Below the pieces are notes generated by a model, which worked only from the letters and a program-made list of their open reading frames with translations, was not told the DNA's origin and made no database searches. 64,000 bases of DNA from Acinetobacter sp. LoGeW2-3 (GTDB lineage: Bacteria > Pseudomonadota > Gammaproteobacteria > Pseudomonadales > Moraxellaceae). The position numbers and the translations under genes are program-made. The DNA lies in the NCBI RefSeq assembly GCF_002688565.1, contig NZ_CP024011.1, forward strand, positions 2,542,001-2,606,000, read 5' to 3'. This document shows, piece after piece, positions 1 to 64,000 of this stretch; the first letter of the stretch is position 1, and every line of letters starts with the position of its first letter.

Positions 1-2
1 GC

Positions 3-257
3 GTGTTGCTGAAGCATGTGTATCAGCTGATATTGGATCGTGGTTATGTATTAAATAATGCCGATATTACTGTGGCCTGTGAACGCCCAAAACTGGCAAA
101 GCATAATCTGGAAATGCGTCAAAGTATTGCAGATGTCTTAGATGTCGATGTGACTCAGATCAGTGTTAAAGCGACTACCACTGAAAAACTGGGCTTTACT
201 GGCCGTCAGGAAGGCATTTTGTCTATGGCAACAGTCCTGATCGCTCACGCAAAGTGA
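3..257 (+). CDS. ispF: 2-C-methyl-D-erythritol 2,4-cyclodiphosphate synthase, C-terminal part
   Basis: The gene is cut by the left edge; the last 84 residues are visible. IspF makes the cyclic diphosphate of the non-mevalonate isoprenoid pathway in the cytoplasm. The visible part carries the family's C-terminal signature TTTEKLGFTGRQEG (about residues 58-71 of the fragment), which closes the trimeric active site, and ends at the usual place for the family. The apparent GTG start at base 3 is only the window edge, not the real start. The stop codon overlaps the 3' end of the convergent phosphatase-like gene by 13 bases. The family call is secure; the N-terminal metal-binding half cannot be seen. 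Confidence 0.93.
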   Translation: MLLKHVYQLILDRGYVLNNADITVACERPKLAKHNLEMRQSIADVLDVDVTQISVKATTTEKLGFTGRQEGILSMATVLIAHAK

Positions 258-769
258 TCAGGATTAATCATTGCCAGTTTGACTTCTTCTGTTGCTTTAC
301 GGCCTTGTAGCTGTAGGGCAACCGCATGGATCAGTCCGGTCCAGGTATCATTCGGTTCCCAAACCTGATGCAGCAATTCTTGCGCCGTTGGTAGGTCCAT
401 ATCCATATAGTACTGGCGATATAAATATATTAGGCTGGAAACACGGAAATTTTTCGCGCAGTGAATCCAGACCATCTGTTCTTGTACCAAATGATTGATC
501 ATATCTAGGATCAGCAGACATTGCTCGTCTGATGGCATTTCCCAGGAAATTGGCAGATGGATATAATTTAAGCCAAGATCCAGGCAGATTTTATCTTCAT
601 GATCTAGATGAGGTTCTGCATCAGTCAACGCGACATTGATAACAGTTGAAACGCCGTATTCCTTAATCAGCTGCAGCTCCTCAGCTGTTGGTTGCCCCGA
701 AGTAAACAGGTGTTCATGGATGAATTGAAAATTATTGATTTGACTGAGTGCAGTTTCAATTTCATTCAT
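245..769 (-). CDS. Protein tyrosine phosphatase-like protein (DSP/DUF442-type fold)
   Basis: A cytosolic protein of about 174 residues resembling the small bacterial dual-specificity-like phosphatases. The P-loop reads HCAKNFRVS, with the Cys nucleophile followed by an Arg five positions later, one shorter than the classical CX5R loop but typical of the DUF442-like branch. The segment FTSGQPTAEEL near residue 25 is also characteristic. The substrate is unknown. I place the start at 769 (MNEIETAL), behind AAGGA in the minus-strand reading. A longer frame reaches an ATG at 805, but that codon lies inside the stem-loop of the upstream aroG terminator. It overlaps ispF tail to tail. Confidence 0.75.
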   Translation of the reverse strand: MNEIETALSQINNFQFIHEHLFTSGQPTAEELQLIKEYGVSTVINVALTDAEPHLDHEDKICLDLGLNYIHLPISWEMPSDEQCLLILDMINHLVQEQMVWIHCAKNFRVSSLIYLYRQYYMDMDLPTAQELLHQVWEPNDTWTGLIHAVALQLQGRKATEEVKLAMINPDHFA

Positions 770-796
770 CAGATCATTTTCCTTATGTAGAAATGC

Positions 797-820
797 AAAC
801 GCCATCTTTCGATGGCGTTT
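797..820 (-). terminator. Rho-independent terminator of DAHP synthase 1
   Basis: A perfect 10-bp stem (AAACGCCATC / GATGGCGTTT) with a 4-base loop lies just past the aroG stop codon on the minus strand. The stem's own T-rich arm supplies a short T tract. It also separates aroG from the phosphatase-like gene downstream. Confidence 0.75.
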
Positions 821-831
821 TGATCAATCGC

Positions 832-1944
832 TTAGCGATTTGGTAAAACGTCCTTTAACGCTTCATGCATATCAAGTAATGCCTTTTCAGTCGTTTCCCA
901 GTCGATACAGCCATCAGTCACTGATTTGCCGTATTCTAGATCGCAAAGGTTCGCCGGGATATCCTGACGGCCACCTTTGAGATGACTTTCTACCATAATA
1001 CCAACAATTGATTTATTTCCATCAATAATTTGTTCAGTAATATTTTTCAATACTAATGGTTGTAAGTACGGGTCTTTGTTCGAGTTTGCATGACTGGTAT
1101 CAATCATGATTTTGGTGCTTACTTTAGCTTTTGCCAGCGCTTGCTCAGCTTCAGCCACAGAACCTGCATCGTAGTTAGGCTTGCCATTACCACCACGTAG
1201 AACCACGTGTGCGTATGGGTTACCTGAAGTACGGATCACCGCAACCTGACCTTGATCATTCAAACCGAGGAAGCTATGACCGTGTTTTACTGATTGCATC
1301 GCATTGGTAGCCACAGTTAGACCGCCATCCGTACCATTTTTGAAACCAACTGGTGAAGACAGGCCAGATGACATTTCACGGTGAGTCTGACTTTCAGTGG
1401 TACGTGCACCGATCGCTGACCATGAAATTAAATCTTGATAGTACTGTGGAGAGTTTGGATCAAGTGCTTCAGTGGCACACGGCAAACCTTTTTCATTCAG
1501 TTCAAGCAGAAGTTTACGGCCAATGCGCAGACCTTTCTCAATGTTGAAAGAATCATTCATGTCTGGGTCATTTATCAGACCTTTCCAGCCAATCGTGGTA
1601 CGTGGTTTTTCAAAATACACACGCATCACTAGATACAAGGTATCTTTTACTTTTTCGCTGATCACTTTCAGGCGTTCAGCATATTCTTTAGCAGCTTCAG
1701 GATCGTGAATTGAACATGGGCCAATCACGACAAAAAGACGTTTATCTTTGCCATCTAGAATATTGCGAATCGTTTCACGACCTTTCAGTACGGTTTGATA
1801 AGCATTTTCAGTCAAAGGCAACTCAGTCTTTAATTGCGCTGGAGTTACAAGAGGAATCATGCTTTGGATATTCACATCATCAATATCTGATTGTGAAATA
1901 GGATTTGACTGTAGTGTATTCATTGCCGTCACTGGTTTGATCAT
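832..1944 (-). CDS. aroG: 3-deoxy-7-phosphoheptulonate (DAHP) synthase, class I, copy 1
   Basis: Catalyses condensation of phosphoenolpyruvate and erythrose 4-phosphate, the first step of the shikimate pathway. At 370 residues it has the full length of class I AroF/AroG/AroH enzymes and their motifs in order: GPCSIHDPEAAKEYA (about residue 75), EKPRTTIGWKG (about 112), GARTTESQ, GFKNGTDGG, DTSHANSNK and VESHL. Which aromatic amino acid inhibits it cannot be read safely, so the aroG symbol rests on overall similarity. The start is uncertain: an internal ATG at 1923 is also possible and neither has a strong Shine-Dalgarno sequence. Unlike the second copy at 25 kb, no leader peptide is visible upstream. 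It ends in the terminator at 797-820. Confidence 0.93.
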   Translation of the reverse strand: MIKPVTAMNTLQSNPISQSDIDDVNIQSMIPLVTPAQLKTELPLTENAYQTVLKGRETIRNILDGKDKRLFVVIGPCSIHDPEAAKEYAERLKVISEKVKDTLYLVMRVYFEKPRTTIGWKGLINDPDMNDSFNIEKGLRIGRKLLLELNEKGLPCATEALDPNSPQYYQDLISWSAIGARTTESQTHREMSSGLSSPVGFKNGTDGGLTVATNAMQSVKHGHSFLGLNDQGQVAVIRTSGNPYAHVVLRGGNGKPNYDAGSVAEAEQALAKAKVSTKIMIDTSHANSNKDPYLQPLVLKNITEQIIDGNKSIVGIMVESHLKGGRQDIPANLCDLEYGKSVTDGCIDWETTEKALLDMHEALKDVLPNR

Positions 1945-2050
1945 ACAAAAGATTGTTTAATAGCCTGAATATAACATGAATGATGCGTCACTTTGTTATA
2001 AAAAAGATGAATAAATCTTTGAAAAAAAAGTGATGAATCTGAGGTTTAGT

Positions 2051-2941
2051 TTAAACGGCCTGTGTTTTTTCTACTGCCGTTGCCAGCTCGGGTTGAGTAG
2101 GTTGGGCAGGTTTAGACTTGACTGGATTTACGATAAAGTTCACACCTAGACAGAACAATGTAATACCCAGAATTTTACGGATAATTTTCTCAGGCATACG
2201 TGAACTGATCAGCGTGCCGATCACGATCGCTGGAATAGAACCACAAAGTAACCAGCCTAACAAGCTAAAGTCTACATTACCTGCGCTCATATGGCCCAAG
2301 CCTGCGACTAAAGTTAGAAGTACGGCATGCACCACATCAGAACCGATAATACGGATCATCGGTAAATTCGGGAACATTAGAATCAGCGCCATAATACCGA
2401 AAGCACCAGCACCGACTGAAGACAAAGTCACAAATACACCCAGCACGATCCCCATGATGATAATCAGCGCGCGTTTTTTACCAGATTTGAAGTCAACCTT
2501 TGATAGATCCTGAGTCATATCTGGCAGTTCTTGTTTACGGTATTTATTAAAGAACTTTTCAATTGAACCACGGAACACAATTGAAATACCGGTTAGTGTC
2601 AGCATAAAGCCAAGAACCATGGTCAATGTGGCTTTATAATTCGTAGATTGACTCAGGTAATTTTCCAGTACCCAGTGTGTTACTAATGATGCAGGAATAC
2701 TGCCAATAGCTAGCCAGATTACGATTGGCCAGACAATATTCATTTTTTTGGCATGCACCATTGAGCCACAGAATTTAGAAATTGCGGCATAGAGTAGATC
2801 GGTACCAATGGCAATATGCGGTTCGACCTTAAGCAGGGTAATCAGAATCGGGGTCATTAAAGAACCACCACCGACGCCGGTAATTCCGACACAGAAACCT
2901 ACCAAAACACCTGCCAAAATAAATTCAATCGGACCAAACAT
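2051..2941 (-). CDS. TSUP family (TauE/SafE, COG0730) membrane transporter
   Basis: A 296-residue integral membrane protein. The N-terminal sequence with GFCVGITGVGGGSLMTP is the hallmark of TSUP permeases, and a second Gly-rich half repeat (LSSVGAGAFGIMALILMFP) follows near residue 175. About eight hydrophobic segments are visible, with a hydrophilic loop around residues 130-150. Members move sulfite, sulfoacetate or other organic anions outwards, or are sulfate uptake proteins; the substrate here is unknown. It stands alone between aroG and a long gene-free stretch, transcribed toward aroG with no obvious terminator between them. The extreme C-terminus is Pro/Ala/Thr-rich and poorly conserved in type. 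Confidence 0.85.
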   Translation of the reverse strand: MFGPIEFILAGVLVGFCVGITGVGGGSLMTPILITLLKVEPHIAIGTDLLYAAISKFCGSMVHAKKMNIVWPIVIWLAIGSIPASLVTHWVLENYLSQSTNYKATLTMVLGFMLTLTGISIVFRGSIEKFFNKYRKQELPDMTQDLSKVDFKSGKKRALIIIMGIVLGVFVTLSSVGAGAFGIMALILMFPNLPMIRIIGSDVVHAVLLTLVAGLGHMSAGNVDFSLLGWLLCGSIPAIVIGTLISSRMPEKIIRKILGITLFCLGVNFIVNPVKSKPAQPTQPELATAVEKTQAV

Positions 2942-3500
2942 CTATATATGCCAATATCTAAAAACGAGCATATGTTATGACTTTTAAAGATAAGTAGTTG
3001 TCTTGATTAGTGAATTGCTTATTCCAAAAAAAGATAAAGCATGTGATTAAATAAGTATTTTAGAATCTAATAATTTGGTCTGAATGATAGGATTGATAAG
3101 GTTTCACAAGAAGTTTCTTATAGTTAGAAAACACTATGAAGATGAATAGGCCTAAATCCATAGAATTTGATTAAAAGGATGAAATTTCTTCTTTATCGGA
3201 ATATAAAGGTTTGTTTGATTTAAAAACAGGCTTTAAGTGATAAGCGTGATTGGATTTTGGGAGATTCATTTATCCCTATTAATTTTTTAATTGAGCTTTT
3301 TAAATCATATTATGATTCCGGTAAAACTTGTCAAAATTTAGCCTAAGCAATCTTCATATATTACTATCTCCATAGATATAAAACTTTAAATTTTCATACT
3401 TATAGTTTTTAAACGATTTCATACAGATCGGAATCAAGTTCAACTTTAAATTTTTCGTCTTATGTTAATATGCTGACAGCAATTCTTTGAGGATCACATC
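2942..3500. other. 559-bp A+T-rich gene-free stretch upstream of lpxB
   Basis: No open frame of plausible coding character was found on either strand. It presumably holds the divergent promoters for the TSUP gene and lpxB. It contains one copy (3339-3350) of TAGCCTAAGCAA, a short sequence that recurs three times near 10.5 kb. Confidence 0.6.
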
Positions 3501-4673
3501 TTGCAAAAACGGAAGCTTAAAATTGGAATCGTCGTAGGTGAAGTATCGGGAGATACCTTAGGTGCCAGTCTGATTCGTCGTTTTCGTGAGCAGGGCATTG
3601 ATGCTGAATTTGAAGGTATTGGTGGTCCACAGATGATTGCAGAAGGTTTTAAAAGCTATTATCCGATGGATATTCTATCGGTTATGGGTATTGTCGAAGT
3701 CCTTAAAGATATTCGTAAGCTGTTTGCGGTACGTGACGGACTGGTTGAAACCTGGACGAAAGATCCAGTCGATGTATTTATTGGTATTGATGCGCCGGAC
3801 TTTAACCTGCGTTTATCCAAGAGCATCAAGCAAGGTCAGTTGCCGATCAAAACTGTTCAGTATGTTAGTCCATCCGTTTGGGCATGGCGTCAGGGTCGTG
3901 TGCATGGCATTAAAGCCAGTATAGATCTGGTACTGTGTTTATTCCCATTTGAAAAAGCTTTTTATCAAAAATGGCACGTGCCAGCGGCATTTGTTGGACA
4001 TCCTTTAGCAAGCCAGTTACCAATACAAAATCCATTGGCTGAAGCGAAGCAGGAACTTGGTCTTGATCCTGCCCAGAAATATATTGCTTTGCTGCCCGGC
4101 AGTCGCCGTGGTGAAATCGAACGTCTTGGACCATTGGTACTGGAAGCAGCACAGATTCTGCAACAGAAGCATCCTGAGTATATTTTCCTGGTTCCAGCGA
4201 TCAATGACGCACGCAAGCAGCAGATTGAAGCTTTATTAAATAGCTATCCAGACAGTCTTAAAGCCAAAATTAAACTGATGGAAAATACCAGTAGCGATTC
4301 CAAAATTGGTCGTCAGGTGATGAATGCAGCGGATATTGTGGCATTGGCTTCGGGTACTGCAACCTTGGAAGCCATGTTGTTACATCGTCCAATGGTAACG
4401 TTCTATAAGCTACATTGGCTGACCTATCGCATTGCTAAACTCTTGGTGAAAATTCAGTACTATTCATTGCCAAATATTATTGCGGGCAAGAAAGTGATTC
4501 AGGAGTTGATCCAATCTGAGGCAACGCCTGAAAAGCTTGCTGCCGAGATTGAAGCATTAATGAATGTAGAAACAGCTCAAATTCAGGCAATGCAACATCT
4601 AACCATGCATAAGCAACTGCTTTCAGGTAATAGTGAAGATCCTGTTGCTGCTATTCTAGAGCTGGTTAAATAA
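3501..4673 (+). CDS. lpxB: Lipid-A-disaccharide synthase
   Basis: Glycosyltransferase family 19 enzyme joining UDP-2,3-diacylglucosamine and lipid X to form the lipid A disaccharide at the inner face of the cytoplasmic membrane. At 390 residues it has family length. Visible signatures are GEVSGDTLGASLI at the N-terminus, GIDAPDFNLRL (about 95), YVSPSVWAWR (about 120), GHPLASQLP (about 166), LLPGSRRGEI (about 193) and ALASGTATLEAML (about 281). The start is TTG at 3501, supported by GAGGA seven bases upstream (3489-3493); no better ATG is available. The gene stands alone rather than in an lpxD-fabZ-lpxA cluster. It runs into the convergent AraC gene after only 12 bases with no clear terminator. 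Confidence 0.96.
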   Translation: MQKRKLKIGIVVGEVSGDTLGASLIRRFREQGIDAEFEGIGGPQMIAEGFKSYYPMDILSVMGIVEVLKDIRKLFAVRDGLVETWTKDPVDVFIGIDAPDFNLRLSKSIKQGQLPIKTVQYVSPSVWAWRQGRVHGIKASIDLVLCLFPFEKAFYQKWHVPAAFVGHPLASQLPIQNPLAEAKQELGLDPAQKYIALLPGSRRGEIERLGPLVLEAAQILQQKHPEYIFLVPAINDARKQQIEALLNSYPDSLKAKIKLMENTSSDSKIGRQVMNAADIVALASGTATLEAMLLHRPMVTFYKLHWLTYRIAKLLVKIQYYSLPNIIAGKKVIQELIQSEATPEKLAAEIEALMNVETAQIQAMQHLTMHKQLLSGNSEDPVAAILELVK

Positions 4674-4685
4674 TCTTATAAATCT

Positions 4686-5618
4686 TTATTGACCCTGATG
4701 CTGCTGACGATATTGACTCGGGGTCAGTTCAAAGTGCTTTTTAAAGCTTTGGCTAAAGGCCGTTTCTGAAGAATATCCCACACGATGTGCAATCTGTTGC
4801 ACGGTCAGTAAGCCATCTCTTAAATAACGTGCTGCCAGACGCATACGATGCTGTTGCAGATAAGCCAAAGGTGTTTCACCCACCACTTGGGTAAAGAGCT
4901 GGGCAAACTTGGAACGTGACATATGACACTGTTCTGCCAGGCTTTCGACAGTCCAGCTCTGTTCAGGCTGACCATGAATAGCAGCTAAAGCACTAGAGAG
5001 TTCAGGGTGGCTTAAGGCATTCAACCAGCTCGAAGCATGCTGGGCATTTAAAATATAATCTCGCACACATTCAATAAGTAAAATACTGACCAGATGATCG
5101 AGAATCCGGTCACGGCCTGGACGTGTGTGCTGGGTTTCTAGCGCGAGGAACTGTAATCCGACCTGTAACCATTCCGGTGCGGAATCACTCAAAATATGCT
5201 GGATATGCAGATAATCTGGTAGTGAGGCAATCAGCGGACGCGCCATCTGGATATCCATTTTGGAACGAATTGCCAAAATAAAACTGCGCTGTGGCTGAAT
5301 TTGACCGAAATCAATATTTTGCTGGGAATGTGTGGTAAAGAAGTTATTAATCGGACTATGTTCTGTCAGTTCATGATCATTTAGGCAATGCAGCTGATGG
5401 GCTTTAGCTGAAGGAAGCAGAACCAGATCACCTTGCTTTAGAGCAATTATGTTTTCTGAATCTTCAAAGCTGAGTTGTGCTTGTCCATGCAAAATCACAT
5501 AGGCCAGCATCGACGGCTCATGCTTATACGTCAGTCGATATGGGTGATAGACATTCAGATAGATGTATTCTGATCTGGCCAGATGTATATCATCAAAAAT
5601 TTTACTAAGCGCATCCAT
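4686..5618 (-). CDS. AraC-family regulator, likely AlkR-type activator of alkM
   Basis: A 310-residue regulator with an N-terminal cupin-like sensing domain (about residues 25-180, with GDLVLLPSAKAHQLHC) and two C-terminal helix-turn-helix units of the AraC type (about 205-305), ending in the signature RVGYSSETAFSQSFKKHFELTPSQYR. It is transcribed divergently from alkM across 178 bases, the arrangement described for alkR-alkM in Acinetobacter. The most likely role is therefore activation of alkM in response to alkanes. The intergenic region contains spaced direct repeats that could be its binding sites. The family is certain; the regulatory target is inferred from position. Confidence 0.85.
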   Translation of the reverse strand: MDALSKIFDDIHLARSEYIYLNVYHPYRLTYKHEPSMLAYVILHGQAQLSFEDSENIIALKQGDLVLLPSAKAHQLHCLNDHELTEHSPINNFFTTHSQQNIDFGQIQPQRSFILAIRSKMDIQMARPLIASLPDYLHIQHILSDSAPEWLQVGLQFLALETQHTRPGRDRILDHLVSILLIECVRDYILNAQHASSWLNALSHPELSSALAAIHGQPEQSWTVESLAEQCHMSRSKFAQLFTQVVGETPLAYLQQHRMRLAARYLRDGLLTVQQIAHRVGYSSETAFSQSFKKHFELTPSQYRQQHQGQ

Positions 5619-5702
5619 GCGTGTTCTATTCTGAATTTGAAGGATATTTTTATTTAAGTCCGCATGTGAATTGGGGTCAGAAATAGGCTAATCAGGACAA
5701 AG

Positions 5703-5751
5703 ACGCTGACATAGCTTTTCTGGACGCTAACAACTGTGCACATACGCTGAA
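5703..5751 (+). promoter_or_regulatory. Candidate AraC/AlkR operator: three direct repeats before alkM
   Basis: ACGCTGAC (5703-5710), ACGCTAAC (5724-5731) and ACGCTGAA (5744-5751) repeat in the same orientation with starts 21 and 20 bases apart, close to two helical turns. This matches the usual geometry of AraC-family half sites. The last copy lies shortly upstream of a TATAGG-like -10 at about 5762. Assignment to the neighbouring regulator is inference. Confidence 0.45.
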
Positions 5752-5796
5752 TTATTCAACTATAGGGGCAGGGTAACATAAAACAGGAGGGTCGCA

Positions 5797-7011
5797 ATGA
5801 ATGCCCCTGCAAAAATTTCAAATATTCGCCTGGAGCAGGATGCTCAGTTGCTGAAAGGTCGTCAGCTAGATAAAAAGCGTTTTGGATGGCTGTTGAGCCC
5901 CGGTCTACCCGTCATTGGTATGGGAATTCTGGCTGGCTACCATTTTGGACCGAAAGCCACCAAGAAAGTTTTTGCCATGGGAGGGCCGTTATTATTACAC
6001 GTGATTATTCCGACATTGGATGCATTGATTGGCGAAGATGAAAATAATCCCAGTGATGATCAGATCAAGGCTTTGGTCAAAGATCCTTATTATGACCGTA
6101 TCGTAAAAATGTTTATTCCTTTGCAAATGGCGGCAAATGCATTTGCAGGCTATGTCGTGACCCGCCAGAATGTCTCTTTACTGGATCAAGTATTATTGGG
6201 TATTTCCATGGGCGCGATTAATGGAGTTGGGATTAATACGGCTCATGAGTTATGTCACCGTCCAGCGAAGAAAGACCATTACCTGTCGCATTTAACTTTA
6301 ATGCCAGTTGCTTATAACCATTTTCGTATTGAGCATCCATATGGGCATCATAAACGTGTGGCAACGCCTGAAGATCCAGCATCTTCTCAAATGGGCGAAT
6401 CTTTCTATCGCTTTTTACCAAGAACTGTCATCGGTGGTATTAAGTCTGCCCTTGATATTGAAACGCGTCGTTTAAAACGTAAAGGGCTAAAATTCTTTTC
6501 TAAAGAAAATGAGCTGTTTCATGGCTGGGCAATGAGTGCCAGTTATCATGCATTAATGGTGAAAACCTTCGGAAAACAAGTGATTCCATATTCAATTACA
6601 CAAGCTCTTTATGGTATTTCACTCTTTGAAATTGTGAATTATATTGAGCATTATGGTTTAAAGCGTGCCAAAAATGCAGATGGAAAATATGAGCGCACTT
6701 TGCCTGAGCACAGCTGGAATAATAACAATATCGTGACCAATTTATTCCTGTATCAGTTACAGCGCCATTCTGATCACCATGCTTTTCCAAGCCGGCCATT
6801 TCAGGCATTACGCAATTTTAAAGAAGCACCGGTTTTGCCAAGCGGTTATGCCACCATGCTGATTCCGGCTTTGGTGCCGCCGTTGTGGTACAAAATGATG
6901 GATAAGCGTGTATATGCGCATTATCAAGGTGATCTGATGAAGGCTAATATTTTCCCGTCTAAGCGCAACCAGATTTTTAAGAAGTTTGGTGTACAAGACA
7001 ACGCTGCTTAA
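5797..7011 (+). CDS. alkM: Alkane 1-monooxygenase (AlkB/AlkM family)
   Basis: Membrane di-iron enzyme that hydroxylates the terminal carbon of n-alkanes using rubredoxin as electron donor. The 404 residues carry all four His-rich signatures: HELCH (150-154), EHPYGHH (179-185), NYIEHYG (281-287) and LQRHSDHH (321-328). Hydrophobic helices lie near residues 32-50, 60-77, 105-122 and 128-148. The start ATG at 5797 follows GGAGG with good spacing. It is divergent from an AraC regulator and ends in a strong terminator, so it is a single-gene unit. No rubredoxin or rubredoxin reductase gene lies within the window, as expected if those genes are elsewhere on the chromosome. Confidence 0.95.
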   Translation: MNAPAKISNIRLEQDAQLLKGRQLDKKRFGWLLSPGLPVIGMGILAGYHFGPKATKKVFAMGGPLLLHVIIPTLDALIGEDENNPSDDQIKALVKDPYYDRIVKMFIPLQMAANAFAGYVVTRQNVSLLDQVLLGISMGAINGVGINTAHELCHRPAKKDHYLSHLTLMPVAYNHFRIEHPYGHHKRVATPEDPASSQMGESFYRFLPRTVIGGIKSALDIETRRLKRKGLKFFSKENELFHGWAMSASYHALMVKTFGKQVIPYSITQALYGISLFEIVNYIEHYGLKRAKNADGKYERTLPEHSWNNNNIVTNLFLYQLQRHSDHHAFPSRPFQALRNFKEAPVLPSGYATMLIPALVPPLWYKMMDKRVYAHYQGDLMKANIFPSKRNQIFKKFGVQDNAA

Positions 7012-7040
7012 GTATTTCTATTTCTTGCTTCCAATAAAAA

Positions 7041-7067
7041 AATGCGCCTATAGAGGCGCATTTTTTT
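7041..7067. terminator. Rho-independent terminator after alkM
   Basis: Stem AATGCGCCT / AGGCGCATT with a 4-base loop, preceded by an A run and followed by seven T residues, so it can work in both directions. It serves alkM on the plus strand and could also stop the MFS gene on the minus strand. Confidence 0.85.
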
Positions 7068-7172
7068 GTACTAATTAAATTTTAAAACTAGTCTTACTAA
7101 ATATTCAGAGGTATCAAATTACAATAAGAGTCGTGCCTGATTGGCCATTCCCAGTGATGATTAAGACTGCTA

Positions 7173-8375
7173 TTAAGCGTTAACTGCTTTAACTTTGACT
7201 TTACGGCCATGCAGCAGGTAATACCAAAGCAGGCAGCTAAGTGTAATGATCGCACTATATAAGTACAGATGCTGGTAACCCATCTGATCTAGAAACTGAC
7301 CAATAAAATACGGTCCAAAACCAAGTGCTGCATCCAGTGCAATAAAGAAGGTCGATGTTGCCAAACCCATACGCTCAATAGTGGTACTTTTTACCGCAAT
7401 GGTCTGACAAATCGATTGAATATTGCCATAACCAAAACCTAATAAAGCTGCACTCGTGAGCAGCATCCATGAATTATGTGCTTGACTAAGCAAGCCAATC
7501 CCAATCGCCATGAGCACAATCGCTGGATACATAATGATGTTTTCGCCTTTACGATCCATTAATGGTCCAGTAAATGGACGAGAAATCAGAATCGCTGCGG
7601 CATACATCAGAAAGAAGAACGAAGCTGCCTGCAACAGGTCAATTTCTTTAGCATACAGATTAAGGAAGGAAAGTACACCGGAATAACATGCACCAGCAAT
7701 CAGGATAATCACCGCAATAGGAAAAGCTTTAGGCTCAACAAATTGCGCTAGACGAGAAGTCGGCTGTGTAGATTGTTGCGTACCCGATTTTGGAGCTAGT
7801 TTTACTTTTGAAGTATCCACACCCAAACTGAAGAGCAGACAGGTCAGTGCTACAAATGAAGTAAAAGCAAAAATCACCTTATAGTCATATTCTGACATGA
7901 GCCAAATCGCCAGGAATGGACCGATTGCAGTGGCGAGCGTACTACTTGTACTAAAATAGCCAATACCTTCACCACGACGAGTTGCTGGAATGGTCTGAGC
8001 AATAACAGTCCCAATGACAGTCCCAGCAACACCCATCATAAAACCATGCGCAAAACGCAGAGCGATCAGATAAGGAATCTCCATAGGAATAAAATACAGA
8101 CCCGAGAACAAGAAAAAGCCCAAGGCACCGGCAACCAGACTGGCTTTGGCGCCCAGATTCGGCAGAAATTTCCCGATGAGCAAACGACCGACCAAAGTCC
8201 CGACCACGAACACACCGGAGATTAAGCCTGCTTGTGCAGTGGTGGCATTCAGCTCAGCTAAGGCATAACCCACACTGACAATGACCAATAGATAGAACAC
8301 CAGAACCAGCTGGAAGTTCATTGCACTGAGAAAAATAAAATTTTTCGTCCAAAGTTTAGATTGAGCTTCAGCCAT
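7173..8375 (-). CDS. Major facilitator superfamily transporter
   Basis: A 400-residue protein with about twelve hydrophobic segments and a central hydrophilic loop near residues 195-215. Features typical of MFS drug or metabolite exporters include GRLLIGKFLPNLGAK after TM2 (motif A-like), RFAHGFMMGVAGTVIG in TM4 and RRGEGIGYFSTSSTLATAIGP in TM5. Its start overlaps the end of the upstream marR gene by 8 bases, so the two are translationally coupled. A MarR-controlled exporter of a small toxic compound is the natural reading, but the substrate is unknown. It is distantly related to the MFS protein at 29230-30408, which shares the RRGEG segment. Confidence 0.88.
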   Translation of the reverse strand: MAEAQSKLWTKNFIFLSAMNFQLVLVFYLLVIVSVGYALAELNATTAQAGLISGVFVVGTLVGRLLIGKFLPNLGAKASLVAGALGFFLFSGLYFIPMEIPYLIALRFAHGFMMGVAGTVIGTVIAQTIPATRRGEGIGYFSTSSTLATAIGPFLAIWLMSEYDYKVIFAFTSFVALTCLLFSLGVDTSKVKLAPKSGTQQSTQPTSRLAQFVEPKAFPIAVIILIAGACYSGVLSFLNLYAKEIDLLQAASFFFLMYAAAILISRPFTGPLMDRKGENIIMYPAIVLMAIGIGLLSQAHNSWMLLTSAALLGFGYGNIQSICQTIAVKSTTIERMGLATSTFFIALDAALGFGPYFIGQFLDQMGYQHLYLYSAIITLSCLLWYYLLHGRKVKVKAVNA

Positions 8376-8808
8376 GGTGTTGGTCCTTTCTACTTTGAAG
8401 GGAATTCATAAAATCTAAAATAAAAGCATGCGCCTGTTTTAGTTGGCTTTTGTCAAAACCATGTAGCAATTCAGTTTCTAAATCATCGATCTTGTCGCTA
8501 CATTGCTGGAATTGCTGTTCACCTAGGGTAGATAGCTGTAACAGCTTCTGGCGTTTGTCTGTCGTCGGAAGTGATTCAATCAGATTCATTTCAATTAAAG
8601 TATTTAAACGTTTAGTTACTGCCGGTTTGGAAATTTGCAGTTCATGCGCAATATCCAGCGCGGTGCATTGCCCATTCATCTTGATAATGACCAGGCTTTG
8701 CCATAGCGAATAATTCAAGTCATGCTCAAGCAATACAGCATTGACTTCATCGCCAAGCAGACGGGCACAGCGTAGCAGTGCAAAACGGAAGCGGGAGGAA
8801 GTATCCAT
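8368..8808 (-). CDS. MarR-family transcriptional regulator
   Basis: A 146-residue winged-helix regulator. The recognition region LDIAHELQISKPAVTKRLNTLIEMNLIESLPTTDKRQK-type sequence (about residues 50-90) has the MarR helix-turn-helix followed by the DKR wing. The C-terminal helices serve dimerisation. It is the first gene of a two-gene operon with an overlapping MFS transporter. A perfect 15-base palindrome directly upstream of its start (8819-8833) is a likely autoregulatory site, so a ligand-released repressor of the exporter is the best model. The inducing ligand is unknown. Confidence 0.88.
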   Translation of the reverse strand: MDTSSRFRFALLRCARLLGDEVNAVLLEHDLNYSLWQSLVIIKMNGQCTALDIAHELQISKPAVTKRLNTLIEMNLIESLPTTDKRQKLLQLSTLGEQQFQQCSDKIDDLETELLHGFDKSQLKQAHAFILDFMNSLQSRKDQHHG

Positions 8809-8818
8809 AAGGAATAAT

Positions 8819-8833
8819 GTTAACCAGGTTAAC
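8819..8833. promoter_or_regulatory. Candidate MarR operator palindrome
   Basis: GTTAACCAGGTTAAC is a perfect inverted repeat around a central A, 11 bases ahead of the marR start codon. Size and symmetry fit a MarR dimer site. No other gene starts close by: the next plus-strand gene begins at 9003. Confidence 0.55.
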
Positions 8834-9002
8834 TAAATATGGGTAATGTACGCCTATAAAATTGAAAATTCAAGATATGTATCAGTAGTTTCGATATCAC
8901 TTAACAGATATTTCAAGGATGAAAAGCACTAATCTGGTGGGAAAAACCTCTGATTTTCTTTAAGATGCAAATCTTGATGGGTACAGTGGAAAAGGTGAAT
9001 TG

Positions 9003-9782
9003 ATGCAGGATCTAGAGCTAACAACAATGATAAGTAATTGCTTAACAAGCAGTTCCAATTTGATAGCAGACTTGGTTCAACCTGCAATGACTTCATCTGA
9101 ACAGCTGATCCAAGCATTTAAAGACGTGGCAGAAAAACGCGCTCATACTGAAACGATTCATCATGTGATGTTGCTGGATCAATTTGATGCTTCACGACTC
9201 AGTTATGTCTTTAGCCCGCTGATATTATCCGTTTTAAAACACAAAACCATCTTTATCAGTCCAGCCAATGCTGAACTGCAACAGGTATTAGGAGAATATT
9301 TCCGGGTAGAAGCACTGCAACTAAAACATACGCAGGCTTTGCAAGAAATGGATATCTGTTTTAATTTAGCAGTTGATAGTTGTTCTGTGCAAGATTTACA
9401 GCGCTATGCCGTATTTAAAGCTTTACTCGATCCACATTGTAAGAGTCTGATTGTCATTGGAACTGAATTGGACAGTTCGCTAAAAATCTTAGTCGAATCA
9501 TTTGGTGTTCAAGTTATTCAGCAAAAATTGATGCAACAGCATTTCGATTTAACTGAAATCGAATTTAGAAAACTATTATGGAAAAGAAAAACTGATCCAG
9601 TGGCTGAAGTTTGTAAAGAGATCACGACTGCCAATATTGAACTGGTGACCCAGTTAAGTGGAATACAAAACTCAGATGCTGAGCGTTTGATTGATGACTT
9701 AATGTATAGCGAGCATCTATTTGAAAAAGTCTCTGTATTTGGAGAATTTACTGAGACTATCTACAAGCATCAGTTGAAATAA
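9003..9782 (+). CDS. Conserved-looking protein of unknown function
   Basis: A 259-residue soluble protein that I do not recognise. It has no signal peptide and no membrane segment. It looks alpha/beta in character: hydrophobic strands such as HVMLLDQF and TIFISPAN, then CKSLIVIGTEL, alternate with helices, and the C-terminal third is helical and charged. I place the start at ATG 9003, preceded by AAGGTG, rather than the TTG immediately before it. The gene has its own terminator and lies between the marR-MFS operon (divergent) and the nuclease gene (convergent). Nothing in its neighbours points to a function. Confidence 0.75.
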   Translation: MQDLELTTMISNCLTSSSNLIADLVQPAMTSSEQLIQAFKDVAEKRAHTETIHHVMLLDQFDASRLSYVFSPLILSVLKHKTIFISPANAELQQVLGEYFRVEALQLKHTQALQEMDICFNLAVDSCSVQDLQRYAVFKALLDPHCKSLIVIGTELDSSLKILVESFGVQVIQQKLMQQHFDLTEIEFRKLLWKRKTDPVAEVCKEITTANIELVTQLSGIQNSDAERLIDDLMYSEHLFEKVSVFGEFTETIYKHQLK

Positions 9783-9784
9783 AG

Positions 9785-9809
9785 AAAAGAGCCGAAAAGG
9801 CTCTTTTTT
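9785..9809 (+). terminator. Rho-independent terminator
   Basis: Stem AAAAGAGCC / GGCTCTTTT with a 5-base loop followed by a T run, directly after the unknown gene's stop codon. The A-rich left side may also serve the convergent nuclease gene. Confidence 0.85.
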
Positions 9810-9813
9810 ATGT

Positions 9814-10368
9814 TCAGGATTTTTTCTGTTTACGGTATACGCTTGGTCGTACTGGATGTGTACCACGCCAGAGACCTTTCTTATTTTTCTTGGCATTGCT
9901 TTGCAAGTTCATCAGATAGGAGAGGTGTTTCTTGTCACGGATATATTCTTCATAAACCCAAGCTGCACCACGCTTGATGAGTTCTTCATTGACATTTTTA
10001 CGACGTCGGTAAATGACACCGACGCAACGGCCATAACGGTCAATATCGGTAATTTGCACACGGATCAATCGATTCTTGATCATTTTGGCGACCAATTGCT
10101 GGGATTCCTTGCCATAGGCCTGGCTGGATTCCGGTGCATCCACATAGGCAAAGCGTAAGCGGGTTTCCGAACGACGGATATTGAAACGGTAGCAGGTGAG
10201 GGTATCGCCATCACTGACTGCTTTGACGCGACACCAGTATTTTTTTCCCTTTTTAAAAGGACGGAACAGTTCCTGCAAAAATACTACAAGTTTATGCAGC
10301 AAATAATAAGAGAAACACAAAGCCACAAGGCCAAGCACAATTTGCCAAGAAGTCGAGAGATGCAACAA
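9814..10368 (-). CDS. Membrane-anchored staphylococcal-nuclease-like (SNase) protein
   Basis: A 184-residue protein with one N-terminal hydrophobic segment (about residues 8-32), a basic linker, and an SNase (thermonuclease) OB-fold domain from about residue 45 to 165. The catalytic pattern is present: VSDGDTLTC, LRFAYVDAPESSQAYG (Arg, Asp and Glu) and DRYGRCVG. These are the calcium-binding and phosphate-contacting residues of the family, so activity on DNA or RNA is likely. The short anchor with the basic domain after it leaves the side of the membrane ambiguous. It is convergent with the gene at 9003. Its upstream region holds the TAGCCTAAGCAA repeats. Confidence 0.85.
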   Translation of the reverse strand: MLHLSTSWQIVLGLVALCFSYYLLHKLVVFLQELFRPFKKGKKYWCRVKAVSDGDTLTCYRFNIRRSETRLRFAYVDAPESSQAYGKESQQLVAKMIKNRLIRVQITDIDRYGRCVGVIYRRRKNVNEELIKRGAAWVYEEYIRDKKHLSYLMNLQSNAKKNKKGLWRGTHPVRPSVYRKQKKS

Positions 10369-10490
10369 AAGTAAAATCCAAAACTAGCGCAGTCAGACGA
10401 AGTAATAGCTGACTTAGAACGCTCATTTTAGAGCAAAGCGCTGTGGCATAAGGCTTTGTAACCGTTTGCATGGAGGTTTTTTAGGCAAAT

Positions 10491-10612
10491 AAAATAGCCT
10501 AAGCAATTGTCTAAAACTGAATTTCAATCTCTGAAAATTTCCCTTTTAAGACTTTTACAAATAGCCTAAGCAAAATTTAATATCTACTTATCAAAATAGC
10601 CTAAGCAAAAAT
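10491..10612. repeat. Three direct copies of a 15-base motif (minus-strand TTGCTTAGGCTATTT)
   Basis: The plus-strand core TAGCCTAAGCAA begins at 10495, 10562 and 10597, always with an A-rich flank before it, so spacing is 67 and 35 bases. The copy nearest the LysR gene contains that gene's stop codon. A fourth core copy lies at 3339-3350. The function is unknown. The repeats are too short and unevenly spaced to be a CRISPR array, and no cas genes are present. Confidence 0.6.
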
Positions 10613-11518
10613 TTTATTAATTTCACTTCTTAAAAATTGATGTCTTTTATTCTGTTGCAGTTCCTTATACCAATACATTCCCATATTTATTTTCGGCAGT
10701 TTTACAGGAACTTCAAAAATTTTCAGAATTTCATCAACATGCAGATGACTTAAAACATTTCTCGGGATGGTGAGCATTGCTGATGGATGCTGCTGCAAAA
10801 TTTGTAACGCCGTAGAGTAATGCTGGCAGCGTAAGAAAATTTGCCGGGATAATTGTTTACGGTTTAAATATAGATCTTCGACTAATACACCCGTACGGCG
10901 CGAAGATACACCAATATGTGGAGAGGCGAGATAACTTTTTTCTGTCACTTGTTGCTGTTGAGTACAGACCACAAATTCATCTTGATCAAGTAATTCAAAA
11001 TGGATTTTGTCTCCCAAAGACTGTTCCAGATCTACTACAAAATCCACTTGCTGTGTTGCAAGATCAGACACAATATTTTTCCGGTCCAGTTTAATACTCA
11101 TGAACTGGATATCCAGATTAAAACGCTGAAAATGTTCAATCAGTTTCGGTAGAATCATCGGTTCAATTTCATCATGTACAGCAATTTTCAAACTCTGCAC
11201 CATGCTTGGTTCAAACAGCTGGTGCTGCATCGAAATATTCTGAATCGTAATAAGAGCATGTTTAATTTGAGGGTAAATTTGATCTGCAAACGGCGTAGGC
11301 TGCATCTTGCTACCAGTCCGAACAAACAGATCATCCTGTAAATGCTGTCTAAGACGTTGTAAAGCATGACTGGCAGCAGACTGGGTAATCGACAATATTT
11401 GTGCAGCACGGGAAATGCTTTTCTGTTCAAAGATGGCGACAAAAAGTGGATATAAATTGATATCAATATGATGAAAACTGCGAATATCGATACTCTTTTT
11501 ATTATGAATCTGCTGCAT
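10601..11518 (-). CDS. LysR-family transcriptional regulator
   Basis: A 305-residue LysR regulator. The N-terminal winged helix is clear (about residues 20-80, with SISRAAQILSITQSAASHALQRLRQ and then FVRTGSKMQPTPFA), followed by the periplasmic-binding-protein-like effector domain. It is divergent from the acyl-CoA dehydrogenase operon across 91 bases, the usual geometry for a LysR activator of the neighbouring operon. TTATTCATAA (11543-11552) in the gap is a possible part of its site. The effector is unknown; an intermediate of the acyl-CoA pathway is the natural guess. The gene's last codons overlap the short repeat described separately. Confidence 0.9.
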   Translation of the reverse strand: MQQIHNKKSIDIRSFHHIDINLYPLFVAIFEQKSISRAAQILSITQSAASHALQRLRQHLQDDLFVRTGSKMQPTPFADQIYPQIKHALITIQNISMQHQLFEPSMVQSLKIAVHDEIEPMILPKLIEHFQRFNLDIQFMSIKLDRKNIVSDLATQQVDFVVDLEQSLGDKIHFELLDQDEFVVCTQQQQVTEKSYLASPHIGVSSRRTGVLVEDLYLNRKQLSRQIFLRCQHYSTALQILQQHPSAMLTIPRNVLSHLHVDEILKIFEVPVKLPKINMGMYWYKELQQNKRHQFLRSEINKIFA

Positions 11519-11609
11519 ATTGAACTATGGAATTAAATCATTTTATTCATAATAGATTTTGGGTTAAGGTCTTGTAAAGCAGAATAATCATATCCAGAGG
11601 GAAGTTGCC

Positions 11610-12851
11610 ATGTTTGAACTATCAGCACGTGCACAGGACTACGTCGAACGTACCAGCAAATTTATCAGAGATGAGATCGAACCGATTGAGGCAGATTTCT
11701 GGGCTAAAGTGCACGAACTGAATCAGGGCGGTGACTGGACTAAATGGCAATGGCCAGCAGAAATAGAAAATTTAAAAACGAAAGCCAAAGCAGCAGAGCT
11801 TTGGAACATGTTCTTACCTTGTCCTGATTTAGGTCAAGGTTTGTCAGTACAGGAATACGCACATATTGCTGAACTGACTGGACGTAGTCTCATCGCGCCA
11901 ACAGTATTTAACTGTAATGCGCCTGATAGTGGCAATATGGAAGTATTATGGCGTTATGGGTCTGATGAACAAAAACAACAATGGCTAATGCCACTTCTTG
12001 ATGGGAAAATTCGCTCAGTATTCTGTATGACCGAACCTGCTGTTGCCTCCAGCGATGCCACTAATATGCAGGCAACGGCGGTTATCGAAGGTGATGAAAT
12101 TGTTTTAAATGGCCGTAAATGGTGGTCATCTGGTCTAGGTGATCCCAATGCCAAGATCATTATTTTTATGGCACATACTCCGGACGAAACCAAAGACCGT
12201 CATCATCAACATTCCATGGTGCTAGTCCCAGTAGATACTGCAGGCGTGAAAATTGAACGCATGCTACCAGTCTTTGGTGACTACGATGCACCACATGGCC
12301 ACGGCGAAGTCAGTTTTGATAATGTCCGTGTGCCTGTCTCCAATTTCATTGGCGGTGCTGGTCAAGGTTTTGAAATTGCCCAGGGCCGTTTAGGCCCAGG
12401 TCGGATCCATCACTGTATGCGCTGCATCGGAGCGGCTGAAAAATCGCTGGAATTGATGATTGACCGTGGCATGAGCCGGACGGCGTTTGGCAAAGAAATT
12501 CTCAAACTTGGTGGCAATCTGGAACGTGTCGCAGAAGCACGAGTGGCGATTGACCAGGCTCGATTATTAACCTTGTATGCTGCTTATAAAATGGATACTT
12601 TAGGGAATATGGCGGCTTTAACAGAAATTTCTGCAATTAAAGTTGTGGCACCAAGTGTGCTGGAAAAAGTCGTAGATATGGCAATCCAGATTCATGGCGG
12701 TGCTGGAGTTTCCCGTGATACACCATTGACTGGTTTCTTTGCTCAGGCACGTGCGCTACGTTTGGCGGATGGTCCAGATGAAGTGCATAAAGGTATGATT
12801 GCAAAATTAGAACTGGCAAAACGTGGTTATAGTACGCGCCATAAAAAATAA
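11610..12851 (+). CDS. Acyl-CoA dehydrogenase, ACAD10/11-like
   Basis: FAD enzyme of 413 residues. Domain order is N-terminal helical (1-125), central beta (CMTEPAVASSDATNMQ near 145, GRKWWSSG near 175) and C-terminal helical (GRIHHCMRCIGAAEK, RTAFGKEI, QIHGGAGVSRDTPLTGFFAQARALRLADGPDEVH). The APH-like kinase downstream is typical of the ACAD10/11 branch, where kinase and dehydrogenase act together on 4-hydroxyacyl-CoA: phosphorylation, then elimination of phosphate and rearrangement. The start ATG follows AGAGGGA. It is the first gene of an operon under a divergent LysR regulator. The family call is secure; the 4-hydroxyacyl role is inferred from gene partnership. Confidence 0.92.
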   Translation: MFELSARAQDYVERTSKFIRDEIEPIEADFWAKVHELNQGGDWTKWQWPAEIENLKTKAKAAELWNMFLPCPDLGQGLSVQEYAHIAELTGRSLIAPTVFNCNAPDSGNMEVLWRYGSDEQKQQWLMPLLDGKIRSVFCMTEPAVASSDATNMQATAVIEGDEIVLNGRKWWSSGLGDPNAKIIIFMAHTPDETKDRHHQHSMVLVPVDTAGVKIERMLPVFGDYDAPHGHGEVSFDNVRVPVSNFIGGAGQGFEIAQGRLGPGRIHHCMRCIGAAEKSLELMIDRGMSRTAFGKEILKLGGNLERVAEARVAIDQARLLTLYAAYKMDTLGNMAALTEISAIKVVAPSVLEKVVDMAIQIHGGAGVSRDTPLTGFFAQARALRLADGPDEVHKGMIAKLELAKRGYSTRHKK

Positions 12852-12901
12852 GTTTTAAGTTTAAAGATATTTAGATCGTAGAAAGATTTTAAGGAAAAAT
12901 T

Positions 12902-14023
12902 ATGGCAGTCATTGATGTCGGTGGAAAAGTTCGTGAGGGTGAAGAACTGGATGTTCGCGCTGTAGGAAACTGGCTGATTGAACACGGTGAAAATATTGAA
13001 GGTCCGGTTGAAGTGACCCAATATTCTGGTGGTGCTTCGAACTGGACATATCGTCTGAAATATAGCAATGCTGATTTAATTCTACGTCGTCCACCAAAAG
13101 GCACTAAAGCCAAATCTGCACATGACATGGCGCGTGAGTATCATGTACAACATGCACTGGCTGATCATTATCCAGTTATTCCGGAAATGCTGCTGCTATG
13201 TCAGGATGAATCCGTGATCGGATGTGACTTCTATGTGATGAAACGCATTGAAGGCATTATTCCACGTGCCAATTTGCCTAAAGAGTTAAATTTTAGTGAA
13301 GCTCAGGTACGTGAACTGTGTATCAATGTCATTGATAAACTGATCGAGCTGCATCAAGTACCGTATCAAGGTACTGAACTGGAAAAAATAGGTAAAGGTG
13401 AAGGTTATTGCCGACGACAGGTAGAAGGTTGGGATAGTCGTTATGATAAAGCTAAAACCATTAATGTGCCTTCATTTAAATATGTACGTAACTGGCTCAA
13501 GGATAATATTCCTGCCGATTCCAAAACCTGTGTAATTCATAATGACTGGCGTTTTGATAATGTCATTCTGGATCCTAATAACCCAACACAGGTGATTGGT
13601 GTACTGGATTGGGAAATGGCAACGCTCGGTGATCCGTTGATGGATTTAGGTTCTGCTTTAGCATATTGGGTTGAAGAGACTGACAATGCCATTTTTAAAG
13701 CAACCCGCCGTCAACCTACTAATCTGAAAGGTATGTTCACCCGTAAGGAAGTGGTGGATTACTATCTGGAAAAAACTGGATTACAGCCTGAGAATTGGAC
13801 TTTCTATGAAGTATTTGGGGTTTTCCGTTTAGCCGTTATTGCCCAGCAGATCTATTACCGTTACTACCATAAGCAAACCAATAACCCAGCGTTTAAAGAT
13901 TTCTGGGTGGTGATTCATGCACTGCATATCCGTGCATTAAAGCTGATTGGTAAGCAGAAAATTGAAGCCAATGATCTGGCTCAGAAGTATATGAACAAAT
14001 TTAAAGAGTTAATGCCAAAATGA
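12902..14023 (+). CDS. APH-fold phosphotransferase, likely acyl-CoA-linked kinase (ACAD10/11 N-terminal type, LvaA-like)
   Basis: A 373-residue kinase of the aminoglycoside-phosphotransferase fold. The catalytic loop HNDWRFDN (213-220) holds the Asp base and Asn metal ligand, and DWE (236-238) is the Mg-binding DFG equivalent. The N-lobe contains YSGGASNWTYRL and ILRRPPKG. Despite the fold it is unlikely to confer antibiotic resistance: it sits 50 bases after an acyl-CoA dehydrogenase, the pairing seen as one polypeptide in animal ACAD10/11 and as separate genes (lvaA, lvaC) for levulinate breakdown in Pseudomonas putida. Phosphorylation of a 4-hydroxyacyl-CoA is therefore the best hypothesis. 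Its stop overlaps the next start (ATGA). Confidence 0.88.
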   Translation: MAVIDVGGKVREGEELDVRAVGNWLIEHGENIEGPVEVTQYSGGASNWTYRLKYSNADLILRRPPKGTKAKSAHDMAREYHVQHALADHYPVIPEMLLLCQDESVIGCDFYVMKRIEGIIPRANLPKELNFSEAQVRELCINVIDKLIELHQVPYQGTELEKIGKGEGYCRRQVEGWDSRYDKAKTINVPSFKYVRNWLKDNIPADSKTCVIHNDWRFDNVILDPNNPTQVIGVLDWEMATLGDPLMDLGSALAYWVEETDNAIFKATRRQPTNLKGMFTRKEVVDYYLEKTGLQPENWTFYEVFGVFRLAVIAQQIYYRYYHKQTNNPAFKDFWVVIHALHIRALKLIGKQKIEANDLAQKYMNKFKELMPK

Positions 14024-14718
14024 CCACCATTTACCTGATTCGACATGGCCAGGCATCTTTTGGGGCAGAAAGCTATGATCAACTTTCTCCCAATGGTGAA
14101 CTACAAGCCAAGTTACTCGGTCGCTATTTTGATTCTATTCTTAAGGAAGCACCGGTTGTGGTGGCTGGATCCATGCAGCGTCATCAGCAAACGGCGCAAC
14201 TTTGTTTAGATGAGTGTTTTCCTGAAAATGAAATCATCACGAACCCTGCCTGGAATGAGTTTAACCATACTCAGGTTTTTGCCAAATATGAGCCGCGATT
14301 TAATCAGCCAGAATTATTAAAGGAAGATGTTGCTCAGCATGCCAATCCACGAGCGTATTTAAGCAAAATCTTTGAAGGGGCGATTGAACGCTGGACGGGT
14401 GGAGATTATCACCATGAATATGAAGAATCTTGGCCAGATTTTAAAAACCGTGTCGAATCGGCATTGCAAGATCTATGCGATCAACTTTCTGAAAGTAAAC
14501 CACGTTATGCAGTAGTGTTTACTTCAGGTGGAGTAATTTCTGTAGCAGCAGGGAAAATTTTAGGCTTGAGCCCCAACAAAACCTTTGCCTTAAACTGGGC
14601 GATTGCTAATACCAGCATGACTACTTTACGCCTCGTGGGTAATGAACCACAGTTACTCAGTTTGAACGAGCATCATTTTATTAAAGCAAATCAACCAGAA
14701 TTACTCACTTGGATCTAA
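14020..14718 (+). CDS. Histidine phosphatase superfamily protein
   Basis: A 232-residue protein of the phosphoglycerate-mutase-like histidine phosphatase family. The N-terminal YLIRHGQASFG motif carries the nucleophilic His, and a second conserved region VVFTSGGVISVAAGK occurs near residue 170 where the family's catalytic His usually sits. Here that position is Gly-Gly rather than His, which makes catalysis less certain. Translation is coupled to the upstream kinase (4-base overlap). In an operon with a kinase and an acyl-CoA dehydrogenase it could hydrolyse a phosphorylated intermediate, but there is no direct evidence. Confidence 0.85.
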   Translation: MTTIYLIRHGQASFGAESYDQLSPNGELQAKLLGRYFDSILKEAPVVVAGSMQRHQQTAQLCLDECFPENEIITNPAWNEFNHTQVFAKYEPRFNQPELLKEDVAQHANPRAYLSKIFEGAIERWTGGDYHHEYEESWPDFKNRVESALQDLCDQLSESKPRYAVVFTSGGVISVAAGKILGLSPNKTFALNWAIANTSMTTLRLVGNEPQLLSLNEHHFIKANQPELLTWI

Positions 14719-14754
14719 ACGATTCGGAACAGAATAATTTTAAAGGAATAAAAA

Positions 14755-15498
14755 ATGGCGAAAACAATTCTAATTACCGGGGCAAGTTCAGGAATCGGTG
14801 CAGGTATGGCACGTGAATTTGCACAAAAAGGCTATAACCTGGCAATCTGCGCACGTCGTTTAGAACGTTTAGAGGCTTTAAAAGAAGAACTGGAAAGCCA
14901 GTATGGTATTCAGGTCATTGCCAAAACTTTGGATGTGACCAATTACGACCAAGTCTTTGAAGTATTTCGTGCCTTTAAGGAAGAGTTTGGCACGATTGAC
15001 CGGATTATTGTCAATGCAGGTGTCGGTAAAGGCCGTCGTATCGGTAAAGGTAATTTTGCCATCAATAAAGCCACAGTCGAAACCAACTTTATTTCTGCAC
15101 TGGCACAATGTGAAGCTGCAGTGGAAATTTTTCGTGCACAAAACTCAGGTCATCTAGTGATGATCTCTTCCATGAGTGCTATGCGGGGTATGCCAAAACA
15201 TCTGACAGCTTATGGTGCAAGCAAGGCAGGAGTGGCTCATTTGGCGGAAGGGATCCGTGCAGAATTAATTGATACACCAATTAAAGTGACGACGATCTTC
15301 CCGGGTTATATCCGTACCGAAATCAATGAAGGCGCAAACAAGCTGCCGTTTGAAGTGGATGAAAAAACCGGTTCACGTTTATTGGCTGCTGAAATTGAAA
15401 AAGCACCTGTCAAAGCCTATGTGCCAAAGTGGCCTTGGTTACCTTTAGGATTAGCCATGAAGGTATTGCCATTAAAACTCGTAAATAAACTAGGGTAA
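14755..15498 (+). CDS. Short-chain dehydrogenase/reductase (SDR)
   Basis: A 247-residue classical SDR with a Rossmann fold. TGASSGIGAGMA (residues 8-19) binds the cofactor, NAGVG follows near residue 90, the catalytic Ser lies in VMISSMSAMRG, and YGASK (about 155-159) gives the catalytic Tyr and Lys. The Arg residues after the second strand (CARRLERLE) suggest NADP(H). It is the last gene of the ACAD-kinase-phosphatase operon, 36 bases after the phosphatase, and ends in a terminator. An SDR is also present in the P. putida lva operon (lvaD), supporting a hydroxyacyl/oxoacyl redox role; the substrate is unproven. Confidence 0.9.
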   Translation: MAKTILITGASSGIGAGMAREFAQKGYNLAICARRLERLEALKEELESQYGIQVIAKTLDVTNYDQVFEVFRAFKEEFGTIDRIIVNAGVGKGRRIGKGNFAINKATVETNFISALAQCEAAVEIFRAQNSGHLVMISSMSAMRGMPKHLTAYGASKAGVAHLAEGIRAELIDTPIKVTTIFPGYIRTEINEGANKLPFEVDEKTGSRLLAAEIEKAPVKAYVPKWPWLPLGLAMKVLPLKLVNKLG

Positions 15499-15515
15499 TT
15501 CATCTTTGGAATAAT

Positions 15516-15541
15516 AAAAAAGCTCCAAATGGGGCTTTTTT
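15516..15541 (+). terminator. Rho-independent terminator of the ACAD-kinase operon
   Basis: A run of A, stem AGCTCC / GGGGCT (one T-G pair) with an AAAT loop, then six T residues, 18 bases after the SDR stop codon. Confidence 0.8.
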
Positions 15542-15680
15542 ACTTTTGGAATTGAAACATTCTGACTATAAAAATAAGAAAATAATATGTATGGAGATTG
15601 TTTTTTATACATATCACCATCCATTATGGTTTAGCATAGCTGATAGTTGGCGAATATCTGTTTTATAGGTTTATAAGTAA

Positions 15681-16022
15681 ATGAAAAAAATAGCTTTTAT
15701 TATTGCTATGTGGGTAATGGTAGTGCCAATTGCTCAAGCAGCATCTGATGAAAGAAAAATTCCAGACACGACCCGATTATGTGAGGGAAAAGGGCCGCAT
15801 GTAAAACTCACCACAAAAATAGATGGCCGTACTGTAAAAGGTTCATGTCAGATTGGCTTTAAACCTGTTCAAGCGAATGTATTAGATCATAAGGCCATGA
15901 ATGATCTAGCAGCACGAAATGCATGTAAAGGTAAAGCACGTGGTACGGTTATGGTCGTCAACGTAAATGGTAAACAGATATCAGGTAAATGTGATCTGAT
16001 TTTTAAAGGCAATAATCGTTAA
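15681..16022 (+). CDS. Small secreted protein of unknown function
   Basis: A 113-residue protein with a clear Sec signal peptide (MKKIAFIIAMWVMVVPIAQA, cleavage after AQA). The mature part of about 93 residues is basic and contains four Cys in two pairs (LCEGKG, GSCQIGF, NACKGK, GKCDLIF). The two halves share the pattern of an IDGR/VNGK strand followed by GSCQ/GKCD, suggesting a small disulfide-linked beta protein built from an internal duplication. No family is recognised. It is transcribed alone and is convergent with the LprI-like gene. Confidence 0.75.
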   Translation: MKKIAFIIAMWVMVVPIAQAASDERKIPDTTRLCEGKGPHVKLTTKIDGRTVKGSCQIGFKPVQANVLDHKAMNDLAARNACKGKARGTVMVVNVNGKQISGKCDLIFKGNNR

Positions 16023-16104
16023 TAAATATATTTAGCCATCAATTATTTCACTTCAAATAACTAACAGTCACTACGTCAAATGGATGGTTTTTTAATACGA
16101 ATGA

Positions 16105-16464
16105 CTAGAGATTTTCTTCAGCCAAATATGCCTTTAACTCTTGAGTACGTAACTTTGTTTTTTTAGTTAAACAGCTATTCAGTATAAGCGATTGAATTGA
16201 ACCGCCTTCATATGCAGAAGCTTCATATTTACAGTCGCTGTCTTTATATTTGATCCAATTTAACTGTACCGCTTTTACTTGGCTTTTTCGTGTATGATCT
16301 AATTTTACAGTATAAGCAGCATATACTTTATTCAATTCTTGATCAGCCTTCTTATATTCATTCATTGTACAAATATTAAGGTCTGTCTGATTGATATTAG
16401 GGTTGCATACTGCAAAAGCAGTACCACTACAAAATAATGCTGAAAGGAATAATGACTTTTTCAT
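16105..16464 (-). CDS. Secreted LprI-like (DUF1311) protein
   Basis: About 119 residues with a signal peptide (MKKSLFLSALFCSGTAFA). The mature part has the DUF1311 / lysozyme-inhibitor LprI pattern: NQTDLNICTMNEYKKADQELNKVYAAY, then VQLNWIKYKDSDCKYEAS and SCLTKKTKLRTQEL. Conserved Cys residues probably form disulfides. Family members bind lysozyme or act as periplasmic accessory proteins; the specific role here is unknown. I start at 16464, preceded by GGTGA at good spacing, rather than the upstream in-frame ATG at 16479, which is part of that ribosome-binding region. Confidence 0.8.
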   Translation of the reverse strand: MKKSLFLSALFCSGTAFAVCNPNINQTDLNICTMNEYKKADQELNKVYAAYTVKLDHTRKSQVKAVQLNWIKYKDSDCKYEASAYEGGSIQSLILNSCLTKKTKLRTQELKAYLAEENL

Positions 16465-16909
16465 AATTTTAATCACCATGAATGTTCTAAAACTTTTAAA
16501 AATAAATCCAGTTCTTTCACAAGTGAAACGAGCATGTTTCTATAGCTAGCTTGTAAGTTACTATGAATAAGATTAAATATTAATTAAAATTCAAAATGAT
16601 TCCTAGGAATTAAAATTTCATAGTTATTTAATATTATTTATTCGGAAATTTAAGGCTTTACTTCTATTGGTAAGCTTTCAACTCTATAAATCCTTAATTT
16701 AGAAACTGATATTTATATACAAAATTAGTGTATTTACTCAATTTTTAAAGGTGAATTGATTAAATTAAATACATGTTTAAGGAAGAAAAATTTATTTTGT
16801 AACAACTGCTGTTTTTCTAAACATCCTGCTTTAAAAACGGGAAATATCAACTTTTATTTTCTGTATTTTCCTTTAATGTACACCTGTCCATAAATTAAAG
16901 GTTGTACAT
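16465..16909. other. A+T-rich gene-free stretch with inverted repeat before the desaturase
   Basis: No coding frame was seen. It holds the promoters of the LprI-like gene (minus) and the desaturase (plus). At its right end ATGTACACC (16876-16884) and GGTTGTACAT (16900-16909) form an interrupted inverted repeat that abuts the desaturase ATG, a plausible repressor site. Confidence 0.5.
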
Positions 16910-17971
16910 ATGTCTTCATCCTCCGATATGACCAGTCAGCAGCGGATTGCCAAAGTCAGAACTGTTGTCATGCAGGCTGGCGAAGACCTGCGAGCACGAT
17001 ATCCTATCCTGAAACATCAAAATTTCATTGGTGCAAGTATCTTGGCTTTTGCCTGGTCGGGAATGGTTGTATCGGCATTGGCCTTTTATTATGGATATTT
17101 ATCGGCATGGATGACCATTCCATTAATTGCGATATTTGCTTCTTTAACGCATGAATTGGAACATGATCTGATCCACTATATGTATTTTAAAAAAATGCCA
17201 TGGGCACATCATTTGATGCTGGCTCTGGTCTGGTTAGCACGTCCGAATACGATCAGTCCATGGGCGCGTCGTCGCATGCATTTACATCACCATAAATTTT
17301 CAGGAACTGAAAGTGACCTTGAAGAACGTGGCATCAGTAATGGTATGCCGTGGGGTATTCGTCGTGTTCTGGTGATCAGTGACCAATTAATGTCTGTGTA
17401 CCTGCGTCCATTTCGCATGTACAAAATGATTCATGCTTTTTTAGAAAAACAACCAGAAAATGAACGTAAAACTGCACAGATTTCTCAGCTATTTGGCTTT
17501 TTGCCTTTAAGTATTATCTATTATGGTTTGTGCTATTTATTTGCAGTATTTCATATCTCTAATGCCATCATACCGATGTTTGGTTATGACATGCTGTGGT
17601 CACAAAGCATTATCGATGCCATGCCATGGGTGAATTTAATGGCAGTGATTTGGGTATTACCAAACTACCTGCGTTCATTCTGCCTCCAATTTGTCAGCTC
17701 AAATATGCATTATTACGGTGATATCGACCCGCGTGATGTGATCAAACAGACCCAAGTGCTGAATCCATGGTGGATGACGCCATTCCAGTTGTTCTGCTTT
17801 AACTTTGGTGCAACGCATGCGATCCATCACTTTGTGGTAAAAGAACCATTTTATATCCGTCAGATGACCGCCAAAACAGCGCATAAAGTCATGAAAGAAG
17901 TGGGGGTTCGCTTTAATGATATTGGCACATTCCGTCGTTTAAACCGCTGGAATGATATCAAAGTCAAATAA
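16910..17971 (+). CDS. Fatty acid desaturase family protein
   Basis: A 353-residue membrane di-iron protein. The His boxes are HELEHD (about 83-88), HLHHHKFSG (about 122-130) and HAIHHF (about 303-308), the three-box pattern of membrane desaturases and hydroxylases. Hydrophobic segments lie near 42-75, 98-112, 195-222 and 240-258. The substrate could be phospholipid acyl chains or another lipid. It is unlike the reductase-linked desaturase at 61.9 kb (its HELEHD first box has a shorter spacing than that protein's GHNVMHG). It is monocistronic with a strong terminator. An inverted repeat adjoining the start codon suggests repression by a dimeric regulator. Confidence 0.88.
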   Translation: MSSSSDMTSQQRIAKVRTVVMQAGEDLRARYPILKHQNFIGASILAFAWSGMVVSALAFYYGYLSAWMTIPLIAIFASLTHELEHDLIHYMYFKKMPWAHHLMLALVWLARPNTISPWARRRMHLHHHKFSGTESDLEERGISNGMPWGIRRVLVISDQLMSVYLRPFRMYKMIHAFLEKQPENERKTAQISQLFGFLPLSIIYYGLCYLFAVFHISNAIIPMFGYDMLWSQSIIDAMPWVNLMAVIWVLPNYLRSFCLQFVSSNMHYYGDIDPRDVIKQTQVLNPWWMTPFQLFCFNFGATHAIHHFVVKEPFYIRQMTAKTAHKVMKEVGVRFNDIGTFRRLNRWNDIKVK

Positions 17972-17985
17972 AAAATGGACCACTG

Positions 17986-18012
17986 AAAATCCTGCTAATT
18001 GCAGGATTTTTT
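17986..18012 (+). terminator. Rho-independent terminator after the desaturase
   Basis: Stem AAAATCCTGC / GCAGGATTTT with a 5-base loop and a following T run. Confidence 0.87.
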
Positions 18013-18284
18013 ATATCTATAATTTAATTTTTTCCAAGGAAATGCTGCAAGGTATCCTATATAAGGATTTATCGGAACTCATAGATATGTTCACAGGGGG
18101 TCTTTAGGTCTTGTGCCAAGATCGGTGAGGTTTACAACATAATGAATTCATTATTACGGGAAGGTATATAGCTGTTAGATAAATTATAAAATGTGAATAT
18201 TCATCAAAAGTGACTATGGAGTTATTACTCGAAAATCTTAAATTACGGTAAAATTCTTTTTATCTTCATATAAATTAAATCATT

Positions 18285-18995
18285 ATGTTGCTCAAAGCTG
18301 CCACTCTTGCCTTAATTCCTGCGCTCGTCATCCAAGGGAATCGCGTAAAGAAAAATACCTTACGTCTGCCAGAGCCTGTTGGTGATCGTGAAGGTCTGAT
18401 TGGACAGGGGAAACCTTTATCCATCCTGATAGTTGGGGATTCAGCAGCAGCGGGTGTGGGCGTGGATCATCAGGAAGAAGCTTTAACTGGCGCGATCCTA
18501 AGTCAGCTTCAGCAGGACTATCAGATTCGCTGGAAACTTCAAGCCAAAACTGGGGATACCACGTCTAAAGTGATTCGTGTATTGGAAGAAATTCCGGCTG
18601 AGCATTATGATGTCGTGGTGACTTCAGTGGGTGTGAATGATGTCACCAAGCTGATGCCAGCAGATGTCTGGATCAAAAAACAGCAAAAACTTTACTCAGC
18701 GATTGAAACTCGCTTTAGCCCTGAAATGATTATTGCTGCTGGTGTTCCGCCAATGAACATGTTCCCAGCTTTACCAAATCCATTAGCGTGGCTATTTGGT
18801 CGTTATGCCAAAGCCATGAACTGTGAGCTGGAAAAATTTGTCAGCAAGAAAGCCAATATGCAGTGGATTGAATACGATATCAAACAATATCGGGCACTCA
18901 ATCTGGAAATGGCCAAAGATGGTTTTCACCCGAGTAAAGAAGTTTATACGCTTTGGGGACAGGAAGTTGCTACAAAAATCCGCCAAAAATTCTAG
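18285..18995 (+). CDS. SGNH/GDSL-type hydrolase (esterase/lipase)
   Basis: A 236-residue serine hydrolase. The blocks are in order: ILIVGDSAAAGVG (block I with nucleophilic Ser, about residue 53), TGDTTS (block II Gly), VGVNDVTKL (block III Asn) and KDGFHPSKEVY (block V Asp and His). The N-terminus (LLKAATLALIPALVIQGNRV) is hydrophobic and may act as an uncleaved anchor or signal. Substrates could be acyl esters, thioesters or lysophospholipids. It lies 35 bases before a UDG-like gene, probably co-transcribed, though the two have no obvious functional link. Confidence 0.87.
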   Translation: MLLKAATLALIPALVIQGNRVKKNTLRLPEPVGDREGLIGQGKPLSILIVGDSAAAGVGVDHQEEALTGAILSQLQQDYQIRWKLQAKTGDTTSKVIRVLEEIPAEHYDVVVTSVGVNDVTKLMPADVWIKKQQKLYSAIETRFSPEMIIAAGVPPMNMFPALPNPLAWLFGRYAKAMNCELEKFVSKKANMQWIEYDIKQYRALNLEMAKDGFHPSKEVYTLWGQEVATKIRQKF

Positions 18996-19030
18996 AATAG
19001 AATTTCTATACGCCAATTTAGTGGAATTTT

Positions 19031-19615
19031 ATGTCGGATATTGAAACTCATCCTCTAGAACCTTTTCTACCTGAAAATGCCAAACTTCTGATGATGGGCA
19101 GTTTTCCACCACCAGCAACTCGATGGAAAATGCATTTCTATTATCCGAATTATCAAAATGATATGTGGCGGATTTTTGGATTAATTTTCTTTCATAATAA
19201 AGATTATTTTCTGGATCTCGCCAATAAGAATTTTCAGGAAATGCTGATCCGGGAATTTCTGCTGGAAAAAGGGATTGCCATTTTTGATACGGCTTATCAG
19301 ATCCGACGTTTGAAGGGCAATGCTTCAGATAAATTCCTTGAAATCGTTACACCAACTGACCTGAACAAACTGCTTTCCCAAATGCCTTTATGTCATAGCA
19401 TTATGACCACAGGCGATAAAGCGACAGAAACCCTGATGCTGTCCATGCCAGAAGGTACAGAAAAACCTATGATTGGACAGCCAAGTGATGCGATCTTTGC
19501 CGGACGTGACCTAAAGCTATATCGAATGCCATCATCATCACGAGCCTATCCATTAGCTTTGGAGAAAAAGGCAGAGGCTTACCGTGAGCTATTTTTAGAT
19601 GCTGGGCTGATTTAG
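19031..19615 (+). CDS. Uracil-DNA glycosylase superfamily protein (hypoxanthine-DNA glycosylase-like)
   Basis: A 194-residue protein with the UDG-superfamily layout. KLLMMGSFPPPATRWKMHFYYPNYQNDMW (about residues 20-48) resembles the motif 1 region GSFP...FYY..NxFW of the HDG/MUG-like branch, and MPSSSRAY near residue 175 resembles the motif 2 loop with a Ser-Ser pair. It probably removes a deaminated base from DNA or is a divergent member with another target; the residues found do not settle which base. It is likely co-transcribed with the upstream esterase. Confidence 0.7.
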   Translation: MSDIETHPLEPFLPENAKLLMMGSFPPPATRWKMHFYYPNYQNDMWRIFGLIFFHNKDYFLDLANKNFQEMLIREFLLEKGIAIFDTAYQIRRLKGNASDKFLEIVTPTDLNKLLSQMPLCHSIMTTGDKATETLMLSMPEGTEKPMIGQPSDAIFAGRDLKLYRMPSSSRAYPLALEKKAEAYRELFLDAGLI

Positions 19616-19777
19616 GTTTTAGTTATAAGCGTTAAGTACTAAGGCTTATCTATAAATTGAAAAGATCGCAATTGCATCGGATTCTTCACTATTCAGCTCA
19701 GCCGACAAAGCATTCAAACTTAGAAAAGCTGCTTATGAAAAATTATAGTTATTTAATTACTGATAGTAAGTTTTAAT

Positions 19778-20274
19778 TTAGGTAGCAGGCATCATCTGTG
19801 GATATTCGACCCATTTAAAGCCATGCACCTGAATATCTCTAACATGGGTAAAGTCAGACCAGACCAGGCGGCTGCCTTTGGTCCATTTCAGTGGTTTAAT
19901 CCTGCGGTTAACCAAATCCAATTCAGCTTGAGTTGCAAGACGCAGCTCACCAATTTCTGCATACAAACGTACACCGGGATAATTGCTAAATTTTCCTTTC
20001 ACTAAAGATGTAAGCCAAAATGAGCGGCTACTGTTTACAGCTTGAATACAAGCTTTTGAACTATGCGGTAGATTCTGTTCCAGACTGGTACAGTAGCAGT
20101 CAAAGAAAAAACCAGCTGGCTTATGTTGATCTAAAAATAAAGTGCCGATTGGACTACTTGTAGGAAATCCATGGGGAGTGATGTCGAGATAGAGCAGTGC
20201 ATAGCAGCGCGCTGTGCATCAGCAACAACGTTTCTGATCTTAAGCCAATCATGAGGCTGAATATCTATCATCAT
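19778..20274 (-). pseudogene. Frameshifted PPOX-like FMN-binding protein gene
   Basis: On the minus strand an ATG at 20274 opens MIDIQPHDWLKIRNVVADAQ and continues for about 45 codons to a stop. From about 20215 downward a different frame continues sensibly (DITPHGFPTSSPIGTLFLD, then FFFDCYCTSLEQNL, YPGVRLYAEIGEL, WTKGSRLVWSDFTHVRD) to a stop at 19778. The joined product of about 165 residues looks like a pyridoxamine-phosphate-oxidase-like split-barrel flavoprotein: VSPIGTLF-type strand, then KACIQAVN. The net shift equals one extra base or two missing bases around 20195-20225. A sequencing error would also explain it. The family assignment is from memory of similar patterns. Confidence 0.6.
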
Positions 20275-20428
20275 ATGCTGTACTCATTATTATTTTCATT
20301 AACATAGCATAAGATAAAAAATAAAATCTCTGAGATACCACGACTTGGCATTCATCTCAATATAGAATTTTAAAAATAAAATAAGGCGAGTAGATCGCCT
20401 TTAAAATTTTAGATTACAGCTTTCAAGC

Positions 20429-20866
20429 TTAACCATCATATTCAACATAGTCCCAAAGATTTAAACGGGATTTAATGTCACGACGAATATTCGGCAATAA
20501 AGGTAATAGAGTGCCATCAATCCATAAACTCAAAGCTTGCGAAGACAATAATTGTTGCTGTTCATCCACCAGTTGAGCGCCTTTGACCACAACCAGAGTT
20601 TCTTCACTGGCATCAGTTTCTATACCCTTAAATAACACTTGCAGATCATAGCCAGAATCCTGAATCAACCATTCCAGTTCAATCTGAATATTTTCATTAG
20701 ATTGAATAATAGCCTGACCCTCAACCACTTCTGTATCATTAATACAGTCATGCTCTACGCGGATTTTGGCGAGAAACCATTCCTGACCGGATAATTCTTG
20801 AAGAGTTTTGGTCGGCGTAAGAATATCACTCAGCTTAAACTGACGGCTTAAATCAAAAAATTGCAT
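20429..20866 (-). CDS. Uncharacterised soluble protein
   Basis: A 145-residue acidic protein with no signal peptide or membrane span. The sequence alternates strands and turns (GQAIIQSNENIQIELEWLIQ, YDLQVLFKGIET, EETLVVVKGAQLVD), suggesting a beta-rich fold, and ends with a basic segment then YVEYDG. I do not recognise the family. It stands between the FMN-protein pseudogene and the phospholipase D gene, all on the minus strand, but with 186 bases to the PLD gene it is not clearly in an operon. The coding frame is clean and has a plausible ATG start. Confidence 0.7.
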   Translation of the reverse strand: MQFFDLSRQFKLSDILTPTKTLQELSGQEWFLAKIRVEHDCINDTEVVEGQAIIQSNENIQIELEWLIQDSGYDLQVLFKGIETDASEETLVVVKGAQLVDEQQQLLSSQALSLWIDGTLLPLLPNIRRDIKSRLNLWDYVEYDG

Positions 20867-21052
20867 GGGAGTGTGGCGAAAAAACTTCGCATAAAACTAG
20901 AAAAGTGTAATTTTAAGGCAATCTTTTGCTCTGGTATAGATCATCACCACATTGATCGAATAAACGTCTAAAAGCTACACAATTTTCAATTAATCAATCA
21001 GTCAAATAAGTGGAAATTTAATTGAAAATTCACCTTTGTCATCTTCTTGTCA

Positions 21053-22609
21053 TTACATTGCCCATTCAGCCGGAAAAGTAGTGACCAGATGCATCATAAA
21101 ACGCTGGAATCGGGTTGTTTCAGGATCATGTAGGAATTCCAATGTTTTCCCATCCTCCTGTTGATCCAGCCAGATAATTTCACCCTGATCATTCAGTTTA
21201 AGCTGATAGGCAATCTGTGGCAGATATTTATCCAATGCTTTGGTAATTTCATCCTGAAGTTTATCCGATTCAATCACTAGTCCGACTTCTGTATTCAGGC
21301 GTGCGGAACGAGGATCAAAATTAAAGGAACCAATAAAGACCTTGCCGTCCGTATAGAAAAACTTGGCATGTAGACTCGAGCTATTTTTGTTTTTAGCCGG
21401 GATCACATTACCTGTCATTTTCTCATACCAGGTACGTTCCCGACGTTCAATATATGGTTTAAATTCCCAAATTTCGATGCCATTTTTAAGCAGCTGGGTA
21501 CGGTATTGCTGGTAATAAGCATGTACTACAGGCACATCATTGGCCAAAAATGAATTGGTAACCACCCGTACTTTTAAGCCATTACGGGCGCGCTTGCTCA
21601 GATAATCGGTTCCCCATTGAGTCGGTACAAAATAGGAAGATACTAATTCTAGCTGCTTCTTCGGTTCACCCATCAAATCCAGCATCTGGGTATAGATGAA
21701 ATCCTCGTCATTAATGGTATGACGAGCCTTGATCGGGGCATCTGCGACAAAATGTGCTTTGGCCCATTGCACTGGACGTGTTTGTAATTGCTTGGCTATC
21801 TCTTGTTCCGCAGCATTGACACGACGCTGGGTTTTCTCGGCATCAAAGCGGGTTTGAGCAAATAATTTGCGTAAGTTAACGAGATCCTTTGGCTCAGATT
21901 TTTCATTTAAAACCTGCTGAATATCATAGCTCAGCGTATCATTCCAGAAATTGATAAAAGACTGATTGGCATTTTTTACTGCATTTCCAGCAAAGAAAAT
22001 ATCGACATCGGTAAACTGGAAATCATTGCTCGCTTCGAAATATTCACTGCTGATATTGCGTCCACCAGTGACAGCTACACTGCCATCAGCAATAATCAGC
22101 TTATTGTGCATACGGTGATTTACTTTCTTTAAACGCAGCCCATAATCCAAGGCACGAAAAGAACGGAATTTATAGGGATTAAATAATTTGGTTTCGATAT
22201 TGGGATGCTGACTCAGTGCAAGCAGCTTGTCATCCAGCTGGTTTCCATTCTGGTCATCAATTAACAGTCGGACTTTTACGCCGCGATCGGCAGCTTTCAA
22301 TAATTGTGACAAGACCAGGTTGCCAATAAAGTCATCATTCCAGATGTAATATTGCAGATCGAGATGATGCTTGGCGTGATTAATTAGATGCAGACGTGCA
22401 GCAATACTCATAAAACCGTCATATAGTGGTAAATAAGCGGTTAAACCTTCTTGTACATTTTCCCGAGCTTCAGCCTTTTGGATCCAGTGTTGGGATTGAA
22501 CTGGGGTAATCTTTGCTTTAGTCGATGTGTTTGGATCTAACTCACAGCCTGTCAAAAAAATGGATACGCTAATAAAACTGATACAAAGTGTGTTAGTGCG
22601 GTGAGTCAT
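21053..22609 (-). CDS. Phospholipase D superfamily lipoprotein (cardiolipin-synthase-like)
   Basis: A 518-residue protein. The N-terminus is a lipoprotein signal ending in the lipobox FLTGC (Cys22). Two HKD motifs follow: HNKLIIAD (168-175), and HAKFFYTDGKVFIGSFNFDPRS near residue 415, the arrangement of bacterial PLD and cardiolipin synthase proteins. The catalytic pair acts through a phosphohistidine intermediate, so transfer or hydrolysis of phosphatidyl groups in the periplasm or outer membrane is expected. Acinetobacter species are known to carry several PLD-family proteins linked to lipid turnover and host interaction. It is transcribed alone, divergent from frmA. Confidence 0.9.
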   Translation of the reverse strand: MTHRTNTLCISFISVSIFLTGCELDPNTSTKAKITPVQSQHWIQKAEARENVQEGLTAYLPLYDGFMSIAARLHLINHAKHHLDLQYYIWNDDFIGNLVLSQLLKAADRGVKVRLLIDDQNGNQLDDKLLALSQHPNIETKLFNPYKFRSFRALDYGLRLKKVNHRMHNKLIIADGSVAVTGGRNISSEYFEASNDFQFTDVDIFFAGNAVKNANQSFINFWNDTLSYDIQQVLNEKSEPKDLVNLRKLFAQTRFDAEKTQRRVNAAEQEIAKQLQTRPVQWAKAHFVADAPIKARHTINDEDFIYTQMLDLMGEPKKQLELVSSYFVPTQWGTDYLSKRARNGLKVRVVTNSFLANDVPVVHAYYQQYRTQLLKNGIEIWEFKPYIERRERTWYEKMTGNVIPAKNKNSSSLHAKFFYTDGKVFIGSFNFDPRSARLNTEVGLVIESDKLQDEITKALDKYLPQIAYQLKLNDQGEIIWLDQQEDGKTLEFLHDPETTRFQRFMMHLVTTFPAEWAM

Positions 22610-22732
22610 TGAGTTTCCATCAATTATTGGTCTTTATTCTTCCTATATTCTTGATGTTAATAGTTGAATCTCAGAATAGAAAGAGGTTACTGTTAGTCAT
22701 CTGTTAAAACAGCATACAAAGGATAGTTGTAA

Positions 22733-23845
<1,113 letters not shown>

Positions 23846-23860
23846 GCTGATCAATAATGA

Positions 23861-23886
23861 AAGGCCGGTAAATACCGGTCTTTTTT
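23861..23886 (+). terminator. Rho-independent terminator of frmA
   Basis: Stem AAGGCCGGTA / TACCGGTCTT (one G-T pair) with a 2-base loop and a six-T run. Confidence 0.87.
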
Positions 23887-24051
23887 ATGTTTATTTCATT
23901 TTATTTTGGATACATTTGCCACTTAAACTCTCACAGAGCTTAACTGAATCCGCACAAGCCTTCTAAAGTCATTCCAGCTTAGCCCTTTATAGTGGTGGAA
24001 GCATATTGATATGCGTTAAGAAAACCATTTTCAACAATAAGGATAAGCTCT

Positions 24052-24582
24052 ATGTCGAATGATAATTTTGATCGTGATGTAATTAAGAATTCTCCAAAAG
24101 ATGTACGTGATGATTTAAATGCCGATCCGATTACTGGTGAACCAGGTGCGCATCCGGTGGGTACTGGTATCGGTGCTGCAGGTGGTGCAGCTGCTGGTGC
24201 AGCGATAGGTACTGCTGCTGGACCAGTCGGCACTGCTGTCGGTGGTGTAGTCGGTGCAGTGGTTGGGGGACTTGCTGGCCACGGTGTTGGTGAAGCAGTA
24301 AACCCAACCGAAGAAGAAGCCTATTGGCGTGAAAACTCAATCAATGCACCTTATTATGCTGAAGCACGTACCAGCTATAGCGATCTAAATTATGACCGCG
24401 ATTATCATACGGCGTATCAGGTTGGTTATGAAAACCGTGCTCATTATGATGCCAATACCCGTTTTGAAGATGCCGAAACAGATTTACGTGTCAAATGGGA
24501 ACAGGTGAAAGGCGAGTCGCGTTTAACTTGGGAACAGGCTAAATACGCGATGCGTGATGCCTGGAATCGTGTTTCACGTTAA
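24052..24582 (+). CDS. Glycine-zipper protein with charged, aromatic C-terminal half
   Basis: A 176-residue protein. Residues 1-35 are acidic and polar. Residues 36-85 form an uninterrupted Gly/Ala/Val glycine zipper (GTGIGAAGGAAAGAAIG, then VGGVVGAVVGGLAG), able to insert in or pack against membranes. Residues 95-145 are rich in Tyr, Asp and Arg. The last 30 residues (WEQVKGESRLTWEQAKYAMRDAW) resemble the CsbD-like stress-protein helix. No signal peptide is present. A stress-related role is an inference from the composition. The ATG has AAGGA eight bases upstream. The stop codon is embedded in a 21-base near-perfect palindrome. Confidence 0.8.
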   Translation: MSNDNFDRDVIKNSPKDVRDDLNADPITGEPGAHPVGTGIGAAGGAAAGAAIGTAAGPVGTAVGGVVGAVVGGLAGHGVGEAVNPTEEEAYWRENSINAPYYAEARTSYSDLNYDRDYHTAYQVGYENRAHYDANTRFEDAETDLRVKWEQVKGESRLTWEQAKYAMRDAWNRVSR

Positions 24583-24599
24583 TCCTGATTCAGGATTAA
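24579..24599 (+). terminator. Stem-loop spanning the stop codon, without a T run
   Basis: Two 10-base arms (TTAATCCTGA and TCAGGATTAA) flank a single central T and include the TAA stop of the glycine-zipper gene. Because no T tract follows, this may be a processing or 3'-end-stabilising hairpin rather than an intrinsic terminator. Confidence 0.45.
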
Positions 24600-24726
24600 A
24601 TCGCTAAATGTTGGCAAGGCCGGATGTATATTTGGGTCTTGCCAATCTTAGATAGATCTATGACAAACAAATGGATTGATAAATAGAAATAGGCACACTA
24701 ATAAATATTTTTTTTACAATTATCTC

Positions 24727-24755
24727 TTGTCAAATATCGATATACCGCGTATTTT
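24727..24755 (+). promoter_or_regulatory. Predicted sigma-70 promoter for the aromatic leader region
   Basis: TTGTCA (24727-24732) and TATTTT (24750-24755) are separated by 17 bases. Transcription would start near 24762, about 30 bases ahead of the first leader ORF. Confidence 0.45.
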
Positions 24756-24790
24756 AAATTTCATATTCACATTTTTTTGAATGACATAAC

Positions 24791-24847
24791 ATGCTCAAGC
24801 AACCTGTAAACTCAAACGCTTATTATTATTTCTGGCAGTTTAGATGA
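24791..24847 (+). CDS. Aromatic leader peptide 1 of DAHP synthase 2 (attenuator)
   Basis: An 18-codon ORF reads MLKQPVNSNAYYYFWQFR. Three Tyr, one Phe and one Trp codon in a row (24821-24835), then another Phe, form a classic control-codon cluster for ribosome-mediated attenuation. It ends one base before a stem-loop (24848-24869), and the downstream RNA has mutually exclusive pairings ending in a terminator. Its expected job is to couple translation speed, hence charged tRNA-Tyr, tRNA-Phe and tRNA-Trp levels, to transcription into DAHP synthase 2. The Shine-Dalgarno sequence is weak. The peptide is too short for usual gene finders. Confidence 0.75.
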   Translation: MLKQPVNSNAYYYFWQFR

Positions 24848-24925
24848 TTGCCTGAACGCGTTCGGGCAAGTAAAAGGTTGCCCACCCAGTTTATACCTGA
24901 TCGGCAACCCTGATCAGGTTTTTTT
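24848..24925 (+). promoter_or_regulatory. Transcription attenuator: alternative hairpins and terminator
   Basis: Segment 1 (TTGCCTGAAC, 24848-24857) pairs with segment 2 (GTTCGGGCAA, 24860-24869). Segment 2 (GGGCAA, 24864-24869) can instead pair with segment 3 (TTGCCC, 24878-24883). Segment 3 (GGTTGCC, 24876-24882) can pair with GGCAACC (24903-24909), which lies in the loop of the terminator hairpin ACCTGATC (24895-24902) / GATCAGGT (24912-24919), followed by seven T (24919-24925). These exclusive pairings are the hallmark of amino-acid attenuators. Stalling on leader 1 would cover segment 1 and favour the 2:3 pairing; which outcome that has for the terminator needs folding calculations. Confidence 0.7.
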
Positions 24926-24959
24926 ATGCTTGTTATATTTACAAATTTTGGAGACAACC

Positions 24960-25064
24960 ATGACTTACTTTAACTATTCATACTTTAGCAACTTTTATTG
25001 GTTCTACTTTAATCAGGTGATGAACCTTAGTACACAGACACATAGACCCATAAAGCTCAAATAA
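24960..25064 (+). CDS. Aromatic leader peptide 2 of DAHP synthase 2
   Basis: A 34-codon ORF with a strong GGAG Shine-Dalgarno (24950-24953) six bases before its ATG. It begins MTYFNYSYFSNFYWFYFNQ: five Tyr, five Phe and one Trp occupy 11 of the first 17 positions; the remainder (VMNLSTQTHRPIKLK) is unremarkable. It lies after the attenuator terminator and 39 bases before the DAHP synthase start, so it is translated only from read-through transcripts. A short hairpin GGACTG / CAGTCC (25071-25089) separates it from the synthase ribosome-binding site. A second sensing step, perhaps at translation, is the likely purpose. Confidence 0.75.
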   Translation: MTYFNYSYFSNFYWFYFNQVMNLSTQTHRPIKLK

Positions 25065-25103
25065 AAGTTCGGACTGTATCGATCAGTCCAAAGGATGAAA
25101 GTC

Positions 25104-26153
25104 ATGAATAGCGTTATTACCTCACAACAACAGCATACTGAAACTTTATTAAGCCTACCGGCTCAACTCAAGGCACAATTGCCATTGTCTCCACAATTAG
25201 CTGAACAGATTGCCGGACAGCGACAAACTATACAAAACATTTTAGAGGGTAAAGATCACCGCCTGATGGTGATTACCGGACCTTGCTCCATTCATGATGA
25301 AGCCTCCGCACTCGAATACGCAGAAAAATTAAAACAGTTACAGGCACAAATTTCTGACCAGATTTTTCTGGTGATGCGTACTTACATTGAAAAACCACGT
25401 ACAACTGTTGGCTGGAAAGGTTTCTTATATGATCCGGAGCTAGATGGTTCATCCAATATGCAGCAGGGGCTGGAAAAATCCCGCGATCTTTACCTGAAAA
25501 TTATCGGTATGGGTTTACCGATTGCTTCGGAAATTTTGAGTCCAATAGCAACGGCGTACTTCGACGATTTACTGGCTTGGGGCGCAATTGGCGCGCGTAC
25601 CAGTGAATCTCAGATCCATCGTGAAATTTCTAGTCACATGCCGTACAGCATAGGCTTCAAAAATGGCACCGACGGTTCGATTCAGATTGCTTTAGATGCG
25701 ATTCAGTCTGCCTCTCATTCACACCAGTTCATAGGCATGAGTCAATCAGGTTTACCATGTATTCTGCATTCTAAAGGGAATCCAAAAGCGCATCTGATTC
25801 TGCGTGGCTCAAATAGTGGTCCGAACTACCAGTTATCTGAAATTGAAAAAATCAAAGCCAAACATTCAGCAGAATTGCCGGCATTGGTAATTGACTGTAG
25901 TCATGGTAATAGCTCAAAAAATCCGACGCTGCAACCTGAAGTGCTGGCGCAGATCGTGGCAGAACGTTTACAAACCAATATTCGCGGTGTGATGCTGGAA
26001 AGCCATCTAGTTGATGGGAATCAGAAAATTTCAGAAGATATGGTTTATGGTCAGTCAGTTACAGATGGATGTCTGGGCTGGACAAAAACCGAGCAACTGT
26101 TGTTAAATATGACAGATTCATTGCGACTGGAAGGTTTAAAGCGTAGTGCTTAA
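25104..26153 (+). CDS. DAHP synthase, class I, copy 2, under leader-peptide control
   Basis: Second class I 3-deoxy-7-phosphoheptulonate synthase in the window, about 349 residues. Motifs match copy 1: GPCSIHDEASALEYA, EKPRTTVGWKG, GARTSESQIHREISS, GFKNGTDGS, DCSHGNSSKNP and ESHLVDGNQ. It differs clearly in sequence, so it is an old paralogue with probably different feedback control. I choose the start at 25104 (MNSVITSQQ) because AAGGA (25091-25095) is spaced for it; the frame opens earlier at 25095 without a ribosome site. Two aromatic leader peptides and an attenuator precede it, implying repression by Tyr/Phe sufficiency. It is not followed by another aromatic gene. Confidence 0.92.
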   Translation: MNSVITSQQQHTETLLSLPAQLKAQLPLSPQLAEQIAGQRQTIQNILEGKDHRLMVITGPCSIHDEASALEYAEKLKQLQAQISDQIFLVMRTYIEKPRTTVGWKGFLYDPELDGSSNMQQGLEKSRDLYLKIIGMGLPIASEILSPIATAYFDDLLAWGAIGARTSESQIHREISSHMPYSIGFKNGTDGSIQIALDAIQSASHSHQFIGMSQSGLPCILHSKGNPKAHLILRGSNSGPNYQLSEIEKIKAKHSAELPALVIDCSHGNSSKNPTLQPEVLAQIVAERLQTNIRGVMLESHLVDGNQKISEDMVYGQSVTDGCLGWTKTEQLLLNMTDSLRLEGLKRSA

Positions 26154-26165
26154 ATCAGTAGTCAG

Positions 26166-26193
26166 GCCTTTCCTCAAGCTGTTGGGGAAAGGC
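26166..26193 (+). terminator. Stem-loop after DAHP synthase 2
   Basis: GCCTTTCC / GGAAAGGC with a 12-base loop, 12 bases after the stop codon. The stem is GC-rich but no T run follows, so it is a weak candidate for intrinsic termination. Confidence 0.4.
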
Positions 26194-26396
26194 AATAGCG
26201 AATGTAACTGAGATGAATAAAGCTTAAAGATTTTCACTCAGTGTATTCTCTAAGTTAAAAATACAAAATAATGATGATTAAAACAATTTAATAGAACTAT
26301 CAAAATAATAATTGATTCAACAATAACAATAATTTTTCAGGATCTGCATCAAGCCATTTTAAGTTGCGAGATAAATATGATCCGAGGGACTTTGAT

Positions 26397-27575
26397 ATGT
26401 ATACACCCGAATTGCTCGATGAAGCACGTAAATTTATGCACCATATGCTGACCAAAGTGGTTGAATATGGCGGCTCAGATCTTTTTATTACTGCTGATTT
26501 TCCGCCGAGTATCAAACAGCAGGGTTTGATGAAGCCTTTTGGTCAGCAGAAACTGGCGGCAGATAAAACCCGCCTGTTTGCCTATGCCTTGATGAATGAT
26601 CGGCAGATCAAAGAATTTGAATCAGTCATGGATTGCAATTTTGGGATCAGTGTACCGGGTGTATCTCGTTTCAGGGTGAATGTCTTTCAGCAACAGCATA
26701 ACGTTGGCATGGTGATCAGGACCATTACTACGGATATTCCAAGTTTTCAGCAATTAGGGCTACCGAATTCGCTGCAACAGGTCGTTATGGAAAAACGCGG
26801 ACTAGTGTTGATCGTGGGCGCAACAGGTGTGGGTAAATCGACTACGCTGGCAGCCATGATTGATCATCGGAATACTTACTCAGAAGGACATATCGTTACC
26901 ATAGAAGATCCGGTGGAATATGTTTATCAGCATAAAAAGTCCATGATTACCCAACGTGAAATTGGTGTAGATTGCATCTCTTGGCATAATGCCCTGATCA
27001 ATACCATGCGTCAGGCTCCGGATGTCATCGTGATTGGTGAAATTCGGGATACTGACAGTATGGAGCAGGCAATTGCCTTTGCGGAATCCGGTCACTTGTG
27101 TTTGGCCACCTTGCATTCTAATAATGCTGATCAGGCTCTGGATCGTATTATCAACTTCTTTCCGGAAGAGCGCCGCAATCAGCTGTTATTGGATTTATCT
27201 GCCAATATGAAAGCTGTGATTTCTCAACGTCTGATTCGTACCGAGGATGGTCAAGGTCGCCGTGCGGCTGTAGAAATTCTGCTGAATACGCCGTTGGTCT
27301 CAGACTTTATCCGTAAAGGAGATTTTTACGAGCTGAAAACCATTATGGCGCGCTCGCGTGAACTGGGCATGCAGACCTTTGATCAGGCACTTTTTGATCT
27401 ATATAACCAGGGTATTATTTCTTATGACGAAGCCTTGCGTAATGCAGATTCGAGTAATGAAATGCGTTTGCAAATTAAATTAAAAAGCAGTCGCATCAAT
27501 CCGGCTCTTCAGGAAGAAGGCAGCAAGATGACGATACTGGAACAGTCTAAAGAAACGACACTCTCTAGAAGCTAA
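26397..27575 (+). CDS. PilT/PilU-family type IV pilus ATPase, copy A
   Basis: Secretion ATPase of about 392 residues acting at the cytoplasmic base of type IV pili, where such motors drive retraction. An N-terminal PAS-like domain (1-110) is followed by the RecA-like domain: Walker A GATGVGKST (about 147-155), Asp box VTIEDPVEYV, Walker B VIVIGEIRD and the His box ATLHSNNADQALDR. The N-terminal GGSDLFITADFPPSIK and the long C-terminus make it PilU-like rather than PilT-like. The start at 26397 follows GAGGG with good spacing; an earlier in-frame TTG at 26364 has no such site. It is closely similar to copy B at 27965 and separated from it by a hairpin terminator. No pilT adjoins. Confidence 0.88.
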   Translation: MYTPELLDEARKFMHHMLTKVVEYGGSDLFITADFPPSIKQQGLMKPFGQQKLAADKTRLFAYALMNDRQIKEFESVMDCNFGISVPGVSRFRVNVFQQQHNVGMVIRTITTDIPSFQQLGLPNSLQQVVMEKRGLVLIVGATGVGKSTTLAAMIDHRNTYSEGHIVTIEDPVEYVYQHKKSMITQREIGVDCISWHNALINTMRQAPDVIVIGEIRDTDSMEQAIAFAESGHLCLATLHSNNADQALDRIINFFPEERRNQLLLDLSANMKAVISQRLIRTEDGQGRRAAVEILLNTPLVSDFIRKGDFYELKTIMARSRELGMQTFDQALFDLYNQGIISYDEALRNADSSNEMRLQIKLKSSRINPALQEEGSKMTILEQSKETTLSRS

Positions 27576-27627
27576 GCTATAGCATTTTGATAAAAAAATG
27601 AAGTTTAGTTAATGATGTATTCTCTGT

Positions 27628-27659
27628 GGTGGCTTAAAGCTCGCCAAGCTTTAGCCACC
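27628..27659 (+). terminator. Stem-loop terminator between the two pilus ATPase genes
   Basis: Arms GGTGGC-T-TAAAGCT and AGCTTTA-GCCACC form a 13-bp stem with one bulged T and a 5-base loop. A T-rich tract follows a few bases later. Confidence 0.6.
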
Positions 27660-27964
27660 CATGTTTTTAATTTTCTTTCTAAAAATAAAACCCATCTTGA
27701 TTCGCTTGAATGAATTCCTCATTCTTTTTTCAAAAATATGAAATCAAATTATTTTTATAGTTAAAAATAGATTCTAGATACATCTAGATCATTACCCTTT
27801 ATTTTTATTTTCTTTGAATCAGGTCACAGAATGCTTTTAAAAATTAATCTTTATAAATCAAATCTATTTGAGCCTTTTGCAAAAACGCTGCACAATAAAA
27901 ATCAAAATTTATAGGCATGAATCTGTTTTGAAGATTCATACAGTTGTGCATTGCAGGGGGAAAC
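27660..27964. other. Gene-free stretch before PilU-like copy B
   Basis: About 300 bases of A+T-rich sequence. No coding frame was seen. It presumably carries an independent promoter for copy B, since copy A ends in a stem-loop. Confidence 0.5.
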
Positions 27965-29167
27965 ATGTTCACGGCAGAGTTATTAGAAGAAGCACGTAAA
28001 TTTATGCACCATATGTTGACCAAAGTGGTTGAATATGGTGGTTCAGACTTGTTCATTACCGCGGACTTTCCACCTAGTATTAAACATCAGGGCTTAATGA
28101 AGCCTTTTGGGCAACAGGAACTTACCCCAGAGAAAACCAAACTGTTTGCTTATGCGTTAATGAATGAAAAGCAGCGTAAGGAATATGAAACCGAACTGGA
28201 ATGTAACTTTGCCATTACCGTACCGGGAGTTTCACGTTTCCGTGTCAACGTGTTCCAGCAGCAGCTGAATGTTGGCATGGTCATTCGTACCATTACCGCA
28301 GAAATTCCAAATTTCCAGAAACTAAAATTACCAGAATCGCTCAAGCATGTGATTATGGAAAAACGCGGTTTGGTACTGGTGGTAGGCGGTACAGGTTCAG
28401 GTAAGTCAACCTCACTGGCTGCGTTGATCGATTATCGTAATGAAAACTCTGCTGGGCATATCATTACTGTAGAAGACCCGGTGGAATATGTACATAAACA
28501 TAAGAAATCGATGATCACGCATCGCGAAGTCGGTGTAGATAGCCATTCCTGGCACAATGCTTTAAAAAATACCTTGCGTCAGGCACCAGATGTAATTCTG
28601 ATTGGTGAGATTCGTGATACCGAAACCATGGAACATGCGATTGCTTTTGCTGAAACTGGGCATTTATGTTTGGGTACGCTGCATTCCAATAATGCCAACC
28701 AGACACTGGACCGCATTATTAACTTTTTCCCGGAAGAACGCCGTAACCAGTTGCTCATGGATCTGTCTTCCAATATGAAAGCGATTGTCTCTCAACGATT
28801 GATCCGAACGGAAGATGGCAAGGGACGTCGTGCCGCAGTCGAGATCATGCTGAATACGCCGTTGGTATCTGACCTGATTTTGAAAGGCGATTTCCATGAG
28901 CTGAAAGCGATTATGGGCAAATCACGTGAACTCGGAATGCAGACTTTTGACCAGGCCTTATTTGATCTGTATAACGAAGGTGCGATTTCTTATGAAGAAG
29001 CATTGCGTAATGCTGACTCGACCAATGAATTACGTCTGCAAATCAAACTGAAAAGTTCTCGTGCCAATGCAGCCGCGAATAATACAGCAACTGCATTTAG
29101 CATGGTTGAAGAGAAAAAGCCGGATGATGAAACTGACGAAGATAAAAGTACAGCAGAACAAGCTTAA
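27965..29167 (+). CDS. PilT/PilU-family type IV pilus ATPase, copy B
   Basis: A 400-residue paralogue of copy A, nearly collinear from FTAELLEEARKFMHHML onward. Walker A here is the canonical GGTGSGKST; the Asp box (VTVEDPVEYV), Walker B (VILIGEIRD) and His box (GTLHSNNANQTLDR) are intact. The C-terminal 40 residues (from KSSRANAA) are variable, Ala- and Glu-rich, and longer than in copy A. The start at 27965 has a strong AGGGGG site; the frame opens 21 bases earlier without one. Both copies look functional. Copy B is the more canonical PilU by its P-loop. A terminator follows and is shared with the convergent MFS gene. Confidence 0.9.
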   Translation: MFTAELLEEARKFMHHMLTKVVEYGGSDLFITADFPPSIKHQGLMKPFGQQELTPEKTKLFAYALMNEKQRKEYETELECNFAITVPGVSRFRVNVFQQQLNVGMVIRTITAEIPNFQKLKLPESLKHVIMEKRGLVLVVGGTGSGKSTSLAALIDYRNENSAGHIITVEDPVEYVHKHKKSMITHREVGVDSHSWHNALKNTLRQAPDVILIGEIRDTETMEHAIAFAETGHLCLGTLHSNNANQTLDRIINFFPEERRNQLLMDLSSNMKAIVSQRLIRTEDGKGRRAAVEIMLNTPLVSDLILKGDFHELKAIMGKSRELGMQTFDQALFDLYNEGAISYEEALRNADSTNELRLQIKLKSSRANAAANNTATAFSMVEEKKPDDETDEDKSTAEQA

Positions 29168-29188
29168 TAAATCTTCGAAGTGCTAAAT

Positions 29189-29220
29189 AAAAAACCGACA
29201 TGAAATGATGTCGGTTTTTT
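29189..29220. terminator. Bidirectional terminator between pilU-like copy B and an MFS gene
   Basis: A perfect 13-bp stem (AAAAAACCGACAT / ATGTCGGTTTTTT) with a 6-base loop. The A-rich and T-rich arms let it stop transcription from both converging genes. Confidence 0.9.
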
Positions 29221-29229
29221 ATTGCAGGA

Positions 29230-30408
29230 TTAAGCCAAAACAGTTTTATGTTGAACCACGAATTTAAAATACAGCAGACTTAAGGCGGTTAAAACTGCAC
29301 AAATAATAAAAGCGAAACTAAAGCTTTGCTGGGCAATCATCATCCCAACCACCAAGGAGCCAATCGCAATTCCAATATCATAACAGGTATAGAAAGTTGA
29401 CGTCGCATAGCCGATTCGGTGTTTAGGCGCACGCTGAATGGCAAGAGTTTGCAGACAAGGCTGAGCACTACCAAAACCCAATCCAATCAGCACCGCTGCC
29501 AGCATAAAACCAGTCAATGTATGAATCTGACTTAAGACCAGTAAACCCATACTAAAAGTGAAAATAGCAGGATAAATCACATATTGTGGACCTTTACGGT
29601 CATAAATTTTCCCAGTAATCGGACGTAAGCTCATCATGGAAATGGCAAAGACTACAAAAAATAAGCCTGCGTACTGCATCAGATGAATCGTGCTGGCAAA
29701 AGGCGCGATAAAGGACATGATGCTGGCATAAGAGAAGGAAATCATCATGACCATCAAGGCAACAGTCAGAGATTTTTTTTCAACAAAATCACTTAAGCCC
29801 AGTTTAGACTTTTCAGCTTCTCTGACAGGTTGCTTGACTTCCTGAACCGGAATTAGAAAGCAGAAGATATAACCAATAAAGATCATGGCTACAAGTACAG
29901 CAGTTACCATGGTATAGCTTAAATAAGGAATTAACCCTAAGCCAATCAGTGGTCCAAGTACAATGCCGAGATTCACCGACATAGCATAATAACCCATGCC
30001 TTCACCACGGCGACTGTCTGGAATAAACTGGTTTACCACTGGAACACAGACGGTAGTGAGAATACTAAACCAGACCCCATGCATTAAACGCAGCACATAT
30101 AAACTGGTCATGTTGCTAATAAATAAATAGCCAAAAGCGATGAAACAGAACATGGTTGCCGAGATAATTAAAGTACGGCGCTGTCCAAATTTTTCAATAA
30201 TCAAGCCACTGAATGGGCGGATCACAATAGCTGAAACCATAAAGAGTGTCAGGGTTAAACCGGCTTCTGTTACAGTGCCACCAAGTTCTTTCAGGATATA
30301 AATCGGTAAAATTGTGGTTTGAGCAAAATAAAAAATGAATAAAAACATATTATTTGCCAGACAAAGCAAAAACGGCTTCGTCCACAACGGCATTACTGTT
30401 GCGTTCAT
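29230..30408 (-). CDS. Major facilitator superfamily transporter
   Basis: A 392-residue protein with about twelve hydrophobic helices and a hydrophilic loop around residues 190-207 (VQEVKQPVREAEKSKLG). MFS marks include RPFSGLIIEKFGQRRT after TM2 (motif A), RLMHGVWFSILTTVCVP in TM4 and RRGEGMGYYAMSVNLGIVLGP in TM5. It shares the last segment and overall layout with the MarR-linked transporter at 7173-8375, so the two are paralogues of one exporter subfamily. The substrate is unknown. It is monocistronic, convergent with pilU-like copy B, with no regulator next to it. Confidence 0.87.
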   Translation of the reverse strand: MNATVMPLWTKPFLLCLANNMFLFIFYFAQTTILPIYILKELGGTVTEAGLTLTLFMVSAIVIRPFSGLIIEKFGQRRTLIISATMFCFIAFGYLFISNMTSLYVLRLMHGVWFSILTTVCVPVVNQFIPDSRRGEGMGYYAMSVNLGIVLGPLIGLGLIPYLSYTMVTAVLVAMIFIGYIFCFLIPVQEVKQPVREAEKSKLGLSDFVEKKSLTVALMVMMISFSYASIMSFIAPFASTIHLMQYAGLFFVVFAISMMSLRPITGKIYDRKGPQYVIYPAIFTFSMGLLVLSQIHTLTGFMLAAVLIGLGFGSAQPCLQTLAIQRAPKHRIGYATSTFYTCYDIGIAIGSLVVGMMIAQQSFSFAFIICAVLTALSLLYFKFVVQHKTVLA

Positions 30409-30596
30409 AGTTGTCCTAAATTTTTAATGTGAGACGCTAGGCCAAAATCAGTATTTTTTTTATGGAGTATGCTGAATCTATGTTCAGCATCGAAGCGCGT
30501 CACGATGACTATATGGGAGAATATGTGAATAATACAATAAAATCGAATGAATGTGGCGTCATTTTAATCTGTATGAGGTCTTAAAAATTCAGATAT

Positions 30597-30621
30597 AAAA
30601 AAATCAGCCCGCAGGCTGATT
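30597..30621 (-). terminator. Rho-independent terminator of gcvH
   Basis: On the minus strand AATCAGCC / GGCTGATT with a 4-base loop is followed by a run of seven T (plus-strand A 30597-30603). Confidence 0.85.
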
Positions 30622-30638
30622 CTTAAAAACAGGTTAAA

Positions 30639-31013
30639 TTATAGACCTGCTTCATAGTCGGTATTGCTTAACAGTTTTTCAACATCAGCGATATTGTCTG
30701 GCTTGATTTTGTAGATCCAGCCTTTGCCATACGGATCGTCATTAATGAAATCTGGGTCATCTTCAAGTGCAGGGTTGATTTCAACCACGATACCCGAAAC
30801 AGGTGCATGGATGTCTGATGCTGTTTTTACAGATTCAACAACACCTGCTTGCTGACCTGCGGTCACGTGTGAATCAAGATCTGGCGCTTCAACATAGACC
30901 AGGTCACCTAAAGCATCCTGTGCATGGTCAGAAATACCAGTCACCACAAGATCACCCTCAATGCGTACCCATTCATGTGTACTTGCGTACTTTAATTCTG
31001 AAGGATGATTCAT
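30639..31013 (-). CDS. gcvH: Glycine cleavage system H protein
   Basis: A 124-residue lipoyl carrier that shuttles the aminomethyl group between the P, T and L proteins of glycine cleavage; it may also donate lipoyl groups. The lipoylation site is the Lys in [16 protein letters not shown] (about residue 64). [31 protein letters not shown] at the N-terminus and [14 protein letters not shown] near the C-terminus are family marks. Length matches the family. No gcvT or gcvP gene lies in the window, so gcvH is separate from the rest of the system here. It has a good AAGGAG-type site and a strong terminator. No glycine riboswitch pattern is visible in the short leader. Confidence 0.95.
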
Positions 31014-31085
31014 TGATAACTCCTTAAATCGCTTAGGTTCATTTTTGACATGATTTATACATTCTTTTGCTGCAAAACAAAAGGC

Positions 31086-32114
31086 TTATAGGTATGGATC
31101 TTTACGCCAGTTGCTTGGACTACGACCACTCCAGCGTTTAAAGGCACGACTGAAGTTGGCGACATCACTATAACCGAGCTCATCGGCAATCTGTTCCAGC
31201 GTGAAATCAGTTCGTGAAAGCAGGGAAGTCGCATGTCGATAACGCACCTCATCCACCAAGGTAGAGAAAGAAGTACCTTCAGCCGCCAGCTGACGTTTCA
31301 GAGTACGATCAGACATATGCAGACGGTCTGCGACGGCTTCAATACTGAGATAATGCTGTTCTGAATTGGTTAGAATATCCCGCACACGCATGGCAATACG
31401 ATGGCGTTCACCCAAGGCAGAAAGTTCAGCTTCACATTGGTTAATCGCAATTTGGCTGGCAATCGGGTCAGCATGTACCAGCTTGTTCATCAGATAGCTT
31501 TTATCAAAGCTGAGTAACAGATGGGGCTGTTCAAAACGGAACTGATGGGTGGGAAACTTCGCCATAAAGCGTTCAAAGCCTTCCGGCTTTTTAAAATCGA
31601 AGTCGACTTCACCAGTTGCATCACTAATTCCAGTAATGGCTTTGGCCATACTGATCAGTCCAATCATCAGAGCAATCGAAATTTCTGTACGCAGCGGTTC
31701 CATCTGAATATCAGTTTGCAGCTGTACCGTTGCCTTGACCCCAAAAGTCGAGAAAAACAGTTGCAGGAATGGCAAGCGCAGCTGGATAAAACGGTTCGCC
31801 AATACCAAAGCTTCAGTAATATTGTTTGCCGTCATGATGGCATAGCCAATAAAGCCATGAATAGAAATACGCATCTGTGTACCCAGGTGATAGCCCAAGG
31901 TGGGTTCACCAGTCAGCTTGAGTGCGTGCTTGACCATATCATTGGCAATGACGGTAGGAATGCGGAACTCAGGATCTGCCAACTGTTCACTGGTCAGTCC
32001 AAAAGGTTTGAATAGCGACTCATCGTTATAGCCCCAGCGGGAGATAACGTCGAGAAGCAAAAGGCCATAAACGCCGGGGATGCCTTGGTCTTGGCGTGGA
32101 GCAATCATCTTCAT
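31086..32114 (-). CDS. AraC-family regulator with N-terminal ligand-binding domain (OruR-like)
   Basis: About 342 residues. The N-terminal two thirds (SRWGYNDESLFKPFGLTSEQL...GYAIMTANNITEALVLANRFIQ) is the Arabinose_bd domain typical of the OruR/ArgR-type AraC branch. The C-terminal 100 residues hold the double helix-turn-helix (SIEAVADRLHMSDRTLKRQLAAEGTSFSTLVDEVRYRHA, then IADELGYSDVANFSRAFKRWSGRSPSNWR). The start at 32114 (MKMIAPRQ) has GGA eight bases upstream; the frame opens at a TTG at 32138. Members of this branch sense amino acids, lipids or alkanes. The target is unknown: the gene lies alone between gcvH and the MaoC gene, all on the minus strand. Confidence 0.87.
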   Translation of the reverse strand: MKMIAPRQDQGIPGVYGLLLLDVISRWGYNDESLFKPFGLTSEQLADPEFRIPTVIANDMVKHALKLTGEPTLGYHLGTQMRISIHGFIGYAIMTANNITEALVLANRFIQLRLPFLQLFFSTFGVKATVQLQTDIQMEPLRTEISIALMIGLISMAKAITGISDATGEVDFDFKKPEGFERFMAKFPTHQFRFEQPHLLLSFDKSYLMNKLVHADPIASQIAINQCEAELSALGERHRIAMRVRDILTNSEQHYLSIEAVADRLHMSDRTLKRQLAAEGTSFSTLVDEVRYRHATSLLSRTDFTLEQIADELGYSDVANFSRAFKRWSGRSPSNWRKDPYL

Positions 32115-32266
32115 GCGCGATCCGTTGCACTCAGTCAAATTTTTTCTATTTATTTGCCCATATTGGCATGAAACAGCCAGTTTTATCTTTAAAATTGTTG
32201 GACAAAATGCTGAGCCTTACCCAAACACTTCAAGCAGATTAGCCTGAAATGTGGGTGAAAATCAAA

Positions 32267-32716
32267 CTAAACTGCTGTAAATTCTTGCTTAAATACTAAA
32301 ATATTGGTCGTCGAATTAAATAGAACCTGATCTTTCTGGTTCAATGCCTGAGTTTCATAACGAACAATGCCACGATCTGGTTTACGCTGTGAAGGTTTAA
32401 TGTCTGTAATGGTGACAATGACCCGAATCTCATCATCAGGACGGGTTGGACAAGGCCAACGTACGTGTGAATCTGTACCAACCAGGCCATAGGCAATCGG
32501 AAAACATTCACTCCATAAACGCATCACCACCGCAGCAGTATGCCAGCCACTTGCTGCCAGACCTTTAAAGATGGGATGTTTTTGTGCCTGCTGTGCATCA
32601 GTATGAAAGGTTTGGGGGTCAAATTTTTCAGCAAACTGTAAAATTTCTGCCTCAGTCATACGATAACTACGGCTTTTAAACTCATCACCAATCTTCAGGT
32701 CTTCCAGATATAACAT
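32267..32716 (-). CDS. MaoC family dehydratase/hydratase
   Basis: A 149-residue hot-dog-fold protein. AEKFDPQTFHTDAQQA followed by GLAASGWHT (about residues 30-60) is the hydratase-2 motif with catalytic Asp and His, as in R-specific enoyl-CoA hydratases and MaoC proteins. The remaining strands (DEIRVIVTITDIKPS, RGIVRYETQALNQ) fit the single hot-dog. It could hydrate an enoyl-CoA from fatty-acid or aromatic catabolism; the substrate is not readable. It starts only 3 bases after the stop of the ABC exporter gene, so the two are co-transcribed, although no functional link is obvious. Confidence 0.87.
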   Translation of the reverse strand: MLYLEDLKIGDEFKSRSYRMTEAEILQFAEKFDPQTFHTDAQQAQKHPIFKGLAASGWHTAAVVMRLWSECFPIAYGLVGTDSHVRWPCPTRPDDEIRVIVTITDIKPSQRKPDRGIVRYETQALNQKDQVLFNSTTNILVFKQEFTAV

Positions 32717-32719
32717 GTT

Positions 32720-34564
32720 CTATCCTTGTTCTTTTGTATCGTGTTCCATTAAAAATCCGCCAGTCTGACGCTGCCAGAGATGCGCATAAATTCTATTTAA
32801 TGCTACCAATTCGTCATGCGTACCTTGCTCGACGATCTTGCCTTGATCCAGCACAATCAATCGGTCCATTTGTGCAATGGTAGAAAGACGATGTGCGATT
32901 GCAATGACAGTCTTGCCTTTCATCAGCTCATCCAAACTGCTCTGAATCGCGGCTTCAACTTCTGAATCCAGCGCGCTGGTCGCTTCATCCAGAATTAAAA
33001 TCGGTGCATCTTTCAGGAAGACACGGGCAATCGCAATACGCTGACGCTGACCACCAGACAGCTTCACGCCGCGTTCGCCAACGTAGGCATCATAGCCACG
33101 TTTGCCACGCAGATCGCTGAGTTGTGGAATGAATTCTTCTGCCTCAGCTTTACGCACTGCTGCAAACATTTCTTCATCGGTCGCACTTGGACGGCCATAT
33201 TTAATGTTTTCAGCCACACTACGATGCAGCAGTGACGTGTCCTGCGTCACCATGGCAATATTCTTGCGCAGGCTATCTTGAGTCACATCTTCAATATTTT
33301 GCCCATCGATTAAAATACGACCTTGGTCAATACGATAGAAATTCAGCAAGAGTTGAATTAGGGTGGATTTACCCGCACCGGAACGACCCACCACACCGAT
33401 TTTTTCGCCCGGTCGAATGGTCAGGTTCAAGCCATCAATTACATTTTTATCATTATAGGCAAAGCTGACATTATCAAACTTGATTTCGCCTCGTTGCAAT
33501 TGCAGTTCTTTGGCATCCGGTTTGTCCTGAATCGAAATGGATTTACCCAAAGTGCCCATACCATCTTGAATAGTTCCGACATTTTCAAAAAGTTGCGAGG
33601 TCTGCCACATCAGGAATTCAGCAATACTGTTCAGTTTCAGAACCATCGCCGTAGTTGCAGCAATAATCCCGAGCTGGGCTTGACCTTCCATCCATAGCCA
33701 GATTGCTGTGCCTAATACGCCACCATATAGTACGACACTGAGCAATAGAATACTGATTTCATACTGCGCACCCAGTCGCATCTGTTTATAGACCGTGACC
33801 ATAAACTCTTGCATAGAGGCTTTGGCATACTGGCTTTCACGACCTGCATGGGCAAACAGTTTGACGGTCTGAATATTGGTATAGGCATCAGTCACGCGAC
33901 CAGTCATTACCGCACGGGCATCGGCCTGTTGATGAGAGATTTTGCTCAGTCGTGGAATAAAATAGCTGGCTGCAATAATAAATAGTACAAGCCAAACCAT
34001 GAGCGGAATAATCAGATAGGCAGAAATTGAACCGAGTACGACATTAATGGTAATGAAGTAAATCACTACATAAGCCAGCATATCGCCAAGAATGACCCAG
34101 AATTCACGGATCGCCAGTGAGGTTTGCATGACCTTAGCCGATAAACGGCCGGCAAAGTCATTATGGAAGAAATCCAGACTTTGTTTAAGCAGCAGATTAT
34201 GGAAACGCCAGCGCAGACGCATCGGGAAGTTGCTGTATAAAATTTGATGCTTGATTAAAGACTGGGCACTGGCAAAGAAGATATTCGCCAGTAAGACCAC
34301 TGCAAGTAGGGTCAGATTGGTCGTGTGTTGTTCCAGAAAAGTTTCCGGCTGGCTTTGGCTGAGCCAATTCACCAGATCACCAATTTTGGAATATAACAAG
34401 GCTTCAAAACTGGCTGCACCTGCAGTACACAGTACAAGAATCAACAGATAACGGCGTACGCCATAAGCCGCCTGCCAGACAAAGGGGAAAAACTTGGTGG
34501 GCAAGGGTTGGTTCAGGTTTTTGGTCGGATAGGGATCCACCAGCCGTTCAAGCCATCGAAACAT
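32720..34564 (-). CDS. ABC transporter, fused permease and ATP-binding protein (MsbA-like exporter half)
   Basis: A 614-residue type IV ABC exporter subunit acting as a dimer in the inner membrane. The transmembrane domain (about residues 35-330) has six hydrophobic helices. The nucleotide-binding domain follows: VVGRSGAGKSTL (Walker A), Q-loop VTQDTSLLHRSV, signature LSGGQRQRIAIARV, ILILDEATSAL (Walker B with catalytic Glu) and IAHRLST (switch His). Family members move lipids, peptides or drugs; the substrate is unknown and this is not likely the essential msbA, since it lacks an lpxK neighbour. It leads a two-gene operon with the MaoC protein. Confidence 0.9.
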   Translation of the reverse strand: MFRWLERLVDPYPTKNLNQPLPTKFFPFVWQAAYGVRRYLLILVLCTAGAASFEALLYSKIGDLVNWLSQSQPETFLEQHTTNLTLLAVVLLANIFFASAQSLIKHQILYSNFPMRLRWRFHNLLLKQSLDFFHNDFAGRLSAKVMQTSLAIREFWVILGDMLAYVVIYFITINVVLGSISAYLIIPLMVWLVLFIIAASYFIPRLSKISHQQADARAVMTGRVTDAYTNIQTVKLFAHAGRESQYAKASMQEFMVTVYKQMRLGAQYEISILLLSVVLYGGVLGTAIWLWMEGQAQLGIIAATTAMVLKLNSIAEFLMWQTSQLFENVGTIQDGMGTLGKSISIQDKPDAKELQLQRGEIKFDNVSFAYNDKNVIDGLNLTIRPGEKIGVVGRSGAGKSTLIQLLLNFYRIDQGRILIDGQNIEDVTQDSLRKNIAMVTQDTSLLHRSVAENIKYGRPSATDEEMFAAVRKAEAEEFIPQLSDLRGKRGYDAYVGERGVKLSGGQRQRIAIARVFLKDAPILILDEATSALDSEVEAAIQSSLDELMKGKTVIAIAHRLSTIAQMDRLIVLDQGKIVEQGTHDELVALNRIYAHLWQRQTGGFLMEHDTKEQG

Positions 34565-34765
34565 TTGTGTACTCTTTTATCATGCATTTTGCTTTTCACG
34601 GATTATAAAGGATTCTGTTTTTATAAGCCTGAAATAAGGTGAAATTGCCACAAAATGATTAACTAAATCAAACTTTAGGTTGCAAACCCTAAAACCTGGA
34701 AAAGTTAATGTTGTTTGGATAGAAATCTTAATAAGATATTGAAACGGCTTAATAGAGAGCCCAGT

Positions 34766-34797
34766 AAAAAGCCTGAAATGACACAATATTTCAGGCT
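34766..34797 (-). terminator. Rho-independent terminator of the mechanosensitive channel gene
   Basis: AGCCTGAAAT / ATTTCAGGCT, 10-bp perfect stem with an 8-base loop, followed on the minus strand by a short T run (plus-strand A 34766-34770). Confidence 0.82.
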
Positions 34798-34816
34798 CAG
34801 ATTAGGCAAGTTTAGA

Positions 34817-36073
34817 TTAAGTGATAATTGGAGAAGAAGGCGCTGTAAATGCTTCTTTAAAATCGCTGCCCGAAGGTGCCTGATACACTTTCAGACCGAA
34901 TTCCGGAATAATCGCCAGTACATGATCCATGATGTCAGACTGAATATTTTCATACTCTGTCCATACCGTGGTATTGGTAAAGGCATAGATTTCCAGGGGC
35001 AAACCTTCACTAGTCGGTTGGAGTTGACGCACCATTAGAGAAAAGTTTTTAGCAATACCAGGATGTTGTTGCAGGTAAAACTCCAGATAGGCACGAAAGG
35101 TGCCTAAATTGGTTAGACGGCGCTGGTTATATTGTGAATGATGCTGCAGTTGCTGGTTAAATTTAACCAGTTCTTCAGTCTTGGTATTCAGGTAATGATC
35201 GAGCAGAATGAAGTTTTTCAGTTTGGTTTGTTCTTCCTCAGTCATAAAATGTACGCTGCTTTGATCAATATGAATCGAACGTTTAATACGACGTGCACCG
35301 GCTTCCTGCATCCCTCGCCAGTTTTTGAAAGTATCAGTCACCAGTTTATTGGTTGGAATAGTGGTAACCGTCTTATCAAAGTTTTGCACGGTCACAGTAT
35401 GTAATGACATATCAATCACATCACCATCGGCATTCAGCGAAGGCATTTCGATCCAGTCGCCAATGCGTACCATGTCATAAGATGAAATTTGTACCGAAGC
35501 CACCAGAGACAAAATGGTATTTTGAAATACCAACATCAGTACAGCAGCCATCGCACCAAAACCAGCCAGCAAGGTAAATACATCCTTTTTCAGGAAAGTC
35601 CCCAGAATCATTAAACCGCAGACGATAAAAATCAGCAGTTTAACCAGCTGCAAATAGCCTTTAATCGGCTTATTGCGTGATTTAGGATTACGCTGATAAA
35701 TCAGATTGAAAATATTCAGTAATTCACCCAATGCCAAAGCAATGGTCAGGAAAATAAAGGCCTGCGCGCCCATTTGTACAAAGGTCTGAACTTTGTCTGA
35801 TAAGTGCGGCACGGTAACGATGCCATTCATGATCACGATAGCCGGTACGATATTGGCAATCCGACGAATGACGCTGTGTTCAGCAAAGATTGTATTGTTG
35901 GCAAAAGACAGCTTGGAAATCAGTTTACGAATTCCGCGAACAACCACTTGTTTGGCAAACAGATTGGCGATAAATGCCAGTACAAGAACAATGCTTAAGG
36001 AAGACAGCATTTCCAACCAGGGATATTGATCCGCCCAATCTTGAATGTTCCGAATAAAACTAAACTGTTCCAA
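34817..36073 (-). CDS. MscS-family mechanosensitive channel (YbdG/MscM-like)
   Basis: A 418-residue inner-membrane channel that releases solutes on osmotic downshock. About five hydrophobic helices are visible (20-40, 72-92, 98-118, 143-160, 163-190). The pore-lining helix region (FTLLAGFGAMAAVLMLVFQNTILSLVASVQI) is followed by the MscS beta-domain (YDMVRIGDWIEMPSLNADGDVIDMSLHTVTVQNFDKTVTTIPTNKL-type sequence) and a long C-terminal domain including HFMTEEEQTKL. Length and the WRGMQEAGARRIKRS segment match the YbdG branch rather than the short MscS. Monocistronic, with its own terminator. Confidence 0.88.
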   Translation of the reverse strand: MEQFSFIRNIQDWADQYPWLEMLSSLSIVLVLAFIANLFAKQVVVRGIRKLISKLSFANNTIFAEHSVIRRIANIVPAIVIMNGIVTVPHLSDKVQTFVQMGAQAFIFLTIALALGELLNIFNLIYQRNPKSRNKPIKGYLQLVKLLIFIVCGLMILGTFLKKDVFTLLAGFGAMAAVLMLVFQNTILSLVASVQISSYDMVRIGDWIEMPSLNADGDVIDMSLHTVTVQNFDKTVTTIPTNKLVTDTFKNWRGMQEAGARRIKRSIHIDQSSVHFMTEEEQTKLKNFILLDHYLNTKTEELVKFNQQLQHHSQYNQRRLTNLGTFRAYLEFYLQQHPGIAKNFSLMVRQLQPTSEGLPLEIYAFTNTTVWTEYENIQSDIMDHVLAIIPEFGLKVYQAPSGSDFKEAFTAPSSPIIT

Positions 36074-36432
36074 CTGATCTTTCTCTTGAATATAAAAATT
36101 CCATACAGTTTATATGCTTAGTGATTATTTATTAACCTTGGATAACGTTTTAAAACATATCTTTCTTAGTGAAGTATTTTGATCCATCAATATTATTCTT
36201 ATAAAAAGAGATAGAAATGGGTAGAGCATCAGGTTCTATTGTTTAGAGATTTATTAATCAGCGATCAGGCTGATGCTTTGCTTAACGCATCAAGAATCTC
36301 TTTAAAGATAATAATTACATCAGGCGAACATGAGACTTTATCGGCATTTTATGGCAGCTCATAAGTAGCCCAGCTATGATACAGAGGAATATCTAAAGAT
36401 CACCCTCCTACAAGAATACCAAGGGGCGAATC
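36074..36432. other. Gene-free stretch between the channel gene and a lipoprotein gene
   Basis: 359 bases with divergent promoters expected. On the minus strand a short open stretch ends in FKEILDALSKASA with a stop at about 36260; it is interrupted by another stop about 22 codons upstream, so it may be the debris of a lost gene or chance. Confidence 0.4.
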
Positions 36433-37206
36433 ATGCAAAAACAGTTAGCAATTATTAGTCTAGCCTTGGTGCTGAATGCCTGCGGTGATGGCAATGATGA
36501 TATTTTTAGAGGTGTAGATGGATCATCTTCGAGCCGGTTAATGGGTATTTATAACGGCAGTTTGACAGATGGGAATCTGAGCCAACGCTCAATATTGGGC
36601 GTGATTGAGAAAAACAGTAATTTCTGGTTATTGTATTCACCGCCCGGTAGTGATGGTTATACGGGTATCATGCATGGGCGTTTTTCTTTATCGGGTAATA
36701 CCGTTAGTGCTTCTGATATTCGAGACTATAATTTTGCGCTGAATCAAATTGCCAGTGTAGCGTTAAATGGTACCTATACAGCGGACAGAAACCTGCAGGG
36801 TAATCTTAATAATGTAGCTAATCAGCCTTTTAACCTTATTTATAACGTTAATTTTAGTCGTGACAATACAAGTATATCCAGCCTTGTAGGAAGTTATAGT
36901 GGTCGAACCACGACTTTATCCAATGATGTCGTTACTGCGGTCAATATTAGTAGCAGCGGAGTGATTACAGGAACTGTCGGGAATCAGGAGCCGTGCGCAT
37001 TTGCAGGAAGAGTGAGCACGGAAAATAATGCGCCATATTATACTATCAACCTAGTTTTTACAGATTCTGCGAGTTCCAGTTGTCTGAACGGGACACAGGA
37101 AGTTAATGGCATTCTGCTGAGCCAGAGTCAACAAGAAAGGCAAACCATTTATATCCTTGCAGAAAACACTGATCAACGGGATGCAGTCTTGTTCATTGGA
37201 GAATAG
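36433..37206 (+). CDS. Putative lipoprotein with two beta-rich repeats, unknown function
   Basis: A 257-residue protein with a lipoprotein signal peptide ending LVLNAC (Cys17). The mature part is rich in Ser, Asn, Gly and Thr and appears to contain two related units, each starting with a Leu/Val-(M)G-x-Y-x-G turn (LMGIYNGSLTDGN near 36; LVGSYSGRTTTLS near 155) and continuing with strands and a Gly-containing turn (SLSGNTVSA; ISSSGVITGTVG). The pattern suggests an outer-membrane or periplasmic small beta-barrel protein. Two Cys near the C-terminal half (EPCAFAG, SSCLNG) may pair. The family is not recognised. Monocistronic. Confidence 0.72.
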   Translation: MQKQLAIISLALVLNACGDGNDDIFRGVDGSSSSRLMGIYNGSLTDGNLSQRSILGVIEKNSNFWLLYSPPGSDGYTGIMHGRFSLSGNTVSASDIRDYNFALNQIASVALNGTYTADRNLQGNLNNVANQPFNLIYNVNFSRDNTSISSLVGSYSGRTTTLSNDVVTAVNISSSGVITGTVGNQEPCAFAGRVSTENNAPYYTINLVFTDSASSSCLNGTQEVNGILLSQSQQERQTIYILAENTDQRDAVLFIGE

Positions 37207-37240
37207 AATCTAAACTAATAATCAGAAAAGTTTTTAGAAA

Positions 37241-37262
37241 AGCGCCTATGGGTGCTTTTTCT
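37241..37262 (+). terminator. Terminator after the lipoprotein gene
   Basis: AGCGCC / GGTGCT stem (one G-T pair), 4-base loop, followed by TTTTTCTTTTT. Confidence 0.72.
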
Positions 37263-37373
37263 TTTTCAGATTTCAATGAATTTTGACTTTTTAAGTGAAA
37301 TCGTTCATTTTAAAACCATAATTATTTTAAGTATTTAATGCAATCTTTTTAAATTAAAAATGGGGAAATAAAT

Positions 37374-38021
37374 ATGACGATTTTTGTGGTGACCAGCCCG
37401 AAACGAGGTTCAGGTAAAAGTACCTTAGCGATGAACCTGACAGAATATCTACGTTTGCAGGGCAGCACCTTGTATATTGACACTGATGACAACAAGCAGA
37501 ATTTTGAATGGGTAGCGTTACATCGTAAAGGTTTTGGCTTTGAACATATCTCTTTAAAAGACCATCCAGATGAGTTGGCGCATCGTATTGAAAAAGCAAA
37601 ATCTCAATATGATGATATCGTCATTGATATCGCTGGGCATGATACTTACGCATTACGCTCGGTGCTGCTGCAAGCAGATAAACTGATTATTCCTTTATCA
37701 GTAGATGCTGAAGATCAGGAGATGTATAGCGAGATGCTGCAGCTGGCAATTAGCGTTTCACAGTTCAACACTCGGTTAAAGGTATATGGGATGCTGATGC
37801 GTGCACCACAGCAGATTGAAATAGAGCAGATGGCAGCGAATCAGAATTTACTTAAAGACATTCCAGGCGCACATTTTCTAAATACTATTATTTATGAGGA
37901 TGAAGCTTTCGACGAAGCTAAGTATTTAGGACGCAGCATCTGGGAGCATTCGCCTGAGCAAGGGCAACGCTTTGATCAATTTATTCAGGAGCTGATGGCG
38001 GATACAATGCAGCCAGTTTGA
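37374..38021 (+). CDS. Orphan ParA/MinD-type ATPase
   Basis: A 215-residue deviant Walker A ATPase. The P-loop TSPKRGSGKST (7-17) has the signature Lys before the GSGKST, Walker A' is LYIDTDDNKQ (about 33-42), and the switch/Walker B region IVIDIAGHDT lies near 80-89. There is no N-terminal DNA-binding domain and no parB-like gene beside it, so it is not a plasmid or chromosomal partition locus. Orphan ParA proteins position chemoreceptor arrays, pili or other cargo, and the short MipZ/ParA-like form fits that. It is flanked by a lipoprotein gene and a DUF2058 gene, and shares a terminator with the latter. Confidence 0.85.
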   Translation: MTIFVVTSPKRGSGKSTLAMNLTEYLRLQGSTLYIDTDDNKQNFEWVALHRKGFGFEHISLKDHPDELAHRIEKAKSQYDDIVIDIAGHDTYALRSVLLQADKLIIPLSVDAEDQEMYSEMLQLAISVSQFNTRLKVYGMLMRAPQQIEIEQMAANQNLLKDIPGAHFLNTIIYEDEAFDEAKYLGRSIWEHSPEQGQRFDQFIQELMADTMQPV

Positions 38022-38055
38022 TTTTTTACCTCGAATTATTATTTTAATCGACATT

Positions 38056-38083
38056 AAAAAAGCTCCCGATCTGGGAGCTTTTT
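38056..38083. terminator. Bidirectional terminator between parA-like and DUF2058 genes
   Basis: AAAAGCTCCC / GGGAGCTTTT with a 5-base loop, A-rich before and T-rich after, between converging stop codons. Confidence 0.88.
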
Positions 38084-38094
38084 GTTTTAACGGA

Positions 38095-38631
38095 TTACCA
38101 CATCAGGTCATCAGGAATCACATAAGCTGCATATGGATCTTCTTCATCGGTGGTTTGTTCATTCTTCTCAGAATTATTGACGATGATAAAGCCTTCCATT
38201 TTGGCATTGATACGGTCTGCCAGTGCTTTAGGCAGGAAAGCATAGCTTTCATTTTCGCGGGCAATCACCAGGCTGCCTGCAACGAGGGCATTATAAATTT
38301 GCTGATTCAGATAAACTTTCTTGATTTTTGAATCATCAATAAACTGATAGGAAATTTCGCCGTCGGTATCACGAATTTTATGCTGATTGATCATTTGCAT
38401 GATAGACGCTTTAAGTTCTTTCTCTTGTAATGCTGCTTTTTTCTCTTGCTCAATCGCCTGATCTTTAGCTAGCTTTTCCTGTTTGGCTTTTTCGATTTGT
38501 GCCTTGATTTCAGCTTCGCTGCTATCACCAGTGCGCTTTTCATGTACGGCCTGTTTCGACAGTTTTTTTGCTTTCTTATTATCGACCAGACCTGCCTTTA
38601 ACAATTGTGCCTGTAATGCGTTTTTAACCAT
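38095..38631 (-). CDS. DUF2058 family protein (YaiL-like)
   Basis: A 178-residue charged cytosolic protein. The N-terminus (NALQAQLLKAGLVDNKKAKKLSKQAVHEKR) is the DUF2058 signature; residues 35-75 form a Lys/Glu-rich helix of coiled-coil character, and the C-terminal part (YQFIDDSKIKKVYLNQQIYNALVAGSLVIAR, then YAFLPKALADRI) is a small globular domain. The family is described only as a possible nucleic-acid-associated regulator; function is unknown. It lies 16 bases upstream of nothing functional on its strand except the DUF1275 gene before it, which may be in the same operon. Confidence 0.85.
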   Translation of the reverse strand: MVKNALQAQLLKAGLVDNKKAKKLSKQAVHEKRTGDSSEAEIKAQIEKAKQEKLAKDQAIEQEKKAALQEKELKASIMQMINQHKIRDTDGEISYQFIDDSKIKKVYLNQQIYNALVAGSLVIARENESYAFLPKALADRINAKMEGFIIVNNSEKNEQTTDEEDPYAAYVIPDDLMW

Positions 38632-38647
38632 GAGAATTTCCAGAAAA

Positions 38648-39322
38648 TTAATGCTGTAAGTGTCGATAACGTAAATAGATGATCCAGTAAATCAGACTTA
38701 GACTAAGGCTGAGTGCTGCCGGGATCAGGAATGCGTTTAATTTTAAAGAAGGATAAATCCAGCTGGCAAGCACACCGCCAATTAAAAATCCGATCAAGAT
38801 TAGCAAATGCAGGATAGTACGCCGGGATTCAACCTCCAGTCCACGCAACTTGTAGCCTAATGACAGTCCTAGATCGGTCAATACACCGGATAAATGCGTA
38901 GTACGGATAATCGTACCTTTATAGTGGCTGACCATGGCATTTTGCACACCCATGGCTGTACACGCCCAAAGCAGACCATAACGAGGAAAATAAGGCAGTA
39001 ATACCCAGCTCAGCAGAATAAAAAAAGCCACCAAGCTAAGCGGATAGCCATAAAGGCGTCCTAGCTGAAAGTGGCTATTTCCCAGAATGAGTCCGCTGTA
39101 CATTGAGCCAATGACATAACATGCCGTCACCAGAACCAGATACACAATATGATTCGGTTCCCAATTTACCAGTGCCATCGCTAGCATGCTGACATTGCCG
39201 GTCATATGGGAAACGGATTGGTGCAGGACGGTGATCAGACCGAGTACATTAATCATGCCGGCATTCACGGCAAGAAAAAATGCACCCAGTTGAACCCAGA
39301 TGGGTAAACGCTGTAATGGCAT
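38648..39322 (-). CDS. DUF1275 (YoaK-type) membrane protein
   Basis: A 224-residue integral membrane protein with about six hydrophobic helices. The N-terminal FFLAVNAGMINVLGLITVLHQSVSHMTGN and the central GVQNAMVSHYKGTIIRTTHLSGVLTDLG are the DUF1275 hallmarks (the SHMTGN and TTHLTG-like motifs). The family's substrate is unknown; transport is likely. It is 16 bases upstream of the DUF2058 gene in the direction of transcription and 47 bases downstream of sstT, all on the minus strand, so the three could share transcripts. Confidence 0.87.
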   Translation of the reverse strand: MPLQRLPIWVQLGAFFLAVNAGMINVLGLITVLHQSVSHMTGNVSMLAMALVNWEPNHIVYLVLVTACYVIGSMYSGLILGNSHFQLGRLYGYPLSLVAFFILLSWVLLPYFPRYGLLWACTAMGVQNAMVSHYKGTIIRTTHLSGVLTDLGLSLGYKLRGLEVESRRTILHLLILIGFLIGGVLASWIYPSLKLNAFLIPAALSLSLSLIYWIIYLRYRHLQH

Positions 39323-39369
39323 AACAACTCAACATCTAATGACAAAAATATTGAATTATCAATATAAGA

Positions 39370-40566
39370 TCAATTAGATGCGCGGTCTACAGCTGTTGTA
39401 AATAAAACGTCAGTTGATGAGTTGAGTGCAGTTTCAGTTGAATCCTGCAATACGCTGATCACCATACCAATAGCAACGACTTGCATTGCGATATCAGAAG
39501 AAATACCGAACAGGCCACATGCCACAGGAATTAACAGTAATGAACCGCCAGCGACACCTGAAGCACCACATGCAGATACAGTCGCCACCACAGACAGAAT
39601 GATCATAGTGGTGAAATCAACATTGATGCCCAGTGTATTTACAGCTGCGAGAGACAATACAGTGATGGTCACAGATGCGCCAGCCATGTTGATGGCTGCA
39701 CCCAGTGGAATCGCGACACTTGAAGTTGATTCAGACACACCTAGGCGTTTCGCAAGATCCATATTCACCGGAATATTTGCAGCTGAACTACGGGTAAAGA
39801 ATGCCGTAATGCCACTTTCGCGTAAGCAGGTAAATACCAGTGGATAAGGATTAGCACGTGTCACTAAAGCAACAAGCAATGGGTTGATCACGAGTGCAAC
39901 AAAAGCCATCGTACCGAGCAATACTGCGAGTAAATGGCCGTAGCTTTCCAGCGTTTCCAGACCTGCTTCCGCAAAAGTAACCGCTACCAGACCAAAAATA
40001 CCCACAGGTGCAAAGCTAATCACCAGACGAATTACATAGTTAATGGCATTCGCTGCATCATTTAAAACGGTTTTTGTAGTTTCAGATGCATGGCGGAAAG
40101 CAATACCTAATGCGACTGACCAAGCCAGAATACCAATAAAGTTCGCTTCAGAGATGGCAACAACCGGGTTAGAAACAAAGCTGAGCAGCAGATTTTTCAA
40201 GATTTCACTTAAGCTGCCTGGTGGCTGTAAGTCACCTTGCGCGGCAACGTCCAGGAACAGCGTACTTGGAAACACGATGCTGGCAACTACAGCACTGACT
40301 GCAGCTAGGAACATGCCAATCGCATACAAGTACATAATCGGACGCATACGGGAGTTGCCTTGACCAACTTTAAAGTTAGCAATGGAAGCCAGGACTAAAA
40401 TGAAAACCAGGATAGGCGCGACAGATTTAAGCGCTTTAATAAACAGGTCGCCTAGCAGGCTGAGGTAGGGCGCATATTCTGGAAAAACCAGCGCGACACC
40501 AACACCAAGAATAATGGCGATGATGATTCGGGAGACTAAACTCATACGCGAAAGGGCAGAAAACAT
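39370..40566 (-). CDS. sstT: Serine/threonine:sodium symporter
   Basis: A 398-residue DAACS-family inner-membrane carrier importing Ser and Thr with sodium. Family marks are the hydrophobic N-terminus with [19 protein letters not shown], the segment [41 protein letters not shown] (the Ser-rich hairpin and substrate/sodium site, about 270-310) and [23 protein letters not shown] near 340. Length and sequence match SstT rather than the glutamate carrier GltP. No regulator is adjacent. A 310-base gene-free stretch precedes it. Confidence 0.93.
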
Positions 40567-40876
40567 AAGGTTGCCTTGTGTAAATTACGAGGGCTAAATG
40601 CGGAAAAAATTTGCGTTATTTTATACTTAAAATTCTATGTGCTTAAAATATATTTTTAGTTTAAATATAAGTTTATGAAAATAAATAATAATTACAGAAA
40701 ACCAAATCATTTATTTGTCTATATTTTACTCAAAATCAGGTCATAAACAAAATTTTAAGATGAAAATGTATATGCCATATTTTCTATAAAAATGCTTTAA
40801 GAAAAAGAATCAATTCTGTTGATATTTGTAGAGACTTTCTGATTTGATCCTTTCATTTTAATAGTTGTCAAAAGAC
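40567..40876. other. A+T-rich gene-free stretch upstream of sstT
   Basis: 310 bases of strongly A+T-rich sequence between two minus-strand genes. No coding frame and no hairpin terminator for the SulP gene was recognised; it should hold the sstT promoter. Confidence 0.5.
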
Positions 40877-42628
40877 TTAAATAGAATAGTCCTTAGTGCG
40901 ATCGCTAAACAGATCCGGAGATAAATCCCGAATCGCCTGATAATGGGTCAGATAAATCCGTCCACTAAGATGCTTGAGCAATTTGGATTCCTGTAAGCGA
41001 TCCATGACGGGTCCTTTAACTTCAGCAAAGTGCAGACGGATATGGAGCTTAGACAGCTCGGTATTAATATCTTCCAACATTTCTAAAGCGCTCAGATCAA
41101 TATCGCTAATACTTGAACAATTCAGGATCACATGTTCAAGCTGTTCTTTGCCACTGACTGCATTAATCAAAAAACCCTTAAAGGCATTGGCATTCAGGAA
41201 AGTCAAGTTTTCATCAATACGCAGGGAAAGCACTTGATCCGAAGTTAGTACCTGATGGCGCTGTACGTTACGGAAATGTTGCGTACCTTCAATCAGACCG
41301 ACTACCGCGATATGCGGACGGCTAATACGCCAAAGCATCAGCACAAAGGTAGAAATAATCCCGATGATCAAACCGGTCGAAATATCAATCAGCACCACGC
41401 CAAAGAAGGTCACCCACATGGCAATACCGTCTGCTTTAGAATAACGCCAGGCATTCATAAAGGGCTGGAAGTCGACCAGCTTCCAGATCGACACGATGAT
41501 CGTCGCTGCAAGAATTGCAAGCGGTAGATCTTCAAAAAAACCGGTAAAGAACAGGCTGACGATAATAATCAGCAGGGAGGACAGCACACCCGCCATTGGT
41601 GTTCTGGCACCAGCATCAGCATTCACCACGGTCCGCGATAAGCTGCCGGTGACTGGAAAGGCAGAACTAATGCCAGCACTGATGTTGGCAATGCCTAGTG
41701 CAATCAGTTCCTGATTACTATTGAGTTGACTACGTTGTTGCAACGCTGTTGCCTGAGCAATCGAGAGTGACTCCACAAAGCTGATCATAGCAATCATGGT
41801 CGCACCAGGAAGTAAGGTCATGACCAGTTCCCAGTTCCAGTGCGGAAAACTTAAGGGCGGAAAGCCGGAAGGAATCGCACCAACGGTTTTAATGCCTTCA
41901 GTCTGCAGGTTTAAATACACCACAGCAACAATACCTAAAGCGACCAGCATTAGCGGTACAGCACGTACCAAAAAATCCGTTGATCCAATCCGGCTTTGGA
42001 CTGCCTGAGATTTGAGAATTTTCGGAATATAGATTAGCAAGCCAATAGACAGTAGCCCAAAGACAAGGCTTGGCCAGTGAATCAAATGGATATATTCAAG
42101 CAGGCTAAGCACAAACTGCTGAAGGTTATTGGCCTGTAAGGGCACATCGACCAGAAACTTAAACTGGCCAATGGCAATCAAGAGAGCAGAAGCGATGATA
42201 AAACTCTGAATCACCGGATGGCTGATCAGCTGAATCAGGAAGCCAAAACGTAGCAAGCCTAATAATAGGGAAATAATACCGACCATCAGAGCTAATAAGG
42301 TGGCGGCTTCGATATAGACTGGCGAACCGACTTCAAACAACGGATTCAGCGTAGCAAAGGTCATCATGGAAATGATGGCTACAGGACCAATTGACAAGGT
42401 ACTGCTACTGCCCAGCATGGCGTATAGAATCATCGGCAGGATGCTGGCATACAACCCCATGATCGGCGGCAATCCGGCCAACATGGCATAAGCCATGCCT
42501 TGTGGTACCAGCATGGCGACTACAATCAACGAAGCCAGTACATCGGACTTGAATTTAACCGGACTATAATGGCTTAACCATGACCAGGCCGGTAATAATT
42601 GCAGTAGTTTTGGCTTCGAATTGGACAT
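40877..42628 (-). CDS. SulP family anion transporter with STAS domain
   Basis: A 583-residue inner-membrane carrier of the SLC26/SulP family. The N-terminal signature VASLIVVAMLVPQGMAYAMLAGLPPIMGLYAS (about 30-62) and GPVAIISMM are conserved, about ten to fourteen hydrophobic segments follow, and residues about 455-560 form the cytosolic STAS domain (LRIDENLTFLNANAFKGFL; ILNCSSISDIDLSALEMLEDI). Substrates in bacteria include sulfate, bicarbonate, fumarate and others. Sulfate is suggested by the nearby cysK and thiol-sensor-like regulator but not proven. The ArsR gene lies 201 bases upstream on the same strand. Confidence 0.88.
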   Translation of the reverse strand: MSNSKPKLLQLLPAWSWLSHYSPVKFKSDVLASLIVVAMLVPQGMAYAMLAGLPPIMGLYASILPMILYAMLGSSSTLSIGPVAIISMMTFATLNPLFEVGSPVYIEAATLLALMVGIISLLLGLLRFGFLIQLISHPVIQSFIIASALLIAIGQFKFLVDVPLQANNLQQFVLSLLEYIHLIHWPSLVFGLLSIGLLIYIPKILKSQAVQSRIGSTDFLVRAVPLMLVALGIVAVVYLNLQTEGIKTVGAIPSGFPPLSFPHWNWELVMTLLPGATMIAMISFVESLSIAQATALQQRSQLNSNQELIALGIANISAGISSAFPVTGSLSRTVVNADAGARTPMAGVLSSLLIIIVSLFFTGFFEDLPLAILAATIIVSIWKLVDFQPFMNAWRYSKADGIAMWVTFFGVVLIDISTGLIIGIISTFVLMLWRISRPHIAVVGLIEGTQHFRNVQRHQVLTSDQVLSLRIDENLTFLNANAFKGFLINAVSGKEQLEHVILNCSSISDIDLSALEMLEDINTELSKLHIRLHFAEVKGPVMDRLQESKLLKHLSGRIYLTHYQAIRDLSPDLFSDRTKDYSI

Positions 42629-42829
42629 ATAAGAGTCTAAATCACAAATATAGATATATTATGCATATTTTCTGCTAAGAAATCATGGCTTAAAGTAGCC
42701 CTTGATCAACCCTCATGCAAAAAATGATCTGACCAGACCTTAGCATCACTTAGTTATAAAAGGGATTATCTGAATCTGAAAGACAATCCCCAAAGACTAA
42801 GGTAGAAGTTTAGACTCTAGATGAAATGC

Positions 42830-43141
42830 TTAAGCTTTTACACAGTAAAGTTGATATAGCGTATTCAGGATCACCACCAGATTTTGATCTTTAATGGAAT
42901 AGAAAATTTGCTTGCCATCGCGGCGGGTACTGACCACATCACTTTTACGTAACATCATCAGTTGTTGGGAAAGTGTAGGTTGCTGGATATGGGTAAGGTT
43001 TTCGATTTGGGAAACGTTAAGTTCAGCCTGGGAAAGATGACATAGGATGATAAGACGGTCAGTGTTTGCAAGAGATTTCAGGATGCCAACCACCTGATCA
43101 GCTGAATCACGCATGGTGGTGATTTCAAGATCGGTATTCAT
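42830..43141 (-). CDS. ArsR-family regulator, BigR/SqrR-like persulfide-sensor type
   Basis: A 103-residue winged-helix repressor with LKSLANTDRLIILCHLSQAELNVSQIENLT and the recognition helix QQPTLSQQLMMLRKSDVVSTRRDGKQIFYSI. There is no metal-site CVC motif. It has two Cys, one in IILCHL (about residue 34) and one near the C-terminus (YQLYC, about 100). These are the same two positions that form the sulfur-responsive pair in BigR, SqrR and YgaV. A repressor relieved by persulfides or other reactive sulfur is therefore the best hypothesis. It sits between a SulP transporter and cysK, in keeping with sulfur metabolism. Confidence 0.85.
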   Translation of the reverse strand: MNTDLEITTMRDSADQVVGILKSLANTDRLIILCHLSQAELNVSQIENLTHIQQPTLSQQLMMLRKSDVVSTRRDGKQIFYSIKDQNLVVILNTLYQLYCVKA

Positions 43142-43176
43142 TCAGAATGTCCATAGAGATAAAATACAGCGCGAAC

Positions 43177-43206
43177 GATTATAAAGGTCTGAAAGCCTTA
43201 TAAATC
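43177..43206. promoter_or_regulatory. Possible operator: imperfect inverted repeat upstream of the ArsR gene
   Basis: GATTATAAAGG (43177-43187) and CCTTATAAATC (43196-43206) form an imperfect inverted repeat separated by 8 bases, 35 bases upstream of the ArsR start. It could serve autoregulation. The symmetry is not exact. Confidence 0.35.
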
Positions 43207-43424
43207 GGTAAAAGTCACTTATTTCTATGGCTTTTTGTGAATTAAAATATCAATAAAAATTATATATTTGCCATTGAATAATCAGTTATTTTTATTGCAT
43301 ATTAATGACTTATACAGCAGTTGATTTGCCATAATAGAGTGCAGATTCCACTATCTTCTACAAAATCCGGAAATACTTGTATGATGATAGTGCAATTCGA
43401 GCTAATAACATCAGGGATATTCTA

Positions 43425-44423
43425 ATGAGTACAGATTCAGCATTTCCTACTCCCAACAACTTGGGAATAGCGGTTTACAGCAACAATGCAGAAGCAATTG
43501 GCAATACACCGCTTGTACGCATTAACCGTGCAATCACAGGCGAGGCGACTGTACTCGCGAAGGTTGAAAGCCGTAACCCGGCATTTTCGGTGAAATGTCG
43601 TATCGGAGCAGCACTGATCGCAGACGCTGAAAAATCTGGCAAATTAAAACCAGGTATGCACATTGTTGAGCCAACCAGCGGTAATACTGGTATTGCGCTG
43701 GCGTTTGTTGCTGCAGCAAAAGGCTACCCATTAACATTGACTATGCCAGCCAGCATGAGTGTTGAACGTCGTAAAGTGGTAAAAGCCTTTGGTGCGAATC
43801 TGATTCTGACTGAACCAGCGAAAGGCATGAAAGGCGCAGTCGATGAAGCAGTTCGTCTGGTAACTGAACAGCCTGAAACATATTTCTTGCCACAACAGTT
43901 TGAAAATCCAGCTAACCCGAAAATTCACGAAGAGACCACAGGTCCTGAAATCTGGGAAGCGACTGGCGGTAAGGTCGATATTCTGGTAGCGGGTGTAGGT
44001 ACTGGCGGTACCATTTCTGGTATTTCACGTTACTTCGAAAAAGTACGTAACCAGCCGATCTACTCGGTAGCTGTTGAACCAGCTGAGTCACCAATTATTG
44101 GTCAGGCGAAACGCGGTGAAAATCTGACACCTGGACCACACAAAATCCAGGGGATCGGTGCCAACTTCATTCCGGGTAACCTCGATTTGGATTTGGTTGA
44201 TGAAGTGATCGCGATCGAAAGTGGCGAAGCAGTAGAATGGGCACGTAAAACTGCATCTCAGGAAGGCATCTTGGTCGGTATCTCAAGTGGTGCGGCAATG
44301 GCGGCAGCAGCAAAACTAGCTGCTCGTCCAGAAAATGCAGGCAAAAACATTGTGGTGATCCTGCCAGACGGTGGTGAACGCTATCTATCTTCAATATTGT
44401 TTGAAGATATTTCTGCGGAATAA
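43425..44423 (+). CDS. cysK: Cysteine synthase A (O-acetylserine sulfhydrylase)
   Basis: PLP enzyme making cysteine from O-acetylserine and sulfide; about 332 residues. [12 protein letters not shown] contains the PLP Lys; [19 protein letters not shown] binds the substrate carboxylate; [15 protein letters not shown] binds the PLP phosphate; [14 protein letters not shown] carries the Ser contacting the pyridine nitrogen. The start at 43425 ([12 protein letters not shown]) has AGGGA eight bases upstream; the open frame begins earlier at a TTG (43377) without such a site. It is transcribed away from the BigR-like repressor and is monocistronic with a terminator. Confidence 0.93.
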
Positions 44424-44450
44424 TTCTTAGTAATTATTCAGTAGTACAGC

Positions 44451-44483
44451 AAAAAGCCTGGATCTGTGATTCGGGCTTTTTTT
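44451..44483 (+). terminator. Rho-independent terminator of cysK
   Basis: AAAGCCTG / CGGGCTTT stem (one T-G pair), 11-base loop, followed by a run of T. Confidence 0.78.
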
Positions 44484-44501
44484 ATTTTCATTGTTAAATA
44501 C

Positions 44502-44532
44502 TTGACCTTCCAACCATAGGAAGGTTTAAGCT
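44502..44532 (+). promoter_or_regulatory. CueR-type MerR operator/promoter of copA
   Basis: The -35 TTGACC (44502-44507) overlaps ACCTTCC (44505-44511), and GGAAGGT (44519-44525) completes an inverted repeat with a 7-base centre. The -10 (TAAGCT, 44527-44532) lies 19 bases from the -35, the overlong spacing that MerR-family activators correct by twisting DNA. The arms match those of the E. coli copA promoter. Confidence 0.85.
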
Positions 44533-44575
44533 ATAGGCTAGATTTAAAGCATCAATAAAATGAAGGAGATGTGCC

Positions 44576-47260
44576 ATGCAGGAACAGTCTTACAATCAGC
44601 TGTATCAATACACTGTACAGATTGAAGGCATGACCTGTGCATCTTGCGTGGCGCGGGTCGAAAAAACCCTAAAGAAAATCGAAGGCGTGGTTTCTGCCAA
44701 TGTGAACCTATCTACGGAAAAGGCTTCGATCAGTGCTGAACGCGTGATTCCATATTCTGAGATTATCCAGAAAATAGAACGAACTGGCTTTAGTGTGGCG
44801 CAGCAGAAATTCGAGCTGGATATTGAAGGCATGACTTGTGCTTCCTGTGCAGCACGAATTGAAAAAGCCCTCAAGAAAATACCAGAAGTGCTTGAAGCAA
44901 ATGTGAATTTGTCTACTGAAAAGGCTTATGTTACTTCGGTTGGTTTCTTACAACAGCAAACCTTAGTCAAAGCCATTCAAAAAGCAGGTTTTGATGTCAA
45001 GGCGGATCAGCTGGAATTCAGTATTGATGGTATGACCTGTGCATCTTGTGTCGCACGGGTGGAAAAGGCACTAAACAAGGTAGAAGGAGTCACTGCTGCA
45101 CGCGTGAATCTGGCGACCGAAACGGCACAGGTATCTGGTTCAAAATTAAATGCTGCCGATCTGATTCAAGCGGTGAAAAAAGCTGGCTATGAGGCACAGC
45201 TGAAAACAACAAAAGTGAATTTTGCCGAACAGCAAAATTTCCAGCAGAAAAAAGTTGAAGAAACCGCAGCGCTGTATCGGGATTTATGGATTGCTTTGGC
45301 ACTGGCACTGCCAGTATTTATTCTGGAAATGGGATCGCATCTGATTCCGGCCTTCCATCATTGGATTGCACACAATATTGGTACCCAGAATAGCTGGTAT
45401 ATCCAGTTTGTACTGACCACGTTGGTATTACTATTTCCGGGACGGCGCTTCTACCAGCATGGGATTCCAGCCTTGCTGCGTCTGGCACCGGATATGAATT
45501 CGCTGGTCACAGTCGGTACATCGGCAGCTTATCTGTTCTCAGTAATTGCAACTTTCTTCCCGTCCTTGCTGCCACAAGCCACGGTGCATGTCTATTTTGA
45601 AGCGGCAGCCGTGATTATTGCCTTGATTCTGCTCGGGCGTTATCTGGAAGCACGTGCCAAGGGGAAAACATCACAAGCGATTCAATATCTCATTGGACTT
45701 CAACCTAAAACGGCACGAGTATTACAGGATGGACAATGGCTAGACCTGCCGATTTCTGCAGTGCAGCAAGGCATGACCATTGAAATCCGTCCGGGTGAGA
45801 AAGTCGCGGTGGATGGCGTAGTGATTTCCGGTCAGAGCTATGTGGATGAAGCGATGGTCACTGGTGAACCAGTACCGGTTGCAAAAAATATTGAAGACAA
45901 AGTGGTAGGTGGCACCATTAACCAGAATGGTACTTTGCAAATTCGTGCCACTGCTGTGGGTGAAGATTCAGTACTGGCGCAGATCATTAAAATGGTGGAG
46001 CAGGCACAGGGTGCCAAGCTGCCAATTCAGGCAGCGGTGGACAAAGTCACCTTGTGGTTTGTACCTGCTGTGATGGGTTTGGCTCTATTGACCTTTATTA
46101 TCTGGTTTCTGGTTGGACCTGAACCTCAGCTGACTTATGCTCTGGTTAGCGCCGTAGCCGTGTTAATTATTGCCTGTCCTTGTGCCATGGGGCTGGCTAC
46201 CCCAACCTCGATCATGGTCGGAACCGGGCGTGCTGCCGAACTTGGTGTGCTGTTCCGTAAAGGTGAAGCTTTGCAACTGCTGCAACAAACCAAAGTGGTA
46301 GCAGTCGATAAAACCGGAACCCTTACAGAAGGTAAACCAGTACTCACCGATTTTCAGATACAAGAAGGTTTTAATGAACAGCAGGTATTGCAACTAATTG
46401 CTTCAGTCGAAGCCAAATCTGAACATCCGATTGCCTATGCGATTGTGCAGGCTGCTAAAGAGTTGCAGATTGAATTACTCGAAGTCAGTGAATTTGATTC
46501 AATTACCGGTGCTGGCATTAAAGCACAAATTGGTGATCAAGAAATTCAGATCGGTGCAGAACGCTTGATGCAGCAGCTCGGTTTAAACACTGCAAGTTTT
46601 GCTGAAATTGCGGCTAAATTAGGGCGAGAAGGAAAAACGCCACTCTATGCTGCAATGAATAGTCAGCTGGCAGCGATTATTGCTGTAGCTGATCCGATTA
46701 AAGATACGACCTTTAAAGCCATTGAAGAGCTGCATCGTCAGGGACTGAAAGTGGCGATGATTACGGGTGATAATCCACATACAGCCAATGCTGTCGCACA
46801 ACAACTCAAAATTGACCATGTGATTGCCGAAGTGCTACCACATGAAAAAGTTGATGCGGTTAAAGTGTTGCAAGAACAGCATGGCATTGTGACTTTTGTT
46901 GGTGATGGTATTAATGATGCACCGGCACTGGCACAGGCGGATGTCGGTATGGCGATAGGGACAGGCACTGATGTAGCAATTGAAGCTGCCGATGTGGTGC
47001 TGATGTCAGGCAATCTGCAGCATGTGGCGACCGGGATTGGTATCAGTCAGGCCACGATCAAGAATATCCGACAGAACCTGTTCTGGGCCTTTGTTTATAA
47101 TATTGCGCTGATTCCAATTGCTGCCGGTATCTTGTATCCATTCTTTGGCATCTTGCTTTCGCCAATGTTTGCTGCAGGTGCGATGGCATTATCTTCGGTA
47201 TTTGTCGTGAGTAATGCTTTGCGTTTAAAGCTGTATCAGCCGGTATCAGCGCAGGAGTAG
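44576..47260 (+). CDS. copA: Copper-exporting P1B-type ATPase with three N-terminal metal-binding domains
   Basis: An 894-residue inner-membrane Cu(I) efflux pump. Three ferredoxin-like HMA domains carry MTCASC at Cys pairs 21/24, 88/91 and 155/158. Eight transmembrane helices follow, with the CPC motif in [12 protein letters not shown], the phosphorylation site [20 protein letters not shown] (the HP motif of the N domain), TGDNPHTA and [18 protein letters not shown]. Most bacterial CopA have one or two HMA domains, so three is on the high side. The start ATG follows AAGGAG. Regulation by the CueR box upstream is clear, and cueR and copZ follow in the same operon. Confidence 0.95.
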
Positions 47261-47264
47261 ATCA

Positions 47265-47669
47265 ATGAATATTGGACAAGCCGCCAAACGTTCTGGTATT
47301 GCGGCCAAAATGATTCGCTATTATGAAGAGATTGGTCTGTTACCAAAGCCGAAACGTAGCGAAAGCGGCTATCGTGATTATAGTGAAGCAGATATTCGTA
47401 TGCTCAGTTTTATTCAGCATGCACGCGAGCTTGGTTTTTCCTCAGATCAAATGAAAGAACTGTTGGGATTATGGCGAAATGAATTGCGGCAGAGCAGCGA
47501 AGTGAAAGCTCTGGCACAAAAGCATATCACTACAATGGAACAGAGAATCCAGGACATGCAAGCCATGGTGGAAATTCTCAAGCAGTCTGTGGCACGTTGT
47601 GCTGGTAATGAACAGTCAGACTGTGCAATTTTACAGGGCATTGAGCAGGGGCTGGATACAAATCAATAA
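47265..47669 (+). CDS. cueR: Cu(I)-responsive MerR-family regulator
   Basis: A 134-residue activator. The N-terminal winged helix begins MNIGQAAKRSGIAAKMIRYYEEIGLL and continues KRSESGYRDYSEADIRMLSFIQHARELGFS; a long dimerisation helix follows; the C-terminal metal loop CAGNEQSDC (Cys near 112 and 120) has the two-Cys spacing used by CueR for Cu(I), Ag(I) or Au(I). It starts 4 bases after the copA stop with a GGAG-type site, so it is co-expressed with the pump it controls. The matching operator lies before copA (44502-44532). Confidence 0.93.
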   Translation: MNIGQAAKRSGIAAKMIRYYEEIGLLPKPKRSESGYRDYSEADIRMLSFIQHARELGFSSDQMKELLGLWRNELRQSSEVKALAQKHITTMEQRIQDMQAMVEILKQSVARCAGNEQSDCAILQGIEQGLDTNQ

Positions 47670-47724
47670 CCTGCAAAAGTACAAGCTTCAAGATAAAATT
47701 GAATTAACTTTAAGGAGTAAATAC

Positions 47725-47919
47725 ATGAAATTTCATATTGAAAATATGACTTGTGGCGGTTGTGCACGTAGTGTCACTGCAACCATCAAGGATCTGGATG
47801 AACATGCACACGTTGAAATTGACGTGGAGAAAAAGCTGGTTGAAGTAGAGACTGGTGTTCATCAGGATGAAATCGTTGCCGCGTTGACTGAAGATGGTTT
47901 TCCACCTGTAGCAGTATAA
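47725..47919 (+). CDS. copZ: Copper chaperone, HMA domain protein (CopZ-like)
   Basis: A 64-residue single HMA domain: IENMTCGGCARSVTATI with the Cys pair near residues 10 and 13, then VEIDVEKKLVEVET and a final hydrophobic strand. It would carry Cu(I) to CopA or CueR in the cytoplasm. I start at 47725 because TAAGGAG precedes this ATG; a longer in-frame extension back to 47599 overlaps cueR and lacks a site. It lies 55 bases after cueR and closes the operon with a terminator. Confidence 0.92.
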   Translation: MKFHIENMTCGGCARSVTATIKDLDEHAHVEIDVEKKLVEVETGVHQDEIVAALTEDGFPPVAV

Positions 47920-47937
47920 GCAGCGATATAAACTGCT

Positions 47938-47964
47938 AGCCTGACATGAATGTCAGGCTTTTTT
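47938..47964 (+). terminator. Rho-independent terminator of copA-cueR-copZ
   Basis: AGCCTGACA / TGTCAGGCT, perfect stem with a 4-base loop and six T. It abuts the stop codon of the convergent TetR gene. Confidence 0.9.
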
Positions 47965-48565
47965 ATGCAGTGGTACTTGGTGCAAGCATCAGCGCTTGAT
48001 TGACATATAGTTCAATCAGACGTTCCCGTGAACCAATCGCTTTTTGATAGCTGGTGGAATTGAGTAACAGCGACGCACCATAAGTCACCGTCCAGATAAA
48101 GGACAGGTAATCACGGATTGACATGCTGCTATGGTTGGCATCCAGATAGTCACGGGTAATGTCACGGATACTCAGAATACGTTCTTCACGGACCTGATAC
48201 AGTTCCTGAAACAGCTCCTTCAAACCTTTTTCAGTATTGGTCAGGCGCTCTTCAATCATATGCAATAGAATGGTCCGATTGGAATTATGCAAATGATAGA
48301 GCATATATTCCGACACATAGGTACGGAAATCGGCATTAAAACGTTTGGAAATCTCTAGCAGACGTTTTTCATTTAAAATAATCAATTCCAGATATAACTG
48401 GTTTTTACTTTTAAAATGCTTGTAAATGGTCCCCTTGGCAATATCCATTTCACTGGCAAGTTCATTCAGCGTAATATCTTCGTTATTATCCAGCAGCAAG
48501 CTTTCGGCCATGCTGAGGATTTTTTCTTTACGCAAAAGAAAGTTCTGTTGTCTTACACTGCTCAT
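47963..48565 (-). CDS. TetR-family transcriptional regulator
   Basis: A 200-residue repressor. The N-terminal helix-turn-helix is typical (ILSMAESLLLDNNEDITLNELASEMDIAKGTIYKHFKSKNQLY, about residues 16-58). The C-terminal all-helical ligand and dimer domain is not assignable to a specific subfamily. It is transcribed alone, convergent with the copper operon. The gene divergent from it is absent, so its target is not adjacent, unless it controls the metallopeptidase gene further upstream on the same strand. The ligand is unknown. Confidence 0.87.
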   Translation of the reverse strand: MSSVRQQNFLLRKEKILSMAESLLLDNNEDITLNELASEMDIAKGTIYKHFKSKNQLYLELIILNEKRLLEISKRFNADFRTYVSEYMLYHLHNSNRTILLHMIEERLTNTEKGLKELFQELYQVREERILSIRDITRDYLDANHSSMSIRDYLSFIWTVTYGASLLLNSTSYQKAIGSRERLIELYVNQALMLAPSTTA

Positions 48566-48774
48566 CTTATCTTTACTAACGTGTCGAAAAAGAACAATAA
48601 CAGCCTAATTATTTTCAGATTAAATGACTATCAAACTATGGTCGTGCATCGTGATAAAATAGTTTAATAATTAATCGTATATTCACTAAATTTCTGAAAA
48701 TTACCAGGATCTGGTCATTAAATTGCAATTTAGAGGGAAATTATTTTCCTTTAATGATGCTGCTGTGATTCTGG

Positions 48775-49869
48775 CTATCTGTTTTCTGATTCACCTTCCT
48801 TAAACATTTTATCCAGCACATGGCGGTGGATAAAACGCAGCTTGTCTTTCACCACTTCAGTGAGCGTAAATGGATAAGCATCTTCTAGGCCCATACTTCG
48901 ATTTAGGGCATTCAGGTTGAAAGTTAAAGTGATCCAATTATCCAGAATGTGCTCAAAATCTTTGCCGCCAATCGGACATTCTTTAAAGGACATGCTCGCT
49001 AGAGTTTTACCATTTCCATCTACACGCAAACCGGCATAGAAAGCGGTTTCCAATGTTTCCATGATATGCAGATAATGCGCCCAAGTTTCTGCCCAGTCTT
49101 CCCATGGATGTGAGGTGGCATAGGTACTAATGTATTTTTCCTGCCAATCTTCTGGCGCACCTTTTTCATAATGGCGCTGCAGTGCAGCTGCATAGTCCTG
49201 ACGCTCATCTCCAAAATAAAGTCTAAATTCTTCAATAAGTTCTGGATGCAGATGTTGCATGACACTCAGATAAAAATGCCCACTTTCATGGCGGAAGTGA
49301 CCCAAAAGAGTGCGATAATTTTCGCCCATATCAATACGCGTGGTTTCCCGATACACCACATCTGCTTCAATGGCATTCATAGTAATCAGGCCATTGGAAT
49401 GTCCGGTTAAAACCGGTTTCCCATCCATCGGCAATAGAAAATTAAAACGTAGGCCAAACTTATCATCATCCGAACGTTTGGGACGCGGCATCATGTTCAT
49501 GCGCTGGGTGAGATATAAAAAGCGCCGTTTTGCCTGTTCCAGGCGGGACCAATATGTGATGACCTCAGGATCGTCCAGATTCGGAATGATATGGGTCAGC
49601 TGACAAGATTCACAGTAATCCTCGTCACAATCCCCCGGAATCATCCAGTTACAGACCTGATAGTGGGTATAGTTATAGCAGGGCTTATAGTGCGTGGCGC
49701 GATATTCCGATTTCAGCGGAATCCATTCATCTTCACTACGTTTTTCAAAAGTGCACATGTCCTTTTCCGATGCAATATAGCCAATCGGAGACTTGCAGTG
49801 ATGGCATTCAGTCGAATAGAAAAAGATCTGATGCTCACATTTGGGACATTCAAAATATTTCATCTGCAC
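48775..49869 (-). CDS. Putative zinc-binding metallopeptidase (Peptidase_Mx type)
   Basis: A 364-residue cytosolic-looking protein. The N-terminal 70 residues form a zinc-ribbon-like segment with CPKCEHQ and CHHCKS, and further pairs CNWMIPGDCDEDYCESC near 75-90. The core carries a metallopeptidase motif HESGHFY (about 200-206, HExxH), followed by EDWAETWAHYLHIMETLE, whose Glu and His may be further ligands. The order of zinc ribbon followed by a zincin-like domain is the layout of the little-studied zinc-binding metallopeptidase family. No signal peptide is present. Substrate unknown. Transcribed alone. Confidence 0.8.
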   Translation of the reverse strand: MQMKYFECPKCEHQIFFYSTECHHCKSPIGYIASEKDMCTFEKRSEDEWIPLKSEYRATHYKPCYNYTHYQVCNWMIPGDCDEDYCESCQLTHIIPNLDDPEVITYWSRLEQAKRRFLYLTQRMNMMPRPKRSDDDKFGLRFNFLLPMDGKPVLTGHSNGLITMNAIEADVVYRETTRIDMGENYRTLLGHFRHESGHFYLSVMQHLHPELIEEFRLYFGDERQDYAAALQRHYEKGAPEDWQEKYISTYATSHPWEDWAETWAHYLHIMETLETAFYAGLRVDGNGKTLASMSFKECPIGGKDFEHILDNWITLTFNLNALNRSMGLEDAYPFTLTEVVKDKLRFIHRHVLDKMFKEGESENR

Positions 49870-50178
49870 TCCGTGAAAAGCATGGAACCGGCATGCTTGA
49901 GTAATTTAACTTAAAATAATCCTTTATAAATCAGTTAAATTAACACTTTTAATTCAGTCACTTAACTAACAAAAATCGAATTACTCAATAGAGGGGCTGC
50001 CTTCATAGTTTAGCTTGAGTTGAAGATAGGTGAAATGTCATTCTCAATTTTTATGTAAGAAAATTGAATTTCTATCTTGGCACGATAAATGCTTTATTTT
50101 GATGCAATATTTTCTGTTTTTTGATCAATTGTTCCGCTTTGGAACGTGATGAATCAAATTGATGCATATAGGGCCAAG
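49870..50178. other. Gene-free region upstream of ureE
   Basis: About 300 bases between the divergent metallopeptidase and urease genes. GTTCC gcttt GGAAC (50131-50145) is a small inverted repeat just before the ureE reading frame and might be an operator or a translation-affecting hairpin. The reading frame of ureE is open from 50146, but I prefer the ATG at 50179. Confidence 0.45.
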
Positions 50179-50661
50179 ATGAAGATTTTTACCCAACGTC
50201 TGGAAGATGCCAGCCATACCGCTGACATTGAAAGCATTGAACTCAGCTTTGATACGCGTCAAAAAAGTCGTTTTCGCGCGACGCTGAAAAATGGTACCGA
50301 TATTGGTGCAGACCTGCCACGTACCGGGATTTTACGTAGTGGCTCGGTGATTGCGACTGAAAATGGTGAATTGCTGCGTGTAAATGCCAAGCCAGAAACC
50401 TTGATGCAAGTCACCGCAGATCATGATTTTGATCTTTTAAAAGCAGCCTATCACTTGGGTAACCGTCATGTACCGCTGATGCTGACACCAACAGCACTGT
50501 ATTTTGAACCAGATCATGTTCTGGCTGAGATGGTCGAAGGATTAGGCTTACGTGTAGATACGGTACAACATCCATTTGAACCAGAAAGTGGCGCTTATGC
50601 CCAGCACCAGCATGACCACCGTTTAAGCCCAATCAAGTCGCTGCATCATGTCGCACATTAA
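50179..50661 (+). CDS. ureE: Urease accessory protein UreE (nickel chaperone)
   Basis: A 160-residue nickel-delivery protein. It begins [12 protein letters not shown], the expected start of the UreE N-terminal domain. [26 protein letters not shown], then [14 protein letters not shown] with the conserved dimer-interface His, and the C-terminal tail with several His ([17 protein letters not shown]) are all present. The tail is shorter than the His-rich tail of Klebsiella. An upstream in-frame ATG at 50149 cannot be excluded. It is the first gene of the urease cluster here and overlaps ureF by 14 bases. Confidence 0.93.
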
Positions 50662-51313
50662 GGCTTCGCAGCTACTCAGTTTGTTGACTCTGTCTTCGAC
50701 GGCGCTGCCGATCGGGGCTTACTGTTATTCGCAAGGCGTAGAAAGTGCGATTGATACCGGTCTGATTCATGACGAAGCTTCCAGCATTGCTTACTTTAAT
50801 GAAGTATTGGAAATGCTATTACTGCGTTTCGAACTACCAATTTTAAAGCGCCTAATGCAAAGCTATGACGATGAAGCCACATTCCAAAATTGGGCTGAAA
50901 TTTACAGAGCGAGCCGGGAAAGTAAGGAGCTATTGGCAGAATCGCAACAGCTGGCTTTTTCACTGAATGCCTGGATTCGCGATGTGTTAAAGAGACCAGT
51001 AAAAGTAAAAAAACAGTATGGCTATGTGCCTGTTTATGCCCAGTTGTGTGGCGAGCTACAACTCGAAGTCGATGATGTACTGACAGCTTATGCCTTTGCA
51101 GTGCTGGAGAATCAGGTATTGGCCGCGGTGAAAACTGTGCCTTTGGGGCAGATGAGTGGCCAGCGGATTTTGTGGTACCTGCATGGGGAAATTCCGGCAC
51201 TAATTCAGCGTGCCATCGCCCTGAGCGATGACGAGATGAGTAGTGCTTTACCCAATTACGCCATGCTCAGTATGCACCATGAAAATCAATATTCACGTTT
51301 ATTTAGATCTTAA
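50648..51313 (+). CDS. ureF: Urease accessory protein UreF
   Basis: A 221-residue all-helical protein that joins UreD and UreG in the urease activation complex. [22 protein letters not shown] near the N-terminus is the family signature, and the C-terminal [21 protein letters not shown] is typical of the segment that inserts into UreD/H. Translation overlaps ureE. All parts look intact. Confidence 0.94.
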
Positions 51314-51330
51314 AAATTAAAGGAAAAATT

Positions 51331-51945
51331 ATGTCAGAACGTAGTCCATTACGCGTTGGTATCGGTGGTCCAGTCGGTTCAGGTAAAACGGCGCTAACCC
51401 TGAATTTATGTCAGGCATTGCGTAATAAATACAACATGGCCGTGGTCACCAATGACATCTATACCAAGGAAGACTCCAACTTTCTGACCCGTAATGAAGC
51501 CATGTCACCAGACCGTATTGTCGGTGTAGAAACAGGTGGCTGTCCGCATACTGCAATTCGTGAAGATGCATCCATTAACCTGGCTGCGATTGATGATCTA
51601 TGTGAAAAGTTTGATGGTCTGGAATTGATCATCATTGAAAGTGGCGGCGATAACCTGGCTGCGACATTTAGTCCTGAGCTTTCTGATCTAACTTTATATG
51701 TGATTGATGTTGCCGGTGGTGAAAAGATTCCTCGTAAAGGTGGTCCAGGTATTACCAAGTCGGACTTGTTGATCATTAATAAAACTGACCTTGCACCAAT
51801 GGTGGGTGCCAATCTTGATGTGATGGATCAGGATGCGAAACGTATGCGTGGAGAGAAGCCATTTCTGTTCTCCAATATGAAAACCAAAGATGGTCTGGAA
51901 CAGATTATCGAATTCATTGAAAAACAGGGTCTGTTTAAGGCCTAA
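51331..51945 (+). CDS. ureG: Urease accessory GTPase UreG
   Basis: A 204-residue SIMIBI GTPase driving nickel insertion. P-loop [12 protein letters not shown] (about 8-19), [11 protein letters not shown], the metal-binding CPH in [16 protein letters not shown] (about 66-81), [11 protein letters not shown] and the base-specificity NKTD near 145 are all present. It follows ureF after 17 bases with an AAAGGAAAA site. Intact. Confidence 0.96.
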
Positions 51946-51963
51946 CTCGGTCAGTCAGGATTA

Positions 51964-52857
51964 GTGCACAGCAAGATGAATAGCGTGGTAGAAGCAGAAC
52001 ACGGATCGGCAACAAAACTCTGGTTTGCACGTTTGCAACTGGGGTTTGAAGCAGATGCCAGCACAGGACGAACCATCCTGCAGCATCGCAGGCATGAAGG
52101 GCCGGTGCGTGTGCAGAAAATGCTATGGCCTGAAAAGACCGGGGTCTGCCACGCCATTATTGTGCATCCACCTGCCGGGATTGCCGGTGGTGATCATCTC
52201 AGCTTTGACATGAAGGTTGGACCGCATGCGCATGGGCTTGTCACTACGCCAGGAGCAGGCAAATGGTACAAGACAAATCTAAAACAGGCCTATCAGCATA
52301 TTGATATCCGGGTGGAAGAACAGGGAATTTTTGAATGGCTGCCACAAGAAACCATGCTGTTTGATGGGGCCAATGCGCATGCCTCAACCACGATTCAGCT
52401 CGATCAAACTGCCAGTTTTATTGGCTGGGACATGCTGGTCATTGGTCGTCAGGCAAGATCTGAGCAGTTTGAGCAGGGTGGTTATCGTAGCCGATTTTTA
52501 CTGTATCGCGGTTCAAAGCTGTTGGTTGCAGATCAGTTGAAATTTTTTGGTCAGGATCGATGGCTAAAATCTTGCCTCGGCATGAATGGTCATGCAGTGA
52601 TGGGTAGCTTCTGGGCGGTGCCGCCGGAAAAATACCGTGCCAGCTTTTATCTGGATGAGCATCTGGATCTAATCCGTGAATTGATTATGCGTATGGATGT
52701 TCCGGTGACTTTGACCTTGCTAGATGATGTGATCACAGCCCGTTATCTCGGAGATGATGTGCGCCAGTGTCATGATGCCTTTGCTGCGATTCGTGCAAGA
52801 TTACGCCGTTACTGGTTTGGTCTAGATGAAGAGTTTCCGAGGATTTGGAGGACGTAA
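51964..52857 (+). CDS. ureD: Urease accessory protein UreD
   Basis: A 297-residue beta-rich scaffold binding urease during activation. [41 protein letters not shown] (about 37-76) and [11 protein letters not shown] are the family marks. I take the GTG at 51964 as start, preceded by AGGA; the ATG at 51976 is an alternative. Here ureD follows ureG, whereas in the common enterobacterial-type clusters ureD precedes ureA. The next 315 bases, to ureA, are filled with palindromic repeats. Confidence 0.93.
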
Positions 52858-52862
52858 TTTTG

Positions 52863-53120
52863 TTCTCACCCTCATCCCAACCTTCTCCCAGAGGGAGAAG
52901 GAGTAACATCTATTTAACTGGTAAGGTTCTCCCTCCCTTTGGGATGAGAGACAACGTCTCGCAAGAGAGGGAAGGTAATGAACATTGAATCCCTCCCGAC
53001 CTCCCTTTAATAAAGGGAGGGGCTTCATTATGGATTCGATTGCTAGTGAATTTTCATCAGCTTTAGCTTTTAAAAGAGCTGAAAAAAACCCTCTTTGAAA
53101 AAGAGGGGTTTGGGGAGATT
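52863..53120. repeat. Cluster of palindromic repeats between ureD and ureA (units 1-4)
   Basis: Unit 1 (52863-52903) has arms CCTTCTCCC / GGGAGAAGG after CTCACCCTCATCCCAA. Unit 2 (52924-52975) contains TTCTCCCTCCC and GAGAGGGAAGG arms around GAGACAACGTCTC. Unit 3 (52987-53022) has CCTCCCTTT / AAAGGGAGG after GAATCCCTCCCGA. Unit 4 (53086-53120) has AACCCTCTTT / AAAGAGGGGTTT followed by GGGGAGATT. Units 1, 3 and 4 recur as reverse complements, in mirror order, after ureC. They look like REP-type intergenic elements, and no transposase is nearby. Confidence 0.75.
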
Positions 53121-53172
53121 AACCTTGCACAAAATTTGCTTTAGAAAAATTGAAATATATTAGGAAAGAGAT

Positions 53173-53475
53173 ATGGAACTCAATCCCACAGAAAAAGACA
53201 AGCTACTGATTTTTACTGCAGGACTGGTGGCGGAGCGTCGTAAGGCACGCGGACTGAAGCTGAATTACCCGGAAGCCATTGCTTTTATTTCAGCAGCATT
53301 GCTGGAAGGTGCGCGTGATGGTATGAGCGTGAGTGAGCTGATGCATTTCGGTACGACTTTGCTCAAGCGTGAAGATGTGATGGAAGGCGTGCCGGAAATG
53401 ATTGCTGAAGTTCAGGTTGAAGCGACTTTCCCGGATGGTTCCAAACTTGTCACTGTGCATCAGCCGATTGTCTAG
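53173..53475 (+). CDS. ureA: Urease subunit gamma
   Basis: A 100-residue structural subunit. [40 protein letters not shown] and the tail [20 protein letters not shown] are the gamma subunit pattern. It is followed 9 bases later by ureB. The ribosome site is AGGAAAGAG before the ATG. The promoter must lie in or before the repeat cluster unless transcription runs through from ureD. Confidence 0.96.
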
Positions 53476-53484
53476 GAGCAGATT

Positions 53485-53793
53485 ATGATTCCAGGGGAAA
53501 TTATTACGCCAGATCTGGACATTGAAATGAATGTCGGTCGGCAGACTTTAAAACTTACGGTGTCTAATGCTGGTGACCGTCCGATTCAGGTGGGTTCACA
53601 TTTTCATTTTTATGAAGCGAATGATGCTTTGCAGTTTGACCGTGAACAAGCCAAAGGTTATCGCCTGAATATTGCAGCAGGAACCGCAGTGCGATTTGAG
53701 CCAGGCCAAAGCCGTGATGTTGAACTGGTGGCATTGGCAGGCAAGCGTGAAGTGTATGGCTTTGCGGGTCGTGTCATGGGTAAGTTGGACTAA
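53485..53793 (+). CDS. ureB: Urease subunit beta
   Basis: A 102-residue structural subunit starting [19 protein letters not shown], with the conserved [26 protein letters not shown] and the C-terminal [18 protein letters not shown] short linker to ureC (15 bases) shows co-translation within the operon. Confidence 0.96.
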
Positions 53794-53808
53794 GAGGATA
53801 ACAATAAA

Positions 53809-55509
53809 ATGAAAATGTCACGCCGCGCTTATACGGAAATGTTTGGTCCAACGGTGGGTGACCGTGTCCGTTTAGCCGATACCGAGCTGTTTATTGAAGT
53901 CGAACAGGACCTGACCACCTATGGTGAAGAAGTCAAATTTGGTGGTGGTAAGGTCATCCGTGATGGTATGGGACAATCCCAGTTACTCGCTGATGAAGTC
54001 GCGGATACCGTGATTACCAATGCCTTGATTGTAGACTGGTGGGGCATTGTTAAAGCCGATGTCGGTTTAAAAAATGGTCGTATCTGGAAAATTGGTAAAG
54101 CCGGTAACCCGGATATTCAGCCAGATATTACCATTCCCCTAGGTGCTGCAACCGAAGTGATTGCCGGTGAAGGACAGATTCTGACAGCCGGTGGTGTAGA
54201 TACCCATATTCACTGGATTTGCCCGCAACAGGTCGAAACTGCATTGATGTCTGGGATTACCACTATGATTGGTGGAGGTACAGGACCAGCAGCAGGAACT
54301 TCTGCAACCACAGTAACACCGGGACCTTGGCATATTTCAACCATGCTTCAAGCGATTGATGACTTGCCAATGAATATCGGTTTGTTAGGTAAAGGAAATT
54401 TAAGCCAGCCGGAACCAATTGCTGAGCAGATTAAAGCCGGTGTGGTTGGATTGAAACTACATGAAGACTGGGGTTCTACACCTGCCGCCATCGACAACTG
54501 TTTAACAGTGGCAGATCAGTATGATGTACAGGTAGCGATCCATACAGACACACTAAATGAAAGTGGCTTTCTAGAAGAAACTTTGGCAGCATTTAAAAAC
54601 CGTACTATTCATACTTACCATACCGAAGGTGCGGGTGGTGGGCATGCGCCTGATATTTTGAAAGCGATTGGCCAGTCGAATGTATTGCCATCTTCAACCA
54701 ATCCAACCCGTCCATATACCATCAATACCATTGATGAACATTTGGACATGCTGATGGTCTGTCACCATCTTGATCCTGCAATTGCAGAAGATGTGGCGTT
54801 TGCTGAAAGCCGTATCCGCCGTGAAACCATTGCCGCAGAGGATATTTTGCAGGATATGGGTGCGATTGCCATGATGTCCTCAGACTCGCAGGCGATGGGT
54901 CGTGTTGGTGAAGTGGTGATTCGTACCTGGCAAACTGCACATAAAATGAAGGTACAACGTGGGCCTTTAGAAGGTGATAATGCAACGCATGACAATAACC
55001 GCGTGAAACGTTATATCGCCAAATATACGATCAACCCAGCGATTACCCATGGCCTAAGTCATGAAATTGGTTCGGTGGAAGAGGGCAAACTGGCGGATCT
55101 GGTACTGTGGAAACCGGCTTTCTTTGGTGTAAAACCTTCAATGATCATTAAAGGTGGTATGATTGCAGCAGCGCCAATGGGTGACATCAATGCGTCAATT
55201 CCAACGCCACAGCCAGTACATTACCGTCCTATGTTTGGTGCTTATCCGCGTGGTGTGCATAATACCTGTATTACTTTCCTATCGCAGGTAGCTATTGATG
55301 CCGGCGTTCATGAGAAACTGAATCTGAAAAAGCTGATCAGTCCATGTAAGAACACGCGAAATATCCAGAAAAAGGATATGAAGCTGAATACGTACTGTCC
55401 GGTGATGGAAGTTGATCCGGAAATTTATGAAGTCCGTGCAGATGGTAAGTTGCTGACTTGTGAACCGGCAGAAGTATTGCCGATGGCGCAGCGTTATTTC
55501 TTGTTTTAA
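53809..55509 (+). CDS. ureC: Urease subunit alpha (catalytic)
   Basis: A 566-residue amidohydrolase hydrolysing urea at a di-nickel site, of usual family length. DTHIHW (nickel ligands), [12 protein letters not shown] (carbamylated Lys), [18 protein letters not shown] (mobile flap His) and [12 protein letters not shown] (nickel-ligand Asp) are intact, so catalysis is expected. The start [25 protein letters not shown] is typical, with GAGGA upstream. ureABC is cut off from ureEFGD by a repeat cluster and followed by a mirrored cluster. Confidence 0.97.
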
Positions 55510-55510
55510 G

Positions 55511-55634
55511 AATCTCCCTAAATCCCTCTTTTATAAAGAGGGACTTTCCTCCCTTTGCCAAAGGGAGGTTAGGAGGGATTTTAATTTGTTATAGTTCCTT
55601 CTCCCTTTAAGAGAAGATTGGGAGGAGGGTGAAA
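55511..55634. repeat. Mirrored palindromic repeat cluster after ureC (units 4', 3', 1')
   Basis: Unit 4' (55511-55543) reads AATCTCCCTAAATCCCTC plus its palindromic partner, the reverse complement of unit 4 before ureA. Unit 3' (55548-55582) has CCTCCCTTT / AAAGGGAGG then TTAGGAGGGATTT, the reverse complement of unit 3. Unit 1' (55596-55634) has CTTCTCCCTTT and GAAGATTGGGAGGAGGGTGA, the reverse complement of unit 1. Order and orientation mirror the upstream cluster. Confidence 0.75.
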
Positions 55635-55658
55635 GTATTAATTGCTAGCTTGTGATGT

Positions 55659-55847
55659 TTGCGCGAAAGGCTATGTACTGTTATTTCAGGAATCAAAATC
55701 GAAGACTCTAATAAGAAGTTATTAAAGAAGATTTGTGAGGAACAGAAAATTCCATTCTATGTAGCTGAAAGGATACCGAATGGTTACGGGATAAATGTTC
55801 CAAACCATCCGCGTTTAGATCTTCTTGGTTTAAAAAGAAATAAATAA
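55659..55847 (+). CDS. Possible small protein or gene remnant next to the repeats
   Basis: A 62-codon frame opening with TTG, no good ribosome site. The sequence (VISGIKIEDSNKKLLKKICEEQ, then FYVAERIPNGYGINVPNHPRLDLLGL) looks protein-like, with a plausible hydrophobic and charged pattern, but no family is recognised and the N-terminal end is unsupported. It could be the 3' end of a gene truncated when the repeat cluster formed, or a real small protein. Evidence is weak. Confidence 0.3.
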   Translation: MRERLCTVISGIKIEDSNKKLLKKICEEQKIPFYVAERIPNGYGINVPNHPRLDLLGLKRNK

Positions 55848-55951
55848 GCAATCCAAACTTTCTGCTATTAACCCACATTCCATTTTTAATTAGTCATAAC
55901 GTCTGCTAATGCATAAAATATTTTACTTTTAATGTATTAGCAGATGACCTT

Positions 55952-56839
55952 ATGGCAATCAGCTGGATTTTCTTTACTTTAATGGCTGCATTTATGCAGG
56001 CCTGGCGAAATGCCTTTCAAAAACAGCTCAGTACCACTGTCGATATTTGGGGCGTGACACTGGCACGTTTCCTGTTTGGCTTTCCGCTAGCAGGGCTTTA
56101 CATTACAGCTTTATACCACTTCAAACCGGTAGAAAGTGTGGTGCATTTTACCCCGAAGTACTGGATCTATATCCTGATTGCGAGTATCAGCCAAATTCTG
56201 GCAACCGCCTTGATGGTGCAACTGTTTAAACAGAAAAATTATGCGATTGGAGTTGGACTGGCAAAAAGTGAAGCGATTCTGGCTGCCATTATCGGGGTGA
56301 TTTTCCTATCAGATCATCTTTCTGTACTCGCATGGATCGGGGTGCTGATCGGTGGTTATGCGGTATTCCTGCTGAGTAAAGGCAACCAGCTCACCGGTCT
56401 ATCCACCAAGACTTTAGCCATCGGAATCGGAAGTGGTTTGAGCTTTGCTATTACTTCACTTTTGGTCCGTGAAGCCAGTCTGGAACTGACAATGTTGCCA
56501 ACCGTGCATCGTGCTTCATGGGTGCTGGTTTCGGTGATCGGTTTCCAGTGCATCAGTATGCTGATTTACCTGAGCCTGTTTAGCCGAGAAACCTTAGTCG
56601 CCATGTGGCAACGTCTAGGTTTAACCTTTAAAGTCAGCTTCTGCAGCTTTATAGCATCACTCGGTTGGTTTACCGCCATGAGTATGATAAGCGTGCCAGT
56701 CGTGAAAACCTTGGGACAAATCGAAATCCTGTTCAGTCTACTGATTTCCGCTTATTTCTTTAAAGAAAAACTGGCACGTGCCGAGCACTGGGGCTTAGGA
56801 TTAGTGGTGATTGCAGCAATGCTGGTGATCTGGGCATAA
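55952..56839 (+). CDS. DMT (EamA) family transporter
   Basis: A 295-residue inner-membrane protein with about ten hydrophobic helices in two EamA halves (residues 3-140 and 155-295). The halves end similarly, with a Glu-containing penultimate helix (GLAKSEAILAAIIGVIFLSDHLSVLAWIGVLIGGYAV and TLGQIEILFSLLISAYFFKEKLARAEHWGLGLVVIAA). Family members export amino acids, nucleobases or drugs; the substrate is not readable. Monocistronic, with a bidirectional terminator shared with the convergent MocR-type regulator. Confidence 0.88.
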   Translation: MAISWIFFTLMAAFMQAWRNAFQKQLSTTVDIWGVTLARFLFGFPLAGLYITALYHFKPVESVVHFTPKYWIYILIASISQILATALMVQLFKQKNYAIGVGLAKSEAILAAIIGVIFLSDHLSVLAWIGVLIGGYAVFLLSKGNQLTGLSTKTLAIGIGSGLSFAITSLLVREASLELTMLPTVHRASWVLVSVIGFQCISMLIYLSLFSRETLVAMWQRLGLTFKVSFCSFIASLGWFTAMSMISVPVVKTLGQIEILFSLLISAYFFKEKLARAEHWGLGLVVIAAMLVIWA

Positions 56840-56857
56840 ATTACGAAAGTTATTTAT

Positions 56858-56888
56858 AAAAAAGCGTGAACTAAGTTCACGCTTTTTT
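56858..56888. terminator. Bidirectional terminator overlapping the end of the MocR gene
   Basis: AAAAAAGCGTGAACT / AAGTTCACGCTTTTTT, nearly perfect stem. The stop codon and last codons of the minus-strand MocR gene (encoding KKNKKA) lie inside the right arm. Confidence 0.88.
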
Positions 56889-58289
56889 ATTTTTCTTAAT
56901 TTGATAAATGATCTGATCTAGAGTTGTAGCAAGTTCATCGGTCCATTCAAAAGAACAGTTCAGGCGAATAAAGTTCTGTGCCGTATGTTTCGGTCTAAAT
57001 AAAAGACTCGGTGCAATAGAAATTTTCTGCTCAAGCAAATCTATATATAACTGTTGGGAATCCATACTTTCGGGCAGTTCTACCCACAAAAAATAACCTG
57101 TCGGAAAATAGTGAATCTGACAGTCTTCAGGCAGTCTGCCTTTAAGTTCCTGATAAAATCGTTTTTTGTTCTGGTCTAAATGACGGCGCAGGCTGCGCAA
57201 ATGCTTTTCATAATGATGATGGGCGACAAAATCCACTAAGGCATTCTGCAGCAGTGGACTAACCGTCAGCGTACTCATCAGCTGTACATGTTGAATGGCA
57301 TTGGAGTAGGAACCAGCAAAGACCCAGCCGACTCGGGCACCCATACCCAAGGTTTTGGAAAATGAACCACAGTGCAGCACCATGTTGTGCTGGTCGAAGT
57401 GTTTTACCGAAACCGGTTTTTCTTTGCCAAAATTCAACTCTTGATAAACATCATCCTCAATCAGATGTACCTGATACTGGAAAAGTAGCTGAGCAATCTT
57501 TTTCTTAATGATTGCAGATACGGTATAGCCAATCGGATTTTGTGCATTCAGCATCAGCCAGCAGACTTTAATCGGGTACTGTTTTAAGGCTTTTTCAAAA
57601 GCGTCCAGATCAAAACCCGATTCAGGATCATCAGGAAGGGTAACCACGTTTAATCCTAAACGTTCTGCTGCTTGCCAAGCGCCATAAAATACCGTTTCCT
57701 GTAACAGGATAAAGTCACCGGGCTGAGTAAGGGCTTGTAGAGATAGATTCAGGGCATCTAGAGCACCAGATGTAATGACAATGTCATCCGAATGGCATGA
57801 TATACCTTGCAATTGATAGCGTCCGGCGATGATCTGACGTAATTCCAGATTGCCCGGTGGCATATTCGGATGATTCAAATAGCTATTTTTGCGTTTCGCA
57901 TGCTGGGACAGCAGCTGCATAAATTTGTTATTAAATAGCAGTTCCGGATTGGGAAATGCGGAACCTAAGGGCACAATATCGTGTGCTTGAGTATCTTTCA
58001 GATAGTTAAATACTACAGAATTAATCTGTATTTTTTCTTGTGCGGGTAGTATTTCTTTATTGGAATTAATTTCTAGATCCGCACGTTCTGCAATGTAATA
58101 GCCAGATTTGTCCTTCGCATACAGCCATCCTTGTGCTTCTAGTTCCTGATAGGCATTTAATACTGTCATCAGACTATAACCAGAAAGTTCAGACTGCTCG
58201 CGTAACGATGGGAGTTTGTCATGGGCTTTCCAGATTCCATCTTCAATCATTTGGTGTATGCTGCGCGCGAGCTTTTCAAATTTATACAT
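56877..58289 (-). CDS. MocR-type regulator: GntR winged helix fused to aminotransferase domain
   Basis: A 470-residue PLP-binding regulator. Residues 1-70 are a GntR winged helix (MYKFEKLARSIHQMIEDGIWKAHDKLPSLREQSELSGYSLMTVLNAYQELEAQGWLYAKDKSGYYI-type sequence). Residues 90-465 are a type I aminotransferase domain with NPIGYTVS, EDDVYQEL and the PLP Lys in GSFSKTLGMGARVGW. MocR proteins control B6, GABA, taurine or other amino-acid genes. The divergent gene is a small membrane protein, and the gap between them holds two palindromes, so that gene or itself is a likely target. A catalytic aminotransferase role cannot be excluded. Confidence 0.9.
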   Translation of the reverse strand: MYKFEKLARSIHQMIEDGIWKAHDKLPSLREQSELSGYSLMTVLNAYQELEAQGWLYAKDKSGYYIAERADLEINSNKEILPAQEKIQINSVVFNYLKDTQAHDIVPLGSAFPNPELLFNNKFMQLLSQHAKRKNSYLNHPNMPPGNLELRQIIAGRYQLQGISCHSDDIVITSGALDALNLSLQALTQPGDFILLQETVFYGAWQAAERLGLNVVTLPDDPESGFDLDAFEKALKQYPIKVCWLMLNAQNPIGYTVSAIIKKKIAQLLFQYQVHLIEDDVYQELNFGKEKPVSVKHFDQHNMVLHCGSFSKTLGMGARVGWVFAGSYSNAIQHVQLMSTLTVSPLLQNALVDFVAHHHYEKHLRSLRRHLDQNKKRFYQELKGRLPEDCQIHYFPTGYFLWVELPESMDSQQLYIDLLEQKISIAPSLLFRPKHTAQNFIRLNCSFEWTDELATTLDQIIYQIKKNKKA

Positions 58290-58321
58290 AGATCAAGAAA
58301 AATAAAAATGGTAGATTTAGC

Positions 58322-58333
58322 GTCATATATGAC
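58322..58333. promoter_or_regulatory. Perfect palindrome upstream of the MocR gene
   Basis: GTCATATATGAC, a 12-base perfect palindrome 33 bases upstream of the MocR start. A candidate GntR-type operator for autoregulation. Confidence 0.45.
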
Positions 58334-58348
58334 TTATTTGGTCGGATT

Positions 58349-58390
58349 AAATATAACAGTTAAGGTGATTATGCGCCATCTGTTATATTT
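58349..58390. promoter_or_regulatory. Inverted repeat in the MocR/small-protein intergenic region
   Basis: AAATATAACAG (58349-58359) and CTGTTATATTT (58380-58390) are exact 11-base inverted arms separated by 20 bases, so the arm starts are about three helical turns apart. A good candidate for a dimer of the neighbouring MocR regulator. Confidence 0.5.
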
Positions 58391-58474
58391 GTTTAGGTAA
58401 CTTTTGTATCTACTTATACTCAGTAAATCGACCGATAATAGCTATAGTCCCTAAATCCAGCGACAGGTGAGCAG

Positions 58475-58642
58475 ATGACTCCAGACGAAGATAAAAAAGC
58501 ACCGAAATATGCCGACAGCAGTATTTCTGATGAGGCTTTTAAAAAAATGATTATTTGGTTCGCGATTTATGCAGGACTGTTCTGTCTGGGCGTGGCCTTT
58601 GTGGTCAATGCTGATAACCTGTTTTTCTCAGGTATCAAATAA
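58475..58642 (+). CDS. Small single-span membrane protein (55 residues)
   Basis: The ORF begins MTPDEDKKAPKYADSSISDE, a charged cytoplasmic head, followed by a single hydrophobic helix (about residues 25-46, IIWFAIYAGLFCLGVAFVV) and a short tail NADNLFFSGIK. AGGTGA lies five bases before the ATG and a strong terminator lies 4 bases after the stop, which together argue for a real gene. It is too short for many annotation pipelines. It is divergent from the MocR regulator and may be its target. Function unknown. Confidence 0.72.
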   Translation: MTPDEDKKAPKYADSSISDEAFKKMIIWFAIYAGLFCLGVAFVVNADNLFFSGIK

Positions 58643-58645
58643 TTC

Positions 58646-58674
58646 AAAATCCCGGTTCAATGACCGGGATTTTT
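58646..58674 (+). terminator. Rho-independent terminator after the small membrane protein
   Basis: AAAATCCCGGT / ACCGGGATTTT, perfect stem with a 6-base loop and T run. Confidence 0.9.
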
Positions 58675-58902
58675 ATTCAGATAATTATTCTCATATAAAA
58701 ACTTAAACTTTTATTTGCTTGCCAAAACTAGGGCGTTTTTGTCACATTTTGCTACTTGATTTCAGCTTTTTCCTTGTTAGATTCAAGTTAAGTAATGAGT
58801 TTATTTTGCAGGATCTGTTTGTCTGCACATTATTGCTTGAATAAAAATATCTAAAAAACTCGACAACAATATGGATGTATAACAAGGATAAAGGAGCAAA
58901 CC

Positions 58903-60558
58903 ATGCTTGGAAATATGATGTTTCAGCCGTTACTGATTAGTAGCATGATTGAACATGCCGGACGCTATCATGCCGATACTGCAGTGATTTCAAAAAATAC
59001 CGATCTCAGCATGACCCATACCACCTGGGGTGAAATTCGCAGCAACGCCAAACGGTTTGCCAATGTGCTGAATCAGCTGGGTCTTGAACACGGCGACCGT
59101 GTTGCAACCATTGCATGGAATAATCATCGCCATCTGGAATCCTGGTATGCCATTTCAGGTAGTGGCTTTGTTTGCCACACCATCAATCCACGTCTATTTC
59201 CAGAACAGTTGGTATTTATCATTAATGATGCATCTGATCGCGTGATTCTATTTGATAAAACCTTTGCACCATTGATCAAGGCAGTGAAACCGATGCTGAG
59301 CAAGGTGGAGCATTTTATCTGTCTCGATGCAAAAGATGATTCCATCCTTGAAGCCATTCCCGAAGTAAAATTTTATGACGAACTCATTGCTGATCAATCC
59401 GATACTTTTGATTGGCCTGTACTAAATGAAAATGCAGCCAGCTCTCTCTGTTATACTTCTGGAACTACAGGACATCCAAAAGGGGTGCTTTATAGCCACC
59501 GTTCTACTACTTTGCATAGTTTCGCCATCAGTCTGCCAGATTCTTTAAATGTCTCTGCACGAGACATCATGCTACCTGTAGTACCGATGTTCCATGTCAA
59601 TGCCTGGGGTACGCCGTATGCAGCAGCGATGGTCGGTTGTACTTTAATTCTTCCAGGCCCTGGTCTGGATGGTGCCAGTCTGGTCAATCTGATTGATACC
59701 TATAAAGTATCCGTTGCTTTGGGTGTGCCAACTATCTGGCAAGGTCTGATTGCAGCAGCACAGCAGACTGGTTCTAAGTTAGAAAGCCTGAAACGCAATG
59801 TGGTTGGTGGCTCAGCATGTCCGCCGTCCATGCTAAAAGTATTTAAAGATCAGTTTGATTGTGAAACCATCCATGCTTGGGGTATGACCGAAACTAGCCC
59901 ACTTGGTGCAGCCAATCAAATCAAAGCCAAACATCTGGATTTAAGTGAAGAAGAACGTCTGGAAATTCGTCTTTCTCAAGGCCGTCCGCCATTTGGAGTC
60001 GATCTGCGTTTAGCTGATGAAGAAAATGGGTCTAATGAACTTACTCGCGATGGTGAAACCACAGGCAATTTACAAATTCGTGGTCACTGGATTATCAATA
60101 ATTATTTCGGTAAGGAAGAAGCTTCTTTAACCGCAGACGGCTGGTTTGATACGGGTGATATTGCCACCCTGAATGAAGATGGTTTTATGAAGATCAGCGA
60201 CCGTGCCAAGGATCTGATTAAATCTGGTGGAGAATGGATCTCTTCAGTGGAATTAGAAAACCTGGCGATGGGACATCCGCAAATCACCATGGCAGCTGTG
60301 ATTGCAGCTCAGCATCCAAAATGGGATGAACGACCAATTTTGATTGCGATCAAGAAGCCTGACAGTCAACTCACCGAATTGGAACTGCTCGATTATTTTG
60401 GCGACAAAGTGGCGAAATGGCAGGTGCCAGACAAAGTGATTTTTGTTGATGCGATTCCACTGAGTGGCACGGGCAAGATGCTGAAAAAAGACCTACGTGA
60501 AAAGTTTGGAACAGTATTGCTGGATCAGGAAACAGAACTCAGCCCCGCGGTAGAATAA
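58903..60558 (+). CDS. AMP-forming acyl-CoA synthetase (medium/long-chain, AlkK-like)
   Basis: A 551-residue ANL-superfamily ligase activating a fatty acid to its CoA thioester through an acyl-AMP. Motifs: [19 protein letters not shown] (P-loop, about 186-204), [11 protein letters not shown] (about 325), GWFDTGDIA (about 418), [20 protein letters not shown] (hinge) and [10 protein letters not shown] (A10 Lys, about 523). The length and the sequence around the fatty-acyl tunnel resemble AlkK-type medium-chain ligases. It would supply acyl-CoA from alkane-derived fatty acids, fitting alkM in this window. Monocistronic. The ATG has AAAGGAG upstream. Confidence 0.92.
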
Positions 60559-60580
60559 TACGTTTTAATTCTTCCTAAAT

Positions 60581-60615
60581 AAAAAGGCTGACTACAGAAA
60601 TGTGGTCAGCCTTTT
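60581..60615 (+). terminator. Rho-independent terminator after the acyl-CoA synthetase
   Basis: AAAAGGCTGACTACA / TGTGGTCAGCCTTTT (one A/G-type mismatch pairing as G-T), 4-base loop. Confidence 0.82.
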
Positions 60616-60873
60616 GCATATTTATATCCATATAGCTCAAAAAAATAGCTTATCCAAATAATATGTACTGGCTGAAATGAGCTGTAGATTTACAGACTGA
60701 AACCGAGCTTTAATCAAAAACGCATCATTTTGTCTGACAAAAAACACGAATTTTACTGATAGAAACATGATTTGACCCGAATTGACATGGAACGAATCAT
60801 AAAAGCCTATATTCTGAATGCATAATAAATAGACAGATGTACATTAATTCTGTTTCTGTATGAGGTAATAAAA
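60616..60873. other. Regulatory region of the reductase-desaturase operon
   Basis: About 260 bases with no coding frame. It includes TTGACA (60782-60787) as a possible -35 and the palindrome ATGTACAT (60837-60844), which resembles the TGTACA arms in front of the other desaturase. Confidence 0.4.
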
Positions 60874-61896
60874 ATGACAAGTATGCAAAGCTACAAGCCT
60901 CACTGGATTCGCGAAGACTTCGTTGATTTCATTGCTGAAAAAATTCATCCAACTTTGGCATTGAAAAAAGTTAAGGCAGAAGTCATCAACATCCAGCTTA
61001 TTGGCAGTGATTTTTATAAGATCCAGCTCCGTCCTAATTTCAATTTTCAGGCTAAAAAATTTCAGCCTGGACAGAATGTCGCTGTCACTTTAAGACTGGA
61101 TGGGGTTTTGCATCAGCGTCATTATTCTGTGGTTACGATTCTAAAAAATGGCGATGTGATTATTGCTGTTAAACAGCAGGGCAAAGTATCGCGTGCCTTA
61201 AGCTCCTTGCAACTGGGTGCAGTGGTTGAACTTTCACAGCCACAGGGCGAATTCACCATGCTGAATTCACCTAAATCCATTTTATTGCTGGCTTCAGGCA
61301 GTGGAATCACCGCAATTTATTCCTTGCTACAAAAAGCCGTGGTGCAGTTTCAGCATCCGATCGATCTGATCTATTTTACCCGTGATGATGCCTTTCATGC
61401 CGAAATCAAAACACTAGCACTGATGCATCCACACTTGAAATATCATCACTTCAATACTCTGGAGCATAAACAGCATCTGAGCGTGCAGTTACTGAACAAG
61501 CTGGTTCCAGATTTTGAACAGCGTGAAATTTATGCCTGTGGTTCAGCGGCGATGATGAAAACAGCGCATCGTATTGCTGAAAAGCTTTCTGTGAAATCCA
61601 GTTTCCATTCTGAATATTTCCAGATCGTGGTAGATGAAAAAGTAAAAGCACAACCGGTGCAGTTCCAACGATCACATCAGGAATTCCAGGCCAGTTCTAC
61701 CATTCTGGAAAGTGCTGAACAGGCTGGTTTGCGCCCTGCACACGGCTGCCGTATGGGCATCTGTAATACCTGTTCCTGCACCAAACTCAGTGGTTCGGTG
61801 AAAAATATCCTGACAGGTGAAATTGACCACGAGAGCAATACCCCGATTAAGCTGTGTATCTCCCAGGCCGTTAGTCCTGTGGTGATTAATCTTTAA
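60874..61896 (+). CDS. Ferredoxin-reductase with C-terminal 2Fe-2S domain (desaturase electron donor)
   Basis: A 340-residue flavo-iron-sulfur protein. The FAD domain carries QRHYSVVTI (about 88, RxYS-type), the NAD(P)H domain begins LLLASGSGITAIYSLL and the C-terminal plant-type ferredoxin domain has CRMGICNTCSC with a fourth Cys later (IKLCISQ). It moves electrons from NAD(P)H to a membrane di-iron enzyme. The gene sits 29 bases before a desaturase, the pairing known for Mycobacterium DesA3 and Rv3230c, so it very likely supplies that desaturase. The ATG has GAGG upstream. Confidence 0.9.
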   Translation: MTSMQSYKPHWIREDFVDFIAEKIHPTLALKKVKAEVINIQLIGSDFYKIQLRPNFNFQAKKFQPGQNVAVTLRLDGVLHQRHYSVVTILKNGDVIIAVKQQGKVSRALSSLQLGAVVELSQPQGEFTMLNSPKSILLLASGSGITAIYSLLQKAVVQFQHPIDLIYFTRDDAFHAEIKTLALMHPHLKYHHFNTLEHKQHLSVQLLNKLVPDFEQREIYACGSAAMMKTAHRIAEKLSVKSSFHSEYFQIVVDEKVKAQPVQFQRSHQEFQASSTILESAEQAGLRPAHGCRMGICNTCSCTKLSGSVKNILTGEIDHESNTPIKLCISQAVSPVVINL

Positions 61897-61925
61897 TCCC
61901 TAGAAAAATAAGAAGGTACTCCCAT

Positions 61926-63089
61926 ATGAATATGCAAATTGATTTTAAGCGGCACAGTAAGACCCAATTTTTAAGCCCAGAACAGATTCAGGAGTTTGGT
62001 GCCAAAGTGGATGCCATTCGCCGTGAAGTAATGGAGGATGTGGGTGAAAAAGATGCTGAATACATCTATAAAATCCGTAATTTTGTCCGTTATAGCGAGA
62101 TTGCTTCCCGGGGCATGTTGATGGTGGCTGGCTGGTTACCACCGGTATGGTTACTGGGTACAGGTCTGCTTGGTATTTCCAAGATCGTGGAAAATATGGA
62201 ACTTGGCCATAACGTGATGCACGGTCAGTTCGACTGGATGAATGATCCGAGTTTAAATGGTTCGACCTATGACTGGGATACCATTGCTACTGGCGATGAC
62301 TGGAAATACACGCATAACTATATTCACCATACTTATACCAATATTGTTGGTATGGACCATGATGTCGGTTATGGCCTGATTCGTGTTAGTGAATCTCAGC
62401 CTTGGGAACTGCGTTTTATCTGGAATATTCCATTGACCATTCAGTTAATGGTGTTCTTTGAATGGTATGTGGGAGTGCAGCGTCTACATCTGGAAGATGT
62501 AATTGCCTACAAAACCAAAACCTGGAAACAGGTCTGGGATGAGGCAGCACCGCTACGTAAAAAAATGCGCCGTCAGGTTCTGAAAGATTATGTATTCTTC
62601 CCGATTATTGCTGGTCCAAATGCGATTCCAGTATTTACAGGTAATGCCGTTGCCAATGTGATTCGTAGCTTATGGGCTTCAGCGGTCATCTTTAATGGTC
62701 ATTTCACTGAAGATGCTGAAACCTTTGAGATGGACAATACAGACAATGAAACCCGAGCAGAATGGTATCTGCGTCAGATCCGTGGTTCGAGTAATTTCAG
62801 TGGTACCGAATGGCTGCATATTTTAAGTGGTAACTTGAGTCATCAGATTGAGCACCATTTGTTCCCGGATATGCCAGCAAACCGTTATTCTGAAGTGGCG
62901 CCGAAAATCAAAGCACTCTGTGCTGAATATGGCATTCACTATAATGAAGCCAGTTTCATGAAACAGTTCTCAACTGTTTGGGTTCGCGTTGCAAAATGCT
63001 CAGTGCCAAACGAATGGCATACACAGATTGCGGAAAAAGTGCAAAGCGTAAAATCTATTTTTAATGGTGTAAAAGCCAAATTCTTTTAA
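61926..63089 (+). CDS. Membrane fatty acid / acyl-CoA desaturase (reductase-coupled)
   Basis: A 387-residue di-iron desaturase. His boxes: GHNVMHGQ (about 95-100), HNYIHHTYTN (about 130-139) and HQIEHHLFP (about 314-322). The last, with Q/N-x-x-H-H, is typical of the DesA3/linoleoyl-type family. Hydrophobic regions lie near 60-85 and 165-185. It forms a two-gene operon with the ferredoxin-reductase upstream. The position of the double bond introduced is not readable. A terminator follows. Confidence 0.92.
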   Translation: MNMQIDFKRHSKTQFLSPEQIQEFGAKVDAIRREVMEDVGEKDAEYIYKIRNFVRYSEIASRGMLMVAGWLPPVWLLGTGLLGISKIVENMELGHNVMHGQFDWMNDPSLNGSTYDWDTIATGDDWKYTHNYIHHTYTNIVGMDHDVGYGLIRVSESQPWELRFIWNIPLTIQLMVFFEWYVGVQRLHLEDVIAYKTKTWKQVWDEAAPLRKKMRRQVLKDYVFFPIIAGPNAIPVFTGNAVANVIRSLWASAVIFNGHFTEDAETFEMDNTDNETRAEWYLRQIRGSSNFSGTEWLHILSGNLSHQIEHHLFPDMPANRYSEVAPKIKALCAEYGIHYNEASFMKQFSTVWVRVAKCSVPNEWHTQIAEKVQSVKSIFNGVKAKFF

Positions 63090-63142
63090 TCAGTTTCTTT
63101 GAACAGCATCAGGTGCTGATGTTTCTTAACCGGTTTGGTACT

Positions 63143-63180
63143 CCTCAATAACTTTGGATGGGTTATTGGGGATTTTTTTT
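63143..63180 (+). terminator. Rho-independent terminator of the reductase-desaturase operon
   Basis: CCTCAATAAC / GTTATTGGGG (one T-G pair) with a 9-base loop and eight T. Confidence 0.85.
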
Positions 63181-63482
63181 ATCTGAATTATTTATGAATA
63201 GTGAATGAGTATGAGTTCTTGCTAGATGTATTTAAATTGATACCTGTTGAACTGGAAATATGTGCTGCATGCTCGCATTTGGACATTATAAAATATCTTA
63301 TTCATTAGAATAATTAAGTAATAGGTCATCTTTTATGAATAAAATATGAAGGATTTTTTTCAAAAAATCACCAATAAAAAACAGACTCGGTACGGCTGAA
63401 ACGCTTTGCCTACAACAACTCGCTTATTCTCTAGCAAGTTCTTCCTATAATGGCCGCGTCGTAACACGCCAAGGTCTTAGTT
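63181..63482. other. Gene-free stretch before the final lipoprotein gene
   Basis: About 300 bases. No coding frame was found. A TATAAT-like -10 (63446-63451) about 35 bases before the lipoprotein start is the probable promoter of that gene. Confidence 0.45.
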
Positions 63483-63833
63483 TTGAAATATCTTAAATAT
63501 TTTTCAGGAATCTCCTTATTATTGATGTTAACTGCTTGTAACCTCACTGAAGCGCCAGCACCAGATTATCAGGGGAACTGGAAAAATACCCTGGAAAATC
63601 CAAAACTGGAAAACATCCTGGTGATTTCCAAAAATGGTGAAAACTATTTCATTACCAATACGATTAAAGAGAAAGCGACGGGTAAAACCGAGAAGAAAAA
63701 TCCAATGCCGGCTTCAGTCAACGAGCATGGTGTTCTTCAAATCAATGCTGGTGCGGGGGTAGTTGATTTTGCAATTGACGAAAAAACTGGCAACCTTGTA
63801 GGTTCAGGCTCAGTCTACAAAAAAGCCAAATAA
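63483..63833 (+). CDS. Small putative lipoprotein
   Basis: A 116-residue protein with a lipoprotein signal ending MLTAC (Cys19). The TTG start at 63483 has AAGGTC upstream. The mature part (DYQGNWKNT...ILVISKNGENYFITNT...GAGVVDFAIDEKTGNLVGSGSVYKKAK) is strand-rich with GNW and Gly turns, suggesting a small outer-membrane-anchored beta protein. The family is not recognised. Monocistronic with a strong terminator. Confidence 0.78.
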   Translation: MKYLKYFSGISLLLMLTACNLTEAPAPDYQGNWKNTLENPKLENILVISKNGENYFITNTIKEKATGKTEKKNPMPASVNEHGVLQINAGAGVVDFAIDEKTGNLVGSGSVYKKAK

Positions 63834-63869
63834 TGCTCTAATCTAATCAATTCAGAGATAACAAACCAC

Positions 63870-63907
63870 GATGCCATGAACCGGGAATCATTCATGGCAT
63901 CTTTTTT
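63870..63907 (+). terminator. Rho-independent terminator after the last lipoprotein gene
   Basis: GATGCCATGAA / TTCATGGCATC, perfect 11-bp stem, 10-base loop, six T. Confidence 0.92.
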
Positions 63908-64000
63908 ATTGCGTTAAAATTAATTTACAGAAACCATGTGTTATTCATCACACATTAAGCGTAATGATGAAGTAGTCAAGATATGCTTAATGTTTAAGCT

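Follow-up and report, generated by a model that had tools for sequence, protein, structure and literature searches.

The window, a stretch of 64,000 nucleotides of DNA, carries on its + strand a gene for a type I DAHP synthase, which scores 410 bits with TIGR00034 aroFGH (cutoff 173) and has solved relatives that include 6agl and 4hsn. The enzyme is 95% identical to its counterpart in strain CIP 107287, and by sequence the window is assigned to an Acinetobacter close to A. schindleri. The synthase starts at the ATG at 25104, as backed by an alignment of relatives, and a second in-frame ATG is found nearby at 25095. Tandem, mutually similar genes for PilT/PilU-family pilus ATPases lie downstream of the synthase (26364–27575 and 27944–29167).

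A second DAHP synthase gene is located at 832–1944 on the minus strand. Its product is 49% identical to the first and is more widespread, matches at a comparable level being present in each of the 16 genera sampled from the family. Among the matches listed in the family survey, a second, closer match to the synthase at 25104 was found in Acinetobacter genomes only, so that this synthase and its leaders look genus-specific within the family. No such leader was found ahead of the paralogue; the best ORF in its upstream kilobase has five aromatic codons in 17 and lies inside the neighbouring gene.

The region ahead of the synthase at 25104 runs, 5' to 3', through leader 1, a pair of complementary arms, a terminator, leader 2, the hairpin P3, the synthase ribosome site and the synthase start. 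Its features, with the leader-1 elements designated stage 1, are as follows.

24791–24847, + strand: leader 1 ORF, MLKQPVNSNAYYYFWQFR, with the run Tyr-Tyr-Tyr-Phe-Trp-Gln-Phe; found by motif rule in 143/143 genomes
24876–24909, + strand: putative stage-1 antiterminator arms, GGTTGCC (24876–24882) and GGCAACC (24903–24909), complementary as read
24895–24925, + strand: stage-1 intrinsic terminator, strong, with a 10 bp stem (24895–24919) plus a T run
24950–24953, + strand: leader-2 Shine–Dalgarno sequence, GGAG; spacing of 6–7 nt in 117/143 loci, a count on which the rule for picking the ORF bears, the ribosome site being part of it
24960–25064, + strand: leader 2 ORF, MTYFNYSYFSNFYWFYFNQVMNLSTQTHRPIKLK, 34 aa, stop TAA at 25062–25064; conserved in the genus
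24966–25010, + strand: aromatic core of leader 2, residues 3–17; proposed stalling segment and proposed anti-start strand
25044–25064, + strand: leader-2 tail, AGACCC...GCTCAAATAA; conserved as nucleotides, in its codon choice
25071–25089, + strand: P3 hairpin (GGACTG/CAGTCC), located 3' of the leader-2 stop and 5' of the synthase ribosome site; covariation and near-constant spacing
25090–25106, + strand: synthase translation start region, with the Shine–Dalgarno sequence AAAGGA (25090–25095) and the ATG (25104–25106)
25104–26153, + strand: DAHP synthase (aroF/G/H family), the regulated gene

Leader peptides and their conservation in Acinetobacter

Leader 1 contains codons for the products of the pathway in 143/143 genomes and is followed by an intrinsic terminator; in the window, the leader-1 region (24780–24930) folds with z = -3.39. 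The terminator was detected in 139/143 genomes by a rule of at least seven unbroken pairs plus a T run, and the remaining four display a similar hairpin and T run by eye, with one mismatch in locus L096. This rule covers the intrinsic type only and is imperfect, having missed these four because the T run pairs with an A run or the stem is mismatched. The arms at 24876–24909 could form an antiterminator in the cell, and the likeliest reading of stage 1 is a classical ribosome-mediated transcription attenuator. The leader-1 stop is separated from the synthase start by ~255 nt in the window.

The initial annotation had placed a second aromatic leader between this attenuator and the synthase, and its description of the window was confirmed. 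Leader 2 is a 34-codon ORF with GGAG six bases ahead of its ATG at 24960, has Phe, Tyr or Trp at 11 of its first 17 residues, sits 3' of the attenuator terminator and ends 39 bases ahead of the synthase ATG, with complementary GGACTG (25071–25076) and CAGTCC (25084–25089) in the interval. A count of 11 aromatic residues in 17 is unique to leader 2 among 3386 starts (ATG, GTG or TTG with at least 17 open codons, both strands of the 64 kb window), the next best separate start having seven. Among 2000 Markov copies of 24700–25100, none reached 11 on the + strand and the maximum was nine. The composition of leader 2 is not chance. A consensus scan detected no internal promoter between the terminator and leader 2, and promoter-like sites in 24583–25110 were no more numerous than in shuffles. 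No Rfam family approached its gathering score in 24500–25300.

Both leaders lie ahead of the orthologue in all 143 Acinetobacter genomes analysed and in all 32 loci of a first comparison, which used 32 of 43 loci (31 titled Acinetobacter and one Moraxellaceae MAG) and left out the 11 others. The 143 genomes are those with an orthologue at E < 1e-110 among 149 Acinetobacter genomes drawn; G029, G030, G031, G032, G077 and G129, with one weaker match only each, were left out, as were loci that first appeared in the family survey. Loss of leader 2 or of its aromatic codons in relatives, on which the initial annotation was prepared to give up the proposal, was looked for and not seen, both leaders being present throughout (32/32 and 143/143).

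These counts must be read with the calling rules in mind: leader 1 was called by its motif, and leader 2 by at least five aromatic residues in 15 plus a ribosome site. The latter rule is permissive and weak alone, as about one third of Markov copies reach five aromatic codons in the first 17. Seven were reached by only 64/2000 copies, and at least seven in 15 are held by 135/143 loci. Of the two alternative frames across leader 2, one is open in 29 and the other in 1 of the 143 loci; the frame of leader 2 itself is open in all 143 by construction. One leader 2, that of locus L099, starts with GTG. Sequence and comparison together establish both ORFs and the stage-1 terminator, and leader 2 is almost certainly a real conserved leader element.

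Leader 2 is recognisably one family in 126/143 loci, recognised either by a loosely defined motif ([YF][YF][FGS] followed by W within ~5 residues) or by the DNA end CTCAAATAA. Motif and end occur together in 96 loci, the motif only in 18 and the end only in 12. The sameness of this core set is partly by construction, and each feature was therefore checked among the sequences that the other had selected. The strict string YFSxx[YF]WFYF occurs in 65/143 loci, and YF followed by S, G or N in 131/143.

The 17 loci outside the core set, which are absent from the structure tests below, include one frameshifted copy and divergent forms. The frameshift, in the leader 2 upstream of G040 (locus L166), falls inside the core (MYNFMTSYFAMFIGFTLVKT) and is the sole such case noticed among the 143; it represents either a real loss or a sequencing error. 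In a few divergent loci, such as L178 with five aromatic residues in 15, the ORF taken by itself could have arisen by chance. In the A. brisouii group (L028, L029 and L043), leader 2 is rewritten (e.g., MMMFTTYLVAYFQPRFWLYVAYNRSAKHTPLLMD), with the aromatic ORF kept and the motif changed; the leader-2 stop lies near the start of the synthase and P3 is not obvious there, suggesting that the second stage may work differently in this group.

Nucleotide constraint in leader 2 and the hairpin P3

In alignment columns of the 104 unique core-set DNA sequences, Tyr11 and Phe12 are invariant (104/104), and Trp17 (101/104), Phe20 (97/104) and Tyr19 (92/104) nearly so. Because this set was partly picked by motif, the fair check is the set of 86 sequences picked by DNA end with the motif ignored, in which Tyr11 and Phe12 are again invariant (86/86) and Trp17 is found in 85/86.

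Codon choice in leader 2, assessed in 62 representatives, departs strongly from that in the synthase genes. Ser10 is TCA in 39/43 cases (24% in synthase genes) and Ser13 is AGC in 51/56 (21%), so that neighbouring codons for one residue differ in their choice. In the tail, Arg is AGA in 49/52 (2% in synthase genes), Pro is CCC in 37/38 (5%) and the Leu ahead of the final Lys is CTC in 55/59 (3%). Binomial values on codon choice ignore shared ancestry and are descriptive. The base preceding the Leu codon is G in 60/62 representatives, across the codons ACG, AAG, TTG, TCG, ATG and CAG, with ACA and TTA as the exceptions; the residues at this position accordingly vary among T, L, K, S, M and Q. 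In the set picked by motif, with the end ignored, CTC is found in 83/97 and the preceding G in 95/97 unique sequences. Codon choice this extreme suggests that the coding sequence of leader 2 probably also acts as RNA.

The decamer GCTCAAATAA (window positions 25055–25064) is conserved as nucleotides across codons in relatives. No full pairing partner was found for it. A boxA-like antitermination site was considered for this decamer and dropped, as the run past GCTC is AAA rather than TTT. Slowing of the tail by rare codons was also considered: AGA, CCC, ATA and CTC are all rare codons, yet a large clade carries TCA, CAC and TTG in their place, and rarity as such is therefore not conserved in the tail.

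Hairpin P3 shows changes on both sides at five of its six pairs, with 91% of cells paired in the 62 representatives; variants in relatives include GGATTG/CAATCC and GGGCA/TGCCC. Its geometry was measurable in 101 of the 104 unique core sequences. The leader-2 stop lies 6 nt ahead of P3 in 94/101 and 5–7 nt in all, and P3 lies 2 nt ahead of the AGG of the synthase ribosome site in 82/101 and 0–3 nt in all, while the P3 loop drifts between 3 and 11 nt and the distance from the leader-2 stop to the synthase start ranges over 31–45 nt. With this nearly constant flanking spacing, a folded P3 would keep the leader-2 stop close to the ribosome site, at a distance that hardly varies. Read on the minus strand, P3 (25068–25092) resembles a terminator, with a T-rich tail after the hairpin.

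A larger structure of 25 pairs has a covariation score of 0.121, above all 500 shuffles and all slid registers. Nine of its pairs show changes on both sides, a number equalled by one slid register (-1), and cells with such changes number 29, compared with at most 19 in the slid registers. Comparison of the relatives shows the nucleotide-level constraint and P3 with its geometry; the pairing and release of the synthase start described below are computed.

Predicted pairing of the aromatic core with the synthase start

Folding models predict that the leader-2 sequence closes the synthase start. The opening cost of the synthase ribosome site and start averages 5.92 kcal/mol for the real sequences and 4.59 for synonymous versions (104 sequences, 30 versions per leader), with a mean z of +0.88; 82/104 values are positive and four fall below -1. 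Total folding energy does not differ from that of the synonymous versions (mean z 0.03), and the closing effect would therefore be specific to the synthase start. The signal weakens once related sequences are merged, with mean z values of 0.64 +/- 0.15 (62 clusters, 43 positive), 0.60 +/- 0.15 (55 clusters), 0.54 +/- 0.16 (42 clusters) and 0.37 +/- 0.15 (32 clusters, 20 positive).

A swap test among 48 representatives points in the same direction. After removal of row and column effects, the models have the cognate core, with 20 nt of upstream sequence, holding the start 0.90 kcal more tightly than the cores of other species do. None of 5000 permutations was as high; cognate values above the column mean number only 31/48. 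Duplex energies agree with this test (core–start P 0.006, core–tail P 0.027). We regard the predicted synonymous and swap effects on the synthase start as moderate.

Ribosome position has a predicted effect on the same region. When the leader is removed as far as 12 nt beyond the Trp codon, the mean opening cost falls from 6.19 kcal (52 sequences) to 2.69 kcal (51 sequences, those that have Trp), but not in every case, with locus L060 rising from 7.4 to 8.5 kcal. With a ribosome footprint modelled on the aromatic-cluster codons, the mean cost is 1.6–2.4 kcal lower, and with one at the tail or stop it is 0.2–1.1 kcal higher. This profile carries no synonymous control, and on the aromatic codons easing exceeds 1 kcal in only 41–71% of sequences.

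The models do not agree on a single conserved closing helix, and this candidate was rejected: plain RNAalifold recovers P3 alone, the start-closing helix differs between clades, and the relaxed consensus and single-sequence ensembles disagree on the partner. The relaxed consensus joins TTCAT of the core to the start codon and the Trp-Phe codons to AGACC of the tail, and pairs CTTTTATT with AATAAAAG at the stop. The single-sequence ensembles match TTTATTGGTTTT of the core, at mean probabilities of ~0.3, to the bases that surround the start codon, which read AAGACCAATGAA in many relatives. The tail sequence TAGACC resembles AAGACCAAT at the synthase start, and tail and start may therefore compete for one strand of the core. 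The fold of the window's own leader-2 segment is not exceptional (z -0.83).

A possible second stage, its alternatives and known systems

The initial annotation had suggested control in two stages, the first on transcription and the second possibly on translation. Our results favour this idea: no terminator was detected after leader 2 in any of the 143 loci by the rule described above, and the core is predicted to close the synthase start. The predicted release of that start when a ribosome sits on the aromatic codons also fits a translational stage. Leader 2 is, by its sequence, what a translational attenuator would need, an ORF rich in the codons to be sensed and placed just upstream of its target. 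We put the odds at somewhat better than even that leader 2 senses the supply of aromatics as a translational attenuator, in series with the transcriptional one.

We hypothesize that the second stage would act only on transcripts that have passed the first. With Phe, Tyr and Trp tRNAs charged, ribosomes would run through the core to the tail and stop, and behind them the core would re-pair with the synthase start region, while P3 would put the leader-2 stop at a short, fixed distance from the synthase ribosome site. Synthase initiation would be low because the core pairs with the start and P3 positions the leader stop. When an aromatic amino acid is short, a ribosome would stall on the core and cover the anti-start strand, and the synthase start would open. 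Such a sign suits a biosynthetic gene, and two stages answering the same shortage could make the response steeper or quicker. From this arrangement we infer that leader 2 is translated and that ribosomes stall on it, as well as the sign of the effect. The full double switch would consist of two leader peptides acting on transcription and then translation, covering all three aromatics, with aromatic (notably Tyr-Trp-Phe) codons antisense to the enzyme start and a hairpin that folds the leader stop beside the ribosome site, throughout the genus; for this combination we consider the chances evenly balanced.

The same elements could instead serve as a translational coupler or as a tuner of ribosome traffic, an alternative that the initial annotation had also raised. 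Translation of leader 2 would then break up structure, and ribosomes terminating on it would feed the synthase start and raise basal expression without sensing aromatics. Re-initiation is permitted by the stop-to-start distance in the 101 measured sequences, and the start is predicted to be closed when the core is untranslated. However, coupling leaves the 11 aromatic codons in 17 and the near-constant Tyr11, Phe12 and Trp17 unexplained, a ribosome at the leader end is predicted to make the start harder to open, and the effect would have the wrong sign under starvation for a biosynthetic gene. We consider this explanation unlikely, at roughly one chance in six.

Leader 2 might also shield a long untranslated RNA from Rho-dependent termination or decay, with stalling as a by-product or as tuning. 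The length of RNA between the leader-1 stop and the synthase start is compatible with such a role, as is the lack of an intrinsic terminator detected by rule after leader 2 in the 143 loci. Shielding would, however, need neither the aromatic core nor the extreme codon choice, the P3 geometry or the cognate pairing with the start, and we find it improbable.

Still less probable is a ligand-sensing arrest peptide of the ErmBL or TnaC kind, with the C-terminal R-P/S-x-x-L-K as the arrest motif. In much of the genus the peptide commonly ends in R[PS]xxLK*, but the tail that encodes it is conserved as nucleotides (the G in 60/62, CTC in 55/59) and the residues before the Leu vary, which lowers the standing of this reading. 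Conserved residues of the kind expected at an arrest site were not found in the leader-2 tail, the only part to which this comparison applies.

We give very little credence to leader 2 as a small protein with a function of its own, or as another transcription attenuator of the classical type: an ORF with a ribosome site is conserved in 143/143 loci, but its tail follows nucleotide rather than amino acid conservation, and the 0/143 terminators by rule after leader 2 make a second attenuator of that class unlikely.

Most textbook attenuators act once. If the proposed reading of leader 2 as a translational attenuator is true, a second, translational sensor of the same amino acids would make the response steeper or faster and would let the cell silence transcripts already made. 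The arrangement would then offer a clear setting in which to ask why two sensors of a single signal persist in series. We did not find the Acinetobacter arrangement described in the open-access literature, among the titles and abstract openings of the matches listed; with open-access coverage and part of the matches listed, this absence is weak evidence. The passages covered of a TSS-EMOTE paper on bacterial pathogens including Acinetobacter (PMC5094136) contain nothing on the locus.

Stage 1 resembles E. coli pheA/pheL and trp/trpL and C. glutamicum aroR in its Tyr/Phe/Trp leader, its complementary, putatively alternative arms and its terminator. The aroR leader, with Phe-Tyr-Phe, lies ahead of a DAHP synthase operon (aroF) (PMC11802643). 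Leader 2 is unlike the classical transcription attenuators in that it follows the terminator and none of its own was found (0/143 by rule).

Two short leader ORFs in series are described for the Salmonella mgtCBR leader, which has the tandem attenuators mgtM and mgtP; one ORF answers the supply of charged tRNA(Pro), and the two signals, ATP and proline, both act on transcription (PMC3641672). The Acinetobacter ORFs share this serial layout but differ in encoding the same kinds of amino acids and in that no terminator was found for the second. Translational attenuation with two leader peptides, ermBL and ermBL2, is described for ermB (PMC8274638). The likeness extends to the pair of leader peptides and the translational level. 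Stalling in ermB is caused by erythromycin on the leader peptide, whereas the stalling proposed for Acinetobacter would be caused by uncharged tRNA.

The nearest logic among known systems appears to be that of B. subtilis rtpA. There, a T box reportedly governs transcription and a leader peptide governs translation, each in response to uncharged tRNA(Trp), and the stop of the leader peptide in rtpLP-rtpA is said to lie just upstream of the ribosome site of the gene. The likeness lies in serial switches that would answer the same amino acid supply, first on transcription and then on translation initiation, and the distance that P3 would set between stop and ribosome site recalls the rtpLP-rtpA geometry. 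Serial aromatic leaders before one gene had initially been called unusual, a view that needs tempering: tandem leader ORFs are known from mgtCBR and ermB, and rtpA is reported to pair transcription with translation. The Acinetobacter arrangement differs from rtpA in that both proposed stages are leader peptides, all three aromatics are covered, the target is biosynthetic, the host is a gammaproteobacterium and a hairpin bridges the stop and the ribosome site. The parts are known, from rtpA and mgtC, and the combination looks new.
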